Positions 1-64,000 of a DNA stretch of 64,000 nt are shown one piece after another (position 1 is the stretch's first letter; each line of letters starts with the position of its first letter). The stretch is taken from positions 62,001-126,000 of the forward strand of contig NZ_QKMF01000014.1 of the NCBI RefSeq assembly GCF_003208435.1, read 5' to 3'. The position numbers were made by a program, and so were the translations under genes. This DNA is from Pelagimonas varians. GTDB taxonomy: Bacteria > Pseudomonadota > Alphaproteobacteria > Rhodobacterales > Rhodobacteraceae. A model generated the notes under the pieces. The model made no database searches and was not told the origin of the DNA. It saw only the letters and a program-made list of their open reading frames with translations.

Positions 1-75
1 CCCCTTGCCCCTTCCGGCGAAATGTTGCACCACAGGGGCGCAGTTTCCGAGCCCGGATAAGAGGACATTATTACC

Positions 76-1062
76 ATGACGGACGGCCTGATCGATATCA
101 ACGCGAAACCCACCGAAGAAATTTCCGTCCGTGACGTCTTTGGCATTGATACTGACATGATTGTGCATGGCTTCCCTGAGCGCACAAGCCGCGTGCCCGC
201 GGAAGACAGCACTTATAAATTTGACCCGGACACCACGCTGGCGATTCTTGCGGGTTTTAACCGCAACCGCCGGGTGATGATTCAAGGTTATCACGGCACG
301 GGTAAGTCGACTCATATCGAGCAAGTCGCCTCCCGGCTCAACTGGCCTGCCGTTCGTGTCAATCTGGACTCACATATTTCGCGGATCGACCTGATCGGCA
401 AAGACGCGATCAAATTGATCGACGGCAAGCAAACAACCCAGTTCCAAGAAGGTATCCTGCCTTGGGCGCTGCGCAACCCGACTGCGATCGTGTTTGATGA
501 ATATGATGCGGGCCGCGCGGACGTCATGTTCGTCATTCAGCGTGTTCTGGAAACCGACGGCAAACTGACACTTTTGGATCAAAACGAAGTGATCACCCCC
601 CACCCTTATTTCCGCCTGTTTGCGACTGCGAACACCGTCGGACTGGGTGACACGACAGGTCTTTACCACGGCACGCAACAGATCAACCAAGGTCAGATGG
701 ACCGTTGGTCACTGGTTGCGACGTTGAATTACCTGTCGATAGACGCAGAAACCCAGATCATTTTGTCCAAAGCCCCGCATTTCAACACCGAGGCGGGCCG
801 CAAGACGATCAAACAGATGGTTACAGTCGCAGACTTTACCCGCCGCGCCTTTATGAATGGCGAATTGTCGACGGTGATGTCTCCGCGGACTGTGATTGCT
901 TGGGCTCAAAATTCGGAAATCTTCCGCAACATCGGTTACGCTTTCCGCCTGTCTTTCTTGAACAAATGCGACGAACTGGAACGCCAGACAGTGGCTGAAT
1001 TCTACCAGCGCTGCTTTGACGAGGAACTACCGGAAAGCGCCGCAAGTGTTTCGCTGGGCTAA
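76..1062 (+). CDS. cobS: Cobaltochelatase AAA+ subunit CobS
   Basis: CobS is the AAA+ ATPase subunit of the aerobic cobaltochelatase (CobNST), which inserts cobalt into hydrogenobyrinate diamide during B12 synthesis in the cytoplasm. The 328-residue protein has a Walker A motif GYHGTGKST at about residues 71-79 and a Walker B segment AIVFDEYD at about 137-144. An arginine-containing segment after GQMDRW fits the AAA+ fold, and the length is normal for CobS. The ATG is preceded by GAGG at suitable spacing. Its partner cobT lies 1.4 kb downstream on the same strand, separated by two unrelated small genes, as is common in Rhodobacteraceae. An intrinsic terminator follows directly. Identification is secure. 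Confidence 0.95.
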
Positions 1063-1083
1063 CCACACCCTGCATGCAAGTTT

Positions 1084-1113
1084 AAAAAGGGCGCATGGTT
1101 TTGCGCCTTTTTT
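1084..1113 (+). terminator. Intrinsic terminator after cobS
   Basis: An A-rich stem ending in GGGCGCA pairs with TGCGCC and is followed by six T residues. It ends cobS transcription before the racemase-like gene. Confidence 0.8.
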
Positions 1114-1226
1114 CTTGCGTAGCACTTTTTCTTTGTTCCGCATCACATCTACAGGCACACGGGGCCCTGTCCCCACGCTGCCTTAATGGTGCCCCCCAAA
1201 CAAACCAACTCCAAAGGCAGCACCAA

Positions 1227-1904
1227 ATGCATATCGGATTGATCGGCGGCATCGGCGTCGCCGCCACCATTGTTTATTATCAGAGACTTACAGCAGCTGT
1301 CGGTGGGCCGTTTGATCTAACGATTGAACACGCGGATGTTCAAACCCTGATCAAAAACAATCTTGCGGATGAGCGTGAGGCGCAAGCCGAGGTCTACGCC
1401 CGTCATATTGACCGTCTCAAAGCGGCGGGCTGTGATTGCGTGGCAATCACATCACTGGGCGGCCATTTTTGTTTTGAAGAAACCATCGCGCGATCTTCTT
1501 TGCCGCTGGTTTCGGCCGTGGCCCCGCTAGATGCGTTCTTTGTTAACCAAGGTATCAGCCGCATCGGCCTTTTAGGCACGCGCGTGGTGATGCACACCCG
1601 TCTGTTTGGTCAACTGGGCCAAACCCAAGCGGTCGCACCGGATGATGATATTGAACGAATCGGACAATCATATCAGGACATGGCGGTTTCCGGTGTCTGC
1701 ACGCCAGAGCAACGCGCTCTGTTTATCAAGGCAGGCCGCCGGATGATCGACACCATGGGGGCCCAAGCGGTTGTCTTGGCCGGCACCGATTTGAACCTCG
1801 CTTTTGACGGGCACTCAACCGGCTATCAGGTCATCGATGCTTTGGATGTGCATGTTGCCCAATTGGCAGCGCTTGCCACCGGGAAAAGCCAGCTTTTTCC
1901 CTAA
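1227..1904 (+). CDS. Aspartate/glutamate racemase-family protein, catalytic cysteines replaced
   Basis: This 225-residue protein has the family N-terminus (MHIGLIGGIG) and the two-lobed layout of aspartate/glutamate racemases. Family enzymes use two cysteines, one in a CNTAH-like segment and one in a GCTE-like segment. Here the first segment reads AITSLGGH (Ser at residue 76) and the second VLAGTDL (Gly at 186), so both cysteines are absent at the expected places. Cys82 lies near the first site and might matter. The ATG at 1227 is chosen because the reading frame upstream runs back into the cobS terminator, and AAGG lies upstream of it. It may have a different chemistry or a binding role; the substrate cannot be told. 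Confidence 0.8.
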   Translation: MHIGLIGGIGVAATIVYYQRLTAAVGGPFDLTIEHADVQTLIKNNLADEREAQAEVYARHIDRLKAAGCDCVAITSLGGHFCFEETIARSSLPLVSAVAPLDAFFVNQGISRIGLLGTRVVMHTRLFGQLGQTQAVAPDDDIERIGQSYQDMAVSGVCTPEQRALFIKAGRRMIDTMGAQAVVLAGTDLNLAFDGHSTGYQVIDALDVHVAQLAALATGKSQLFP

Positions 1905-2001
1905 ACACGCCCGGATGCAACTGAACAAAAATGTGACATTCGGGTAAAAGTTTTTAAAACGCACAACCTTTCATCAGTTTTTTGCGCGTAAACTCTGATT
2001 T

Positions 2002-2409
2002 ATGGGCGATTTGAAAACTCATATCTCGGCACTTGCCACGGCTTTGGTCCTTTTCACCGGTCCCGCAATCGCTATGCCGGACGCCGCAAAAGAACAGGCT
2101 CAAATCTTTGCCTCCTGCCTTGGTCGCTATTCCGCCGCCCGTGAACATGCTTGGCTGATGGGCGGTGAAGATGTGCAGGCTCAGGCGGCTTTTGACCTTT
2201 TTCAAGACTTACTGGATGCGGTGTCTTATGACGCGATGTCGGAGGGGCTGACAGGCAAGCGGTTGCTGGCAAAACGGATCGAGGCAAAGATGGCACAGGC
2301 GCAATTGATGCAGGCCGCAACCTTTCAAACCGATCCGCAAAGACGGCTAAATTCGGGCCGAATGGCGCGCCATCATCTGGCGGCATGCAAAACATTGGTT
2401 TTGGGCTAG
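2002..2409 (+). CDS. Small exported protein of unknown function
   Basis: I do not recognise this 135-residue protein. It begins with a typical cleavable signal peptide (hydrophobic run ALATALVLFTGPAIA, residues 10-24), so it is probably periplasmic. The mature part is mostly helical by composition, rich in Ala, Gln and Met, with a Cys near each end (about 39 and 128) that could form a disulfide. It sits 45 bp upstream of cobT on the same strand, so it may be co-transcribed, but nothing ties it to cobalamin synthesis. The ribosome-binding site is weak. Confidence 0.65.
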   Translation: MGDLKTHISALATALVLFTGPAIAMPDAAKEQAQIFASCLGRYSAAREHAWLMGGEDVQAQAAFDLFQDLLDAVSYDAMSEGLTGKRLLAKRIEAKMAQAQLMQAATFQTDPQRRLNSGRMARHHLAACKTLVLG

Positions 2410-2454
2410 TCTTTCCCTCTTGCGGCGGCGCGCCGATCTGCCGATAAATGCGCC

Positions 2455-4329
2455 ATGAGCAAGCCATCCGACAACCCCGCAGATCCGTTCAAAAAAGCGC
2501 TGGCCGAAGCCACCAAAGTCATGGCGGACGATCCTGACCTTTCGGTCAGCTTCACGGTCGACCCATCCGGGGTGTCCGGTGATTCCATGCGACTGCCACA
2601 GATTTCGCGACGAATGACACGCGACGAAGTGCTGTTGGCACGCGGGACAGCCGATGCTTTGGCCTTGCAACGCCGGTATCATGATGACGCGACCCACAGC
2701 CGATACGCCCCCCCCGGCGATATGGCGCGCGAACTTTATGAGGCCATGGAAACCGCCCGCTGCGAAGCCATGGGGGCCCGCGATATGCCCGGCACAGCTG
2801 GAAATATCGACGCCAAAATTGGCCACGAGGCAATGCGCAAGGGCTATGGCCAGATCAACCAAGCTGCGGATGCGCCTCTGCCGGTGGCCGCAGGCTATTT
2901 GATCCGCCATCTCGCAACCGGGCGGACTTTGCCCGAGGGGGCCGCCAATGTCATGGAATTGTGGCGCGGCTTTATGGAAAATCAGGCTGGCGGCACCTTG
3001 GAGAATCTGGACGACGTTCTGTCGGATCAAGCCGCTTTTGCCAAATTGGCACGGCAAATGATCACAGATCTGGGCTATGGTGACCAGCTCGGGGAGGATC
3101 CTGACGAAATATCCGACGATGCGGATGACGAAGGGTCACAAGAGGATCAGGACGACGAACAACCCGATAGCTCTGGTCAGGATGATGATGGTGATGAGGC
3201 GGATGCCTCGCCCGAGCAAAGCCAGGAAGAGACACAAGACCCGTCACAGGCCCAGGTCAGCATGGATGAAGCCGCCGACCAGGAGATGGGCGACGAAGCC
3301 GACATGCCTGAGGGCGAAGCTCCGATGGAGCCTCCTGCCCCGCAGCCGGTGTCCGAGGCCGATCCGGACTATGCCGTCTACAATTCAGATCACGACGAAG
3401 AGATTTTGGCCGAAGATCTGGCAGAGGCGCAAGAGTTGGAGCGGCTGCGGGCCTATCTGGATCAACAGCTTGAACCTCTCAAAGGCGCGGTGTCACGCTT
3501 GGCGAATAAGCTGCAACGCCGCCTTCAGGCCCAGCAAAACCGCAGCTGGGAATTTGACCTCGAAGAGGGCATTCTGGATGCTGGCCGGTTGGCACGCGTT
3601 GTTGCCAATCCGACCACTCCGCTGAGCTTCAAACGCGAAAAAGACACTGAATTCCGCGATACCGTGGTGACGCTTTTGCTGGACAACTCTGGCTCTATGC
3701 GCGGACGGCCCATTTCGATTGCGGCGATCTGCGCAGATGTTTTGGCACGTACGCTGGAGCGTTGCAGCGTTAAAGTTGAGATTTTGGGCTTTACCACCAA
3801 AGCGTGGAAAGGTGGTCAAGCACGCGAAAAATGGCTCAATGCCGGACGGGATCAACAGCCCGGACGCCTGAATGATCTGCGTCACATCATCTACAAAAGT
3901 GCCGATGCACCTTGGCGGCGAACCCGCGATAATCTGGGTCTGATGATGAAGGAAGGCCTGTTAAAAGAGAACATCGACGGCGAAGCACTGGAATGGGCGC
4001 ACCGCCGGATGGCAGGCCGGCCCGAGGCGCGCAAAATCTTGATGGTCATTTCTGATGGTGCTCCGGTGGATGACAGCACATTGTCAGTGAACCCGGCAAA
4101 CTATTTGGAGAAACACCTGCGCGATGTCATCGCCATGGTGGAGCGTAGAAAGCAGGTTGAACTGTTGGCGATTGGTATCGGCCATGATGTAACACGTTAT
4201 TACGACCGCGCGGTGACCATCACCGATGTCGAACAGTTGGCAGGCGCAATGACCGAGCAACTGGCGTCATTGTTCGACAGCGACCCACGGGCACGGGCCC
4301 GGGTGATGGGGATCAAACGCGTCTCTTGA
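2455..4329 (+). CDS. cobT: Cobaltochelatase subunit CobT
   Basis: CobT partners with the AAA+ subunit CobS to drive cobalt insertion by CobN in aerobic B12 biosynthesis. The 624-residue protein has the expected three parts: an N-terminal helical domain, a strongly acidic linker rich in Asp, Glu and Gln (about residues 213-298), and a C-terminal von Willebrand A domain. The VWA domain carries the MIDAS motif DNSGS at residues 410-414 and a later VISDG strand that supplies further metal ligands. Length and architecture match the family. It lies on the same strand as cobS. Confidence 0.95.
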
Positions 4330-4358
4330 TTATGGCGTGCGCCTGCGGCGGGCGGGTT

Positions 4359-4376
4359 GAGGGGGCTAGCCCCCTC
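4359..4376. repeat. Perfect 18-bp palindrome after cobT
   Basis: The arms GAGGGGGCT and AGCCCCCTC form a perfect palindrome 29 bp after the cobT stop. There is no T-tract, so it is not a standard intrinsic terminator. It may stabilise the cobT 3' end. Confidence 0.5.
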
Positions 4377-4423
4377 TTGGCTTAACGCCAATTCACCCCC
4401 AGGATATTTTGGACAAGAGAAAC

Positions 4424-4446
4424 AAGGCTTTGCAAGCCTTTGTTTA
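4424..4446 (+). terminator. Probable terminator between cobT and the aminopeptidase gene
   Basis: AAGGCTT and AAGCCTT pair around a three-base loop and are followed by TGTTTA. The short stem and imperfect T-tract make this a moderate candidate. Confidence 0.45.
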
Positions 4447-4466
4447 GCGATTTGGAGATTGACCTT

Positions 4467-6233
4467 ATGTTTCAAAACTTTGAACAAAGTGCGTCACCTG
4501 AACAAGGTCCAGAGCGCTTGCTGTCTTTGCGGGAGGTCATGGCCGCCGCGAAAGTTGATGCGTTTTTGGTTCCACGAGCCGATGCACATCAAGGGGAATA
4601 TGTAGCACCGCGCGATGATCGTCTTGCGTGGTTGACCGGGTTTACCGGCTCTGCTGGCTGGTGCGTTGCGACCGCAGATCGGGCCGGCGTTTTCATTGAC
4701 GGGCGCTACCGCGTTCAGGTCAGATCGCAGGTAGCAGACGTATTTGAACCGGTTGATTGGCCCGAGGTGTCACTGGGAGATTGGATCGCCAAAGCGCTTG
4801 TGGAAGGTGTTGTGGGGTTTGATTCGTGGTTGTTGTCGGTCGACCAGTTTCGCGCGTTGGACCGCAAGCTTGAGACGCATGAATTGAGGGCTGTTCCCAA
4901 TCTGGTCGACTCGATTTGGCAAGATCAGCCTGCTGCGCCGATGGGAGAAGTCTTTGCGCAACCATTGGATTTGGCTGGCGAGAGACACGAGGCGAAAATC
5001 AACCGGTTGGCTGCAGATTTAAAAGCGCAGGCATGTGTCGTCACGCTGCCCGATTCCATCGCCTGGCTGTTGAACATTCGCGGCAGTGATATTCCGCGCA
5101 ACCCTGTGCCGCATGGTTTTGCTATTTTGCACAAAGAGGGCCGCGTTTCGTTGTATATGGCTGCACAAAAGCTTGAAGGGTTGGGTGACCATTTCGGAGC
5201 TTTGGTGAATGTTCAACCTGTGGAGGCCTTGTTGCCGGCGCTGAAGGCCTTGGATGGAGCGGTTCAAATTGACCCTGCAAGTTGCCCTATCGCGGTGGCG
5301 GATGTTTTGACAGATACAATCGAAGCACCGGACCCCTGCTTGCTTCCCAAGGCGCTCAAGAACTTTGCAGAGCTGAACGGCAGCCGGGCAGCGCATCTGC
5401 GCGATGCCGCAGCGATGGTGCGTTTTCTAAGCTGGCTGGACGTGCAACCCCTTGGCACATTGACCGAAATCGATGTTGTCGAAAAACTAGAGGCGGAGCG
5501 CCGGGCCACCAACGCGCTACGCGACATCTCGTTTGAGACGATTTCCGGCGCAGGGCCCAATGGGGCCATTGTGCATTACCGTGTCACCAAAAGCACCAAT
5601 CGTACCGTCAAGGAAGGCGAGCTGCTGTTGGTGGATTCGGGTGGGCAATATGTGGATGGCACCACCGATATCACCCGCACCGTGGCCATTGGCCAGGTTG
5701 GGGGGGAAGAAATACGGGCCTTTACGCTGGTTTTGAAGGGCATGATCGCCATATCTAATCTGCGATACCCTGCTGGAATGGCCGGGCGGGATCTGGATGC
5801 GCTTGCCCGCATCGCGCTGTGGCAAAACGGTCTGGATTACGGCCATGGCTCAGGCCACGGCGTTGGGTCCTATCTGTCGGTGCATGAGGGGCCGCAACGG
5901 CTCGCCCGCACCGGTACGGTTCCGTTTGAAGCTGGCATGATTTTGTCGAATGAACCGGGCTTTTACAAAGAGGGTGCCTTTGGCATCCGCATTGAAAATC
6001 TGATCGTTGTCGAACAAGCCCCGGCCCTACCGGGACAAACGGTTCCGCAGATGCTGCGCTTTGAAACGCTGACTTGGGTCCCCATTGATACACGGCTGGT
6101 TGACCCCGATCTTTTGACGCAGGACGAGCGTGATTGGCTGAATAAATACCATTCTGAGGTACTGCGACGGATTGCGCCTTTGGTCGAAGGGGGCGCAAAA
6201 GACTGGCTGTCAGAGGCTTGTCGCGCTATTTGA
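4467..6233 (+). CDS. pepP: Xaa-Pro aminopeptidase (M24B family)
   Basis: This 588-residue enzyme should remove N-terminal residues that precede proline, using a two-metal centre. It has two creatinase-type N-terminal domains (about residues 15-310) and a C-terminal pita-bread M24 domain. Metal ligands are visible as the two Asp in LLVDSGGQYVDGTTDITRT, the His-rich GHGSGHGVGSY, the Glu in LSNEPGFY and the Glu in GIRIENL. The length fits the long eukaryotic-like aminopeptidase P class common in alphaproteobacteria. The start at 4467 is preferred because GGAG lies about 10 bases upstream. It is probably cytoplasmic, since no signal peptide is visible. Confidence 0.9.
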   Translation: MFQNFEQSASPEQGPERLLSLREVMAAAKVDAFLVPRADAHQGEYVAPRDDRLAWLTGFTGSAGWCVATADRAGVFIDGRYRVQVRSQVADVFEPVDWPEVSLGDWIAKALVEGVVGFDSWLLSVDQFRALDRKLETHELRAVPNLVDSIWQDQPAAPMGEVFAQPLDLAGERHEAKINRLAADLKAQACVVTLPDSIAWLLNIRGSDIPRNPVPHGFAILHKEGRVSLYMAAQKLEGLGDHFGALVNVQPVEALLPALKALDGAVQIDPASCPIAVADVLTDTIEAPDPCLLPKALKNFAELNGSRAAHLRDAAAMVRFLSWLDVQPLGTLTEIDVVEKLEAERRATNALRDISFETISGAGPNGAIVHYRVTKSTNRTVKEGELLLVDSGGQYVDGTTDITRTVAIGQVGGEEIRAFTLVLKGMIAISNLRYPAGMAGRDLDALARIALWQNGLDYGHGSGHGVGSYLSVHEGPQRLARTGTVPFEAGMILSNEPGFYKEGAFGIRIENLIVVEQAPALPGQTVPQMLRFETLTWVPIDTRLVDPDLLTQDERDWLNKYHSEVLRRIAPLVEGGAKDWLSEACRAI

Positions 6234-6295
6234 CATCTTCTTGATACATTTCCCGTGTCTTTGGCACGGGACCATTCGCGAAAAGGGGCCGAGAT

Positions 6296-6640
6296 ATGAG
6301 CAAAATCACCATCACACCAGCCGAGGGCACTTGGATCATCCGCGCTGGCGGGGCCGTCTTGGGCGAATCCAGTCATGCATTGGAATTGGTCGAAGGCGAT
6401 CGCGCGCCGGTTATCTACTTTCCCCGCGAAGACATGGGCATGGCCTTTCTTGAGGCAACAGACCACAAAACCACCTGCCCCTTAAAAGGTGACGCGTCGT
6501 ATTTTTCGATCATGTCGAAATCCAAAACCTATGTGAATGCGGTCTGGAGCTATGAGACCCCCATCGATGACGTGAAACAAATCGCAGGCTATCTGGCGTT
6601 TGAAGTCCAAGAAGGCGTCGCAATCGAACAGCTTCCATAA
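6296..6640 (+). CDS. DUF427 domain protein
   Basis: This 114-residue protein matches the DUF427 family, seen in the segment VIYFPREDMGMAFLE followed by HKTTCPLKGDASYFS and the late AWSYETP-like stretch (here VWSYETP). The family is small, soluble and beta-rich, and has no established function. The gene stands alone between the aminopeptidase gene and a strong terminator, so it forms either a single-gene unit or the end of the pepP transcript (62-bp gap). Confidence 0.85.
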   Translation: MSKITITPAEGTWIIRAGGAVLGESSHALELVEGDRAPVIYFPREDMGMAFLEATDHKTTCPLKGDASYFSIMSKSKTYVNAVWSYETPIDDVKQIAGYLAFEVQEGVAIEQLP

Positions 6641-6660
6641 ACCACGCGGATCATTTTTCT

Positions 6661-6699
6661 AAAAACGGCGGCCTCGGAATGGGCCGCCTTTTTTGTTTG
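6661..6699 (+). terminator. Strong intrinsic terminator after the DUF427 gene
   Basis: GGCGGCC and GGCCGCC pair around an 8-base loop and are followed by TTTTTTGTTTG. The stem is preceded by an A-tract, so it could also work in the other direction. Confidence 0.9.
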
Positions 6700-6823
6700 T
6701 CCATTCGGGCGCAATCAGCCGCATGAAGGTCTGGTTATCGCATTGGCTCCGGCTGATATTGCATAACAAGCTTGAACGAACCCACCGTCTTCTCATCGCT
6801 ATGTCAGCACAAGGAAGACACAT

Positions 6824-7456
6824 ATGTTACGTTTGTTTGCACTCTTACGCGCCTTGGTTTTTGCCAACGCTGCCACTGCCACCCCATCCAATGGTCCGCA
6901 ACTTTTCGTCAATGCCCCCAGTGACGGGTTTCTCAATCTGCGCAGCGGGCCGTCGACGCGCTATCAGGTCATAGACAAAATGCAGCACCGCAGCCGCGTG
7001 ACGCTGCTGGCCCAACCGGGCGCATGGGCCAAGGTTTATCACCACAAAAGCGATACCATCGGCTGGGCGCACGGCCGCTTCCTAAGCCACGAAAAACCGG
7101 CCAAGGTCAAACACCAGCAGGTTCAAAGCATTCGCTGGGTCGATGCCCCCTATGGCGATTTGAACCTACGCAAAGGACCCGGCACCGGCTATCATATCCT
7201 GCGCGAAATCCATAACGGAATGAAGGTCGAAGTCTTGGGCCGTAGCGACTCATGGCGTTTGGTTCGGTTAGAATCCGGTTTATTGGGATGGGCGCATGCC
7301 GATTTTCTGGCCAAACACCCCCCGCACAATCAGCCGCCTGCACAGCCGCCCCATCGCCCGCATTCCGATCTGCAAACGGCTTGGGACGCTTGCGAACATC
7401 TGCAAGGGCGGGCCTTTCGCGGCTGCCTGTCGCAACGCTTGCCAAGCAACAGGTAG
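6824..7456 (+). CDS. Exported protein with two bacterial SH3 domains
   Basis: The 210-residue protein starts with a short signal-like hydrophobic segment (residues 2-20). Two SH3b repeats follow, at about 28-90 and 103-162. Each has the diagnostic pattern LNLRxGPxTxY, then a Trp-containing strand and GWAHxxFL near its end. SH3b domains usually bind cell-wall peptides or other envelope ligands, so a periplasmic role is likely. The C-terminus is Pro/His-rich with a short cysteine-containing tail. It converges on the ClC gene, with stops only 12 bp apart. Confidence 0.8.
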   Translation: MLRLFALLRALVFANAATATPSNGPQLFVNAPSDGFLNLRSGPSTRYQVIDKMQHRSRVTLLAQPGAWAKVYHHKSDTIGWAHGRFLSHEKPAKVKHQQVQSIRWVDAPYGDLNLRKGPGTGYHILREIHNGMKVEVLGRSDSWRLVRLESGLLGWAHADFLAKHPPHNQPPAQPPHRPHSDLQTAWDACEHLQGRAFRGCLSQRLPSNR

Positions 7457-7468
7457 AACCACAGCTCC

Positions 7469-9142
7469 CTAGCTGTGCTCTTCCTCGGCAGTGGCGGCCA
7501 AGGCCTGATTATAGGCCTTGAGCGCGTCCACATGAAACAATGCACCTTGTAGGACCGGTGGCTTGCCCTCTTCTTTGATCACCACCGGCAAAAAGGTCAG
7601 GTCGGATCGATCCAGCATTGGCAGCGCCGTTTCCAGCGTCGCTTCGGCCGGCACATAAAGCCCCTGTTCCATCAGATCAAAACAGGCCTGTTCATCGGCC
7701 GCGTTCTCATCCATCGGTCGGCGCATCACGCCCTTGACCCGAAACATCGCCAGTAAATAGGCCTGCGGTCCCGCTGCCAAATGGACATTGCGCCGCTCAA
7801 GCTGGGTCAAAAAGAAAGACCGATCCACCATGCGCGACGCAAGGGCCGTCGACATCGACACAGACACCATCACCGCAAGGCCGGTTTGCCAGTCTCCTGT
7901 CAATTCGAACACGATCAGCGTGGTTGATATCGGTGCCCCCAGCACCGCCGCTGCAACCGCCCCCATGCCCGCCAAAGCATACAGCGTAAAGGCCGAGGAA
8001 TATTCGGGAAAGAACCCTGTCGCGATATGGCCAAAGGTCAAACCGGTCAGGGCCCCCACCATCAACGCCGGTGAAAAAATTCCGCCGCCCATCCTGCCCG
8101 CCATGGTCAAAGACACCGCCAAAACCTTGAGCACCGCAAAGACGAAAGCTTCGTATAGCGGCAAATTACCGGTCAACGCCTGCGAAGTGGTCTCATATCC
8201 AACGCCGATAATATGCGGGAAAAAGATCGCCAAGCCGCCCAGCAACAGGCCCGCCACAGCCGGACGCATCCAATACGGCAATCCCAACTGGTTTTGCAGC
8301 TTCGTCTCAACGTCATCCGCAAAAAAGATTGCCCGCATCATCACCACGGCGACGCAGCCGCAAACCAACCCCAAAATGAAAAACGCCGGCAGTTCGAGGT
8401 AGAATTCTACCGTCGTTGTTCCCGGCAGGATAAATTCCGTCACATCACCGTAAACCAACCGGTTGATCACTGTGCCCGCCGCGCTGGCCACCACAATCGG
8501 GGCAAAAGCGTGCAAGGCGAAATGACGCAAAATCACCTCAAGCGCGAAAAGCGCTCCGGCAATGGGGGCGTTAAAACTGGCCGACACCGCCGCGGCCACA
8601 GCGCAGCCCAACAAATCGCGTCCGGTTACACCGTCAACGCGCAGCGCGTTTGCCACCCAACTCGATGCCATAGCCGCGATATGCACCACCGGACCTTCTC
8701 GGCCAGTGCTGCCGCCCGTCGACAAAGTAATCCACGAACAAAGCGCTGAGGCAAGGCCAGCCTTCTTTTCCACACGGCCATCATTGATCGCGGCGCCTTC
8801 AATCACATCCGCGACAGAACGTGGCCGTCCATCTGGTGTCATGTGTTGTAAAATAAGCCCGACAGCCATGCCCCCAAGAACCGGAATTACCAAAACCCAA
8901 TACCAAGGCAAGGTCACCGCAAAGCTGTGCAACGCGTTCACATTCGGCGTGCCATAAACCAGCGCCTGCAGCCATTCGATCGCCGCACGAAAGCTGACAG
9001 CAGCAAACCCCGAGACAATGCCCAACATCAGCGCAATGAACCAGAACTGCAGTTGACTCGGGGCTTTGTGGCGCACCAGATCCCAGCCACGAGAGAACCT
9101 TGTTGCGGTTTCTCGTATTTGGTTACGCAGTTGGCTGAGCAC
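7469..9142 (-). CDS. ClC-family chloride channel or H+/Cl- antiporter
   Basis: This 557-residue inner-membrane protein has the multi-helix ClC core. The selectivity motif GREGP is at residues 147-151 with the gating Glu at 149. NAPIAGALFALE and GGGIFSPALMVGA are further ClC signatures. A soluble C-terminal part of about 110 residues looks like a degenerate CBS pair, which often senses nucleotides. The N-terminal GSGIP motif is not recognisable, so anion preference is uncertain. The gene is divergent from the flavin dehydrogenase gene, with about 80 bp between starts. Confidence 0.88.
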   Translation of the reverse strand: MLSQLRNQIRETATRFSRGWDLVRHKAPSQLQFWFIALMLGIVSGFAAVSFRAAIEWLQALVYGTPNVNALHSFAVTLPWYWVLVIPVLGGMAVGLILQHMTPDGRPRSVADVIEGAAINDGRVEKKAGLASALCSWITLSTGGSTGREGPVVHIAAMASSWVANALRVDGVTGRDLLGCAVAAAVSASFNAPIAGALFALEVILRHFALHAFAPIVVASAAGTVINRLVYGDVTEFILPGTTTVEFYLELPAFFILGLVCGCVAVVMMRAIFFADDVETKLQNQLGLPYWMRPAVAGLLLGGLAIFFPHIIGVGYETTSQALTGNLPLYEAFVFAVLKVLAVSLTMAGRMGGGIFSPALMVGALTGLTFGHIATGFFPEYSSAFTLYALAGMGAVAAAVLGAPISTTLIVFELTGDWQTGLAVMVSVSMSTALASRMVDRSFFLTQLERRNVHLAAGPQAYLLAMFRVKGVMRRPMDENAADEQACFDLMEQGLYVPAEATLETALPMLDRSDLTFLPVVIKEEGKPPVLQGALFHVDALKAYNQALAATAEEEHS

Positions 9143-9221
9143 ATTGGCCTCCTCAAAACCTGCGGGTTACGCAGGCGTTTACACTTCGTTACCATGCCTG
9201 CAAATGAACCCGGAGGTCCGA

Positions 9222-10595
9222 ATGCCCGTACAGCAGGCACTTGCAGAGTTACGTCATCTCCTAGGCGAACGTCTAAGCTTGTCCAAGGCCGATCTCGACG
9301 CACATGGTCGGTCCGAATCACATTTTCGGACAACTCCGCCCGATGGGGTGGTTTTTCCCGAAACATCGGAGGAAGCTCAGGACATTGTACGTATTTGTGC
9401 AACACATAACGTCCCAGTGATCGGCTGGGGGGCGGGTACGTCGCTTGAAGGGCACGCTTTGGCCATCCGCGGAGGGATCTGTGTCGATTTTTCGCGCATG
9501 AACAAAATATTGGAAATCCGCTCCGCCGATATGGACGTCACGGTTCAACCCGGCGTCACCCGCGAAGCCCTGAACGAAGAGCTGCGCGCAACCGGATTGT
9601 TTTTTCCGGTAGATCCGGGTGCCAATGCCTCTATCGGCGGGATGGCAATGACACGGGCGTCGGGCACGACCGCTGTGCGCTACGGGACAATGCGCGACAA
9701 TGTCATGGGTATGCAGGTCGTGTTGGCGGATGGCAGACTTATCCACACCGGCACTCGCGCCCGCAAAAGCGCATCCGGCTATGATCTGACTGCCCTGATG
9801 GTTGGCTCCGAGGGTACATTGGGCCTGACAACCGAGCTGACGCTGAAATTGCATGGCATTCCCGAAGCAATCAGCGCCGGGATTTGCAGTTTTAGCGATA
9901 TGGCCAGTGCAGTGGCTGCGGTCACCGAAACCATTCAAATGGGTATTCCCATGGCCCGCATCGAGTTTGTCTGCGCAGATACCGCACGGGCGTTTAACAC
10001 CTATGCAGGTGTGTCGATGGACCCCGCCCCGCATTTGATGGTCGAATTCCACGGCAGCCCCGAAAGCACGGCCCAAGACGCCGAACGTTTTGCCGAAATC
10101 GTCGCCGATCATGATGGCTCCCCCTTTCGCTGGTCTTCTCGCGAAGAAGAACGCCGCGCCCTTTGGGCCATGCGTCACAACGGCTACTACGCGATTTTGG
10201 CATCCAGAAAGGGCGCACGTGCCTTGGTAACGGACATCTGCGTTCCAATCTCTCAGCTGGCCCGCGCCGTCGAAGAAACCCAAGCCGACATAGCCGCATC
10301 CATAATTCCGGGCCCCATTTTGGGCCATGTCGGCGACGGCAATTTCCACGCTATTTTGCTCGTAGATCTGGATCAGCCCGCAGAATTGGAAGAGGCCAAG
10401 CGCCTGTCTGATCGCATGGTCGAACGATCTTTGGCATTGGGCGGCACCGCCACGGGCGAACACGGCGTCGGCATAGGAAAAAAACCTTATATGGCAGCCG
10501 AACATGGCGACGCTTGGGACGTGATGGGCAGCATCAAGCAAGCGCTTGATCCACAAGGGATTATGAACCCCGGAAAGGTTGTTCCGGGAAACTGA
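9222..10595 (+). CDS. FAD-linked D-lactate/glycolate-type dehydrogenase
   Basis: The protein (457 residues) is a 2-hydroxyacid dehydrogenase of the FAD-binding PCMH type, like cytochrome-linked D-lactate dehydrogenase and GlcD. The FAD domain shows GWGAGTSLEGHA, then PGANASIGGMAMTRASGT. The C-terminal cap domain has GHVGDGNFHAILL and ends with TGEHGVGIGKKPYM and NPGKVVP. It should pass electrons to the respiratory chain. No glcE or glcF neighbour is present, which favours a stand-alone D-lactate dehydrogenase. The start at 9222 follows GGAGGT by four bases. Confidence 0.88.
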   Translation: MPVQQALAELRHLLGERLSLSKADLDAHGRSESHFRTTPPDGVVFPETSEEAQDIVRICATHNVPVIGWGAGTSLEGHALAIRGGICVDFSRMNKILEIRSADMDVTVQPGVTREALNEELRATGLFFPVDPGANASIGGMAMTRASGTTAVRYGTMRDNVMGMQVVLADGRLIHTGTRARKSASGYDLTALMVGSEGTLGLTTELTLKLHGIPEAISAGICSFSDMASAVAAVTETIQMGIPMARIEFVCADTARAFNTYAGVSMDPAPHLMVEFHGSPESTAQDAERFAEIVADHDGSPFRWSSREEERRALWAMRHNGYYAILASRKGARALVTDICVPISQLARAVEETQADIAASIIPGPILGHVGDGNFHAILLVDLDQPAELEEAKRLSDRMVERSLALGGTATGEHGVGIGKKPYMAAEHGDAWDVMGSIKQALDPQGIMNPGKVVPGN

Positions 10596-10602
10596 GACAA
10601 AT

Positions 10603-11202
10603 TCAATCTGCTCCGCGCAGTTGAAACAGTAGTGTTTCCGCCGAATGTGCACGGGCCAATTGCGTCGGCGCATCAGGAACGGCCATTGCCCCTGTCACGC
10701 AGCGCACTTGCCAGTCTCCGACCAGTAGATCGACCCAGATAGCCGCCGCTGATTGCGCCGGACCTTGCAGATCTCCCGCCACAACCAACGCTTCGAACAG
10801 CTTGGTGATGCGTGGAAAAATTTGCCCGCGTCCGGCCTCTGCCAAAACTGCGCCCAAAGTGTTGCTGGCATCCGCTGCCGCCGCCCTGTTCAACGCAATG
10901 GCCCGTTTCGACAACAACATCGACAGTAATTCAGGCCCAAGTGCGCGCAACGTTTCGCGTGGGGGCAATCCATGGTCCAAAGCGGCATCCAAACCATCAC
11001 CGACCTGTTTTGCGTTTCGTTGGATCAAGGATCGAAACAGGCCCGATTTGTCGCCGTACCACCGATACAGGGTCTCGTTTGAGGCCTTGGCCCCCTTGGC
11101 CACCGCCAACATCGACAACCCCTGAAAACCCTTTTCCTCCATCAAAGTATAGGCGGCTTTTGCAATTTGCTCTTCGCGTTGTTCTTTGGCTGGGCTGCGC
11201 AT
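10603..11202 (-). CDS. TetR-family transcriptional regulator
   Basis: The 199-residue protein has an N-terminal TetR-type helix-turn-helix (about residues 10-55, with GFQGLSMLAVAKGAKASNETLYRWYGDKSGLF) and a divergent helical C-terminal ligand domain. The ATG at 11202 has AGGAG just upstream and is preferred to a start 12 codons earlier. It is transcribed away from a small membrane protein gene. The shared 80-bp intergenic region carries a 15-bp direct repeat, so it probably represses itself and that gene. The ligand is unknown. Confidence 0.88.
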   Translation of the reverse strand: MRSPAKEQREEQIAKAAYTLMEEKGFQGLSMLAVAKGAKASNETLYRWYGDKSGLFRSLIQRNAKQVGDGLDAALDHGLPPRETLRALGPELLSMLLSKRAIALNRAAAADASNTLGAVLAEAGRGQIFPRITKLFEALVVAGDLQGPAQSAAAIWVDLLVGDWQVRCVTGAMAVPDAPTQLARAHSAETLLFQLRGAD

Positions 11203-11230
11203 GGTGTCTCCTGCAGGCTTGACATGGACC

Positions 11231-11273
11231 GTACACATGATTACGTCAATGTCTAGGCGTACACATAATTACG
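11231..11273. promoter_or_regulatory. Direct repeats in the divergent tetR promoter region
   Basis: GTACACATGATTACG at 11231-11245 recurs as GTACACATAATTACG at 11259-11273, with 14 of 15 bases identical and starts 28 bp apart. The position between the divergent starts makes them likely binding sites for the TetR regulator. TTGACA at 11219-11224 could be a -35 element for the + strand gene. Confidence 0.6.
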
Positions 11274-11282
11274 GATATCAAG

Positions 11283-11666
11283 ATGCAATACACCGACCAT
11301 GCCCCGACACGCGCTGCCCTTTGGGTTCTCATTTTGGTTCAAGCGATTATGCTTTTGGCCCTGTTGGCCGACCTTGAACCGCATCCCCCGCGCACGATAG
11401 TGCTGTTTGCGATGGCCCCATTTTTGGCGACCTCGATTGCAGTCTGCGTGGCCGCGCTTCAAATGGTCGGACGTGGATGGGGCAAAGGCTTAGCCGGATT
11501 GGCTGGTGTTCTGGCTTTGCTCAGCTACGGGCCGCAAAAATACTTTGACCCCGCTTTTGCCGAAATATGGCCAGCCGTCATCGCCGCACAAATCGCGGTT
11601 TTTGCTTTGGTTTTTCAAATCGTAAAATCACAGCAGGACAGCGCAGTCGCACACAGTGCAACCTAA
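11283..11666 (+). CDS. Small integral membrane protein divergent from TetR
   Basis: I do not recognise this 127-residue protein. It has four hydrophobic stretches (about residues 10-30, 38-60, 68-90 and 97-118), consistent with four membrane helices. It is transcribed divergently from the TetR regulator, which suggests it is the regulated target. It converges on recN with only 5 bp between stops. Confidence 0.7.
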   Translation: MQYTDHAPTRAALWVLILVQAIMLLALLADLEPHPPRTIVLFAMAPFLATSIAVCVAALQMVGRGWGKGLAGLAGVLALLSYGPQKYFDPAFAEIWPAVIAAQIAVFALVFQIVKSQQDSAVAHSAT

Positions 11667-11671
11667 AAGGT

Positions 11672-13327
11672 CTATCCTGCCAGCAACGCCCGTGCAGCCG
11701 CGCGGGCCTCTTGCGTCACGGTATCCCCTGCCAACATGCGCGCAATCTCGGATTCGCGTTCACCTGCGTCCAAAGACATAACATCAGACGTGGTCACACC
11801 CTTGGTGACATGTTTGGCCACGCGGAAGTGTTGCCCCCCCAGAGCCGCAACCTGCGGAGAGTGGGTGACAACAAGAACCTGCCCACCATCTGACAGCGCC
11901 TTGAGCCGTCGCCCAACCGCATTTGCAGTCGCACCGCCCACACCGCGATCAATCTCGTCGAAGATCATCGTCACGCCGTCGTTGCGTTCCTCGCTCAGGC
12001 AGACCTTGAGGGCGAGCAAAAACCGGCTCAGCTCGCCGCCGGATGCGATTTTGTTCAACGCTCCGGCCGGAGACCCCGGGTTGGTGGCAACCGAAAAACA
12101 AACTGCATCACGGCCTTCGCCGCCACCGTTGGTTTCCGTTATTTCTGTAACAAATACAGCGCGTTCCATCTTCAAAGGGGCCAGTTCACCGGCCACAGCC
12201 TTGTCCAAACGTAGCGCCGCCTTGCGCCGGTTTTCGGTCAAACGACCGGCCGCTTTGTCATAGCCGTCTTCCGCCTCGCGCAGCGCCCGTTCCAGATCAC
12301 CCATCTGGGCCTCTCCCGCGTCCAACGCTGCCAGTCGGCCAGACAAATCCACCGCCAAGCCCGCCAGATCATCCGCAAGAATATTGTGTTTACGGGCCAA
12401 ACCGCGCAGCGCAAACAGCCGCTCTTCTGTATCTTCCAGATCAGCCGGATTGAATTCCAGACCCTCAAGGCAATCGGCGACACCGTTCGACGCCTCGTCC
12501 AATTCAGCCATCGCACGCGTCAGCGCGTTGATCGGCGCATCCAATCGTCCATCGGCCTTTTCCGACGCCCCTTCAAGCCAGCGCAAAGCGCTAGACATGG
12601 CCCCTTCGGCCCCGTCGTAGCCCAGAGAAGTAGACGCCTGTGCAATGTCATCGCGAATCTTTTCGGCCGATTGCATCTGACGGCGGCGCTGATCCAATTC
12701 AGCCTCTTCGCCAGGTTCTGGCCCCAGTTTTGTCAGTTCTGCAACGGAATGGCGCAAGAATTCCTCTTCTGCGCGCACCTCGTCCAAGGCAGTGCGGGCA
12801 GCAGTTAACTCCCGTTTGGCTTTGCCAACCTTTGACCATGCTTTGCGCACGGCGTTCCGCTGCGTTTCATTGTCAGCATAGCTGTCCAGAATCGCGCAAT
12901 GCCCTTTTGGGTCAAGCAAACCACGATCATCATGCTGGCCGTGCAATTCAACCAAGGTCGCCGACAAGCGCCGCAGCACATCGCCAGACACACGGCGATC
13001 ATTGACCCAGCCGGTTTTGCGGCCATCCGCAGTGTTAACCCGCCTCAAAATGAGTTCACCTGAACATGGCAATCCCGCATCTTCGAGAACCGCAAGCGCC
13101 GCATGCCCCTCTGTTAGATCAAAGACCGCAGTGACCTCGCCCTGCTTGGCACCGCTGCGGACCAATTCGGCCCGCCCGCGCCAGCCCAACACGAAACCCA
13201 ACGAATCCAATAAGATCGACTTGCCGGCACCGGTTTCACCCGTCAATACATTCAACCCCGGTTTGAACCCGAGGTCCAACCGTTCGATGATTAACATGTC
13301 TCTGATTTCAAGTGCGCGTAGCATCAA
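11672..13327 (-). CDS. recN: DNA repair ATPase RecN
   Basis: RecN is an SMC-like ATPase that acts in double-strand break repair. The 551-residue protein has Walker A GETGAGKS at about residues 30-37, a central coiled-coil region rich in Ala, Glu and Arg (about 150-370), and a C-terminal half with the ABC signature region LSRFLLALK and Walker B MIFDEIDRGVGG. The length is normal. It lies downstream of bamD with a 30-bp gap and is probably in the same transcript, an arrangement frequent in Rhodobacteraceae. Confidence 0.95.
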   Translation of the reverse strand: MMLRALEIRDMLIIERLDLGFKPGLNVLTGETGAGKSILLDSLGFVLGWRGRAELVRSGAKQGEVTAVFDLTEGHAALAVLEDAGLPCSGELILRRVNTADGRKTGWVNDRRVSGDVLRRLSATLVELHGQHDDRGLLDPKGHCAILDSYADNETQRNAVRKAWSKVGKAKRELTAARTALDEVRAEEEFLRHSVAELTKLGPEPGEEAELDQRRRQMQSAEKIRDDIAQASTSLGYDGAEGAMSSALRWLEGASEKADGRLDAPINALTRAMAELDEASNGVADCLEGLEFNPADLEDTEERLFALRGLARKHNILADDLAGLAVDLSGRLAALDAGEAQMGDLERALREAEDGYDKAAGRLTENRRKAALRLDKAVAGELAPLKMERAVFVTEITETNGGGEGRDAVCFSVATNPGSPAGALNKIASGGELSRFLLALKVCLSEERNDGVTMIFDEIDRGVGGATANAVGRRLKALSDGGQVLVVTHSPQVAALGGQHFRVAKHVTKGVTTSDVMSLDAGERESEIARMLAGDTVTQEARAAARALLAG

Positions 13328-13357
13328 CTTGCCCGGTGGGGACTCTCCCCACCTCCC

Positions 13358-14221
13358 TTACAGCCATTGGCCTTTAATGGACTGTCGATACGATGATGCC
13401 AACCAATTGCCGCTAAAGAACGCGGGCTCAAGCCCTTGGCCTTTTAGCAATTTATAGCTGTCCTGATACCAGTCAGATGATTGGTAGTTGTGCCCCAAAA
13501 TGGCGGCAGCGGTCTGCGCCTCTTCGATCAATCCAAGCGAGAGATAGCTTTCAACCAACCGGTGCAAAGCCTCGGCGGTGTGTGATGTGGTCTGGAAGTC
13601 TTCGACCACAACACGGAATCGGTTAATCGCCGCGCCGAAATGGTCACGCTTGAGGTAATACCGTCCGATTTCCATTTCCTTGCCAGCCAAATGGTCAAAC
13701 GCAAGGTCGAATTTCAGGATCGAAGACCGGGCATATTCGCTATCGGGGTAGCGTTCGATCACAGTTCGCAACGCTTGCAAGGCTTGAAACGTCAGCCCTT
13801 GATCGCGGCCAACCAATTCAATCTGGTCATAGTAGCTAAGCGCCAAAAGATACTGCGCATAGGCGGCATCATCATCCGCTGGATAGAAATCGATGAATCG
13901 CTGCGCGGCAGAGCGCGCTTCTTCGTATTGTTTGTCTTGGTGATGGGCAAAAGCCTGCATGATCAAGGCCCGCTTGGCCCAATCAGAATATGGATACAGA
14001 CGTTCGATTTCGCTGAAATACAGAGCTGCCTCTTCGGCATCTTGAACGGAAAGTTCATATTCGCCGCGTTCAAAGATCTGCTCGGCTGTGTAGTTTTCGA
14101 GCGACGTGCCGCCCGGGCCTACGCCCTTTTCTTTCAAGCTGTCACATCCAGCCAGTGTAAATACACCCAAGGCTACTGCAGTCAGAACGAACCTTGATCT
14201 GCCCCCTGTCATGCCTGCCAT
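13358..14221 (-). CDS. bamD: Outer-membrane assembly lipoprotein BamD
   Basis: BamD is the essential lipoprotein of the BAM complex that folds outer-membrane beta-barrels. The 287-residue precursor has a lipoprotein signal ending in the lipobox LAGC (Cys about residue 26), then tetratricopeptide-type helical repeats with family segments such as ERGEYELS and YPYSDWAKRALIMQAFAH. AAGG precedes the ATG at 14221; a second ATG three codons on is possible. It lies between lpxC and recN, linking envelope biogenesis to the end of the dcw region. Confidence 0.93.
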   Translation of the reverse strand: MAGMTGGRSRFVLTAVALGVFTLAGCDSLKEKGVGPGGTSLENYTAEQIFERGEYELSVQDAEEAALYFSEIERLYPYSDWAKRALIMQAFAHHQDKQYEEARSAAQRFIDFYPADDDAAYAQYLLALSYYDQIELVGRDQGLTFQALQALRTVIERYPDSEYARSSILKFDLAFDHLAGKEMEIGRYYLKRDHFGAAINRFRVVVEDFQTTSHTAEALHRLVESYLSLGLIEEAQTAAAILGHNYQSSDWYQDSYKLLKGQGLEPAFFSGNWLASSYRQSIKGQWL

Positions 14222-14300
14222 GTGCGATCACCCTTTGATCTCGAAACCGGTCGCACAAGCGACCCCATTGGACACGGTCTAGCACAGAAATTTCTGGTGC

Positions 14301-14322
14301 AAAACGCCTTTACGCGCTTTTC
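14301..14322 (-). terminator. Weak hairpin between lpxC and bamD
   Basis: On the minus strand AAAAGCGC and GCGTTTT pair imperfectly around a short loop, and the stem ends in T residues. It could partly attenuate read-through from lpxC into bamD. Support is limited to this sequence. Confidence 0.35.
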
Positions 14323-14352
14323 ATGAGCACAAGGCCGCGCATGTCATTTCTA

Positions 14353-15303
14353 TCAGTGAAACGCGGGGATTTCGTTGCGTTCTACGCCTGCGCCGGGCAA
14401 TTTCAGAGCCAAAGCAGCGTCACACGACACGATCCGATAAGCAGATTTATTTGCAAAAAGTTCGTGCAGCAGGGCGTTGGTCATTGCATGACCAGCTTTG
14501 TGCCCTTCATAGCGGCCCACAATCGGTGCGCCCGCCAATGCCAAATCACCCAATGCGTCAAGCATTTTGTGGCGTACTGCCTCGTCCCAATGGCGCAAAC
14601 CACCCGGACTGAGAACTTTGTCACCATCCACAACCACTGCATTTTCATAGGTGCCACCCAGCGCTTTGCCAGCAGCTTGCATCGCGTCCACATCTGCGGC
14701 GCGGCAAAAGGTGCGGCTGTCGCACAATTCACGAACAAAGGCACCGTTGGCGAGGTTCAGATGTTTGTTCTGACGGCCAATTGCCCGATCAACAAAATCG
14801 ATGTGAAAATCCATTTCCAAACCCTGACCGGCCTCGGATGGGCTAAGACGCGCCCAACCTTGATCGGTTTGCACCGAAACAGGAGCCAGAATTTCGATGA
14901 CAAAAACCGGAGCGTCCAAAGGTTTGACACCGCAGGCCAGGATCTTGCGCACAAACGGGACACTGGACCCATCAAGAATCGGAACTTCCGGACCATCAAT
15001 TTCGATCAATGCGTTGTGAACACCGCAGCCTGCCAGGGCAGCCATAACATGCTCAACCGTCGAAACTGTGGCACCCGCGTCATTCCGGATTAGCGTACAC
15101 AAAGGCGAAGTTTGCACCACATCCCAACGCGCCGGGATTTTCGCCCCTTCGGCCGAGATGTCAGTCCGAACAAACCAAATGCCATGATCCGCTTCCGCAG
15201 GCCGGATTGTCAGGCACGCGGGTTTACCGGAATGAAGGCCAAAGCCTTTAAACGTAATGGCGGATTGAATGGTTGTCTGCACGGGGCATCCTTTGCTTGT
15301 CAT
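14353..15303 (-). CDS. lpxC: UDP-3-O-acyl-N-acetylglucosamine deacetylase LpxC
   Basis: LpxC performs the committed step of lipid A synthesis, a zinc-dependent deacetylation in the cytoplasm. The 316-residue protein keeps the zinc ligands: the His of STVEHVMAAL, and the His and Asp of RHKMLDALGD. The catalytic His lies in GHKAGHAMTNALL. Length and motif order match the family. It follows ftsZ, a common arrangement at the end of dcw clusters. The 334 bp between lpxC and ftsZ hold the ftsZ terminator and presumably the lpxC promoter, so lpxC is likely its own unit. Confidence 0.96.
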   Translation of the reverse strand: MTSKGCPVQTTIQSAITFKGFGLHSGKPACLTIRPAEADHGIWFVRTDISAEGAKIPARWDVVQTSPLCTLIRNDAGATVSTVEHVMAALAGCGVHNALIEIDGPEVPILDGSSVPFVRKILACGVKPLDAPVFVIEILAPVSVQTDQGWARLSPSEAGQGLEMDFHIDFVDRAIGRQNKHLNLANGAFVRELCDSRTFCRAADVDAMQAAGKALGGTYENAVVVDGDKVLSPGGLRHWDEAVRHKMLDALGDLALAGAPIVGRYEGHKAGHAMTNALLHELFANKSAYRIVSCDAALALKLPGAGVERNEIPAFH

Positions 15304-15552
15304 GCCTTTTCTTAAAGAGCACGACTTCGAGTATTCATCTAAGGAAGAAGGACCGCCGCCTCAAATCAAAGATTGTAACCAAGTGAAACATCGACATCAG
15401 CGCGTGCGCGAAACCCCGCGCATCGATAGATTGACCACGGTAAGGTATTTATTTGTCTCGATAAATCACATCTGTCCACTGGCTTACCCACAGACGATTA
15501 ACGACAAATTGTCATGAGTTTGAGCTCAAGACCTCACGAAATATATAACAAA

Positions 15553-15588
15553 AGGTAAAAGAAAACGCCCCCGGAAAACCGGAGGCGT
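15553..15588 (-). terminator. Intrinsic terminator of ftsZ
   Basis: ACGCCTCCGG and CCGGGGGCGT pair with one mismatch around a TTTT loop, followed on the minus strand by TTTCTTTT. It lies 50 bp after the ftsZ stop. I see no gene in the rest of 15304-15637. Confidence 0.85.
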
Positions 15589-15637
15589 AAAAAATTTGCT
15601 CTGATCCCTAAATCAAAAGGGCAAAACCAGACTGTGC

Positions 15638-17278
15638 TTAGTTGGCTTGGCGGCGCAAGAAAGCAGGGATTTCGATCCGGTCATCTTCGGGTTCCGCCTC
15701 GGGCATCGGAGCCGGTGCTGGACGCTGTTGCGCTTGAACCGGTGGCTGACGGCGTGCGGCTGGCGCAGCCTCAGGTGCAGCGGCCTGATGACCATGACCT
15801 GTCATGCGGCCAATCAGAGAATTCACGCTAAACCGGGGCTTTTCAGCTTCGACTTCGGCCTGAGGTTGGGCTTCGCGGCCACGGGCTGCTGCGGCTTTCA
15901 CGCGGGCAACCATGTCGGCGTTCGGAGCGCCTGCGGCACTACGCGGTGCAACAAAATCCTGCGGGTCAGCTTCGATAGTATCGGGCTGCGGACGGAACTC
16001 GGCGACCGCAGGCTGGTAAGCCGGTGGTGGCAGACCATCGTCATCAAGAACCTGCTCATCTTCAAAGATGGTTTCCATAGGCTCCGGCGCGACAGAGTGA
16101 TCCACGTCAACGCCTTGGAACAGCGAAGGTTCGGGTTCTTGATACTGAGCCGCCACAGGCTCTTCCACTTGTGGCTCGACATAGGCTGGCTCTGGTGCCG
16201 GCGCAGGTGTGGCCACGGCAGCGGGGATGGGTGTCGCAGGGGCGTTAAACGGTTTGGTCGAATTAGGCTGGGACAGTGACCGGCGCGGCAAAGGCGTTTC
16301 CGCGTGGCTTTCCACAGCGTCGATCCCTGTTGCAACAACCGACACGCGCATCATGCCGCCCAGACCTTCGTCCAAGGTGGACCCAACGATGATGTTGGCA
16401 TCCTGATCGACTTCTTCGCGAATACGGTTCGCGGCTTCGTCCAATTCGAACAAAGTCAGGTCGTGGCCGCCGGTGATGTTGATCAACACACCTTTTGCGC
16501 CCTTGAGCGAGATTTCGTCCAGAAGCGGATTTGCGATGGCCTTCTCGGCGGCCTGAATGGCGCGATCTTCGCCCTCGGCTTCGCCGGTGCCCATCATCGC
16601 TTTGCCCATCTCATCCATCACGGCGCGAACGTCCGCAAAGTCGAGGTTGATCAGGCCGGGACGAACCATCAGGTCGGTCACGCCTTTCACACCTTGGTAC
16701 AAGACGTCATCAGCAAGACTGAAGGCTTCGGTAAAAGTTGTTTTTTCATTGGCCAACCGGAACAGGTTTTGGTTGGGAATGATGATCAGCGTATCAACGA
16801 CCTTTTGCAGAGCATCAACGCCGTCTTCGGCCTGTTTCATCCGCTTGTTGCCCTCAAACTGGAAGGGCTTGGTCACGACGCCAACAGTCAGAACGCCAAG
16901 TTCACGTGCAGCTTGTGCAATAATCGGAGCAGCACCTGTCCCGGTGCCTCCGCCCATACCAGCCGTGATAAAGCACATGTGCGCCCCGGCCAGATGGTCT
17001 ACAATTTGCTCAATGCTTTCTTCGGCCGCAGCCGCACCAACAGAAGCCCGCGCGCCAGCGCCCAGACCTTCGGTGACCTTGACACCAAGCTGCACACGCG
17101 ACGTCGATGCGCTTTGCTGCAACGCTTGTGCGTCTGTGTTGGCAACTACGAAGTCCACGCCTTCGAGGTTCTTTTCGATCATATTATTGACCGCGTTGCC
17201 GCCTGCCCCGCCCACGCCGAATACGGTGATACGAGGTTTCAACTCTTCCTGACCGGGCATGGTGAGGTTCAATGTCAT
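15638..17278 (-). CDS. ftsZ: Cell division GTPase FtsZ
   Basis: FtsZ is the tubulin-like GTPase that forms the division ring. In the 546-residue protein the tubulin signature GGGTGTG is at residues 109-115 within the GTPase domain (about 15-320). A long Pro/Ala/Glu-rich linker follows, as in alphaproteobacteria. The C-terminal conserved peptide (EIPAFLRRQ near the end) is the docking site for FtsA and other partners. The start at 17278 gives the usual N-terminus and has GGAAAG upstream. The gene has its own long 5' region (364 bp without a gene) and its own terminator, so it is likely a separate transcript from ftsQA. Confidence 0.97.
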
Positions 17279-17393
17279 GTGCTTTCCGCCTGTGCTTTGA
17301 CAATCACTCAGGCCTGTTTTCGGCCCGTTTCGTGTCAGAATAGCGGCTAGAGCCCGCCACGTCACGCGAAAAACACTTATTTCACACCAAATA

Positions 17394-17412
17394 TGGCATA
17401 TTTCTGGCATAT
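17394..17412. promoter_or_regulatory. Direct repeats upstream of ftsZ
   Basis: TGGCATAT occurs at 17394-17401 and 17405-17412, an 11-bp period, 116-134 bp upstream of the ftsZ start. One helical turn of spacing suggests a dimeric DNA-binding protein. The rest of 17279-17642 shows no convincing gene; it should hold the ftsZ promoter. Confidence 0.4.
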
Positions 17413-17642
17413 ATCCGCCGCATTTCGCCTTCCACGCCAGATTTTGCGGAAACCACAAAACCAAGCACAAGACAAAAGGCGCGGCGCATGGGAGGAGATG
17501 CGCTGCGTCAGGATAAAACTACGAGGGATCTGCTCGATCCTATGACCGCATCTCTTGAACGGAGCGGTTATACAGACGTTAGCAAGAATTATGCCGTCTG
17601 TCACGCCGCAAACTACATGTTGTGGATGTGTCGCCCAAAATC

Positions 17643-18503
17643 TCAACGCAGTTGCCGGCCTGCGACCGCCAAACCCGCAAAGCCGGATGATAAAATGATC
17701 GCCAAACCCAGCAGGCTATACACGTCGGGCCAGTCGCCAAAAACGAAATACCCAAAGATGGTTGCAGCCACCAGTTGAAAGTAGACCAACGGAGCAACGA
17801 CACTGGCCGGTGTGGACCGGTTGACCATAACCAACAGGTAATTGCCAAAGCCGGAGGCCACCGCACTGAGCAGAATTAATGCCCAAAGCCTGACATCGCC
17901 CTGCATCGGGGTTTGCGCAGCCCCCAAGGGGGTCAACAACACCGCCCCGATGATCAACTGCGAGGCCAGCAAGAAACGCGGGCGATAGTGAAAGGACAGC
18001 CACCGCGACGCGGTCAGAAAGCTTCCGTAGAAAACGCCCGCCAAGACCGCAAAAATCATCCCCGGCCCCATGCCGAAACCGGGCTTGACCACCAATAGAA
18101 CTCCGACAAAGCCAAGGGCCAGCAGCCCGACCCGCGCCCGATTGATCGGTTCACGCAACAAAATCGCTGACAGGGTAAAGGACACGACCGGCCCTACAAA
18201 GAATCCACCAAAGACATTGGCCATCGGCTCGGTGCGCAGCGCGGTCAGGATCAACAAGATCACCCCCACAATCAAGGCGGCCCGCAAAATCACCCGCCAA
18301 TCCAGAAAGCTGCGCAGATCGGCGCGGGTCAGACCGCAAAGCGGCCCCAACAACAGAGCACCAAAGGCGAACCGGGACCATGCAATAAACAGCGGGCTTA
18401 GCCCATCTGCCATCAGCAGTTTGCCAGCCGTATCCCCGAGAACAATTGCAGACATGGCCGCCGCCATAGCGACAACGGTCCAGATCGAAATTTTCGTCTG
18501 CAT
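17643..18503 (-). CDS. EamA/DMT-family transporter
   Basis: This 286-residue inner-membrane protein shows ten hydrophobic segments in two EamA repeats, the usual drug/metabolite transporter design. Typical features are an N-terminal MAAAMSAIVLGDTAGKLL helix, an internal LREPINRARVGLLALGFVGVLLV stretch at the end of the first repeat and FGDWPDVYSLLGLAIILSSG in the second. The start at 18503 has GGAG upstream. It lies between ftsA and ftsZ on the same strand, an unusual position for a transporter in a dcw cluster. The substrate is unknown. Confidence 0.88.
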   Translation of the reverse strand: MQTKISIWTVVAMAAAMSAIVLGDTAGKLLMADGLSPLFIAWSRFAFGALLLGPLCGLTRADLRSFLDWRVILRAALIVGVILLILTALRTEPMANVFGGFFVGPVVSFTLSAILLREPINRARVGLLALGFVGVLLVVKPGFGMGPGMIFAVLAGVFYGSFLTASRWLSFHYRPRFLLASQLIIGAVLLTPLGAAQTPMQGDVRLWALILLSAVASGFGNYLLVMVNRSTPASVVAPLVYFQLVAATIFGYFVFGDWPDVYSLLGLAIILSSGFAGLAVAGRQLR

Positions 18504-18568
18504 GAATTCTCCAAAGAAAAGGGCGCGCAACACCGGCGCGCCATTTCATAATAATGCTGGTTCTTGAC

Positions 18569-19897
18569 CTACCAGTTGTCGCGGAACCATTGTACCGCGC
18601 GCTTGAAACTGCGAGCCGGATATTTGTCGACCGGAATTTCGAAATCCCACCATTCATCTTGCGGATGCGCTGCAAACAGCGACAACCCAACTGCGCCTGC
18701 AAATCCCGGACCCGTGGCTGCCTGCGGTAAACCATGCACCCGCAAAGGCCGCCCCAAACGCACTTGATGTCCCAAGATCCGCGAGGCCAACCCATCAAGT
18801 CCCGGAATTTGGCTTGCGCCGCCGGTCAATACAATCTGTTGGCTTGGCAGATGGTCAAAGCCTGCGGCATCAAGACAGGCGCGCACTTCTTCCAAGATCT
18901 CTTCGACGCGCGGACGCATGATGCCGATCAGTTCCGCCCGACTGACGGTGCGGCGGTCATGTTCCCAATCCCCCGTCTCGCCGCCTTTTTCGATCATTTC
19001 GCGGTCATCCATTCCCGTGGCGACAACGCCACCATAGAATGTTTTGATCCGCTCTGCCGTCGCGGTGGGCACCTGAAGGCCCATTGAAATGTCCGATGTT
19101 ACATGATCCCCGCCCATGCGCACCGCATCGGAAAAAATCATGTGTTTTTTCATAAAGATCGAAACGCCAGTGCTGCCGCCGCCCATATCAATACAAGCCG
19201 CGCCCAGTTCTTGTTCGTCCTCGACCAAGGCTGCAACACCGGCGGCATAAGACGAACTTGCCAAACCGGCCAGTTCAAGATCACAGCGTTTCACACAATG
19301 CGCGATGTTCTGGATCGCCTGTGCATCAACGGTTAGCATATGCATGTCGCAGGCCAGCTCATTGCCGATCTGCCCGCGCGGATCACTTAAGCCCGAGCGG
19401 TGATCCAGCGCAAAGTTCACCGGCTGCGCGTGCAAAACTTCGCGGCCATGGCCAAAGTCGGGTACATCGCAGGCGCTGAGCACACGGGCCACATCTTGTT
19501 CATCAACCGTGACGCCCATGACATCAACAGTGCCAGCCAGCCCATAGCTGCGTGGCCCTGCCCCCGAAAAACAGGCGATCACATGATCCACCCGGATGCC
19601 GGCCATCTTTTGCGCCGCCTGAACCGCTGTTCGAATGGCGCGCTCGGTTTCACCCATGCTGGAAATTTCGCCAAATTTGACACCGCGCGACCGTGTGGTT
19701 GCCGCGCCAATCACCCGAAAGCCAGACTGTCCAGCCAGTGATCCGATGTTTTCATCCGACGGGTCCGAGCCGTCAAAGCGCAATACCAGACAGGCAATTT
19801 TGGAGCTGCCCACATCCAAAATCGCCACCACGCCGCGTTGCATTGCCGCCCGGCGCATATTGCGCATCGCCCGCTGGGATTCGTAGAGCTCGATCAT
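18569..19897 (-). CDS. ftsA: Cell division protein FtsA
   Basis: FtsA is the actin-like protein that anchors FtsZ to the membrane and recruits later divisome proteins. The 442-residue protein shows the phosphate-binding LDVGSSKIACLV near the N-terminus, the second phosphate loop CIDMGGGSTGVSIF, and the adenosine motif VLTGGASQIPGL. The C-terminal amphipathic end (residues such as SFKRAVQWFRDNW) fits the membrane-targeting helix. It follows ftsQ by six bases, so the two are co-transcribed. Confidence 0.96.
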   Translation of the reverse strand: MIELYESQRAMRNMRRAAMQRGVVAILDVGSSKIACLVLRFDGSDPSDENIGSLAGQSGFRVIGAATTRSRGVKFGEISSMGETERAIRTAVQAAQKMAGIRVDHVIACFSGAGPRSYGLAGTVDVMGVTVDEQDVARVLSACDVPDFGHGREVLHAQPVNFALDHRSGLSDPRGQIGNELACDMHMLTVDAQAIQNIAHCVKRCDLELAGLASSSYAAGVAALVEDEQELGAACIDMGGGSTGVSIFMKKHMIFSDAVRMGGDHVTSDISMGLQVPTATAERIKTFYGGVVATGMDDREMIEKGGETGDWEHDRRTVSRAELIGIMRPRVEEILEEVRACLDAAGFDHLPSQQIVLTGGASQIPGLDGLASRILGHQVRLGRPLRVHGLPQAATGPGFAGAVGLSLFAAHPQDEWWDFEIPVDKYPARSFKRAVQWFRDNW

Positions 19898-19903
19898 TTT
19901 TTA

Positions 19904-20788
19904 TTATTCCCCACCAGCTTTAATCGTATTCGAAGACCGCATGGCCTGCACCGCGTCCTCGCCCATTCGTATCGTTGGCCGTTGCGTCAAACGCAGATCA
20001 ACCACAGTTAAATCACGGCCAAGCATTTGAATGGCTTGATCCATGGCAATTGTCCGTTCCAGCGCCCGCACCGCCTTGGTTTCCGGCAGCAAGATGCGCT
20101 GGCCATGGTCCAAAACCACATCCCAACGCCGCGCGCCCATCCGTTCAAACCCGCGCAACCGCGCCTTTAACGGACCAGTCACAGCATAAAGCGCCAGCGC
20201 CTCTTTCACCGCATCATGCGCTCCGTCGCCTGCAATCACCGGCAATTTTGCGTAATCCGCCCGCGCATTGGCCAAGCGGACAAAAGCGCCGGTTTCATCC
20301 AGCAATTCCAAACCTCGATCGCCGCGGCGCAAGACCTTGGGCACACGTTCGACAACTTCGACCTGTAAAATTCCGCCTTGGCGGACCCGTACTGTCGCAT
20401 CTCTGACAGCACTTAGAGCGACGACTGTTTCATGCATTTTGCCAAGGTCGAGATCAAAAGAGCTGACCGGAAAATCGACCGGAAGAATTTTGCGAATGTC
20501 TTCTGCGACGATAGATGTCGCGCCATCAACGGCCATCAGTTTGACCTGAAATTCCGGACGGCTTTCGACGGTTTCGCGGACCTCAGAGATCATTTGGTTA
20601 AACGCCAACCGGTTGTCGTCAGATGCAAACCACAAGGACACCGCTCCAACCGAGAGCGCGAAAGGCAGGACAACCCGGATGCAAAACCGAAAACCGGGTG
20701 TTAGTTTCAGACGCTCAAACCGGTACTTGAGCCGTGACGGAGCAGGATCATGTCGAGCGGACTGGGATTTTCGGCTCAGCGGTTGCAC
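19904..20788 (-). CDS. ftsQ: Cell division protein FtsQ
   Basis: FtsQ is a bitopic inner-membrane divisome protein that binds FtsL/FtsB. It has a short basic cytoplasmic N-terminus, one membrane helix (about residues 35-57), a POTRA domain starting near the [11 protein letters not shown] segment, and a beta domain ending with [12 protein letters not shown]. The GTG start at 20788 is preferred to an ATG at 20815 because GGGGGA sits eight bases upstream and it gives the VQPL N-terminus expected for this group. It overlaps the end of ddl by 13 bases, which suggests translational coupling. Confidence 0.92.
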
Positions 20789-21690
20789 GTGGCATCCCCC
20801 ACCATCCAAGCGCACAGTTGTCCAAAACTGATCCCCGACGCTTGCGCCTGTTCGGGGGAAAGCGATGTCGGCGTCATGCCGGGCTGCGTGTTGGTTTCCA
20901 ACAAAATGAGGCCGTCCAGCCCCTTGGTTTCATCCCAGCGAAAATCGGTGCGGCTGACTCCGCGGCAGCCAAGGGCGTCATGCGCCCGCAGGGCAAAATC
21001 CAAACAGGCGGCTTCAATCTCGGGGGGGAGGTTGGCAGGGCATACGTGGCGCGATCCACCAACTTTGTATTTGGCATCATAGTCATACCAACCATCCGTA
21101 AGAATATCCGTCACCGCCAAAGCGCGATCGCCCATCACGGTTGTCGTCAATTCCCGACCTGGAATGAACTGTTCGACCATCACCGTTTGCGGCATGTCCT
21201 CGGACAACATGGGCGGAGCATTTGCCGCCTCATTGACCAAATACACCCCTACCGATGACCCCTCATTATAGGGTTTCACCACATAGGGCGGCGGCATCAC
21301 ATGCGCGGCCATTACGTCGGATTTTTCGGCCAGCAGGCTGGCTGCAACCGGCAGCCCTGCCGCGCGGTAGATATCTTTGGTGCGTTCTTTGTCCATCGCA
21401 AGAGCCGAAGAAAGCACGCCGGAATGCGTGTAGGGCAACCGCATCCATTCAAGGATACCTTGCACGCAACCATCTTCACCCCAGCGACCATGCAGAGCGT
21501 TGAATACAACGTCAGGCTGCAACGCAACGAGACGGGCCACCAGATCGGCACCCGCGTCGATTTCTACAACCTCAAAACCTTCGTCCCTCAAAGCAGCAGC
21601 GCATTCCTGCCCGGATGACAGAGACACTTCGCGTTCCGCCGAAGGGCCACCCATCAATACCGCTACTTTCGGGAATGTCCTGCTCGACAT
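20776..21690 (-). CDS. ddl: D-alanine-D-alanine ligase
   Basis: This ATP-grasp enzyme joins two D-alanines for the peptidoglycan precursor. The protein (304 residues) begins with [19 protein letters not shown], a DdlB hallmark, and shows the ATP-grasp segment [14 protein letters not shown]. The metal-binding end [21 protein letters not shown] is intact. The ATG at 21690 has GAGG nine bases upstream; an ATG five codons earlier is possible. It lies between murB and ftsQ as in many alphaproteobacteria. Confidence 0.95.
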
Positions 21691-21801
21691 CCCTAATCGC
21701 CTCATTTTCGGGGTTTAACCCCTTGTTATTATACGGCCTGCCTGTGGCCGCTATATGGGGCATACGTCGCTGGGCTTTGCCTTTTGGCCTATCCCTCAGA
21801 C

Positions 21802-22734
21802 TTACGTCTGTTCTTGCGCCGGTTCACCTACCCGCATAATTTCCCACACTAGCTCTATTTGGCTGTTTTGGAAAACCCTTTTTCGCACTTCTTCGCCCAA
21901 TCCTTCCAAGTCTGCGGCAGTTGCGCCACCCGTGTTGACCAAAAAGTTGGAATGCATCGGGCTCATTTGCGCACCACCCAAGGTTGCGCCGCGCATTCCC
22001 GCATCGTCTATAACCTTCCACGCTTTCAGCTCATGGCTGTCATCCGCCTGACCCGTGCTCGAAAATCCGGCGGGATTGCGAAATGTACTGCCGGCCGTGC
22101 GGTCCTTGGTTGGCTGCGTTTCGTCGCGCTTTTTCAGCTGCGCAGCCATACGCGCGTCTAGCGTATCAGGATCGCCCGAAGCGCCCTCAAAGGTGGCCTC
22201 GACGATCACCCAACCATCAGGTAGGTCAGTCTGCCGGTATTGGAATTTCAGGTCGTCCGCAGTCAGGGTGACCTCCTCCCCTGCACGCGTAATCGCCCGC
22301 GCACTGATGAAATGATCCGCAACGTAAGAGCCATAACAGCCCGCATTCATCCGCACTGCGCCGCCAATCGCACCGGGGATCGTGCGCAAGAACGTCAAAT
22401 CGACACCGGCCTGCGCCGCCTTGCGCGCAACATGCGCATCTAGCGCCGCAACCCCCGCAGTGACACGATTGCCATCAACCTCGATATGGTTAAAGCCCCG
22501 CCCCATGCGGATCACAACCGCCCGAATGCCGCCATCGCGCACAATCAGGTTTGAGCCAACCCCCATCGGAAAAACCGCAACGCCCGCGTCCAAGGATTTT
22601 AGAAAATCCTTGAGATCACCCAGATCAGCCGGTTGAAACAAAGCATCCGCCGGGCCGCCAACACGCAGCCAAGTCAGGTCATTCAACGGGCGATCAGGCG
22701 TCAAACGCCCTCGGGTCGTGGGGAAACTGGTCAT
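21802..22734 (-). CDS. murB: UDP-N-acetylenolpyruvoylglucosamine reductase MurB
   Basis: MurB is the FAD enzyme that reduces UDP-GlcNAc-enolpyruvate to UDP-MurNAc. The 310-residue protein shows [13 protein letters not shown] for FAD binding, [17 protein letters not shown] near the active site, and the terminal [16 protein letters not shown] segment of type I/II MurB. The ribosome-binding site is weak. Upstream lies about 2 kb of decayed DNA that separates it from murC, its usual neighbour. A 111-bp gap precedes ddl. Confidence 0.95.
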
Positions 22735-23084
22735 ATGGCGGTGCTAAATTGTGTGCCTCAAAAGGGCAAGAGGGAAGCTCAGGTTAGGTATAGAGCAGGC
22801 ACACATCTTCGAACCTTAGATTATCGTGGCCAATGCGAGACGCCGCTACGCGTTTTTGAAGATTCCTGTTGCGATATTTTGACAGCAGTTTGCGAATTGC
22901 AACAGTATCAGGCAGATCCAATCCGCCTTTGTCTTTCACCAAACCATCTGCCGAGAGACGGAACAAGGCTGAAGTTGTCCGGCAAACCTTGATAGCGTGT
23001 CAAGATGTGTCCAGAATTGACGGTAGGATACCAATTTGATGAAAAGACGAATTTTTTTCAGAGAAGTATAGGCCGCGGTGGCGC
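22735..23084. other. Gene-free stretch upstream of murB
   Basis: I see no gene here. It presumably holds the murB promoter and the edge of an old IS3 insertion. No clear inverted repeat or target duplication could be found. Confidence 0.4.
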
Positions 23085-23507
23085 TTGGCACTTGGCACTT
23101 GCGAGGTAACAAGACGGCGCAACAGGTTGCAGTCAGACATAATTCCATCCGACGCAGGTGATGTCATAAAAATGGCGGCCATGGACCGAGCGACACACAA
23201 TGTGTTTGCTTGGCGACCCTCCAACACACTGGACGCCAGTTTTAGCCTTGAGGCGATGAACGAGGTCATCACAAAATGCGCACAACCCGACATGATGAAT
23301 TCGGACCAAGGATCACAGTTCACAGTTTCAGCTTGGTTCACGACGCTGACCGAGGCCGACGTCGAAATCTTGTTGGGTGGCCGTTCTCTCAAGCGGGAGG
23401 CAATCAATCTGCATGAATTGTATGACGGTCTTCAAGCCAAGCGCGGCATCGACAGCTGGATCGGGTTTTATATTAGTAAGCGGCTACAGCCGGTGCATGA
23501 AAAGTGA
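23085..23507 (+). pseudogene. IS3-family transposase OrfB remnant
   Basis: The 140-residue frame contains the end of an rve integrase domain. MDRATHNVFAWRPSNTL followed by DMMNSDQGSQFT corresponds to the segment around the second catalytic Asp. The block between that segment and RSLKREAINLHELYDG is missing about 20 residues, including the usual DN...IERLWRSLKYE stretch that holds the catalytic Glu. The N-terminal half of OrfB and all of OrfA are absent, so this is an inactive scar inside the dcw cluster. Downstream sequence to about 23620 keeps weak similarity to the IS 3' end in shifted frames. Confidence 0.75.
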
Positions 23508-23649
23508 ACACGCGGCGATGCCTAATTTGGCTCGATACAGGTGAACAAAACGGCGTGAAACCAAGAAAACTACGTCTTGGCCAAGCTGCAAACCTGTCCA
23601 AATTAGGAGGCCTCAATTCACCCGGGCACTTACCCGCCTTTCCGTCGTC

Positions 23650-23916
23650 CTATGCGGCGACCAGAGAGGATGATTCAGCGGCGGCAAATATCAACACAGC
23701 CAAAACCACAACGCAGGTCCAAACCATAGCATACATAAATAGAGTGAATGCGATGTCCTTTCTCTTTTCACGCTCAGGCTGTTTGACTTGCCAAAACTCT
23801 TTGCGGGCCTTTAGGACCTTGCTGTAGGAAAAGAACGGGATGGCAGAAGCAACCCGCCCGTCTATTTCTTTTTTCGGCAACCACGCCTTTGCTTTTTCTT
23901 GTACTTGCGTCGACAC
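23650..23916 (-). CDS. Small single-span membrane protein, unknown
   Basis: I do not recognise this 88-residue frame. It has a charged N-terminal half and one clear membrane helix near the C-terminus (about residues 58-80). It would start with GTG at 23916, without a good ribosome-binding site. The same strand upstream (to about 24180) contains short fragments that look like a decayed continuation, so this may be the tail of a broken gene rather than an intact one. Confidence 0.35.
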   Translation of the reverse strand: MSTQVQEKAKAWLPKKEIDGRVASAIPFFSYSKVLKARKEFWQVKQPEREKRKDIAFTLFMYAMVWTCVVVLAVLIFAAAESSSLVAA

Positions 23917-24595
23917 GGTCCATCAACTTCGCAAACACAGGTCTACCCTGTAGCTTTCAAGGTTTCCGATAGTTCGTGGCGGGTTTTGCCCCATTCCTTT
24001 TGAGCATCGACGTACATTGCACTTTGCTGCGCCGCTTCGGCGTCTAAGCTCTAGAATTCGGTTTTTAGGTTTTCACTCTCCAAATTCCTAAAACTATTGA
24101 CCTATTCATTTTCCAAGCCTTGGCTATTTGCCGGTTTGCCTTGCCAACGCCCTCCCAAGTCTTTTGCGGCAGCAAGGCAATTTCAACCATCACCGGCTGA
24201 TTTGTGGCGGGGACAGTGCCCAGTGAAAGGGGGTTACCCATCGATGCAAAAATCCCATGCGCAGGATTGATATTGGGGGCCTGCTAGTGCGTGTTTGTTT
24301 TGAGGGGATTTGTATTTTGAACGGCTAACCGCATTGCCTGAAACGGCGACTCCACTGGACATAACCGTTGTGTGGCCGCATTCCTATATCTTGTTTTGGC
24401 ACAAGGGTCGCGACAGAAGATGTCATCAGGCAGCGCAGAGCTCGCAGGGGTGTCAAATCCCGCATGCGGGCACGAATGGAAGAGAGCGTAAATCCCACAA
24501 TATCGACAAGACCCGCGCAGCAACCCGTTTTATTTCAGTCACAGCAATGGGGGTGATAAAAAACGAAATGGCACCGCATTAGGCCACCGTTTTGC
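23917..24595. other. Decayed intergenic stretch in the murC-murB gap
   Basis: No intact gene is visible. The minus strand around 23950-24180 has coding-like fragments broken by stops, consistent with a lost gene next to the IS3 remnant. Confidence 0.4.
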
Positions 24596-24862
24596 CTAGC
24601 ACAAAGTGCGGGGGCGCAGGCTTGCCACGACGGCCCCGATGACCGTAGCGATCAGGCTTGGGGTGACCACAAACAGGCCCAACAACGTGAAGACCAGTCC
24701 GTCGATGCCAGGAACTGTTAGCTCTTTGAACACCGCCCAGCCGCCAAGCGCCAGCAGCAGCCCAATGTAGCCCCAGGTCACATCAGACCGGCAGGCCCGC
24801 AGCGGCGCATAGCCCATAAACAGGCCGATTGAAAACGCAGCAAGTGGTATCATCAAAAGCAT
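24596..24862 (-). CDS. Small three-helix membrane protein in the dcw cluster
   Basis: The 88-residue protein has three hydrophobic stretches (about residues 2-18, 30-45 and 54-80), so it is probably an inner-membrane protein. The start at 24862 has GGGGGA about seven bases upstream. It follows the DUF2484 gene in the space between murC and murB. Its role is unknown, but the location suggests an envelope function. Confidence 0.65.
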   Translation of the reverse strand: MLLMIPLAAFSIGLFMGYAPLRACRSDVTWGYIGLLLALGGWAVFKELTVPGIDGLVFTLLGLFVVTPSLIATVIGAVVASLRPRTLC

Positions 24863-24986
24863 CGAACAGTCCCCCGTTTGCTCAGTCCAAGATGGCGTGC
24901 GCCATGGGGGAAAACCAGTGGGGAATTCCCCACCTGAGTGCAGAGCACCTGTGCAAGAATGAATGGATGCGGTGGTGACCGCGTGA

Positions 24987-25247
24987 TCAGCTGGGGTCAG
25001 CGCGGCCAAACTGGCGTTTGATCCACACAAACAAATAGCGTACCGGCCAACGCAAAACGCTCATCCCTGCGACCAGAAACAACAGGCCAATCCAAGGCCC
25101 ATTTTGATAGGTCACAAAACCGAGCAAGGGGATGCCAACCGCAATCAGCGCATAGGCCCGTGTCCACATGTTGTCTTTTGATGGGATCATGCCAAGCACA
25201 TTGGCTGCAACAAGCCAGAGGCAGGCGAGGATCAATGAAAGTGCCAT
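24987..25247 (-). CDS. DUF2484 family membrane protein
   Basis: This 86-residue protein matches DUF2484, a small membrane protein typically found between murC and murB in Rhodobacteraceae. It begins MALSLILACLWLVAAN, has a second helix around GIPLLGFVTYQNGPW and ends in a basic tail after RWPVRYLFVWIKRQF. The start at 25247 has GGAG upstream. Function is not established. The family's fixed place in the dcw cluster suggests a link to envelope synthesis. Confidence 0.8.
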   Translation of the reverse strand: MALSLILACLWLVAANVLGMIPSKDNMWTRAYALIAVGIPLLGFVTYQNGPWIGLLFLVAGMSVLRWPVRYLFVWIKRQFGRADPS

Positions 25248-25352
25248 AATATCCGTCTCCGCTGCCCCCAAGGCACCGCGAACTTGCCCAATTAGGGCCC
25301 AAAGCGCAAGACCAAGACTTCGGCGTTTTTTACAAAGTCCAAGGAAACGACA

Positions 25353-26528
25353 CTAGCCGACAAAGGCAAAGGACAAGGCGATGACAGAAAGACCCAAGCC
25401 AAACACCGGCACCGCCATTGGCACGGTAAAAGGTCCGCGCGGGCTTTGCCGTTTTACCATGATAAGGGCGGCATTGACCAAGACAAAGACCGACAACAAG
25501 ATAAGTGTGGCGGTTTCGGCAAGCACGGATACTGGCAAAATCGCGGCTCCGAAAACCACGCAAACCCCAATCAAGGCACTGGCCAAGGCCGGAGTTCCAA
25601 ACCGTGGATGCGCCCTGTGGAACACCGCCAGCACCGGGGTGTGATTGCCCAATCCATACAAAACCCGACTGGCCATGACGATCTGCGCCAAGATACCATT
25701 GGCCACAGCAAACACCGCGATGGATGCAAAGAACTGCCCCCCTCCGCCGGTCACGGTGGTCCACACCAGAGCAAGCGGTTGTTCCGATCCGGCAAGCATA
25801 TCAACCGGCACGGCCCGCATCGACGCCCAAACCACCAGTGCATAAATGGACGATGTGATCACCAGCGACAGGATGATAGCCCGAGGCAGGGTATAGGTCG
25901 GATCACGAACTTCTTCGGCCATGTTCACGATGTCTTCGAAACCGATAAAGGCAAAGAAGGCCAGCATGGCCCCTGCCCCGATTCCCGTCCATGGAATCGT
26001 TGTGGGTTCCACAATCACCGGATCAGCGGTGGCACCGGCCCATATCACCAACCCGAGCCCAACCACTTCGATTGCAGTAAACAGCGCAGCGAGGCTCAGG
26101 CTTTCCATTACACCGACAATTGCCACGCTGGTCAAAGCAGTGCCCATCAGAATAATGGCCCAGATCAGCGGCATATCAACGATAGCCACCAGATATCCCG
26201 CCCCGCCGCGCAAAACCGCGGCCGCAGCAATCAACCCCGCAAAGACAATGGCCAGCCCGACAACAACCGCCATGGATTTGGACCGAAACCCCTTGGCGAC
26301 ATAGGCGGCCTCTCCGGCGGCTTCTGGCAGGCGGGTGCTGAATTCTGCATAAGACAACGCAGTCGGGGCCGCGACCAGCCCCGCCAGCAAAAAGGCCCAA
26401 GGCGCGTAAAAACCGGCGATCTCGGCCACGGCCCCAACCAAAACATAGATGCCAGCGCCAACCATGACCCCAACGCCGTAAGCGACCAGCAAAGGCAATC
26501 CAATGCGCCGTTTCAAGTGATCCGTCAT
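25353..26528 (-). CDS. APC-superfamily amino acid permease
   Basis: This 391-residue inner-membrane protein is an amino acid/polyamine permease. The first helix carries VAYGVGVMVGAGIYVLVG, the GxGIY-type substrate motif of the superfamily, and later segments include FFAFIGFEDIVNMAEEVRDP in the region that contacts substrate. About 11-12 hydrophobic segments are visible. The start at 26528 is preferred to an in-frame codon 23 residues upstream. It sits after the murC terminator, so it is probably expressed separately. Substrate unknown. Confidence 0.88.
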   Translation of the reverse strand: MTDHLKRRIGLPLLVAYGVGVMVGAGIYVLVGAVAEIAGFYAPWAFLLAGLVAAPTALSYAEFSTRLPEAAGEAAYVAKGFRSKSMAVVVGLAIVFAGLIAAAAVLRGGAGYLVAIVDMPLIWAIILMGTALTSVAIVGVMESLSLAALFTAIEVVGLGLVIWAGATADPVIVEPTTIPWTGIGAGAMLAFFAFIGFEDIVNMAEEVRDPTYTLPRAIILSLVITSSIYALVVWASMRAVPVDMLAGSEQPLALVWTTVTGGGGQFFASIAVFAVANGILAQIVMASRVLYGLGNHTPVLAVFHRAHPRFGTPALASALIGVCVVFGAAILPVSVLAETATLILLSVFVLVNAALIMVKRQSPRGPFTVPMAVPVFGLGLSVIALSFAFVG

Positions 26529-26631
26529 GCCGGTTTTCCCTTTTGCAGTTGCAGGCAGTGTGCCGCAATGATCGCCAAAGACCTTGATGCGGCTCAATGC
26601 GTGATCTGAAACGTCGCGTCACCCCTGCCCC

Positions 26632-26668
26632 AAAGGAAAAGCCCGCCGAGTTTGATAACTCAACGGGC
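26632..26668 (-). terminator. Intrinsic terminator after murC
   Basis: On the minus strand GCCCG..GAGTT pairs with AACTC..CGGGC around a four-base loop, followed by TTTTCCTTT. It lies 27 bp after the murC stop, so the upstream dcw transcript probably ends here. Confidence 0.88.
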
Positions 26669-26694
26669 ACCAATACTCATCTGGTCAAGATAGA

Positions 26695-28092
26695 TTAGTC
26701 TTTCAAACGCGTCGGCAAGGCATTCGCCCAAGCCGAGATTGTACCCGCCCCGAGGCAGACAACCATATCACCGGGCTGTGCTTGTTCGCGGACCAACCGC
26801 TCTAGATCATCCTCGCTGTGCAGCGCCCGTGCATGGCGGTGGCCGTGGCGTACCAACCCCGCAACCAGATCATCACGGCTGGCACCTTCAATCGGATCCT
26901 CGCCCGCAGAAAAGACTTCTGCGATACCAACAACATCCGCATCGTTAAAGCAGCTACAGAATTCCTCGAAATGATGGTGTAGCCGCGAAAAGCGGTGCGG
27001 CTGGTGCACAGCAATCACCCGACCTTCGGTCGCTTGGCGGGCCGCTTTCAACACGGCAGCGATTTCAACTGGGTGGTGGCCATAGTCATCGATGACGGTC
27101 ACACCGTTCACTTCGCCAACTTTGGTAAAGCGACGGTTGACCCCGCCGAAATTTGCAAGCGCTTCACGAATTTCGTCGCCAGCCATACCCAGATGCCGCG
27201 CCACTGCGATGGCCGACAAAGCGTTGGATACGTTGTGATCGCCCGGCATTGGCAAGGTGCAGCCTTCGATCACCAAGTCTTCGGATTGAAAGGCAACGTC
27301 GAAATGCGCCACGCCCTTTTTATAGGTCAGGTTAATCGCCCGCACATCTGCTTGGGCGTTAAAACCATAAGTCACAACCCGGCGATCAGAAACGCGGCCA
27401 ACCAAGGCCTGCACTTCAGGATGGTCGATGCAGCACACCGCCAAGCCGTAAAACGGGATGTTCGACACAAATTGATAAAACCCGTCCCGCAGGTTTTCGA
27501 TGCTGCCCCAATGTTCCATATGTTCGGGGTCGATATTGGTCACGATGGCAACAGTCGCCGGCAACCGGTTAAAGGTGCCGTCGCTTTCATCGGCTTCGAC
27601 AACCATCCATTCGCCATCGCCCATCCGTGCGTTGGACCCGTAAGCGTGAATGATGCCGCCGTTCACCACAGTCGGGTCAAAATTTCCCGCATCCAGCAGT
27701 GTTGCCACCATAGTTGTGGTTGTGGTTTTCCCGTGGGTACCCGCGACTGCAACGTTGGATTTCAACCGCATCAATTCAGCCAGCATTTCAGCGCGGCGCA
27801 CCACCGGCATACCGCGGCGGCGGGCTTCATCCAGCTCGGGATTACCGGGTTTGATCGCAGAGGAAATCACCACGACCTCGGCTTTCTCAAGGTTTTCCGC
27901 CTTTTGGCCCACGAAAATCTCTGCGCCCAATTCGGCCAGACGATCGGTGATCTTGGTATTCTTGAGGTCAGACCCCTGAACAACAAACCCATGATTCAAC
28001 AACACTTCGGCGATGCCCGACATACCAATGCCGCCAATGCCAACAAAATGGATTGGCCCGACATCTCCGGGAAGTTTGGTTGCCCCTGTCAT
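26695..28092 (-). CDS. murC: UDP-N-acetylmuramate-L-alanine ligase MurC
   Basis: MurC adds L-alanine to UDP-MurNAc at the start of stem peptide synthesis. The 465-residue enzyme has the nucleotide-sugar binding [18 protein letters not shown] at the N-terminus, the ATP loop [13 protein letters not shown] at about residue 110, and the C-terminal domain with [18 protein letters not shown]. The ATG at 28092 gives the usual N-terminus and has GGAG upstream; an ATG 11 codons earlier is possible. It follows murG with a 64-bp gap. Confidence 0.96.
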
Positions 28093-28156
28093 TGCCGTAC
28101 TCCGTTCAAAATCCAGATCTTTCATGTGCTGCCCCCAATGAGCTGTGCCGCTCTTT

Positions 28157-29287
28157 CTAGCGTTCTTCTTCTATCGCGTGCGTCTGCGTTGGCTCCATGC
28201 CAGCCAGCTGTTCGATCAATGCGCCCAATTCCTGCGCCGCCTCGGGTTTGGCGACGGTCAGCGCTGCATTGGCCATTTGGATCGAGCCGCGTTCATTGGA
28301 CAAAATCGTCAAAATCTGCTCGCTCATGCTTTCGATATTCAACTGGCTTTCGGGAATGCGTATGGCCGCACCCGCATCTACCAACGCCTGAGCGTTTGCC
28401 ATTTGGTGATCGCCTGTCGCAAATTTGTAAGGGATCAGGATCGAGGGCCGCCCGATGACGCTGATATCTGCCACGCTCGACGCGCCAGAGCGCGAGATGA
28501 TCAACTGTGCCTCGCTCATCAAGGTTGGCACGTCATGGAAAAACGGCTGCACATCTGCATCTACGCCATGTTCTGAATAATAAGCCGCGACACGCTCGCC
28601 ATCTTCGTCGCGGGCTTGGTGGCTGACGCGTAGATGCTGCAAAACATCCAACGGCAAGGCCGCGATTGCTGGCGGCACCATGTCGGACAAGATCCGCGCC
28701 CCTTGCGATCCACCGATCACCAAAATCGACATCGGATAAGGCCCCGGCGCGATATAACCGGCCCCTGCCCGTTCCAGAACAGTGCCGCGCACCGGATTGC
28801 CGACATGGACGCCATGCGCCCCTTCGGGCAATGCTGTCGGCCACGTGCCGCAGGCCACCACGTCCACACGCGTCGCGAAGACTTCATTCACTTTGCCCAG
28901 AACGCCGTTTTGTTCGTGCAGCATGCGCGGCAGTTTCATCACCCATGCCGCGCCCAAGGCCGGAATGGACGGATACCCGCCAAAGCCGATCACAACATCA
29001 GGTCGGTCTTTGCGAAACTTGAAAAAGGTCGACACGACGCCGCCCAAGATTTTGAACGGTGCCAGCACCTTGCCCAAAAGCCCGCCACGCGCAAAAGTGG
29101 CGCTGGAGACCTCTTCGATTTCAACGGTATGGGGAAAGCCGCCCGTATAGCGCGCACCCCGTGCGTCCGTGGACAGTTTGACCCGCCATCCACGGCGCAG
29201 CATCAGTTCGGCCAGCGCCTGCGCGGGGAACATATGCCCCCCGGTTCCACCTGCTGCCATCACCAATAAAGGCTTACGCTCTGCCAT
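28157..29287 (-). CDS. murG: Lipid II-forming GlcNAc transferase MurG
   Basis: MurG transfers GlcNAc to lipid I on the inner face of the membrane to make lipid II. The 376-residue protein has the N-terminal glycine-rich loop [19 protein letters not shown], the hydrophobic patch region [15 protein letters not shown], the [11 protein letters not shown] loop, and the [14 protein letters not shown] loop of the C-terminal domain. It lies between ftsW and murC, the canonical order. Identification is secure. Confidence 0.96.
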
Positions 29288-29390
29288 TTCGCTTACTCCA
29301 CACCCGGTTTTCGGGTCAGATACCGTATAGGCGCCATCGGGGCAATGATCCCGCTAGATGCTGCGCCAAAGCCCGCCCAACGACTGTGGC

Positions 29391-30560
29391 TTATCGGCCG
29401 CCGCGTGACCGGAATATGTCATCAATTTCACCCTGAGGCCGCGACCGGGTAAACGCCAAGAGCATGCCAACCGCAATCCCGCCTGCAATCAGTGAGGACC
29501 CACCGTAACTGACAAAAGGCAGTGTCATGCCTTTGGCTGGCAACAAGCGCACAGCCACCCCCATGTTGATCATCGCCTGCACGCCAAACATCGCGGCCAA
29601 ACCCGTCCCTGCATAGCGGATAAACGGATCGCGTTCGCGCATCAGCCGAATGATGGACCGGACCACAATCGTCGCATAAAGCGCGATGATCGCAAGAACC
29701 ATCATCAGACCATATTCTTCGGCGGCAACGGCAATGATGAAATCGGTATGCGCGTCAGGTAGCGACCATTTCACCGTGCCTTCGCCAACACCTACACCAA
29801 AGAAACCACCTTCGCGGATGGCATTGGTGGCATAGCCAAGCTGGGTTGTCGGATCGACATCAACGCTCAGGAATCCATCAATGCGGCGGGCAAAGTGTTC
29901 CGAGGCATTGTAGGCGAACATGCCGCCCAGCACGACCAGACCGGCCAGCCCCAGCAGCAATATCATCGGCGCGCCGCCAACAAACCACATCACGCCCCAG
30001 CCAAACAGGACCAAGGAGGCCTGACCAAAGTCCGGCTGCATCGCCAGCATCAACACAATCACAACCATCAGCACAAAGCTGTACATCCGACCGGGGGGGC
30101 CACCCAATTCCTGCCCCGCAGCCATCAGCCACGCAGCGGCAATCACAAAGGCAGGTTTCAAAAATTCAGAAGGCTGAACCGAGGCAAAGCCAAGCGAGTA
30201 CCAGCGCACCGCGCCTTTGCCGAAATCAGTGCCCAGCACCGGCAGCAACGCCAGCGCCACAAAGGCCCCAAGGAACCCAAGCACCGCCAAACGGCGCACC
30301 ATCAGCGGACTAAGCATTGAGGTCAGAAACATAACCATCATGGCAACGCCGCCAAAAAACGCCTGACGCTGCACATAGTAAAACGGAACCAGCCCGTTGC
30401 GCTCTGCCAAAGGCGGCGAGGCGGCAAGACCCAGCAATATCCCCATGCCAAACAGCATCAGGATGCAACTGAGCGTCCATTTATCAACCGTGCGCCACCA
30501 TTTGGGCAACACAGGTTCAACATCACGCACGGGAACCGTGCCATACACCATCTCTGTCAT
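29391..30560 (-). CDS. ftsW: Septal peptidoglycan polymerase FtsW
   Basis: FtsW is the SEDS-family glycosyltransferase that polymerises septal peptidoglycan with FtsI. The 389-residue protein has about ten membrane helices, the large loop segment around GTDFGKGAVRW and LQPSEFLKP-like VQPSEFLKPAFVI, and the C-terminal signature MGVAVRLLPAKGMTLPFVSYGGSSLI. These conserved segments make the call secure. It follows azlD on the same strand with about 100 bp between, which should contain its promoter because the azl genes are foreign to the cluster. Confidence 0.95.
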   Translation of the reverse strand: MTEMVYGTVPVRDVEPVLPKWWRTVDKWTLSCILMLFGMGILLGLAASPPLAERNGLVPFYYVQRQAFFGGVAMMVMFLTSMLSPLMVRRLAVLGFLGAFVALALLPVLGTDFGKGAVRWYSLGFASVQPSEFLKPAFVIAAAWLMAAGQELGGPPGRMYSFVLMVVIVLMLAMQPDFGQASLVLFGWGVMWFVGGAPMILLLGLAGLVVLGGMFAYNASEHFARRIDGFLSVDVDPTTQLGYATNAIREGGFFGVGVGEGTVKWSLPDAHTDFIIAVAAEEYGLMMVLAIIALYATIVVRSIIRLMRERDPFIRYAGTGLAAMFGVQAMINMGVAVRLLPAKGMTLPFVSYGGSSLIAGGIAVGMLLAFTRSRPQGEIDDIFRSRGGR

Positions 30561-30663
30561 GAGATCACCGCTCTACTGCCTCATCGTCCCGTTTTCGGGA
30601 TCGCTTTGGGACAGAGTAGCGAAAAACATCTCTTTTGACCAGAATTTTAACGGTGCCTGACGT

Positions 30664-30960
30664 TCAGAGTCCGGCCGCGCGCAAAACCACCAATACCGCC
30701 AAACCCACCGCGACAGAAATTACCAAGGACACCCGCAACGCCGCCACGCCTGTCGCGATCAAAGCCGCCACACCAGGAACCCCGCCTGTCAGCATCGACG
30801 GGGCAACCAAAGCCGTTAGAATGGCGATCGGAACGGCCCCTAGGGCGGCTTCGACACGGTGATGCACCTCACCAAATCGCAACATAATCAGATGGCCGCC
30901 AATGCGGGTCAGATAGGTGGCCGCTGCGCATAACACGATGATGAGAACTATGTCGGTCAT
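30664..30960 (-). CDS. azlD: AzlD-family branched-chain amino acid exporter subunit
   Basis: The 98-residue protein has three to four hydrophobic segments and the AzlD-like N-terminus with ATYLTRIGGHLIMLRF. AzlD works with AzlC to export branched-chain amino acids or their analogues at the inner membrane. Its start overlaps the azlC stop by four bases (ATGA), so the two are translationally coupled. The pair is inserted between murD and ftsW. Confidence 0.88.
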   Translation of the reverse strand: MTDIVLIIVLCAAATYLTRIGGHLIMLRFGEVHHRVEAALGAVPIAILTALVAPSMLTGGVPGVAALIATGVAALRVSLVISVAVGLAVLVVLRAAGL

Positions 30961-31688
30961 TGCCCGGCTCCTGTTGATGGATCCGCTTTGGGTTTACTCA
31001 ACGCCGCAGCGACCAACATACCAACCCCGCCGCCCAATGTGATGTGCCACGGGCTGCCAAGTGTTTGATGAACAACCAGTGACGCCACAGCACTAGTGAC
31101 CAAGATCAACAAAAAATGGCTGCGAGCATGGAACCCCATAATCATGCCCATAAAATACAAAGGCAGTAGAAAATCGAGACCCAGCGCAGCCGGGTTATCC
31201 AGCAAAGACCCAAACAAAACCCCGAGCAGGTTCGACACGATCCAAACACCGTAGATCGCCAAGGCATAGGCAAAATAATAGGCAGGACGCAGCCCCCGTT
31301 TGGCCGCCCGCGCCTCGGAGGCCGCGAATTGCGGATCGACCAGCAAAAAGAATGCCAGCGCCTTTTGCCAGAACGAAAACGCCCCCATGTGCCGCCCCAA
31401 AGATGCCGAATAGAGCACATGGCGGAAATTCAATGCAAACACAGCCAAAACAATTGACCAGATCGGCACCGCCTGCCCCATCAGTTCGATCATCACATAC
31501 TGCGACGCCGCTGCGTAAATGCTGGCGGATGCAAACATGACCTCGGTGGCCGACAACCCGCTCTCGACGGCAACTGTCCCAAACACCGCAGCAAAGGGCA
31601 AAACCGCCCCCAAAACCGGCATCACGTCGCGCAAACCGGCACGTATATCATCGCGCATCTCTAAACGGGGGGGATTTACCTGACGCAT
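30957..31688 (-). CDS. azlC: AzlC-family branched-chain amino acid exporter subunit
   Basis: This 243-residue membrane protein is the large subunit of an AzlCD exporter. It shows the family N-terminal part GLRDVMPVLGAVLPFAAVFGTVAVESG and FASASIYAAASQYVMIELMG. The ATG at 31688 follows a GAGG six bases upstream and is preferred to an ATG at 31715. It is divergent from a HTH/cupin regulator, and the shared region contains repeats, so its expression is probably controlled by that regulator. Confidence 0.9.
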   Translation of the reverse strand: MRQVNPPRLEMRDDIRAGLRDVMPVLGAVLPFAAVFGTVAVESGLSATEVMFASASIYAAASQYVMIELMGQAVPIWSIVLAVFALNFRHVLYSASLGRHMGAFSFWQKALAFFLLVDPQFAASEARAAKRGLRPAYYFAYALAIYGVWIVSNLLGVLFGSLLDNPAALGLDFLLPLYFMGMIMGFHARSHFLLILVTSAVASLVVHQTLGSPWHITLGGGVGMLVAAALSKPKADPSTGAGQ

Positions 31689-31697
31689 CGAAACCTC

Positions 31698-31786
31698 ATA
31701 CCGAACGTTGTCCATTTTGACGAACAGTTACTGATGCGCATTTGACTTTCGTTTGTCAACACGAACAACGACCATTATACCGAACG
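31698..31786. promoter_or_regulatory. Divergent azlC/regulator promoter region with repeats
   Basis: ATACCGAACG occurs at 31698-31707 and again at 31777-31786. The second copy overlaps a likely -10 (TATACC, 31776-31781) that is 17 bp from TTGTCA (31753-31758) for the regulator gene. The first copy lies just upstream of the azlC ribosome-binding site. Binding of the regulator to both would control both directions. Confidence 0.5.
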
Positions 31787-31803
31787 AAACCCTCGGAGAA
31801 GCC

Positions 31804-32352
31804 ATGACCCCGATCACTCTTATTGCTCGCGCGCTAAAGCGCGAACGTACCAAGGCCGGTCTGAGCCTATCTGCTTTGGCAGAGCGCGCGGGGCTGGCCA
31901 AGTCAACCCTTTCTCAGCTTGAGGCAGCGCAGGGCAACCCCAGTATCGAAACGCTTTGGGCGATTGCAAATGCGCTGGATGTCCCCTTTGGGTTTTTGTT
32001 CGATACAGCCCGTCCGGAAATGACGCTGGTGCGCGCCGGCGAAGGCACGCAGATCAACGCCGAAGGAACGAACCTAAGCGCGGTGCTGCTGTCCAATGGC
32101 CCCCCGGGAAGCCGCCGCGACCTCTATCGCTTTGATCTGGTTGCAGGTGCGGCGCGCCATGCCGCAGCCCACCCCCAAGGCACAATCGAACACGCACTTG
32201 TTTCGTCTGGTCGGGCGCGCATCGGCCCTGCGGACGCGTTGCAAGACCTTGGACCGGGTGATTATTTCCGATTTCCGGGCGATATTGCACATTCCTACGA
32301 AGCCATATCCGATGAGGCGACGGTGTTTCTGGCAATGGAATTTCCACGCTGA
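31804..32352 (+). CDS. XRE-family regulator with C-terminal cupin
   Basis: This 182-residue protein has an N-terminal XRE helix-turn-helix (about residues 8-62, with LSLSALAERAGLAKSTLSQLE) and a C-terminal single cupin domain (about 75-180, with HPQGTIEHALVSSGRARIG and DYFRFPGDIAHSYEA). Regulators of this build usually sense a small ligand through the cupin. The start at 31804 follows GGAG. It is divergent from azlCD, so it most likely controls that exporter. Confidence 0.88.
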   Translation: MTPITLIARALKRERTKAGLSLSALAERAGLAKSTLSQLEAAQGNPSIETLWAIANALDVPFGFLFDTARPEMTLVRAGEGTQINAEGTNLSAVLLSNGPPGSRRDLYRFDLVAGAARHAAAHPQGTIEHALVSSGRARIGPADALQDLGPGDYFRFPGDIAHSYEAISDEATVFLAMEFPR

Positions 32353-32391
32353 CCCCTTGCGCTTTGCGCTTTTCTTGGGCACGGCCTCGGC

Positions 32392-33591
32392 ATGAAAGTC
32401 AAAACTCTTATCCTTGGGGCTGGCGCAGCTGGTCTGATGGCCGCAGCCCATGCTGGTCCCGACACGCTTTTGGTGGATCATGCCAAAGCCCCCGGCGAAA
32501 AAATCCGCATTTCCGGTGGCGGGCGCTGCAATTTCACCAATATGCATTGCGATTTTGACAATTATCTGGGGGCCAACCCGCATTTTCACAAAAGCGCCCT
32601 GACCCGCTATACCCAGTGGGATTTCATCGAATTGGTATCCAAACACGGTATCGCATGGCATGAGAAAACTCTGGGCCAGCTGTTTTGCGACGGCAAAGCC
32701 ACACAGATTGTCGCGATGTTGATGGCCGAGTTGGAACAGGCCGGGGCCAAGCTCTGGCTCAAGACCAACATTAAAGGGGTCTCGCACAATGGGGCCGAAT
32801 TCAGCGTCCGGTTGGAGCGTGAAGGCAAAAGCATCACCGTGACAGCGAACAATTTGATTGTTGCCACGGGCGGAAAATCGATCCCCAAAATGGGCGCGAC
32901 GGGCCTTGCCTATGACATCGCCCGCCAATTTGGCCATACCGTCACTGACACACGGCCCGGATTGGTGCCCTTCACCTTTGACAAAGACCGCTTTGCGCCC
33001 ATATCCGGCGTGGCCGTCGATAGCCGCATCACTTGCAACGGCACCCGTTTTGACGAAGCCTTGCTGTTCACCCATCGCGGACTATCCGGCCCTGCGGTTT
33101 TGCAAATCTCGAGCTATTGGCATGAGGGGCAAGAGATCGCGGTGAACTTGCTGCCCACGACAGATCTTGAAAGCATACTCAAGGGCAAACGCCGCAGCGA
33201 CGGACGCAAATCCCTCACCACCGAACTGGCACACCATCTGCCAGCACGGCTGGTGGATCATTTGGCGCAGTCGATGGATTTCAAGGGCAACTTGGGCGAT
33301 CTGTCCGACCCCCGCATCGCCGTCCTTTGCGAGGGTCTGACGGCTTGGCAGTTAAAGCCAAGCGGAACCGAAGGCTACCGCACGGCCGAAGTCACTTTGG
33401 GCGGCATCGACACCGGCAGTCTGAATTCGAAAACAATGATGTCCAAAACCGTACAGGGGTTGTATTTCATTGGCGAAGCCGTCGATGTCACTGGCTGGCT
33501 AGGAGGGTTTAACTTCCAATGGGCATGGTCTTCGGCGGTGGCGGCAGGACAAGCGGTTTCAAAACCCGGCCTGCCAGCGCGCCCATCGTGA
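32392..33591 (+). CDS. HI0933/BaiN-family flavoprotein
   Basis: This 399-residue FAD protein belongs to the HI0933 (BaiN-like) family. It has the dinucleotide-binding GAGAAGLMAAAHAG at the N-terminus, the family signature ISGGGRCNFTN at about residues 41-51, the inner ATGGKSIPKMGATGLAYDIA segment, and the C-terminal EAVDVTGWLGGFNFQWAWSSG-like end (here WSSAVAAG). The family's physiological substrate is mostly unknown. It follows the cupin regulator by 39 bp and may be in its transcript. Confidence 0.88.
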   Translation: MKVKTLILGAGAAGLMAAAHAGPDTLLVDHAKAPGEKIRISGGGRCNFTNMHCDFDNYLGANPHFHKSALTRYTQWDFIELVSKHGIAWHEKTLGQLFCDGKATQIVAMLMAELEQAGAKLWLKTNIKGVSHNGAEFSVRLEREGKSITVTANNLIVATGGKSIPKMGATGLAYDIARQFGHTVTDTRPGLVPFTFDKDRFAPISGVAVDSRITCNGTRFDEALLFTHRGLSGPAVLQISSYWHEGQEIAVNLLPTTDLESILKGKRRSDGRKSLTTELAHHLPARLVDHLAQSMDFKGNLGDLSDPRIAVLCEGLTAWQLKPSGTEGYRTAEVTLGGIDTGSLNSKTMMSKTVQGLYFIGEAVDVTGWLGGFNFQWAWSSAVAAGQAVSKPGLPARPS

Positions 33592-33645
33592 CAAAACTGA
33601 CGCGGGCCCCTTCATTTGATGCGCGCATTCACATATGTCTGATTG

Positions 33646-34326
33646 ATGACCAGTTACCCACCTTATCAGCTCAAAAACCTTGCGCGAACCATCGAAATGC
33701 AGGTGCCGCAAAAGGCACTGCGTGATGCCTTGAACCGCATGCGATATGGCCCAAACGCCCCGCGCAGCGACGAGAGGATTTACATCAACCCTTCACAGGT
33801 GACACGGCTTTTCAAACGCATCAAAGGACATAGTTTGCGCCGACGTCACAGCGGCCAGATTCGGGCCGGGGATTGGGACCAGTCCACCGTTTCGCTGGAC
33901 GAGTCGCGCAAGTTTCGCGCCTGCCGAGCGCATTTCGTGGACGGCGTCAGCTGGGAAGACACGGGGATCATCGACTCCGTTCTGGCCTCCGTTGCCAAAA
34001 ATGGCAATTTTGATGGCTGCAAAACGCGCGAAGACATTCTGGCCCGCTATCAGCGTATGGATGCGCTGCATGATGCGATCAAATCCGCAGGCCGGTTGCA
34101 AACCATGTCTGAACGCCCTGAATTCTTCCGGCGTGAATATGACGGTGTCTATGTACACATTGATCGCGGCGGACAGCCCATGCTGGCCGGAAACGGCAAC
34201 CACCGCATGGCCATTGCCAAAGTGCTTGGGCTGGCAAGTATTCCAGCCCACTTGGGGGTTATTCACCCGCTGGCATTTGAAAACGGTGTTTTGGACGTGC
34301 TCCGCCAGCCGCCTCCCGGCGATTGA
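33646..34326 (+). CDS. ParB-like-fold protein with GNGNHR motif, unknown role
   Basis: The 226-residue protein is not a known enzyme to me. Its C-terminal part contains MLAGNGNHRMAIAKVLGL, which resembles the ParB/sulfiredoxin-type GxxRxxA nucleotide-binding motif, followed by a short strand-rich end. The N-terminal part is basic and has a helical segment with many Arg and Lys. ATG at 33646 directly follows a TTG and has no strong ribosome-binding site. It converges on murD, with 11 bp between stops. A nucleotide-binding or nuclease-related role is possible but is inference. Confidence 0.65.
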   Translation: MTSYPPYQLKNLARTIEMQVPQKALRDALNRMRYGPNAPRSDERIYINPSQVTRLFKRIKGHSLRRRHSGQIRAGDWDQSTVSLDESRKFRACRAHFVDGVSWEDTGIIDSVLASVAKNGNFDGCKTREDILARYQRMDALHDAIKSAGRLQTMSERPEFFRREYDGVYVHIDRGGQPMLAGNGNHRMAIAKVLGLASIPAHLGVIHPLAFENGVLDVLRQPPPGD

Positions 34327-34337
34327 CGAAACCCAGT

Positions 34338-35735
34338 CTAACCTGCGGCCAATGCTTTGTTCACCTGTGCCATGAAATCATCGCCGCGCTTTTCAAAATT
34401 GTCATATTGGTCAAAGCTGGCAGCCGCGGGGGCCAACAGAACAACCTCGCCGTCTTGCGCTTCAGCCGCGGCACTGGCGACAGCGCGCTCCATACTGATG
34501 CACACCTCGGTTTCGACACCGGACAGTTGCATGGCAAAGGCATCGGCCTCACGGCCAATGACATAGGCCTTGGCCACGTTCTTCAAACCCGGAGTCAGTG
34601 CACCCAAACCGCCTTCTTTCATCAAGCCGCCGCAGACCCAGCGGATGCGCGGAAAAGCCTGAAGCGCCTTAAGCGCGGCATCAACATTGGTGGCTTTTGA
34701 ATCGTTGACAAAGCGCACGCCGCCACGTTCACCGACAATCTGACTGCGGTGCGGCAGGCCTGCGAAGGAATGTAATCCGGCCTCGATAACGCGCGGAGCC
34801 AACCCCAGCGCGCGGCAAGCGGCATAGGCCGCACAGGCGTTTTGGTGATTGTGCGCGCCGGGCAATCCGGCAACGCTGCGCAGATCAATCGAGGCAATCT
34901 GCCGGCCCTTGCGGTACTCAGACAAGAAGCCCTTGCGCGCAAAAACCTGCCAGCCCGGACCGGTCAATTTGGTGCCCGACGACACACGGATCACCCGATC
35001 ATCGGTTGGCCCTTGGGACAGCTGCCCAGCCAAGAACAGGCCTTCGACCTCATCGACGCCGATGATGGCGCGGTCTGGTCCCCCTTCGGCAAACAACCGG
35101 CGTTTGGCGGCGAAATATCCGCCCAAACCGGCATGACGATCCAGATGATCTGGTGACAGGTTGGTAAAAACGGCAATGTCCGGTGTCAGACTGCGGGCAA
35201 GATCGGTTTGATAACTAGACAGCTCCAGCACCACCACGCTGCCTTCGCCCAGCGGATCGATATCCAGCACGCCGCGCCCGATATTGCCTGCCAGTTGGCT
35301 GTCACGCCCGACGTGTTCCAACAAATGATGGATCAGCGCAGATGTCGTCGACTTGCCGTTCGATCCGGTGATCGCAATCACCTTGGGTGTGACGTCCAAC
35401 ATGTCCCATCCGACGCCCAGGGATTGAAAGAACAGCCCGATGTCATTGTCGACAGGTACACCGGCCTGTAGCGCGGCCAAAATCACCGGGTTGGGCGTTG
35501 GATAGAGATGCGGAATGCCGGGCGATACGATCAGGCAAGACAGCTCATCCATCGCGCGCTGTAGGTCTCGGGTGTCAAAGCCCTCCGCCTCGGCCTTGTC
35601 CCGCGCTGCGGCATTGTCATCCCAAACCACTGGAATGGCCCCGCCATCGCGCAGCGCCCGTGCGGCGGACAAGCCTGAACGACCAAGCCCCAACACGCCA
35701 ACCTTGGCTCCTTCAAATCCATGCACCGGTATCAT
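34338..35735 (-). CDS. murD: UDP-MurNAc-L-alanine-D-glutamate ligase MurD
   Basis: MurD adds D-glutamate to UDP-MurNAc-L-Ala. The 465-residue ligase has an N-terminal Rossmann-like domain ([20 protein letters not shown]), the ATP loop [18 protein letters not shown], and the C-terminal [17 protein letters not shown] segment typical of MurD. The start at 35735 gives the standard N-terminus and follows AAGGG. It lies downstream of mraY with a 101-bp gap that contains a hairpin. Confidence 0.96.
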
Positions 35736-35762
35736 GTTTCGCCCTTTTTTGGTCACACCAAA

Positions 35763-35785
35763 CCCCGGAACCAAAGGAACCGGGG
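35763..35785 (-). repeat. Hairpin between mraY and murD
   Basis: CCCCGG and CCGGGG pair around an 11-base loop, inside an otherwise tightly packed operon. The minus strand continues with TTTGGTG, so termination would be weak. It could be an RNA-processing or attenuation site. Confidence 0.4.
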
Positions 35786-35836
35786 TGTGCGGGTTTGTCA
35801 ATTTGAACGGGCCGTCAGCCCTTGATCTTCGGTGGC

Positions 35837-36919
35837 TCAGCGTACCTTAAGCGTCGCCAGACCTACGATTGCAAGGATCAAGGAAATGATCCAGAACCGA
35901 ATGACAATCTGCGGCTCGGCCCAGCCCTTTTTCTCATAATGGTGATGGATCGGAGCCATCAAGAAAACCCGTTTTCCCGTGCGCTTGAAGTAGAGAACCT
36001 GAATAATCACGCTCAGCGCTTCTACCACAAACAAACCACCGACAATCGCCAGCACCAATTCGTGTTTGGTTGCGACCGCGATCGCCCCCAATGCGCCGCC
36101 AAGCGCCAATGATCCGGTGTCGCCCATGAACACCGCGGCAGGCGGAGCATTGTACCAAAGAAAACCCAAACCACCGCCAACCACGCCAGCGGCAAAGACC
36201 AGAATCTCGCCAGTGCCGGGAACGTAATGCACATCCAGATATTCAGTGAAATCGACACGGCCCACGGCATAGGCAATAATCCCGAGGGTCGATGTCGCAA
36301 TCATCACCGGCATAATCGCCAATCCGTCCAAACCATCTGTCAGGTTGACGGCATTGGCGGCCCCGACAATGACGATGATCGAAAAGGGTACAAACAAGTA
36401 ACCAAGGTTGATCAGCGTATCTTTGAAAATCGGCAGGGCCAATTGGTTGGCCAAATCAGCAGGATGGTATTGTGCGGCCCAATAGGCGGCAATGCCAGCA
36501 ATCAAAAAGCCCAACCCAAGCCGGATTTTTCCAGAAACACCTGCTGTGTTTTGCTTGGACACCTTGGCGTAATCATCTGCAAACCCGATGGCTGCATAGG
36601 CAATGGTGACAAACAGCACCATCCAGACAAATGGATTGTCAAGCCGTGCCCAAAGCAAGGTTGAGGTGACAAGCGCGCCGATAATGAGTAGCCCGCCCAT
36701 GGTTGGCGTGCCCGCCTTGGCGAAATGGCCTTCGGGACCATCATCGCGGATCGGCTGACCCTTGCCCTGCTTTTTGCGCAGCACGTTGATCAATGGCAAT
36801 CCGAAGATGAACCCAAAAATCAAGGCCGTCAAAAATGCGCCTCCGGCCCGGAAGGTGATATAGCGAAACAGGTTAAAAACATCCCCGCCGTCGCTTAGTT
36901 CTGTCAGCCAATACAGCAT
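35837..36919 (-). CDS. mraY: Phospho-MurNAc-pentapeptide translocase MraY
   Basis: MraY transfers phospho-MurNAc-pentapeptide to undecaprenyl phosphate, making lipid I. The 360-residue membrane enzyme shows [10 protein letters not shown], the Asp pair in [23 protein letters not shown] with a catalytic Asp, and the C-terminal [13 protein letters not shown] His motif. About ten membrane helices are visible. The start at 36919 has AAGGTG upstream. It overlaps none of its neighbours but follows murF by only 13 bp. Confidence 0.97.
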
Positions 36920-36932
36920 CGTTTCACCTTTT

Positions 36933-38348
36933 TTAACCGTCCCGTTCAGCGGGGGATTGGCCCATTTTGCGGATCGCGTCAACCACACGGGCCATCTTCA
37001 TCGATAACGACCCTTTGACCAAAACCACATCAGCGGCCCCCATATCTTGTGCTACACCTGCGGTCATCTCGTCGCTGGTGGCACACCACCGCCCCTGCTG
37101 GTGCGCAGGCAAACGCTGCCACAGGCCTTGCATCAATGGACCGACACAATGCACCTGATCAACTTTTTCCATGCTGGGCAGTTCGGCGATTTGTGCGTGC
37201 AATTCTTGCTCGGTCTCGCCCAGTTCAGCCATATCGCCCAAATAGGCGATCCTGCGGCCAGCCTGCTTTGGCTCGGCTGCGGCCAGCACCTCTAACGATG
37301 CGGTCAGCGATGCCGGATTGGAATTATAGGCGTCATCGATCAGCTCAACGGACAGGCTCAGGTCAACAGCATCCAATGCGATGATCTCGCGCGCGCCGCG
37401 CCCTGCACCGGCGCTCCACTGGCCCAAGGCCGTGGTCGCCATGGCCAAATCCAAATCCAGCGCGGTCACAACGCCCAATGCGCCCATGGCATTGGTGGCG
37501 AAATGCCGGCCCGGAGCCATAACCTTGAACAACACAGGTGCCCCAGCTGCGACGCCCTGGGCAACGGTGCAGGTGTCGCGGATCGACACGTCTGTCAGTT
37601 GGTGGTCGTTGCCTTCGGCCTCACCGAAGCGGATGATGTTTGCGGTTTGGGCACGGGCCGCCTTGTCCAAAATCGGGCTGACCTCAAGGTCTCCGTTAAT
37701 GACGGCCACGCCGCCGGGTTCCAGTCCGTCAAAGATCGCGGCCTTTTCGCGCGCGATCCCCTCAAGCCCGTCAAAAGCCGCCAAATGGGCAGGGGCAACG
37801 ATGGTGATCATCGCCACATCAGGCTGCGCCATTTTCGCGAGAGGAGAGATTTCACCGGGATGATTCATGCCAATCTCGATCACGGCAAATTCTGCATCTA
37901 CCGGCATACGTGCCAAGGTCAGTGGCACTCCCCAATGATTGTTATAACTTTTTTCAGCCGCATGAACCCGTCCCTGTGCGCCCAAAACGGTGCGCAACAT
38001 TTCCTTGGTCGATGTTTTCCCGACCGAACCGGTGACGGCAACGACTTTGGCCTTGCTGCGGGCGCGGGCGGCACGTCCAAGGGCTTCCAGTCCGGTCAAG
38101 ACGTCCTCAACCAAAAGCAAAGACGCGTCTTGGGCGACACCTTCGGGAATGCGACTGACAAGGGCAGCCCCTGCCCCCGCCTCCAGCGCTTGGGCAACAA
38201 AATCATGGCCGTCGCGCGCGGCTTTGAGCGCCACAAACAGATCGCCGGGGGCAATGGTTCGGGTGTCGATGGACACACCGTTGACGGACCAGTCGCCAAT
38301 GGCACGCCCGCCGGTGGCCGCTGCGGCCTCGCTTGCTGTCCAAAGCAT
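36933..38348 (-). CDS. murF: UDP-MurNAc-tripeptide-D-Ala-D-Ala ligase MurF
   Basis: MurF adds the D-Ala-D-Ala made by Ddl to complete the pentapeptide. The 471-residue enzyme has the N-terminal substrate domain ([25 protein letters not shown]), the ATP loop [18 protein letters not shown] at about residue 105, and the [14 protein letters not shown] and [11 protein letters not shown] motifs. Its ATG overlaps the murE stop in TGATG, which indicates translational coupling. The Walker loop and length are normal. Confidence 0.96.
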
Positions 38349-39838
38349 CAAATGCCCTTTCCGTCCAAAGCCGCGACTGCCACGCTGGCCTGTTCAACAT
38401 CATCAAAAGGGTAAACCGTATCGCCCACAGCCTGACCGGTTTCATGGCCTTTGCCGCAGATCAGCAGAGCATCACCGGGGCCCAAGGCATCCACCCCGCG
38501 CAAAATCGCCTCGGCGCGGTCGCCAACTTCGATCGCTTCGGGTGCGCCTGCTTTTACGGCTGCGCGGATCGCGCTTGGGTCTTCGGAACGCGGGTTGTCA
38601 TCGGAGACGATCACCAGATCGGCATGGTCCGCCGCCGCGCGCCCCATCAAAGGACGCTTGGACGCGTCACGGTCGCCGCCAGCCCCGACAATAGCAACCA
38701 ACCGGCCCATAACATGCGGGCGCAAAGCTTTGATCGCCGTGGCAACCGCGTCAGGCGTATGGGCATAATCAACAAATACCGCCGAGCCATTGTCGCGGGT
38801 TGCTGCCAATTCCATCCGGCCCCTTACGGTGCCCATCATAGGCAACACATCAAACACATGCGGAGCCTTTGCCCCGCAGGCAATCACCAAACCAGCAGCC
38901 AACAATATGTTTTCAGCCTGAAAACCACCGATCAAACCCAGACGGGCCTGATAGATCCCGCCTTTCCAGCTGAGACGGATTTCCTGACCGGTTGCATCAA
39001 ACCGTTGTCCTTCCAAACAAAGATCGGCAGCTTCGCGGCCAACGGTGATCACCTCTTGGCCGCGCGCGCGTGCAATCGCCAGCATATCAACACCGCGGGG
39101 ATCGTCGATGTTGATCACTGCTGTGCCATCTTCTGGCAAAACACGGGCAAACAGCCCGGCTTTGGCGGCAAAGTAATCCTCAAACGTTTCGTGGTAGTCC
39201 AGATGGTCTTGGGTGAAGTTTGTAAAGCCCGCCGCCTTTAGTTGAACCCCGTCCAAGCGGCGCTGCGCAAGGCCATGGCTCGACGCCTCCATTGCGGCAT
39301 GGGTCACACCGGCCTCCAAGGCCCCTGCCAACATCCGGTGCAGGGTGATAGGCTCGGGTGTCGTGTGCGATAGCGGCGCCGTCCAATCCCCTTCTACACC
39401 CGTGGTGCCAAGGTTGATCGCGCGCAGGCCCAAAGCCTGCCAAATCTGGCGCGCAAAGGTCGCAACGCTGGTTTTGCCGTTGGTGCCGGTGATCGCGATC
39501 AAATTCTTGGGCTGGCCGCCAAACCACAGTGCCGCCGTGTAGGCCAAGGCCTGACGCGGGTCTTCGGCAATAATGAGGGCGGCATTCGACGCTGACAATT
39601 CTGTGGACGCGATTTCGGCCCCCTCGGCGTCCGTCAAAACCGCACTTGCGCCCATACGCAGCGCGTATTGGATAAATTCCCCGCCGTGTACCTTTGTGCC
39701 CGGAAGCGCTGCGAACAAGGTGCCGGGTTTAACTTCGCGGCTGTCCACAGCCAGTCCTGTCACCTGCGCTTCGCGTCCCGCGCGTGCAGTAAGTCCAAGC
39801 TCTGTCAGGCTTTTTGTTTGCCCGCTTGTCGTACTCAT
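38348..39838 (-). CDS. murE: UDP-MurNAc-dipeptide-meso-diaminopimelate ligase MurE
   Basis: MurE adds the third amino acid of the stem peptide. The 496-residue enzyme has the ATP loop ITGTNGKTSVATFARQ at about residue 116. The C-terminal specificity motif DNPRSEDP identifies meso-diaminopimelate rather than lysine as the added residue, as expected for a Gram-negative. The start at 39838 is 39 bp after the ftsI stop. Confidence 0.96.
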   Translation of the reverse strand: MSTTSGQTKSLTELGLTARAGREAQVTGLAVDSREVKPGTLFAALPGTKVHGGEFIQYALRMGASAVLTDAEGAEIASTELSASNAALIIAEDPRQALAYTAALWFGGQPKNLIAITGTNGKTSVATFARQIWQALGLRAINLGTTGVEGDWTAPLSHTTPEPITLHRMLAGALEAGVTHAAMEASSHGLAQRRLDGVQLKAAGFTNFTQDHLDYHETFEDYFAAKAGLFARVLPEDGTAVINIDDPRGVDMLAIARARGQEVITVGREAADLCLEGQRFDATGQEIRLSWKGGIYQARLGLIGGFQAENILLAAGLVIACGAKAPHVFDVLPMMGTVRGRMELAATRDNGSAVFVDYAHTPDAVATAIKALRPHVMGRLVAIVGAGGDRDASKRPLMGRAAADHADLVIVSDDNPRSEDPSAIRAAVKAGAPEAIEVGDRAEAILRGVDALGPGDALLICGKGHETGQAVGDTVYPFDDVEQASVAVAALDGKGI

Positions 39839-39877
39839 AAACGCCCCCCGGCTAGTCTGTCTAAAAGTGCCGCGCGC

Positions 39878-41668
39878 TTATTGGGAAATGCGCACGACGC
39901 CTTCCAATTGCCCCGTAATGAACTCTGGACGCAAGCCCAGAAGCGGCGCAATCCTGCCAATCATTTCAGCCGCAACCGGTACCGCGGTCCAACCGGCAGT
40001 GCGGCGCGGTTTGGTCCCGCTGGTTTCGACGGGTTCGTCCAATGTCACAACCAAGACGTATTTGGGATCATGCGCTGGGAATATGGTGGCAAAGGTCGCA
40101 ATCACTTTGTCCTTGTAATAACCGCCGCCTTTTTCCTTGGGCTTGTCTGCCGTTCCGGTTTTGCCGCCTACATGATAACCCGGAACTTCGCCGAAACTTG
40201 CGGTGCCTTCGGTCACAACTTTGCGCAGCATCAAACGCGACGCGGCAGCAACGGATTCTGACATCACGCGTGCGCCGTCTTGGGGACCAGATCGTTTCAA
40301 CAAGGTGGGTTTGACCGCTATGCCACCGTTCGCGATGGCGGCATAGCCCGCCGCCAAATGCAGCGGGGAAGTGCTGATGCCGTGACCATAGGAAATGGTG
40401 ACCGCACTCAGATCCGTCCACCGCTTGGGCAAGAGGGGTTTGCCACCCGAGGCTTCGACAATCTCGGCCGGTGTCGGTTCAAACATGCCCAGCCGTTTCA
40501 AAAAGTCCTGCTGGCGTGCTTTGCCAATGGCCAGCGCCATTTTACCAGTGCCACGGTTGGACGACTTGATGATAATTTCGGCGACGCTGATTTCACCGTA
40601 GTTGTGGTTGGCAAATTCTCCGATTTTATGGCCGCCGACTTTAAAGGGCGGGCGTGTGTCGATGATCGTGTTTGGGTTCACCAACCCCAATTCCATCGCC
40701 TGCGCCGCAGTGAAAATCTTGAACGTCGATCCAAGTTCGTAAACCCCTTGAATCGCGCGGTTAAACAAAGGGCTGTCCGACGCATCGCCTTTGGTCAGCG
40801 GGCTTGGGCGGTCATTGGGGTCAAAGTCAGGCAGGCTGACGATGCTGACAATTTCACCGGTTTGAACATCCATGAGCACCGATGCTGCACCTTTGGCATT
40901 CATCAGCTTCATGCCTGCAAAAAGCACTTCTTCGGCCGCCGCCTGCACAGTCAGGTCAAGCGCCAGTTCAAGCGGAGCGCCCTCACGGGCCGGATCACGT
41001 AGCGATTCATCGTAGAACTTTTCGATGCCCGCCGTGCCGATCACTTCGGCAGAATGCACACCTTCGCGGCCAAAACCCGCACCGCCTAGAATATGAGATG
41101 CAATCGCACCGTTCGGATAAAGCCGCATTTCGCGTGGTCCAAACAGCAAACCCGGCTCGCCGATATCGTGGACTTCTTGCATTTGCTCAGGGCTTAACTT
41201 CTTGCGCACCCACATGAATTTCTTTTTAGGATCGGCAAAGCGACGGGCCATGTCGGCCTCATCCATGTCGGGGAAAATGCGCGCCAATTCTTTGGCTGTG
41301 CGCTCAGGCTCAATCATCTGCTGTGGATGCGCATACAGGCTGTGCGTATCCATATTGGTCGCCAAAACCCGGCCGCGGCGGTCCACGATATCGGCGCGGC
41401 TGGCCACAATCGATGCACCGGTTGCAGTGGCGCGCGGCTCTGCCGGTTCACTGGCTGCAATGGTTCCCATGCGGGCCCCGATCACACCAAACGCACAAAA
41501 GAACATCACCCCTAGAACCAATAGTCGGCCCTCGGCCCGCATACGGGATTTATCGCGCATTTGCTCGTGGCGCAGATGACGGTTTTCACGTTCGATCACG
41601 TCGGGGTTTTCACCCTTTTGACGGGCTTCAAGAATACGGGCCAGCGGGCGAAGAGGCGTGCGCATCAT
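39878..41668 (-). CDS. ftsI: Septal transpeptidase FtsI (PBP3)
   Basis: FtsI is the division-specific penicillin-binding protein that cross-links septal peptidoglycan made by FtsW. The 596-residue protein has one N-terminal membrane helix (about residues 45-70), a dimerisation domain, and a transpeptidase domain with the SxxK motif in ELGSTFKIF (near residue 310), the SxN motif in KSSNRG and KTGT in HVGGKTGTADK. Its ATG overlaps the ftsL stop as ATGA, so the two are translationally coupled. Confidence 0.97.
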   Translation of the reverse strand: MMRTPLRPLARILEARQKGENPDVIERENRHLRHEQMRDKSRMRAEGRLLVLGVMFFCAFGVIGARMGTIAASEPAEPRATATGASIVASRADIVDRRGRVLATNMDTHSLYAHPQQMIEPERTAKELARIFPDMDEADMARRFADPKKKFMWVRKKLSPEQMQEVHDIGEPGLLFGPREMRLYPNGAIASHILGGAGFGREGVHSAEVIGTAGIEKFYDESLRDPAREGAPLELALDLTVQAAAEEVLFAGMKLMNAKGAASVLMDVQTGEIVSIVSLPDFDPNDRPSPLTKGDASDSPLFNRAIQGVYELGSTFKIFTAAQAMELGLVNPNTIIDTRPPFKVGGHKIGEFANHNYGEISVAEIIIKSSNRGTGKMALAIGKARQQDFLKRLGMFEPTPAEIVEASGGKPLLPKRWTDLSAVTISYGHGISTSPLHLAAGYAAIANGGIAVKPTLLKRSGPQDGARVMSESVAAASRLMLRKVVTEGTASFGEVPGYHVGGKTGTADKPKEKGGGYYKDKVIATFATIFPAHDPKYVLVVTLDEPVETSGTKPRRTAGWTAVPVAAEMIGRIAPLLGLRPEFITGQLEGVVRISQ

Positions 41669-42015
41669 GGCTGTGGTGCCCCTGCACTGGTTACATCAAC
41701 CGGTTCGGTGATTTGGATCACAGGTTCCGGAATCGGAAAAATCACATCGCGTACAACGCCGAACTGATCCGGGCGCAGCGGCATCAACCCAAGGCGCGAA
41801 TAATTCATCTCGGCCAAATCGCGCAGCCTGTCGGGACGATTCAGATAGGCCCATTCTGCCCGCAAAATCGCCAGTCGTTCACGTGCCTCGCCGATGTCGC
41901 GGCGCAGGGCATCAACGCGGTCCAATTCGTCCTGTGTGCGGTAGTTTTCGTGATAGGCCCAATATCCGGTTCCGATCACTGCCAAAGCGCTGAGAAGAAA
42001 AAGCAAACTACGCAT
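41665..42015 (-). CDS. ftsL: Cell division protein FtsL
   Basis: FtsL is a small bitopic divisome protein that forms a coiled coil with FtsB and links to FtsQ and FtsWI. The 116-residue protein has an N-terminal membrane helix (MRSLLFLLSALAVIGTGYWAY) and a coiled-coil segment with RVDALRRDIGEARERLAILRAEWAYLNRPDRL, typical for alphaproteobacterial FtsL. The ATG at 42015 lies one base after the rsmH stop. Sequence is poorly conserved in this family, but position and topology make the call secure. Confidence 0.9.
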   Translation of the reverse strand: MRSLLFLLSALAVIGTGYWAYHENYRTQDELDRVDALRRDIGEARERLAILRAEWAYLNRPDRLRDLAEMNYSRLGLMPLRPDQFGVVRDVIFPIPEPVIQITEPVDVTSAGAPQP

Positions 42016-42016
42016 C

Positions 42017-43006
42017 TCACGGTTTCCTATATTTGCTGGGCCCCGCAACAAGGGGCATGGCGATTTCACCGGAGTCTATTTCGCGCGCATCAATCGATGT
42101 GCGCCGGGCCACGCGAAGTTTGGCCGACCGTGATCGCGGGTTTTCCGCCAGTTCTTGCTTGTCCGGACCCAGGGCTTTGCGGGTCAAAATTTCAAAGGGC
42201 TGCGTCATCACCGGTTGCTCGGTTGCGTAGCGGTTCACTTTGACTTTCTTCTCACCATGCTCCTGGAAAAAGCGTTTGACCATGCGGTCTTCGATTGAGT
42301 GAAAGGTTACAATTGCCAAGAGCCCGCCGGTTTTCAAAACGCGTTCAGACGCCATGAGGCCCTGCCAAAGCGCGCCATATTCGTCGTTCACCGCTATTCG
42401 CAACGCTTGGAAGCTTCGGGTTGCCGCATGGGCATGGCCCGGTTTGGTGCGGCCAATCACCCGTTCGATCAGACCAGCCAGTTGCAACGTCGTTTCAAAC
42501 GGCTGCGCGGAGCGATCTTGCACAATCGCGCGGGCAATCCGGCGCGATTGCCGCTCTTCACCGTAAATATAAAGAATATCTGCCAGCGTTTCTTCGGCCG
42601 CGGTGTTCACCAAATCAGCCGCGCTTTGACCCGTTTGGGCCATCCGCATGTCTAACGGCCCATCACGCATAAAGCTAAAACCGCGTTCCGCCAAATCGAG
42701 CTGCATGGACGACACACCAAGATCAAGGACAACGCCGTCCGCGCTTTCGACAACGCGGTCCAATTGGGCAAAGTTTCCCTCGACCAAATCCAGCCGGCCT
42801 GCGTATTCGCCGATCCAGTCCATCGCCAGATCATGGGCCAGAGGATCGCGATCAATGCCGATAACCCGATCTGCTCCGGCGTCGGCCAAGGCACGACTGT
42901 AGCCGCCTGCTCCAAAGGTGCCATCGATCCATGTGCCTGTCACGGGCGAAACCGCCTCGATCAGTGGGCGCAACAAAACCGGAATATGTGGCGCGCTGTC
43001 TGACAT
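42017..43006 (-). CDS. rsmH: 16S rRNA m4C1402 methyltransferase RsmH (MraW)
   Basis: RsmH methylates N4 of cytidine 1402 in 16S rRNA, near the P site. The 329-residue protein has the SAM-binding [17 protein letters not shown] motif, the GVSSMQLD segment with conserved DLG, the [13 protein letters not shown] loop, and the C-terminal [15 protein letters not shown] motif. The start at 43006 is four bases after the mraZ stop, so mraZ and rsmH form the head of the operon. Confidence 0.96.
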
Positions 43007-43010
43007 GCCT

Positions 43011-43526
43011 TTAAATACCCTCGTCTTCGTCGTCATCATCCAGCAGCATCAGCGGATCAAAACCTTCATCCTGCGCGTCGAGGAACTCCTCGGTTGCTGC
43101 CATTTCATCATCATAGGTGCCCGGCTCCCAGATCTGGAAGGTATCGGCGGCCCCTGCAAATTGTGCTTCTTTGCTCAGGCCAATCTTTTCACGCAGTTTG
43201 GCCGGCAGCACGATGCGGCCGGTTTCATCAACGGACGTTGTGGTGGATTGACTGAGGAACAGGCGTTCAAGAATGCGGCGCTTTTGACTGCCACGTTTCA
43301 TCCCGGAAATGCGGTCTTCGACCTCTTCCATTTCTTCGATGGTGTAACATTCAAGGTATTTACGGCGACTGTCCCCATAAACAATGACAAAGTTCGGGTT
43401 GAGCCCGTCAGTCCAGTCAGGATCACCTGCCTGAAGAACACGGCGAAAGGAGGCAGGAATAGATACCCGCCCCTTCGTATCGACCTTATGTCGACTTTCA
43501 CCTCTGAACCTCAGCCTACGGCCCAC
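43011..43526 (-). CDS. mraZ: Transcriptional regulator MraZ
   Basis: MraZ is the first gene of the dcw cluster and an AbrB-like repressor of its own operon. The 171-residue protein has two MraZ repeats, [26 protein letters not shown] near the start and the second around [23 protein letters not shown] (about residues 92-115), each with a DxKGR/DxTGR loop. An acidic C-terminal tail (DDDDEDEG) is present. It starts with GTG at 43526 after AAGG. Candidate binding sites are the TGGG repeat clusters further upstream. Confidence 0.95.
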
Positions 43527-43569
43527 TGTCCCGACCTTTATATCTGCCCCAACGTTTGAAATGGGGCTT

Positions 43570-43790
43570 GAAACGAAATACGGCGGATTGATCTGCTGCC
43601 ACTGATCAATCCGCCGTTTGACCCGCTGAGCGGGTATCTCCGACTGCGCGCGCCACCTGGGGGGATGTCTGCTCGCCCGCGCGCCGGATCCATTGTCACG
43701 ATGAAAGCAGACGCCTGTATGTTACCTGCACTTTTTTTATTTTTATGTCGGTGTTGGGATCATTGTCGCCCCGTGTCCGTCTCTCATCGT
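43570..43790 (-). ncRNA. Probable UpsM-like sRNA in the mraZ leader, with terminator hairpin
   Basis: On the minus strand, ACGGCGGATTGATC (43617-43604) and GATCAATCCGCCGT (43593-43580) form a perfect 14-bp stem around a 10-base loop, followed by ATTTCGTTT. This is a strong intrinsic terminator 54 bp before mraZ, inside a long leader. In Rhodobacter sphaeroides the dcw cluster is preceded by an extended leader that yields the abundant sRNA UpsM through termination at such a hairpin. The layout matches. The 3' end is well supported; the 5' end is a guess from the R. sphaeroides length (about 200 nt) and could lie farther upstream. Confidence 0.55.
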
Positions 43791-43967
43791 GTGATACAGG
43801 GATGCCATGGGAATTCATGGCGATCAACTGTTTTTTGTGGGAATTTTCGCAAGAACCGGCGAAGAACCAATGAGCAACCTGTCAAATAGAAGCCTATTCG
43901 CTAGGAGTTTCGCGCACAATTTGTGACTTTTACACCAAAGGACACCACATATAGACAAAGCCCTATA

Positions 43968-43993
43968 CCCAAAAATTGCCCCATGATTTCCCA
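43968..43993 (-). promoter_or_regulatory. TGGG repeat cluster B (candidate MraZ operator)
   Basis: On the minus strand TGGG begins at 43993, 43983 and 43971, giving steps of 10 and 12 bp. This copies the spacing of cluster A. MraZ is known to bind short direct repeats of TGGGN with about 10-bp period. A TATAGG follows the last repeat, so a promoter may overlap. Confidence 0.5.
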
Positions 43994-44056
43994 AAAAAAA
44001 TCAACAGCGGCGCAAAACTTGCTAGGAACCAGGTCTCTCACTTCTCAGATAGCTAC

Positions 44057-44065
44057 TTATCCACA
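44057..44065 (+). promoter_or_regulatory. DnaA box upstream of mraZ
   Basis: TTATCCACA is a perfect strict DnaA box. It lies between the two TGGG clusters in the dcw control region. A single box could link dcw transcription to the replication cycle, or be chance. Confidence 0.4.
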
Positions 44066-44143
44066 GGGATTCACCCCCAACAGCCAAAATTCGATTCGTT
44101 TTGGCAGTGTTTTGCCGAGCAATTTCAGCCAACCGCCCGCACA

Positions 44144-44179
44144 CCCAGATAATCCCACACTATATCCCATGCTTTCCCA
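44144..44179 (-). promoter_or_regulatory. TGGG repeat cluster A (candidate MraZ operator and dcw promoter)
   Basis: On the minus strand TGGG begins at 44179, 44169, 44157 and 44147 (steps 10, 12, 10). This pattern fits the MraZ binding-repeat rule. GATATA/TATAGT at about 44166-44159 could be a -10, with TTGAAG (44190-44185) as -35. Transcription from here would give a leader of about 600 nt before mraZ. Confidence 0.6.
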
Positions 44180-44223
44180 TGGAACTTCAACACTTGGTGG
44201 GGCTGTGCACGCTGTGGTGGGTT

Positions 44224-44286
44224 TGTTGTAGCTGTTGTAGCGTGACACTCGATTCTACAGTAAATTACACTTGGATTTACAGCAAA
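44224..44286. repeat. Repeats at the putative right end of the Mu-like prophage
   Basis: TGTTGTAGC occurs twice in tandem (44224-44241). TCTACAGTAAA (44254-44264) and TTTACAGCAAA (44276-44286) start 22 bp apart. Mu-like phage ends begin with TG and hold spaced transposase sites, so 44224 is a candidate prophage boundary. No matching left end was found. Confidence 0.4.
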
Positions 44287-44374
44287 ACAGTTTTGAGCTC
44301 AGATGGGATGATCTGGGCGGTTCGAGGCAAAACCGTTTAAACAGCCACCCTGCCCCGATCCATTCAACACCGGT

Positions 44375-45280
44375 TTAACGCTCCTTCAATAGCTCGTCCT
44401 TCAAATCGACATACGCGCGCGCTCCAGCCATTGGGACCACCCCGTTACCGGCCCCAGCGGATCTGTCCAACCCGAAGGCCACCCCATCATCCAATCCGTG
44501 AACGCAGGGTTTATGCTCAGAGGATCGCTTGAGTGCTTCTCCCCACTCAGCAAGATCACCCGGAAGCGGTGGGAAGAGCGGAACCGCCCCGGCGTCCAAC
44601 CCGCCGCCCCCAGCATGTCCCACATCAACGTCTATGCGCTGGCCGCATTCTTGATCCCGACCTGCGATACGATCTGATTGAGATCCGTCTTGAACTGGAT
44701 CCCCGCCGGACTGCCCACAATACATGCCCGGTTCCCCGTCCCCTTGAATGTCGGCGTGGGCCAGAATGAACACCCTTTCGCGGGTATGCGATGCGCCGAC
44801 TTTCGCCGCTGATACGACGCGCGCTGCAACCCGGTAGCCCATTGCCTGAAGGTCAACGCAGACGTCTTGCAGGCCAAGGGTGAGATGGCCGGGGACGTTT
44901 TCGAAGAACAACCATTCCGGCGCGACTTCGCGGGCGATGCGGGCCACGTCTGGCCACAGGTGCCTAGGGTCGCCTTCGCCTTTCCTGAGCCCGGACAGGG
45001 TGAAGGGCTGGCACGGATAACCGGCAGAGATGAGATGAACGCGGCCACGCCACGGCTTGCCATCAAAGGTTTTGAGATCGTCCCAAACAGGGGCCTGATC
45101 CAAAGACGCGTCCGCCATCCGCGCCACGAGAGTGGACGCGGCAAAACTGTTTCGCTCGACATAGCACACAGTTCGATATCCGGGCTGCGCGATGTGAAGC
45201 CCAAGATCAAGTCCTTTGACACCAGCGCAAAGACTGATGCCGCAAAGGTCTTTAGGTTGGATTGGGGGATGAACAGCCAC
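44375..45280 (-). CDS. Phage cytosine-C5 DNA methyltransferase
   Basis: The 301-residue protein is a C5 cytosine methyltransferase. Motif I is AGVKGLDLGLH near the N-terminus, motif IV with the catalytic Cys is SAGYPCQPFTLSG, motif VI is FFENVPGH, motif VIII is SHTRERVFILA and the final motif X appears as AGNGVVP. The target recognition region is short, so specificity cannot be read. It starts with GTG at 45280 after GGAGG and overlaps com by 29 bases. It is intact although most of the prophage is broken. No restriction partner is visible, so it is an orphan enzyme. Confidence 0.88.
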   Translation of the reverse strand: MAVHPPIQPKDLCGISLCAGVKGLDLGLHIAQPGYRTVCYVERNSFAASTLVARMADASLDQAPVWDDLKTFDGKPWRGRVHLISAGYPCQPFTLSGLRKGEGDPRHLWPDVARIAREVAPEWLFFENVPGHLTLGLQDVCVDLQAMGYRVAARVVSAAKVGASHTRERVFILAHADIQGDGEPGMYCGQSGGDPVQDGSQSDRIAGRDQECGQRIDVDVGHAGGGGLDAGAVPLFPPLPGDLAEWGEALKRSSEHKPCVHGLDDGVAFGLDRSAGAGNGVVPMAGARAYVDLKDELLKER

Positions 45281-45470
45281 ATAGGGCCTCCGTTCCGTCG
45301 CGCTCAGCTACCTTACATAAGGGGCGCTCTGGGTTCGGGCTCTGGTATGGCCTCAAGTTATTGATGGACCGGCAGCGTGGGCATTTGATCGATAGATCAC
45401 CCACAAGCGCGTCCGGCTTCACCTTGAATAACAAACCCGCACAAGATGTGCATCTGATTTCTTCATGCAT
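45252..45470 (-). CDS. com: Com-family zinc-finger translational regulator
   Basis: The 72-residue protein matches Mu Com. It has two CxxC pairs (Cys 7, 10, 30 and 33) around KVKPDALVGDLSIK, and the typical NLRPYQSPNPERP segment. In Mu, Com is a zinc-binding RNA-binding protein that opens the mom mRNA to allow translation of the DNA modification enzyme. Here the gene overlaps a cytosine methyltransferase instead of mom, which suggests an equivalent control of that enzyme. The C-terminal 20 residues are variable. Confidence 0.85.
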   Translation of the reverse strand: MHEEIRCTSCAGLLFKVKPDALVGDLSIKCPRCRSINNLRPYQSPNPERPLCKVAERDGTEALCGCSSPNPT

Positions 45471-45610
45471 ATTTACAGCGACTCAGCTCATGGTGCCGGT
45501 CCCTGATCAGGGGTGGGAGCGGCCATAACGCTTATGCTGGTCGGCGGGGGCTTCTTTAGCGAGTTTGGCCCCGTGTTGCAGAGCGTTGCTGCGCTCTGTG
45601 ACCTTCCTTT

Positions 45611-45630
45611 AAGAAGGGGCTTTCGCCCCC
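45611..45630 (-). terminator. Probable terminator after the tail-fibre-like gene
   Basis: On the minus strand GGGGC and GCCCC pair around a GAAA tetraloop, followed by TTCTT. It lies 35 bp after the stop of the last tail gene and before com. Confidence 0.6.
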
Positions 45631-45664
45631 GCGGGCCGATTACCCGTATTGAACGAACTTCGAT

Positions 45665-47110
45665 TTAGGTAACTTTATGCAGTTGCCACACAAACTTGAC
45701 GTCTGTCATCGGGTCCACATCCAAGAACACAACGACATCTATCGCGGTTACGTTGAATGCGTATTTTGTTGCCGCGCTGGCAATCCAGCAACCGGTTGCG
45801 TCGGGCACGACCGGTAAGGCCATGTTGCCGGGGTCCGCCGCCAAACCATGCGCCACCGAACAGGATATACTGCTGCTCCACACGGTTATCTCACCAGAGG
45901 CAAAAGCGCCATAGGAGGGAACCCACTGCGTGCCGTCAAAAAACGCCATTGCCTGATCGAACTGCGCGCAAGCGACAACCTGCATCCCCTTGAACGGAGC
46001 GCCGCCATTCAAAGCCGCCATTTCTGCCCATGTGAACGAGCCCGCGAACAAAATTTTGTTGTCTAGCTGTGTCCGGCTGTTTGCAAATGTAACCGTCTCG
46101 GCGTGTTTGCGCGGAATATGGATCGTGTTGTTGGTCGAACCTGCCCCGATCAAAACACCGCCAACGATTTTTGTAAGAAACACCTTGCATGAGCGCGCAT
46201 TGTCCAGATCCAAAGCTGCCATGCCGTTGACCTCGGTTCCCGGCAGAAGAGCGAACCCGTCTAGCGCCAAACCGGCTGAATCGCCGAGTTTGATCCCAGT
46301 GCCATTGGACGGTGTCGCTGCCAGATGAACCTGCGCCGATCCGGCTACGCCGCCCGCTAAAAATACCTCATCCGCGTATTTCCCGCTAATTTTGAGGCTC
46401 AAACCGTTCAAGTCACCGGAAAGAACATTCGCGCCCCAAGCGCAGTTTGCATCATCACCGCCCGTGATTTCCAAAGAGCCCCGCACCTCCGCTCCGTCTA
46501 TCTGCAGCCCGCCGTCGCCATACATGCCGACACTGCGGATAATGCCCCGAACGTCCCACCAACCTTTTTCAAGCTTGGCTCCGTAGGATGTGGACTTCTC
46601 ACAGGCAAAATTGATTAAGCCTTTCATCTTGTCCGAGCCGGACGCCGCGAAAAACGTGTCACAGTCGTGAGCCACGACATTCAGCAAAAGCTCGTCCGGT
46701 GTTGCACCGCTGCTTTCATTGACCAGCACTCCGGTCCCGCACCGGTCAACATGTAGATCGAATTTGGCAAGTTCGACATTGCCCGTAATATGCGCGCCAA
46801 AATCACATTCAACCGCTGCAACTGTTGCCTTCGACCGGCCACGCTTCAACCGCATAATTTCCACGCCCGTCACTTCGCCATTATTGCCTCGGTTGCCGTC
46901 AACTTGGATATCAATCTCAGCCCAATACGGCGACGAAACTGTCGATACGTCTATTGAAACCAGCGGCGACATATTGGCGTCATCTGGCTGCCGGAACACC
47001 ACGCCTGTTCTTTGCAAGACTGACGCGGCGCTGCGCATGGTCAGTGTCGAGGGCAGCGGAACAACGCAGGCCGCATGGTCTGCGTATAGCTTCACCCCGC
47101 CAGCCGTCAT
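45665..47110 (-). CDS. Phage tail-fibre-like protein
   Basis: The 481-residue protein is not clearly assigned. It lies where tail fibres or receptor-binding proteins are encoded, after the tail tip gene, and shares a TGATG overlap with it. The sequence is rich in short Gly/Asn/Asp-turn repeats with many valines and isoleucines, as in right-handed beta-helix fibres (for example the region with GGDDANCAWGANVLSGDLNG). The C-terminal 130 residues look like a separate domain (FDGTQWVPSYGAF). The frame is intact, unlike most of the neighbouring structural genes. Receptor unknown. Confidence 0.6.
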   Translation of the reverse strand: MTAGGVKLYADHAACVVPLPSTLTMRSAASVLQRTGVVFRQPDDANMSPLVSIDVSTVSSPYWAEIDIQVDGNRGNNGEVTGVEIMRLKRGRSKATVAAVECDFGAHITGNVELAKFDLHVDRCGTGVLVNESSGATPDELLLNVVAHDCDTFFAASGSDKMKGLINFACEKSTSYGAKLEKGWWDVRGIIRSVGMYGDGGLQIDGAEVRGSLEITGGDDANCAWGANVLSGDLNGLSLKISGKYADEVFLAGGVAGSAQVHLAATPSNGTGIKLGDSAGLALDGFALLPGTEVNGMAALDLDNARSCKVFLTKIVGGVLIGAGSTNNTIHIPRKHAETVTFANSRTQLDNKILFAGSFTWAEMAALNGGAPFKGMQVVACAQFDQAMAFFDGTQWVPSYGAFASGEITVWSSSISCSVAHGLAADPGNMALPVVPDATGCWIASAATKYAFNVTAIDVVVFLDVDPMTDVKFVWQLHKVT

Positions 47111-49260
47111 CAAATGGTGGTCTGCTGCAGCAGGCGCTGCGACCAGGTGCGGCCACCCACCACCCGCGACCCTCGTTCCCGTCTCACCAAGGTCTGTAAC
47201 CGACGAGGCAACGAATGCTGCATCCGTCTCGAACCTTGGTCCAACGAGCCATCCTCATCGGTGGCGACATCTCCGACATTGGCGTAAACATGCGCGCCAG
47301 CATCATCGACCACCACAAATTGCCCGCCATCGCCAGTGGCCGCGAGGCCCGCTGCCGTATCGCCGTAAACGCCAAGGCCCGAGGCCAGCGCCGCCGCCAG
47401 TGCCATGCTGGCGGCGTTGGCAGATTGCGCCGCTTGCACCGTCGCGGTTAAAGCACTTGCCTGCGCGCCAGACCGATCCACCGATGCGGCGGCGGCGTCA
47501 GCCATGGCACCGGCTTGAAACAAACCCGCCCCTTGCGCACTTGCCTGTGATTTGGCGGCGTGGTGCCGGGCCGAATAGGCCCCGGCTTCGACCTCGGTGT
47601 TTTCTGCATCATGCGCCCATTTTTGAGCCACAGCAGCAGCGGCGGTGGTGGTTTCCGTGCTGTTTAGACCTGCAATCTCGGCCCATACGACGTCATCACT
47701 TCCAAGGATTGGCGTGCCATTCACCATCCAGGATGTGCCTTGGCTAACTGTCCCTTGCGATACAAACACCGCTGCAACCGCCAGCTCTGCGCTGCTGTCA
47801 GCCCCCGGGCGCACGGCTCCAAGCGCCCGCCGTCTCGACGATATAAATTCCGTTTTGTGTGCCATCACTTTGCCCTGTGACCAGCACCCTGCTTCCATCA
47901 GTCAGCACAACACCGTCGACGGTGGCCGCTCTGGACAGGCCAATGTTTTGCGTTGCCGCCGCCGCACCAGAGCTGCCCAAAATCTCGGCGGTGTCCCCAG
48001 CCGCCGCGCCCAACATCCGGTGCTCAACACGAATGGACCGGATGTAAATCGCATCCGATCCGGTCACACTGGCCCCGATCACAATCTCGGTTCCGTCGAT
48101 ATCAATGCCCGCCAGTTCGGAAACACTTGGCAGGCCAAAGGACGGACTGGCCTCGCCAATGATTGGCGTCCAGTCCGAAACCACATGCGCCACTGCCAAG
48201 GCATCAAGGCCCGGCGCACCATTGACCCGCGCTAGATGTACGGCCATGTCTTCTGCCGGTTCAACCGCAATGATGTGGGCGGCAAAGCTGTCTTCGCCAA
48301 GATATGGCCGGTCAACTGTGTCCAAAATCGTCACCAGCCGCGTAGTCCCTATGGTGCCGGACACCTGCGCAACAACCGACGCGCCGATCACGTCATCAAC
48401 CCCGTCGAACACCCGAAACCGCAGCGCATAGATCTGCCCCGCAATCATCTGAAACTCTTCGTCCAGCTCGGCCGCCGCGCCCTCGGTCAGCACCACCCGC
48501 GCCGCAACCTGCGCGCTGTCCAAAACATAATGTGACAGCATCACCATATCGCCGCGTGTGGCGACCCGCGCCGCCCCGTCTTGAATGACCGAAAACCGGT
48601 CCGGGCGCAGCGATACTTCATGCATCCGGCGCACCGCTTCGATCTCAACCTCATCGGGATCTGTTTTGCCCTGAATCGACAGCTCTTCGGTCAGATCAAT
48701 CGGCCCCTCATGCCTCAACCAAGGGATGATCTTCTCGGTGCTCTCCCAACTGTTTGTCTCATCCGAGAACCGCACCCGCAGTGTATCAGGCAGATCGACA
48801 TAGGTCCGCTGCCCGCGAAACCGGCGGCTGTTGCGCGGCGAGATTTGATCGACAATCACGTCTTGCGGCCGGTCGATAACGACGTTCCACAGCGCGCCAT
48901 CGCGACGCGGCTATGCCCGCCCGGCCGTGCAAATCGCACTCAGAACAGCGGAAAGGGACTCGTTCGCGCGATGCCTGCGGTCATTCTTCAGGCCCTGCGC
49001 TTCGCAACAGGCGTGCCAGTCTTGAACGGCCGGCCAATCGATCTCGTTTGTGGCCGCCGAAAAGGTATAGGCTGGGCTGGCCAGCCGATACCCAATGTAA
49101 CCGATCTCCGCCAGCGTCCCGAAGAAAACCGCGTTAGGCCCAATGAGTCCCAAACCACCAACCCCGCCAAAGGCAGCACCGGCCAAATGGGTCACATAAG
49201 CCGCCGCCTGTATGGCAGCGATACCACACCGCCTGGAATGATCCGGATGATCACAGTAGC
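47110..49260 (-). pseudogene. Tail tip / host-specificity protein (gpJ-like), broken
   Basis: Fragments in three frames join into one tail tip protein. The 5' part (about 49250-48910) has NEIDWPAVQDWHACCEAQGL and ends after AVLSAICTAGRA. A frameshift near 48900 leads into the 47798-48859 frame (NVVIDRPQ, then ISPRNSRRFRGQRTYVDLPDTLRVRF). A second frameshift near 47810, in a run of C and G, leads to the last part with QGTSWMVNGTPILG and a long Ala-rich helical stretch. The true N-terminal half of a gpJ protein is missing. Confidence 0.75.
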
Positions 49261-49283
49261 GCCGGGAACCTCAGCCGATATCG

Positions 49284-49798
49284 TCAAAACAGAAACGGCT
49301 CGGTGATCGGATTGGCCCCCAGCCAGTTTGACCGCGTGCCATAAAGCAGATGATCGGTGGACAGCCGTCCGGTCGGGTCGGATGAACCCCGCACCGGCGC
49401 GTCCCAATCGGCATGATCAACATGCAAGAGCACAACCGAGAACGAGAGTGCAAAAGCCCCCCCTGCAAGGGACCTCCAAGTGGGGGTTCATCGCCCATTA
49501 AACACAGCCAGTTTGCCGCCATCACCAGTGGCTCATCTTGGGGTGACAGCAGCGCCTCCCCATCCGGCGCGATCATTGGCCAGCCATCGCTGATTGGGTT
49601 GGGCACCCAGAAATACGCGGTGCCAAAGCCCAAAGTCACGTCATGAAACTGATCAAATATCTGCTTTTGCACACGGGTCAACATCATCTGCAAAGACAAG
49701 GTCCGAGCCACTGACAAATAGCGGCGGCCATAACGCGACGGGCAGGATTCCGTGCTGCGCGTCGGCTTGCGCAAATCAGCGGGCCATGTGTAAATCAT
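49284..49798 (-). pseudogene. Phage minor tail protein, frameshifted
   Basis: The start MIYTWPADLRKPTRS and the core VTLGFGTAYFWVPNPISDGWPM are well preserved. The frame shifts near 49460, after GDEPP. The correct frame then continues with FSVVLLHVD and ends DHLLYGTRSNWLGANPITEP. One indel therefore destroys an otherwise recognisable tail protein of the type found between tape measure and tail tip genes. Confidence 0.65.
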
Positions 49799-51595
49799 CG
49801 CAGCGGCCTCACCGGTGACAGACCAAAGCCCTGCCTTAGCGCCTTTCGCGCAGAGCTGCCCTGTTCATTGATCGATTGGCCCATGCTGTCGTTGATCACA
49901 AAGCGTGTCAACCGTCCGCCTTCAGGACCGACTCGTTCTTCTTTGGTCATTTGAGCACCGCTTGATTGGTCAATGAATTCGATCTTGGCTGGAGCCCCGG
50001 ACAGATTGGCGGCGGCCCCGTTGAACCCGCCATTTACAAAGCCCAAAAGCTTGCCGATAAACCCCACAGCACCGCCTCTGCCCAAACCAATGCCTGATCC
50101 AAAAGCGCTCATCGATAGCAGCGCCATCAAAGGCCACTCACCCAAGAGCAAAGTCTGCCAGGCCGCCGCCTCAAAAGATCGGGTGAACTGATCCCAAGCC
50201 GAGGCCGCATCTTCACCGCCCCGCGCCAATAACGGGATCAAATCGCTGGCGCTGGAACTCAAATAGTCATGCGCAGCCGCTGTATCGTCTTGAGCCGCCT
50301 TTTCTGTCTCCAGCACCGTGATCTTTGCTGCAATCGCTTCTCGCTCGGACGCCTTTCGCATGCGCCAAGGTTTCCCGATTGCGCATAAACACCTCGGCAT
50401 AGCGGTTTTGCCAATCATAGGCGGAGCCGTCCATATTGCGCGGATCGCCGCCGCGCCGGCCATATTGCATACCGGTCAGTGGAACTTTGGTGTCTTTGCC
50501 GGCCATACACTGGGGGCCAAAGCTGGCAATACGCTGCGCCAGTTGCAAACTAATCCCAAGATTGTTGGCCAAAGCCCCCGCCTCGGTCACAGCGCACCAA
50601 ATCCCCGCCCCGACATCGGTTTGTGACAAGGCTTGGCCGTTCTCAAAAGCCCCGCGCAGCTCTTCTTTCAAAGCCTCGGAAACAACCATCGTGTCCCAAA
50701 CCTCGTCATAGGCACGCCGCTCTGCCTCAGCCCGCGCCGCGATCATCTCAACGCAATCTTCACCCTACATAAACGCAATCCGCGCCAGCTCGTTTTGATC
50801 AAGCATCATCGCCAAAACGTCTTGAGCACAACTCAAAGCCGCGTATGGGCCAACCCGGCTGTCTTGATAGGACCCATAAAGCTTTTGCGCTTCGGACCGA
50901 GCCTGCATCGCCTGAACTTCACGCTCAACTAAGACCCGCGAATGACAATACTGCGCTCAGGCCAATTGCGCTTTGCCCGCCTGCCGCGCCGCGTCGGGCT
51001 CGCACCCTTTGATCTAGTAGAAACGCAAAAGATAGGCCTCAACAGATTGCAGACGCGCAATCTCGTCTTGAGTGATGCCGCCCGTCAACTGCGCGCCCCC
51101 TTTCAAACCCGTCGCGCAGGCGTTCAGCCGCCGCGATCTGGGCCGCCGTCGTGTCATCCACCGCGCCTTGGATATCTTGATACCCGCCAAGAATTTCATT
51201 GAAAATCGCGCGCCGCTCTTGCCGCCCCAGCAGCGCCCATCGGGCCAAGCACCTGCGTAATCTGCGTCCCTTGCTGAATCGCCAGTTGCCGCGGGTTTTG
51301 GCCCGCCGCCAACATCACGCCAATATCGTTGAACTGAGCCCTAAGATTGCCCACAGATCCGGCTGCGGTGCGTGTCGCGGAGTTTTCCCACTTCCACGGA
51401 TGCTTGGCTGAGTGTGCCAGAGGCCGCGCGCGCCGCGCCAGAGATTTGGTCAAGCGAGGCTTTTGCCCCTTTGCCGCCGCGACTAACCTCACCCAGTTCT
51501 TTGCCCAGCCTCTCAAGCTCAGCGGCGGTGCCTTTGATCTCAACCTTGGCCTGTTTGCCATCGGCCGTCAGGCGTGAATGGAACCGTAGGGTCAT
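49795..51595 (-). pseudogene. Tail length tape measure protein, heavily broken
   Basis: The N-terminus (MTLRFHSRLTADGKQAKVEIKGTAAELERLGKEL) and the TMP_2-type segment LRAQFNDIGVMLAAGQNPRQLAIQQGTQ lie in different frames, followed by fragments around 51248, 50746 and 50463 in changing frames. The C-terminal part has GAVGFIGKLLGFVNGGFNGA. At least four frameshifts or stops are present, and the gene is shorter than most tape measures, so internal deletion is likely. Confidence 0.75.
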
Positions 51596-51597
51596 AT

Positions 51598-51930
51598 CTA
51601 ATCCCCGTTCAAGGCCGCTTTGGCCCCCTGTTCAATAAGCTGGAGTTCAGTCCCAAACGCTGGTGTCAGATCGTAACCCGCCAGCCTGAGACCGGTCTAG
51701 GCGGCGCTGTAATCTAGCCCAAGCCAAACCGGGGCCGCGCCAAAGACTGGCAAAACCCGCCATTGGCCTCGGATGCGCAAAAACGCATCTGCAGCGGTTT
51801 CATGCTCAGGCCAAAGACCTTGATCAGCCGGGCCATTGTCCAAAAGCGCGCGCGGTATCCCCCAAAATTCGGCATCGTCATCAAGCTCTTTTACCGCGCG
51901 GCCGGTTTTCCATAGCGTGCCCTCGATGAT
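51598..51930 (-). pseudogene. DUF1799-like tail protein, broken
   Basis: The readable frame includes AIIEGTLWKTGRAVKELDDDAEFWGIPRALL, then GLWPEHETAADAFLRIRGQWRV and WLGLDYSAA, as in DUF1799 proteins encoded before tape measure genes. A TAG follows DYSAA, after which TGLRLAGYDLTPAFGTELQ continues. It overlaps the end of the chaperone gene region and could be its frameshift extension in the ancestral phage. Confidence 0.55.
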
Positions 51931-51946
51931 CGCACGCCCGGCCAGA

Positions 51947-52279
51947 TCAGTTTCCCGTTTTGGCCCCTGTCACCGCTGCGCGGTAGCCGCGCCAAAAGGC
52001 GTTTCGCAGATCGGGAAACTCCAAAATCTGGTCAAACAATGCGTCACTGAACGCCAAGCGTGTGCCGCCTTCGCCTTCGCCTTCGCCTTCGCCTTCGCCT
52101 TCGATCTCGGGGATGTCTTGAACAATGGCACGCAAGAACTGCTTTTCGCCATCGACACTGTTAAAACCGTGCTCTCTCAAGGCCTTATCCGTCAGCACCC
52201 GGAACACCACAGAAAACCGCTGATTGTCAGCAATGCGGCAGGTTTCGGAAAAGGTGCGGTTTGGGGCAAAGACAAACAT
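51947..52279 (-). CDS. Tail assembly chaperone-like protein (gpG type)
   Basis: The 110-residue protein sits between tail tube and tape measure, the place of the tail assembly chaperone. It has a (Glu-Gly)n stretch encoded by a six-fold GCCTTC repeat, then LAFSDALFDQILEFPDLRNAFWRGYRAAV, which fits the end of such chaperones. The reading frame is intact. A GGGAAAC heptamer sits in the phase needed for -1 slippage directly before the TGA. Function is inferred mostly from position. Confidence 0.6.
   Translation of the reverse strand: MFVFAPNRTFSETCRIADNQRFSVVFRVLTDKALREHGFNSVDGEKQFLRAIVQDIPEIEGEGEGEGEGEGGTRLAFSDALFDQILEFPDLRNAFWRGYRAAVTGAKTGN
52067..52102. repeat. Six tandem copies of GCCTTC
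   Basis: Six perfect 6-bp units (36 bp) encode alternating Glu and Gly on the minus strand within the tail chaperone gene. Unit length is a multiple of three, so copy-number changes keep the frame. Confidence 0.95.
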
Positions 52280-52321
52280 GTCTGAACTCCTTTGAACGTC
52301 TCGGATTTAAGTAAAGGCCGA

Positions 52322-52662
52322 TTAAGTAAAAACCAGCGTCCACTGATCGTTGCCGACCGTGGGTTGCGGTTTAAAGCGAAGCGGGCTTTCCAGAATACCC
52401 TGCGCTTCCGTTGGCGCGTCGGGGCGCTGCACCTGCGCCGCTGGCACCGATAAGGTACTGATCCGCCCTGCCGTCGCTTCATGCTGCAACACAAGCGGCA
52501 ATTTGCTTTGAGCCTGCGCCAGCGCATAGGGAATGAATACTGCCAGCGTCGTTGCCTCGATCTGGCATTCACCGCGTTTGCAGCGCCGGTTGGAGCCGCG
52601 TCGACGCCGTAGGTCGCTTCGGGTTTAAACAGCAGGGTTTTCTTGCGTTAGAACTTGGTCAT
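52322..52662 (-). pseudogene. Phage tail tube protein, broken
   Basis: The gene starts MTKF and then has an in-frame TAA at codon 5. It continues as KKTLLFKPEATYGVDAAPTGAANAV, then shifts frame (near 52570) into LAVFIPYALAQAQSKLPLVLQHEATAGRI and ends in PTVGNDQWTLVFT. These segments match siphovirus tail tube proteins found in Mu-like prophages of Rhodobacterales. Confidence 0.65.
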
Positions 52663-52813
52663 TTACGCCTCCGTCTTTTTGCTGATTTGGAACCTGCGCG
52701 GCGCTTGGCCGATTTGGAGTGTTCGGGTGGTTTTTTTTGGATGGAAGGGTCGTCTGGATCAGTTCACCCTCGACGTCTCGCGTGTATTGATCGCAGCCGC
52801 TTGGAAGCTTCAT
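52625..52813 (-). pseudogene. Small phage protein, unrecognised, 3' end altered
   Basis: The 62-residue frame starts at an ATG that overlaps the preceding gene's stop (ATGA). I do not recognise it. It runs into the tail tube start. A one-base change near the end would make it stop just before the tail tube ATG (after KKTEA), so the 3' end is probably frameshifted. Confidence 0.4.
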
Positions 52814-53241
52814 GTGGTAATCCTCAGCTGATCGTTGATCCGAAAGTCCGTCAAAAAGGCCAGCGTTCCGCGCTCTTGCGGAACTGGACGCTCTGAGACC
52901 AGCTCAAACACGCCAACCGTCTCTGACGGGGCAAGCTGCTAAGCGCCTCGCGGATGTCTTTCAAAAACCCGTCAACCCGACCCAAAGCCCGCCGTCCTGT
53001 GGCATCGGTCGATTGCAGCATCGTCATCGCAAAAACGCCCAAACGAATGTCTGGGACAAACAGGCCGGCAGCAGCGCTGGCCTGCAAGCCCGTGGTGCCC
53101 GAAGGCAGCACAAAGCACGCCACGCCCCCTCACTGGCCCCCGGCCGTTTTCGCGCAATCACGCAAATTCAGCCGCCAAATCAACCCGGCCCGCCAGCTCA
53201 GGAACACAGGTTTCAAGACGGGTTTGAACGGCCGCCAACAT
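52810..53241 (-). pseudogene. Tail terminator-like protein (gp37/DUF1834 type), broken
   Basis: It starts at an ATG overlapping the gp36 stop (TGATG) with MLAAVQTRLETCVPELAGRV. After a stop and frame changes near 53150-53120 it reads VACFVLPSGTTGLQ and RLGVFAMTMLQSTDATGRRALGRVDGFLKDIREAL, and ends with DFRINDQLRITT. The order after gp36 and the sequence pattern fit a tail terminator. Confidence 0.5.
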
Positions 53242-53669
53242 CAGATGAAGCCCTTCATGTTTTGCGCCGTCATCGGGCGTTCTCGGTCTGTGACCTGCGC
53301 CCCGCCTGCCCCGCGGCTTTTGGGGACAACGCCTAAAGCGTCGAGCTGAACAATACCTTTTGAGATGTCCTAGAGGGTCGCAATGGCGCGTTCATAATCG
53401 CGCGCAATCTTCGCCGACGGTTCATACACATGCAGATTGTAAATCGCGATCCGGCGTGCCAAAACACCTAGCGGATCCGGGATGCCCACAATCGGCAACA
53501 CATAGCGCGCCTTCAGATAGCCATTGATTTCGCCAACAGCATCAGCAATCGCACGCGCCGCCACATCGGTATCAACAACACCCGTGGCAATTTCTGCCCG
53601 ATCGGTCACATCAACCAGCAGCTTCGTGCCGTAGTGCTCTTCCAGCTCTGATTGCGTGGTGTAGGTCAC
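53241..53669 (-). pseudogene. Mu gp36-like protein (DUF1320) with premature TAG
   Basis: The GTG start at 53669 (after GGAG) gives VTYTTQSELEEHYGTKLLVDVTDR, a clear DUF1320 start, followed by ARAIADAVGEINGYLKARYVLP. A TAG at 53370-53372 follows RAIATL. Beyond it the same frame continues DISKGIVQLDALGV and ends with the family's usual NMKGFI. A single nonsense change therefore truncates the protein by about 43 residues. Confidence 0.75.
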
Positions 53670-53817
53670 TTTAGTCTCCGTTGCTAATTTGAGGGCGAAC
53701 TGCGCTCCTACTTTCCAATATCTCCTGCACCGCTGTCGGCGGCGGTCTATGGGTGCTGACGGGCTTACGCCTCGGACCAGACCCCTCTCGCTGGGTATCT
53801 CGAAATAAATAGCCCAG

Positions 53818-53836
53818 CGGCGGTGTGGCACCGCCG
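53818..53836. repeat. GC-rich hairpin between gp36 and the gp35-like gene
   Basis: CGGCGGTG and CACCGCCG form an 8-bp stem around TGG. No T-tract follows on the minus strand. The surrounding 53670-53880 has no gene. Confidence 0.45.
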
Positions 53837-53880
53837 GGAAAGTTCAGCGCCCCCGAGCAACACAGGGCGGCGCTGAGACG

Positions 53881-54164
53881 TTAGTCAGCCTCAAAGGTTT
53901 CAACGCTGAGTTTTGGATCTACAATCAAAGCGGCTTGCTCATCGTCACTCAGTGCATCGTTTGGGATCACAACCGGTTTGGCCAGGCCAGAAGAAACCAG
54001 CGGCGGAGGCATGAAGGTCTTGTCCTCCCCCGCTGGTTTGGCTTTGGCCACTGCCTCTTTTATCCGCTGTTCCAGCTTGTCGTCGCCAAGGTTCCAAGTG
54101 AACTCTACACCCGAAGCCTTGGCGCGCTCTTCCAGCGCAATGCGTTGATCTGTTTTTTACCCAT
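53881..54164 (-). pseudogene. Mu-like gp35-type small head protein, frameshifted
   Basis: The start MGKKQINALRW leads after one frameshift to LEERAKASGVEFTWNLGDDKLEQRIKEAV, then AGEDKTFMPPPLVSSGL and the acidic end NDALSDDEQAALIVDPKLSVETFEAD. It lies directly after the major head gene. The function of this phage protein is not established. Confidence 0.5.
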
Positions 54165-54174
54165 CGATCTGACC

Positions 54175-55057
54175 TCACGCCAGCCAAAGCACAACCAGCA
54201 ATTCAGCCGAGCCTTTCCACTCATTGGTCTCGCCGCCCGCCACATATTCGCTGTTGAGAAGCTTGCGGCCTGCGTTTTCCAAACTGGGCCGCACCACCAA
54301 CAGATTTGGCCACCCCCAGTGGGCGGCCATAGTCGCCCTTCATTCCCGTCAACGCCGCGCGGGCCGAAGTATAGCTCGCCCCATCCACCGCTTACTTTGA
54401 TCCCCAAGCCATTTACCAAAACCCAAACCCTGCGTTCATGCAGGCATCCGTGCCGTAGACAAATTCGTTCTCATCAAAAACATTGTCGTCGGTCAGCTTG
54501 TCTTTGGCCGTAAACTGAAAGTCCTTGCGCTTTTGCAAGATCAATGGCTTGAGCGCAGGGCTCGTATCCATAAGAAACCACCAAGCCCCAGCTCCACCAT
54601 CAGTGTTTGCAACTGTTGTGTCTTTGCCATCTTTGCCCAAGGCCGGATGATCAGTGCCGAAAAAGCTTTGACCGTGGTAACAATCGGTGGTTCAGCCTTC
54701 CTTCAATAACGCAAAAATCGAGGTGTCAGCATAGTTGCCTGATGACCGGCCCATTTCCGAAAACATCGGCCCGACGATACCAAGATTGTCGGCTTCAACA
54801 TCATTACGATCCACACCGATGGTCAGCCCGAGTTTCTTTTCCTTATTGGCATAATCATGCTGTTCAGGACTTTGGACAGCCCGCTTGCCGATCCATTCGC
54901 GCACGTTAGGCATTTTCCCAACCAGCCATATTTTCCTTCTTTTTTGGCTAGACCGGACCTCGGGGCTCCAATGCGACAGCGCTTCGGCCAGCCCGCCTTT
55001 GAAAGCCCCGGAAAAACCGGTACGCAGGGCATTTAGATTTGCAGCGTTAACTAGCAT
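54175..55057 (-). pseudogene. Mu-like major head subunit (gpT), broken
   Basis: The N-terminus MLVNAANLNALRTGFSGAFKGG is a clear gpT start. Two compensating frameshifts surround KKEGKYGWLGK. The next parts are EQHDYANKEKKLGLTIGVDRNDVEADNLGIVGPMFSEMGR, then after a stop GKDGKDTTVANT and PALKPLILQKRKDFQFTAKDKL. The C-terminal part in another frame ends ELLVVLWLA. The capsid gene is therefore inactive. Confidence 0.8.
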
Positions 55058-55068
55058 CCGGGGTCTCC

Positions 55069-55504
55069 TTAAGATGCACTGGTCGGGGTGTCTTCAAAGC
55101 GCACCCAGATATTTCCGTTCAGGTCCACGACATCGACGATACCAGCAGGCGAACGAGTGGACGAGCCGTCAGTTTTGGCCACGGTCTGGTCATCAACTGC
55201 GAAGCAAACCGATCCAACATCAGCAGACGTGATCTCATCCACTGCCGCCGCATTGGCGCAGGCCAAACTGCCTCCGGAACAATCAGGAGATATCTCCCAC
55301 AGAACCTGCTGAATTGTCGGCCCGTTCTTCAGTGCGCCCACCACCAACCAGTCCCGTCGCCGTTTGGCCATTGACCAGATCACCCGACGCGTCGCGCATG
55401 CCAATTGCACCCGCGAAAATCAATGTCGCGACCACCACACCGGCGGATCGAATTTCACATTCCAAGCGAGGCGTATTGCGGTCCTTTGTTAGCGGAGCCA
55501 TCAT
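55069..55504 (-). pseudogene. Capsid decoration-like protein, frameshifted
   Basis: The N-terminal frame (APLTKDRNTPRLECEIRS, then VVATLIFAGAIGMRDASGDLV) and the C-terminal frame (NAAAVDEITSADVGSVCFAVDDQTVAKTDGSSTRSPAGIV) join at a frameshift near 55340. This pattern fits the small protein encoded between the protease and the major head protein in Mu-like prophages. The start overlaps the protease stop (ATGA). Confidence 0.6.
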
Positions 55505-56390
55505 GCACCTCCCTTTTCGTTAAGTGATGCAAGCATGGCCTCTTCAGTTAGGCCAAGCTGGGTTGCAAATGCCGATTGATCAGCCGTCAAAGCTTCGACC
55601 TTGCTACCCGAGACTGGCCGTGCATCAGTCGTGTGGGGGGCGGTCCAGTTTTGGCAACATGCTCAAAAAGCTTTTTGCCCGCTCCGGGTTTTCGACATGC
55701 AAAGACACCATTTCGTCGTGCTTGCCCGCCGGGACGCCCACGCCGGATGCCATCTGCGCATTGATGCATGTCTCGGCTTCCATTTTCTTGATCTTGGCGG
55801 AAAGCTCAGCAGGTTGCGGTGACCCTTTTGATTTTTCGATTGCAACAAGAAACGCTTCCTCGTCCGTGTCCTCGCTCAGCTCCAAGACCTTTGCAATCTT
55901 GGAAAATCCATTCCGAAACCTCCGATGTTAGGGATGTGATTTGACCGGTCAAAGCCGGGCAATTGGTCAAAGACCTTTGCTAAATAGTTGCGACACGGGT
56001 TTTGACAGTTGGGTCAAACTTCAGAACCGGCGAGAAGCCGCGATAGGCACGGTCCGCCATCAATTCGGATCCGCGCGCATTCCACTGCACCTTGCCCCAG
56101 AGACCATTGTCACGGTGCGCCATTTCAATAATGCCATCATATGCAGGCGCGTCGTCGCCCTAGGGACCCGCGCGCAAAGTATAGTGATTGATATCAATAA
56201 GGAGCGACGGACCGCTTGCCGCAAAGCTCGCTGCAATCAACGCCTTTGCATTGTAAGGCCAAGGTCCGCGTCCGTCAGAGGCACCAAAAGGTTTGCCCTG
56301 AGGTGGCAGCAGATGCAGCCAATTAGGAGCGCCTTCCGCTTGAGGTACTTTCAACGCATCAAGTGCGACGTATGCTAGGGTGTTTGTCAT
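55501..56390 (-). pseudogene. Mu-like prohead protease (gpI), broken
   Basis: The N-terminus carries WLHLLPPQGKPFGASDGRGPWPYN and LLIDINHYT, as in phage protease I. A TAG at 56160-56162 interrupts it. The same frame then continues DDAPAYDGIIEMAHRDNGLWGKVQWNARGSEL and AYRGFSPVLKFDPT, before more frameshifts. The C-terminal acidic helical part ends LGLTEEAMLASLNEKGGA. This is the last recognisable phage gene at this end. Confidence 0.7.
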
Positions 56391-56966
56391 GGCGGCTCTA
56401 TCGCCTTCAAACGCGCGCAGGGTCTAGCGGTGGCTCAACAAGGGAACCTTGCCATTCGAGTTCACTTCAAGGGCCGCTGTGCGCAGGTTGGGACCTTTGC
56501 GAAGTTGGGCCATAAAAAGGTTCACAAGGAACGAACAGCCCAAAGCTGCTGCCCACAAATGTCGACTTTGCTCGTTGCCGTTTCACCAAAGAGGTCGTTC
56601 ATGAATCTCGCAGCATCAGCGAACTGAATGCGCAGTTCAGGGGTGAGCGGCACGACAATGACACCCGTAAGTTGCAGATTCGATTAAGCAAAATTAGTTT
56701 CCCAGAACCAGCGAAAGCGTCGTAGGTTAACCCACGGCAATTGATGGGGGAATACAGCCGGATTGCGTCTTCTCGTGCCTAACGTACAGAAGAATTTGCG
56801 CCAATTACCTTACTTGGCGCTGCATCTGGCGCCGGCTTCTAAATATTTTGGCAATCCTAAGGGGATTCCGGACCGGTACGGCTCGAATTAGCTGTGATTG
56901 GTGTTGCGCGTGCGTGGTCGCGGCGCTCGGAACTGTTTGCCGAATTTCAACAAGGGACACCCAATT
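56391..56966. other. Gene-free junction between prophage and FG-GAP gene
   Basis: I see no intact gene. The first 40 bp still look like the end of a lost phage gene on the minus strand. The rest presumably holds the promoter of the FG-GAP gene, but no convincing -35/-10 pair stands out. Confidence 0.4.
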
Positions 56967-59387
56967 ATGCCGAGCATCAATGGACTAACGAACCCATTCG
57001 AAAATTCGATCCTGAATTCCAACCTGTCTCAGCTGGAAAAAGAGAAGCAGATCACGAACTACAACAATGCGATCTCTCAGGGCTACGAGCCCCCGGTAGA
57101 AGTGCTGGAGGAGATCGCCGCGCTCATCGGATCAGATGTCCTTTCCCCCGAGGCCACCGACCGCTTGCAATTGCTGCAAGACCAGATCATGGCCGAGATT
57201 GGCCCAGTTATTACATCCAATGGCGGCGGCGAGGCTGCCGCCCTGATACTGGACGAGGGCACCTCGCTGGTCACCACGGTCACTGCGCTGGATAACTATT
57301 CACTGAATGGCACGGATTCATTGACCTTCTCGGTCGTTGGCGGCGCAGATGCGGGGCTCTTCTCGATTGACGCAAACGGCAATCTGACTTTCAACGCGCC
57401 ACCGGACTACGAAGCCCCTGTCGGCGGCGACAACGTCTATGATGTGGTGGTTCAGGTGAACGATGGCAGCACCCTGTTGGACACTCAGACCTTGCAGATT
57501 ACCATCGCCGACCTGAACGACACGGCCCCGGTGATCACCTCGGCTGCCAGTGTTACAATTGATGAAAACACCACGGCGGTCACCACCGTGACATCCACCG
57601 ATGCCGATACTGTCGGCACGGTCACCTATGCCATCAGCGGTGGTGCGGACGAACTGCTCTTTTCCATCGATCCTGCCACCGGCACGATAAGCTTTGTCGA
57701 TGCTCCCGACTTTGAGGCGCTCGGCTCGGCTGCGGGTACAAACGTCTATGACGTTCAGGTCACCGCCTCGGACGGCATCCAAAGCGATGTTCAGAACCTG
57801 AGTGTTTCCGTCGCGGATGTGAGCGAAGGCCCACTGCTGCCCGCAACTTTTGGGGTTACCTTTAATGGGGCCGCTGGCGGCGATCGCGCCGGGATTTATG
57901 TATCCTAAGCTGGGGATGTAAATGGTGATGGGGTCGATGATCTTATGATCGGCGCTTATGGCGCTGGTAACAACTATACCGGTGCGGCGCATATCGTTTA
58001 TGGCTCTGAGACACCTTTTAATGCCACCTTCGATTTGGGCAGTTTAGACGGCACCAATGGCTTTACCTTTGATGGTTTGAACCAGCGCGATTACACAGGC
58101 GGACATGTGTCTTCTGCAGGGGATGTGAACGGCGACGGATTTGATGATGTTATTATCGGGGCCTATGGTTCGGATGTGACTGCGTCAGCCGCGGGTCAAA
58201 GTTTTGTTGTTTTTGGTAGTGCTGCGCCTTTCGCCGCCTCGTTTGATCCAACCGATCTTGACGGCGTTAACGGTTTTGCCATCAACGGGGTCAATGCCGG
58301 TGATGTTGCGGGCATTCGTGTCTCGGATGCGGGTGATGTGAACAATGATGGGTTCGATGATGTTCTTATCGGCGCATATGGTTCAGATACAAACGGATCC
58401 AGCTCGGGCACAAGTTATTTGGTTTTCGGCAGCGGCAATCCTTTTGATCCAAGCATTGATCTAGCGAGCTTGGATGGCAGCAACGGTTTCGCGATGAACG
58501 GGATCGGGTTTCAAGACCTAAGCGGTCAATCCGTCTCTTCGGCGGGCGATATAAACGGTGATGGGATTGATGACATCCTGATCGGCGCACAATGGGCCGA
58601 TCCCTACGGTTCTAAATCTGGCGAAACCTATGTGGTTTTCGGTAGTGATACACCCTTTGCCGCCAGCATCGAACTTTCCAGCTTGGACGGCACCAACGGA
58701 TTTACCCTCAAAGGGGTTAATGCCGATGACCTAAGTGGCGGTGCCGTTGCCGCTGGGGGGGACATAAACGGTGACGGATTTGAAGACATCCTGATCACCG
58801 CGCATTGGGCCGATCCCAACGGTTCTAAATCTGGCGAAACCTATGTGGTTTACGGCAGCGATACACCCTTTGCTGCCAGCATGGATTTGTCCAGCTTGGA
58901 CGGCAGTAATGGGTTTGTCATCAATGGGATCGATGCAGATGATTTTAGTGGGATTTCTGTGTCCTCTGCGGGTGATGTAAACGGCGATGGGTTCGATGAT
59001 ATTCTGATCGGTGCTTTTGGAGCAGATCCGAGCGGAACATTCTCTGGCGAAACCTATTTGGTTTACGGCAGCGACACGCCGTTTAGTGCCAGTATGGATC
59101 TGTCGTCACTTGATGGGTCAGATGGTTTTGTCTTTAACGGGATCGACGCAAATGATCGCAGTGGCTATCGGATTTCGGGCGCTGGTGATGTGAACAACGA
59201 CGGCTTTGACGATATGCTGATCGGTGCTTACCTTGCAGATGCAAATGGCGTTACCGAAACTGGCGAGAGCTATCTCGTTTATGGCGGAGGTGCGGTGCTA
59301 ACAGCGTTTGACGCCGCCGACGGCGTTTCAGACGGCTCAATCCAGTTGTCAAATCTGGCTTCGGCACCGGAAGATTTCATCGTCTAA
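56967..59387 (+). pseudogene. Cadherin-like and FG-GAP repeat protein, interrupted by one TAA
   Basis: The frame runs 806 codons (805 residues plus one internal stop). An N-terminal helical part (about residues 1-75) has no signal peptide. Two cadherin-like beta domains follow (about 80-195 and 190-300, with SIDANGNLTFNAPPDYEA and SIDPATGTISFVDAPDFEA). Then come seven FG-GAP repeats, each about 65 residues, with the calcium motif DxNxDGxxDxxIGA. Codon 314 (57906-57908) is TAA where all other repeats have Ser, a one-base change from TCA. The C-terminus ends hydrophobic, as in type I secreted proteins. It would be a large adhesin-like exoprotein. A separate downstream product from 57945 is possible. 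Confidence 0.8.
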
Positions 59388-59418
59388 CTCCACCTAGGCC
59401 CTGCGCCAACCAATCCCC

Positions 59419-59454
59419 AAAGGGGCCGCCCTACCCTACCCCCGCGGCCCCTTT
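59419..59454 (+). terminator. Hairpin after the FG-GAP gene
   Basis: AAAGGGGCCGC and GCGGCCCCTTT form a perfect 11-bp stem around a 14-base loop, 31 bp after the stop. The stem ends in TTT, so it is a fair terminator candidate. Confidence 0.65.
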
Positions 59455-59561
59455 GTCGTTCCACGCAAAATTGCTCCCTAAGAGCCAGTTTGGGATTGAA
59501 TGGCTGCTTTTCAGAAATTGACCGGAACGCTTGAGATCGCAGCGAAGGTCCGCTACGAGCC

Positions 59562-61108
59562 GATTGTGTTGAAAAACTCTTCGGTTTCAGCCTGTCGAAG
59601 TCAGCTATCGCGTTGATTTATTTTGAATGTCCCTAAGTCGACCACCTTTTATCCGGTGGCGGGCACCATTGGCTTGAGTTTTGCTAGTTTACGGAGGTTT
59701 TGGGCGGTAGCAGCGAGGGTAAATTCGTCCTGGACGCCACATGGGCCACGTAATCGGAGCCTGCCCAATCCGAGGATGCGTTTGAGATGTGCGAAGAGCA
59801 TTTCGACTTTTTTGCGTCGGGCCTGAGCCTTCGGATTGAACTCCGAGTCTGTGCATGCTCGGGCAAAGTCTCTGACAACTTCATATTTCTCTCGATGAAC
59901 CGAACGCCTTTCAGCGTTAGGGCAGCACTTTGCCTTTAATTCACATCCTGTGCAGTCTGACATCAGGGCTCGATAATTTCTGGCTTTCCAAACTGGCGCA
60001 TTTCGGGCCGGATCGGAATAGTTTCGCCTCGTGTGCAACATCTCCTTGCCACCTGGGCAGATGTAGCGGTCGTTCTCGTCATCCCAAGTGAAGTCGGACC
60101 GCGAGAAGGTGCCGTCTTTGCGTTCACCTTTGTCAAAGACTGGGATGAACGGCAGGATTTTCCGCTTCAGTGTCAACCAAACCAGATTGTCGGCAGCACC
60201 ATACGCGGTATCAGCGGCAATCCAATCAGGCTTCACACCAAAGCGCTCTTCGGTGCGGTCGATCATCTTGTGCATGGCTCCTACCTCGGCGGTTCTATTC
60301 GAGCGGCTGGCGTCGACGTCCATGATGATGCCGTGGTCTGTATCGATCAGATAATTGGTAGAATAAGCAAAGAAAGCGGGGCCCTTGCGGGCTGCTGTCC
60401 ACTGGCTAGCTGGGTCCGCATGGGCCGTGAACTTGGGTTTGGTCGTCGTGGCCGCACCAAAGGCTTCGTCGTCCAGCGTGTCGAGATATTCTCGCACCGC
60501 ACGCGGTGCATCATCGGCGTCAGCCATACGGGCGGCCCAGTCTTCGGGATTGCTGGAGTTCTGTTTCTGGACATCTGCACTGATCAAGCTGGCATCGATG
60601 GCAAATCCCTGACCGCCCACAAGCCTTTCTTCCATGCAGCGCGCGACTGTCGTCTCAAATACGTGGCGCAACAAGTCGCTCTCACGGAACCTACCATGGC
60701 GGTTCTTTGAAAAGCTGGAGTGGTTAGGAATCCGATCAGTCAAATCAAGGCGACAAAACCAACGGTAGGCAAGGTTCAGATGAACCTCTTCGCAAAGCCG
60801 ACGCTCAGAGCGGATGCCAAAGCAATAACCCACCAGCAACATCCGGATCAGCAACTCAGGGTCGATGGAGGGGCGACCAGTGTGGCTGTAGAAATCTGAA
60901 AGATGCGCACGAATACTGCTCAGATCGACAAACCGATCAATCGAGCGCAGCAGGTGGTCTTGTGGGACGTGATCTTCCAGAGAGAACTCGTAGAAAAGCG
61001 CCGCCTGTGCCTCCTGCATCGGTCCCATCATCGCCAAATCCCCCAATCAATAAGGGAATTGAATCAGCGATTGACGCTTCGATCAAGCAAGAGTTTTTCA
61101 ACACAATC
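59562..61108 (-). mobile_element. Complete IS1182-family insertion sequence
   Basis: The element is 1547 bp. Its ends are perfect 20-bp inverted repeats beginning GATTGTGTTGAAAAACTC (59562-59581 and 61089-61108). The tetranucleotide AGCC flanks it on both sides (59558-59561 and 61109-61112), consistent with target duplication. One transposase gene fills the element. Removing it joins two stretches of non-coding DNA. Confidence 0.85.
59649..61046 (-). CDS. IS1182-family DDE transposase
   Basis: The 465-residue transposase is intact. It has the N-terminal DUF772 domain (YSHTGRPSIDPELLIRMLLVGYCFGIRSERRLCEEV and SSFSKNRHGRF), the catalytic Asp in GFAIDASLISADVQK, a second Asp in IAADTAYGA, and the C-terminal Glu region around KKVEMLFAHLKRILGL. 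A cysteine cluster (DCTGCELKAKCC) typical of the IS1182 family lies before the final domain. The lack of any frame damage and the perfect repeats suggest recent arrival. Confidence 0.9.
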   Translation of the reverse strand: MGDLAMMGPMQEAQAALFYEFSLEDHVPQDHLLRSIDRFVDLSSIRAHLSDFYSHTGRPSIDPELLIRMLLVGYCFGIRSERRLCEEVHLNLAYRWFCRLDLTDRIPNHSSFSKNRHGRFRESDLLRHVFETTVARCMEERLVGGQGFAIDASLISADVQKQNSSNPEDWAARMADADDAPRAVREYLDTLDDEAFGAATTTKPKFTAHADPASQWTAARKGPAFFAYSTNYLIDTDHGIIMDVDASRSNRTAEVGAMHKMIDRTEERFGVKPDWIAADTAYGAADNLVWLTLKRKILPFIPVFDKGERKDGTFSRSDFTWDDENDRYICPGGKEMLHTRRNYSDPARNAPVWKARNYRALMSDCTGCELKAKCCPNAERRSVHREKYEVVRDFARACTDSEFNPKAQARRKKVEMLFAHLKRILGLGRLRLRGPCGVQDEFTLAATAQNLRKLAKLKPMVPATG

Positions 61109-61257
61109 AGCCCATAGTGTCCAATTTCCGCTGCGCAGCGAATGTCGTGTGTGGATGGCTCCTGCATAGCAAGACACTTTAGATCTGACTTATGCACCAT
61201 CATCTCGCAGGTCTTGCTAACTCGTTGTTCTTTCTCCCTTTAGATAGCCTGCGGTGT

Positions 61258-62258
61258 CTAAGCTTCGTTGCGGGCCAAAACTGCCCCGACGATCCTTGCT
61301 GTTTTATTAGCCATAGCGGCGGTTGCGACACGCGCAGGCTTGCGTTCCAAAAATGATATCAGCCATTTACTTGCGCGCTCAGGGTGCGAATTAGTTTGTC
61401 GAACGAGCGATGTTATGCCAACGACGAGCAATGAGCGTAAGTATTGATCACCCATCTTGGTGATCCCTCCAAGTTTCTCTTTGCCACCGCTGAACTTGTT
61501 TGCAGGCGTCAGACCCAGCCAAGCTGCAAATTCCCGGCCATTGCTGAACTGATGTCCGTCACCAATGCTGGCGCATGATCACGAACGCTGTCACAGCGCC
61601 AACGCCTGGGATCGTACGCAACAACCGCACCCGCGCGTCTTCCTTGGCGACCTGCTTCAGGTGGGCTTCGTACCAGCGGATCCGGGCGCAGTCCCATAAG
61701 CTGCCCGCAGAGGCTATGGATCACCTCGGTCGCGATATCAGGCAGATCTAAAACTTCGCCTGGCAGTATGTCCTCGGCAAAAACGACGACACGTGCGAGC
61801 CCTCTTACAATGTAGACGCCGAACTCAGCGACCATACTACGCAAACCATTGATACGTTTAGTGCGCAGACGGACCAACAGATCCCGTGCGCGGTGCAGTG
61901 ATAGCAAGGATTGTTGTTCGACAGTTTTGATCGCAACAAAACGCATCTTAGGACGCTTGACGGTCTCTCATATCGCCTCAGCATCAATGGCGTCAGACTT
62001 GCCTCGCTTTACATACGGCTTCACATACATTGGTGGGATCAGACGGGCGTCATGGCCAAACTTCGTCAGTTCGCGTGCGCAATGATGCGCGCAGCTGCAA
62101 GCTTCCATGCCAATCAGGCAAGGTTCAATCTTCGAAAAGAAAGGCAACAAATGTGCTCGTCTCAAGTGCCTGTAGGAGACGACCTCATCGCTCTCAGTGA
62201 TCCCATGAACTTGGAAAACATTCTTGGCCAGATCCAGGCCGGTTGTGGTAACTTGCAT
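61258..62258 (-). pseudogene. IS110-family transposase, decayed
   Basis: The N-terminal part begins MQVTTTGLDLAKNVFQVHGI with the first Asp of the DEDD site and has GKSDAIDAEAI. A TGA at 61968-61970 then replaces the Cys codon usually present. The same frame resumes with KRPKMRFVAIKTVEQQSLLSLHRARDLLV. Two or more frameshifts follow near 61700-61550. The C-terminal part (NKFSGGKEKLGGITKMGDQYLRSLLVVG) belongs to the Transposase_20 domain. It is inactive. Confidence 0.8.
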
Positions 62259-62665
62259 TGGGCGGCTCCTCCTATAAGCAGATGTGGAAATCCGCATTGC
62301 GACGCCGGTTGGAGCAGGAGCCATCCACCCCATCAGCTTTCGACCCGAAGTTAGGAATTAAGGCCGGGCAAGAAAAATCATTGAGCCGCATTAGCAGGTT
62401 TCCCCCCAACAAGTGGAGACTGTGCCATCCAATTCGGTGCTGTATTTAGTAGATGCCTTGGCCCGTCCAAATAGATAGTACTGTCATCAACCGCTGCTTG
62501 CACACCCACGTCCCCCAACCAACGCGCAACCAAATTCGCAAGCGTTGTCGTCCGGTTGACATCAACCTCATGCCCCGGGGACGTCGACGCAAAGATCGAC
62601 CCCAACGCCGTCTGCCAGCACCCAACATGTACGCAGATCCGGACGGTCCGACATCTGCACAAGGT
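62259..62665. other. Stretch between IS110 and IS3 remnants
   Basis: A 94-residue minus-strand frame at 62378-62662 is open, but I recognise nothing in it. It may be decayed IS sequence, because its upper end continues the IS3 orfA remnant out of frame. Confidence 0.35.
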
Positions 62666-62800
62666 TCACGGTTTCGCCGTCAGGCAGGCCAAAACAATGC
62701 GCATCTCCTCTTCAGCTGAATACGTCTGCCGAGACTCGCGACGAATGTTTTTGATCACCTTGTTGGCGGCATCTTTCGATGTTTGGGGCTTCTTCGTCAC
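62666..62800 (-). pseudogene. IS3-family OrfA N-terminal fragment
   Basis: From a GTG at 62800 the frame reads VTKKPQTSKDAANKVIK, then NIRRESRQTYSAEEEMRIVLA, the usual start of an IS3-type OrfA helix-turn-helix protein. It then diverges and ends at a TGA after 44 codons. The rest of OrfA and all of OrfB are missing here. It is a short scar just upstream of the reductase promoter. Confidence 0.65.
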
Positions 62801-62899
62801 CTCGATCTCCTAGACGATAAGATGAACCAGAAAGCCTCCCTTATTAAAATCCTCAAATCTGTCCAACGGGTGCTGATGTCAGACAGCCCCCTCTAGCGA

Positions 62900-62938
62900 T
62901 TGATCTACGTCAATCAGTGGAGAGGTGTTCAATATAAT
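62900..62938 (+). promoter_or_regulatory. FNR-type site and -10 element of the reductase gene
   Basis: TTGATCTACGTCAA (62900-62913) matches the FNR consensus TTGAT-N4-ATCAA with one mismatch. A perfect TATAAT lies at 62933-62938. A start near 62945 would put the site centre about 39 bases upstream, close to the class II activator position. This predicts induction under low oxygen. Confidence 0.65.
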
Positions 62939-63012
62939 ATTCAACAATGTGAATTCGGCGGTCCTTCAGAGTCCGAATACACACCCATTTCGCATCGCGG
63001 GGAGAAAACAAA

Positions 63013-64000
63013 ATGACACAGAACACCATTCATCCAACACGGCGCTCAATTCTTAAAGGTATGACGGCCTTGGGCGTAAGCGCAGCCATGATACCAGCGT
63101 GGCTCCAACAAGCCCAGGCGATGTTTCAAGATGGCGAGATCGTGAATGCGTCACACTTTGGCGCAGGCTATTTCAAAATCGAAGGTGGCCGCGTTGTGGG
63201 AATCCGTCCACATGAGGCGGATTATGTAGCCAACGAGATGGTTGAATCGCTGTCCAGTTGGGTCAATGCGGCTGACCGGGTGCAATATCCGATGGTTCGG
63301 AAGGGCTTCCTTGAAAATGGCAAGGACAGCGACCGCACCCGACGCGGACAGGACGAATATGTGCGAGTCACCTGGGATGAGGCCTATGACCTTGTTGCTA
63401 GCGAACTGACCCGCGTCAAAGAAGAACACGGCAATAGCTCGATCTTTGGTGGATCCTATGGCTGGAAAACCCCAGGGCTGATGCACCACTCTTTCAACAA
63501 TCTTTATCGTCTCCTGAACCTGCATGGTGGGTTTGTCGACGATGTGAACTCTTATTCGACCGGGGCGATCCGCGTGATCATGCCCTACGCTTTGGGAGGC
63601 TCCTACTCCAATGGCACCGCTTGGCCGAAAACCATCGAGAAAACGGAACTGATCGTCTTCTGGGGGTCCAACCCGGAAACCACCTGCCGCATCGGCTGGT
63701 CTGTCCCCGATCACAAGGGGATGAAATACCTGCGCGACTTCAAAGCCACTGGCAAGCCGTCGATTGTGGTCGATCCGATCCACAATGCAACGGCGAAACT
63801 GTTGGACAGTGACTGGGTCGCCCCGCGTCAGGGTACCGATGTTGCCATGATGATGGGCATTGCGCACACCCTGCTTGACGAAGGTTTGCACGATCAGGAC
63901 TTTCTTGATGAATACACCGAAGGCTTTGACCAGTTCGCGGTCTATTTGCGCGGAGAAGAGGACGGAGTCGTCAAATCTGCAGAATGGGCCAGTGAGATCT
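63013..64000 (+). CDS. Tat-exported molybdopterin N/S-oxide reductase (DMSO reductase family), partial
   Basis: The frame is open to the end of the window (329 residues seen). It begins with a twin-arginine signal (PTRRSILKGMTALGVSAAMI), so the enzyme is exported folded to the periplasm. There is no N-terminal Fe-S cysteine motif. YSTGA at 181-185 supplies the Ser ligand to molybdenum, which places it in the DorA/TorA/BisC branch. SYGWKTPG keeps the Tyr found in DMSO and biotin sulfoxide reductases but not in E. coli TorA. WVAPRQGTDVAMMMGIAHTL and AEWASEI resemble BisC/TorZ. GGAG precedes the ATG. The substrate could be DMSO, TMAO or another oxide. An FNR-type site upstream fits anaerobic respiration. 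Confidence 0.9.
   Translation, partial: MTQNTIHPTRRSILKGMTALGVSAAMIPAWLQQAQAMFQDGEIVNASHFGAGYFKIEGGRVVGIRPHEADYVANEMVESLSSWVNAADRVQYPMVRKGFLENGKDSDRTRRGQDEYVRVTWDEAYDLVASELTRVKEEHGNSSIFGGSYGWKTPGLMHHSFNNLYRLLNLHGGFVDDVNSYSTGAIRVIMPYALGGSYSNGTAWPKTIEKTELIVFWGSNPETTCRIGWSVPDHKGMKYLRDFKATGKPSIVVDPIHNATAKLLDSDWVAPRQGTDVAMMMGIAHTLLDEGLHDQDFLDEYTEGFDQFAVYLRGEEDGVVKSAEWASEI

Follow-up and report, generated by a model that had tools for sequence, protein, structure and literature searches.

A com-methyltransferase pair in a decayed Mu-like prophage of Pelagimonas varians and the predicted Com-type hairpins at its junction

The 64,000-nucleotide stretch of Pelagimonas varians DNA analyzed here (the window) carries, on its minus strand, a gene for a homologue of the phage Mu regulator Com directly 5' of a DNA-modification gene. 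The features of this junction are the following.

45252-45470, minus strand: com, encoding a 72-residue zinc-ribbon translational regulator (Pfam PF10122, phrog_6417)
45338-45352, minus strand: hairpin I, inside com, with a 3-pair GGC/GCC stem and the loop C-ATACCA-GA
45300-45327, minus strand: hairpin II, inside com at the place of the Mu Com site, with a GCGC/GCGC stem and a 20-base loop
45287-45291, minus strand: GGAGG ribosome-binding site, read from the sequence, 6 bases 5' of the methyltransferase GTG
45252-45280, minus strand: overlap of 29 bases between the com end and the methyltransferase start
44375-45280, minus strand: C5 cytosine DNA methyltransferase of 301 residues with a GTG start (PF00145, phrog_363)

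The Com protein matches Pfam Zn_ribbon_Com (PF10122) with 36 bits against a cut-off of 22.9 (4.8e-9) and phrog_6417 at 2.5e-9. Both CxxC pairs are present, with the four Cys aligned, and compared to close relatives the protein has five additional residues (alignment A1). The methyltransferase matches PF00145 with 103 bits (cut-off 22, 2.5e-29) and phrog_363 at 1.4e-53, and the motifs PCQ (PCQPF), ENV (FENV), RER, and GNG (GNGV) are readable. Its catalytic part matches two relatives of solved structure, M.HhaI and M.HaeIII, both in sequence and in a Foldseek comparison of a structure model (TM about 0.45). The quality of this model is moderate, with a mean pLDDT of 61.6 and residues 179-242 below 50. 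The first-pass annotation had described the 29-base overlap and the GGAGG site, and both are as it described them. It had also called the two genes intact, which holds for the reading frames, both of them open, but not for the loop of one hairpin and a residue of one motif, which are altered.

The genes beside the module include remnants of head and tail genes of the Mu type (gpT, Gp36, and tape measure).

54178-55057, minus strand: broken major head gene of the Mu gpT type, with three stops and a frame change
53373-53831, minus strand: Mu Gp36-type head-tail gene, with a stop relative to phage homologues
51196-51561, minus strand: tape-measure gene remnant
45665-48859, minus strand: three adjoining open frames upstream of com, with family matches (virion or tail-fiber-like) in the third only (47798-48859)

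Ten of the 27 plus-strand open reading frames of a phage contig (L305) match the window, and nine of these ten genes are damaged, damage being scored as stops, a change of frame, or a match limited to a minor portion of the gene. The earlier description of a decayed Mu-like prophage is thus borne out. The sole match free of stops, at 49487-49786, covers 114 residues of a 140-residue L305 gene. The head gene is 71-84% identical to its L305 homologue, a 143-residue virion gene shows a frame change relative to L305, and a protease-type gene has two stops across 171 of 372 residues. For the tape measure, 49 of 822 residues are matched in L305, and of the 931 in L306, 48 are matched plus another 185 with three stops. 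Pfam recognizes gpT and Gp36 in part only, and the picture is similar with more distant phages. A family scan of part of the open reading frames between 43 and 58 kb found no Mu transposase among those scanned. On one contig, that of L045 and L316, a similar methyltransferase (67%) is found together with a similar head gene (65-75%), so phages of this type can carry the module. At 56898-59387 and 59649-61046, cadherin-type and FG-GAP repeat genes on the plus strand adjoin the remnant, followed by a minus-strand DDE transposase gene. The next genes on the host side we take, judging from their open reading frames, to be mraZ and its neighbor.

The pair recalls com-mom at the right end of Mu (NC_000929), where a Com gene likewise overlaps a DNA-modification gene, with the difference that the partner there is Mom (PF25680) and here a C5 methyltransferase of family PF00145. 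The literature, in the text available to us, treats Com as a translational regulator of Mu mom, and PMC6483171 describes binding to hairpins with CC(N)2-3GAG and six-base loops, with GA protected, beside the mom start. With the mom GTG set at L217:908 in line with that description (the CDS in the record starts at 878), a C..GA-loop hairpin lies 16 bases before it, compared to 18-22 bases in the rows of our alignment of com-C5 junctions (A3, below). A plain scan for a 4-pair stem with a C(N)2-4GA loop finds one hairpin in the Mu com region, a single match at the published Com motif. Mu further has its GUG start within an inhibitory stem, whereas in A3 the GTG is conserved and its pairing is little above that of synonymous controls. 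Among other Mu-like phages, Com is described in SuMu (PMC3447690), and a Mu-like phage of Mannheimia is described as having no typical com-mom module (PMC4553209).

Com is also found next to enzymes other than Mom. In Pseudomonas phage B3 (AF232233, ORF47/48), it overlaps a DNA methyltransferase and is annotated so, but the enzyme is of Dam type and the pair sits in mid-genome. In Stenotrophomonas phage Smp131 (Peduoviridae), a Com-like gene overlaps a methyltransferase, but the phage is not Mu-like and the enzyme is annotated only as a site-specific DNA methyltransferase. Tandem hairpins are present in both. Since Com is annotated beside Dam in the one and beside a methyltransferase in the other, the pairing itself was already known. 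A comparison of Mu-like prophages from 2002 reportedly noted com before Dam-like genes. None of the open-access literature searched, as far as its text was available, describes Com hairpins preceding any enzyme gene but mom, or Com hairpins shared between loci, nor does Rfam contain such hairpins for the junctions checked: the window junction gave nothing at E values up to 1, and L217, L219, L220, L221, and L021 gave only a tRNA in L021 and matches below the cut-off.

By a strict motif search, 49 distinct junctions have com directly 5' of a C5 methyltransferase, 6 of them in bacterial genomes (the window included) and 43 in viral contigs; the abundance of the cassette in viral contigs points to a phage function first. 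GTG is called as the methyltransferase start in 48 of the 49. Two junctions, L177 (TTG) and L080, have wrong starts, picked by the script downstream of the common GTGG, and were left out, so that A3 comprises 47 junctions. Among genomes of the family, 12 of 394 have a Com match over the cut-off, the window's own genome included, and some C5 methyltransferase match, in many cases weak, occurs in 41 of 101 related genomes. At L007, L008, L011, and L013, related C5 methyltransferases without a recognized com lie 3' of an apparent N4/N6-type methyltransferase gene. At many com-C5 loci (L133 and L137, for example), a second frame stays open for 320-350 codons across the methyltransferase gene, probably as a matter of base composition.

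A conserved RNA hairpin at the junction, which the first-pass annotation had proposed looking for, is present across the 47 junctions as a covarying hairpin with a C..GA loop. The columns of A3 were compared in all pairwise combinations, and a pair was kept if at least 85% complementary with mutual information above 0.35. Five pairs were kept. Two of them, ranked first (71-98) and third (74-95), mark the two ends of a single 4-pair stem within com, which is hairpin II, and the second (5-99) looks like a lineage split. With hairpins I and II taken as the structure, 95.4% of cells are paired versus 85.7% after shuffling, and 31 cells hold double changes versus 10.6 after shuffling and at most 8 when the structure is slid. 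All of these double changes fall in hairpin II, where both of the end pairs, 71-98 and 74-95, join third codon positions, one being Watson-Crick in 38 of 47 rows (shuffled mean 13.3, maximum 26 among 10000) and the other in 46 of 47 (shuffled mean 33.8, maximum 40). The stem of hairpin I is 99.3% paired but invariant and hence without covariation. Codons near it look frozen, with Arg as AGG in 45/47 (0.077 of Arg codons elsewhere) and Ser as AGC in 47/47 (0.266 elsewhere). The loop starts with C and ends with GA in every one of the 47 rows, for hairpin II and hairpin I alike.

Several observations count against gating of the methyltransferase by Com. A 4-pair hairpin II is missing from 9 of the 49 strict junctions, the window among these, and tandem hairpins under the 4-pair rule occur in 0/47 A3 rows, where hairpin I has 3 pairs and does not covary. 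RNAalifold on A3 returns hairpin I only. Hairpins occur at 46 of 57 C5 junctions with a recognized com, but also at 7 of 53 without one (among these L169, from the Com search). A long hairpin masking the methyltransferase start, striking in single folds, was set aside as little above synonymous controls: start-codon pairing is 0.81 versus 0.75 with com synonymously recoded, and ensemble energy against recoded com has a mean z of -0.56, negative in 32/47 junctions.

Hairpins of the same kind lie before unrelated enzyme genes. Of 92 Com loci, 90 had enough sequence for the plain scan, and with genes classed by motif only, matches occur before C5 methyltransferases in 39/47 versus 1/47 in a stretch further on, before other methyltransferases in 15/20 versus 1/20, before other genes in 12/17 versus 1/16, and in a mixed class ("C5?") in 2/6 versus 1/6; L125 and L211, both among the C5 loci without a match, represent the window itself. 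Pfam applied to single genes behind Com identifies D12 (L142), N6_N4 methyltransferase (L162), Mom (L161), and an ABC-type ATPase with GNAT (L199, L207).

Six named Pseudomonas, Stenotrophomonas, and Moraxella phages were the first in which two hairpins in tandem were seen. A scan with the Com proteins of five of the six yielded a separate set of 80 loci, of which 64 were kept (2 short and 14 identical ones dropped); none of these junctions is shared with loci L001-L216, and 18 share 80% identity or more with one of the six initial phages. A hairpin is present in 62/64 and a tandem in 49/64, versus 6/64 and 0/64 in the control stretch and 0.098 and 0.0006 in shuffles. The tandem starts are 22 bases apart in 37 junctions, 20 in 7, 25 in 4, and 19 in 1. 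Grouped at 85% identity, the 64 junctions form 26 clusters, with hairpins in 24 and tandems in 19, and when clusters close to the six initial phages are removed, the counts are 21/23 and 16/23. In an alignment of the 64 junctions and the six phages (A7, 59 distinct rows), RNAalifold alone returns exactly two hairpins, with double changes in 6 of 8 pairs; 96.8% of cells are paired, and 58 double-change cells stand against 12.8 after shuffling and at most 4 when slid, the rows being related and the cells not independent events. The 4-pair homologue of hairpin I covaries in A7. By motif, the genes behind these hairpins are C5 methyltransferases (21), DPPY-type (20), Dam-type (9), Mom-like (5), and unclassified (9).

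Two further kinds of protein encoded behind Com deserve mention. At some ten Com loci besides L199:3337-4422 and L207:232-1302, as at these two, where Pfam was applied, a protein of about 360 residues combines an ABC-type ATPase with a GNAT acyltransferase and is perhaps a Mom-like DNA modifier; the gap between Com and this gene may hold a small gene. At L146, a Com hairpin locus is followed by a protein of about 490 residues that, by reading, resembles ParB-type proteins.

For the com-C5 family, then, gating by Com is well supported as a prediction from sequence, by covarying Mu-type hairpins at the junction and in the wider sets. The corresponding proposal of the first-pass annotation stands at the level of the family, where hairpins of the Mu Com-site type are predicted, but the copy in the window has an altered hairpin II.

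Relatives in the genus bear on the history of this copy. Two stretches flanking the module are shared with one of them, G001.

44220-44381: stretch with 81% identity to same-genus G001, reaching the methyltransferase end
45478-45576: stretch before com, kept in G001 (82%)

G001 retains the flank (83.6% and 81%) and about the last 26 methyltransferase codons (82%); com and the rest of the methyltransferase were not found at the shared site. About 0.5 kb is inserted at the end of its methyltransferase remnant, with 11 bases on both sides, and this insert (L375:1576-2097) holds a 173-residue frame. At the same site, G002 has the flank only and no trace of the module. Because both the stretch before com and a methyltransferase stub are found in G001, the insertion seems older than the split. 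The module seems to have been lost in one lineage while the frames stayed open in the lineage of the window.

The window copy departs from its relatives in several respects. Its 20-base hairpin II loop is found in 1 of 47 junctions, the other 46 having 5-7 bases, and the five extra residues of Com sit at this enlarged loop. Beside this loop, the window has the 3-pair hairpin I. Residue 22, in SAM motif I, is K in the window versus G in 34 and A in 10 of 44 other com-linked C5 methyltransferases, G or A at this position being a trait common to the com-linked enzymes and not one that defines the C5 family. Three departures from near-invariant columns tie the window with L028 and L069 as the highest of 45. 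On the other side, dN/dS, which had been suggested as a check, is ordinary, at 0.36-0.48 between the window and five close relatives and 0.38-0.59 among the relatives. Private changes (10/180 columns) show no excess over L024 (10/180) and L212 (9/179). In a substitution-only simulation, both frames remain open in 0.036 of runs at 0.10 changes per site, which is half of the flank divergence by our own estimate, and in 0.19 at 0.05, a hint of retention but no more than that.

These features are what a module in plain decay might look like, its frames still open through chance or a recent onset of decay, with no expression at present. Such an account falls a little short of an even chance. The altered hairpin II, K22, and the loss in G001 agree with it, as does the finding that no promoter-like site precedes com on the com strand in the window, an observation also counted against Com gating. 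The simulated frequencies and ordinary dN/dS pull the other way, as does the fact that the extra 15 bases of com are in frame. Given an altered hairpin II and an unusual motif I, we consider weak or absent function of the window copy no less likely than retained function.

The first-pass annotation had instead suggested that the cell kept the module, as a Com-gated methyltransferase without a restriction partner that could now methylate the host genome and serve it. This could coexist with the phage cassette favored below, but we find it unlikely. Two frames open beside damaged genes, the low simulated frequencies, an insertion that apparently predates the split from G001, private changes in line with those of L024 and L212, and dN/dS in the ordinary range are all compatible with retention. 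Against it stand the loss in G001 and the lack of any trace at the G002 site, a hairpin loop unique to the window, the lysine in motif I, and a count of near-invariant departures tied for the highest. Retention by the cell is therefore not established, and we lean against domestication by the host. More improbable still is translational coupling alone, in which ribosomes ending com would restart at the overlapping GTG and Com would not act on the hairpins: the 29-base overlap and the good ribosome-binding site suit it, but across the 49 junctions com ends anywhere between 40 bases ahead of the called start and 53 bases past it, the loop C and GA are kept in 47/47 and resemble those of the Mu Com site, and enzyme genes of unrelated kinds follow the element.

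The reading we favor, with a probability of roughly three in four, is that of an anti-restriction cassette of phage origin whose translation Com controls, the copy in the window being open but probably aging. As a late cassette of a Mu-like phage, it would work through Com binding to C..GA-loop hairpins that lie where the com gene ends, a short way ahead of the methyltransferase start. Bound Com would raise translation of the methyltransferase, as Mu Com does for mom, and phage DNA would become C5 methylated and so escape host restriction. The anti-restriction purpose is suggested by analogy with Mu mom, for which such a role is described (PMC4461284). Binding of the hairpins by Com together with increased translation would explain their position, their loop bases, the covariation at the level of codons, and the exchange of enzymes behind them.

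A broader reading, toward which we incline somewhat, is that Com may be a general RNA-guided gate and not one specific to Mom. Its operator, judged from the predicted hairpins, would be a portable element inside the com end, made up of a single C..GA hairpin or, in many cases, of a pair spaced by about 22 bases, which may let phages swap unrelated modification enzymes (C5, N4/N6, Dam-type, Mom, and ATPase-acyltransferase fusions) under a common translational switch.

The window itself, as an aging copy, is of modest meaning, and the predicted Com operator, shared and in many cases tandem, carries more weight. Should the hairpins prove to be an operator in common use, Com would be a widespread means by which phages time enzymes that are potentially harmful to the host. 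A gene of unclear role behind a com tail could then be guessed to encode a DNA-modification enzyme, and these loci would provide new Com-RNA pairs for study.
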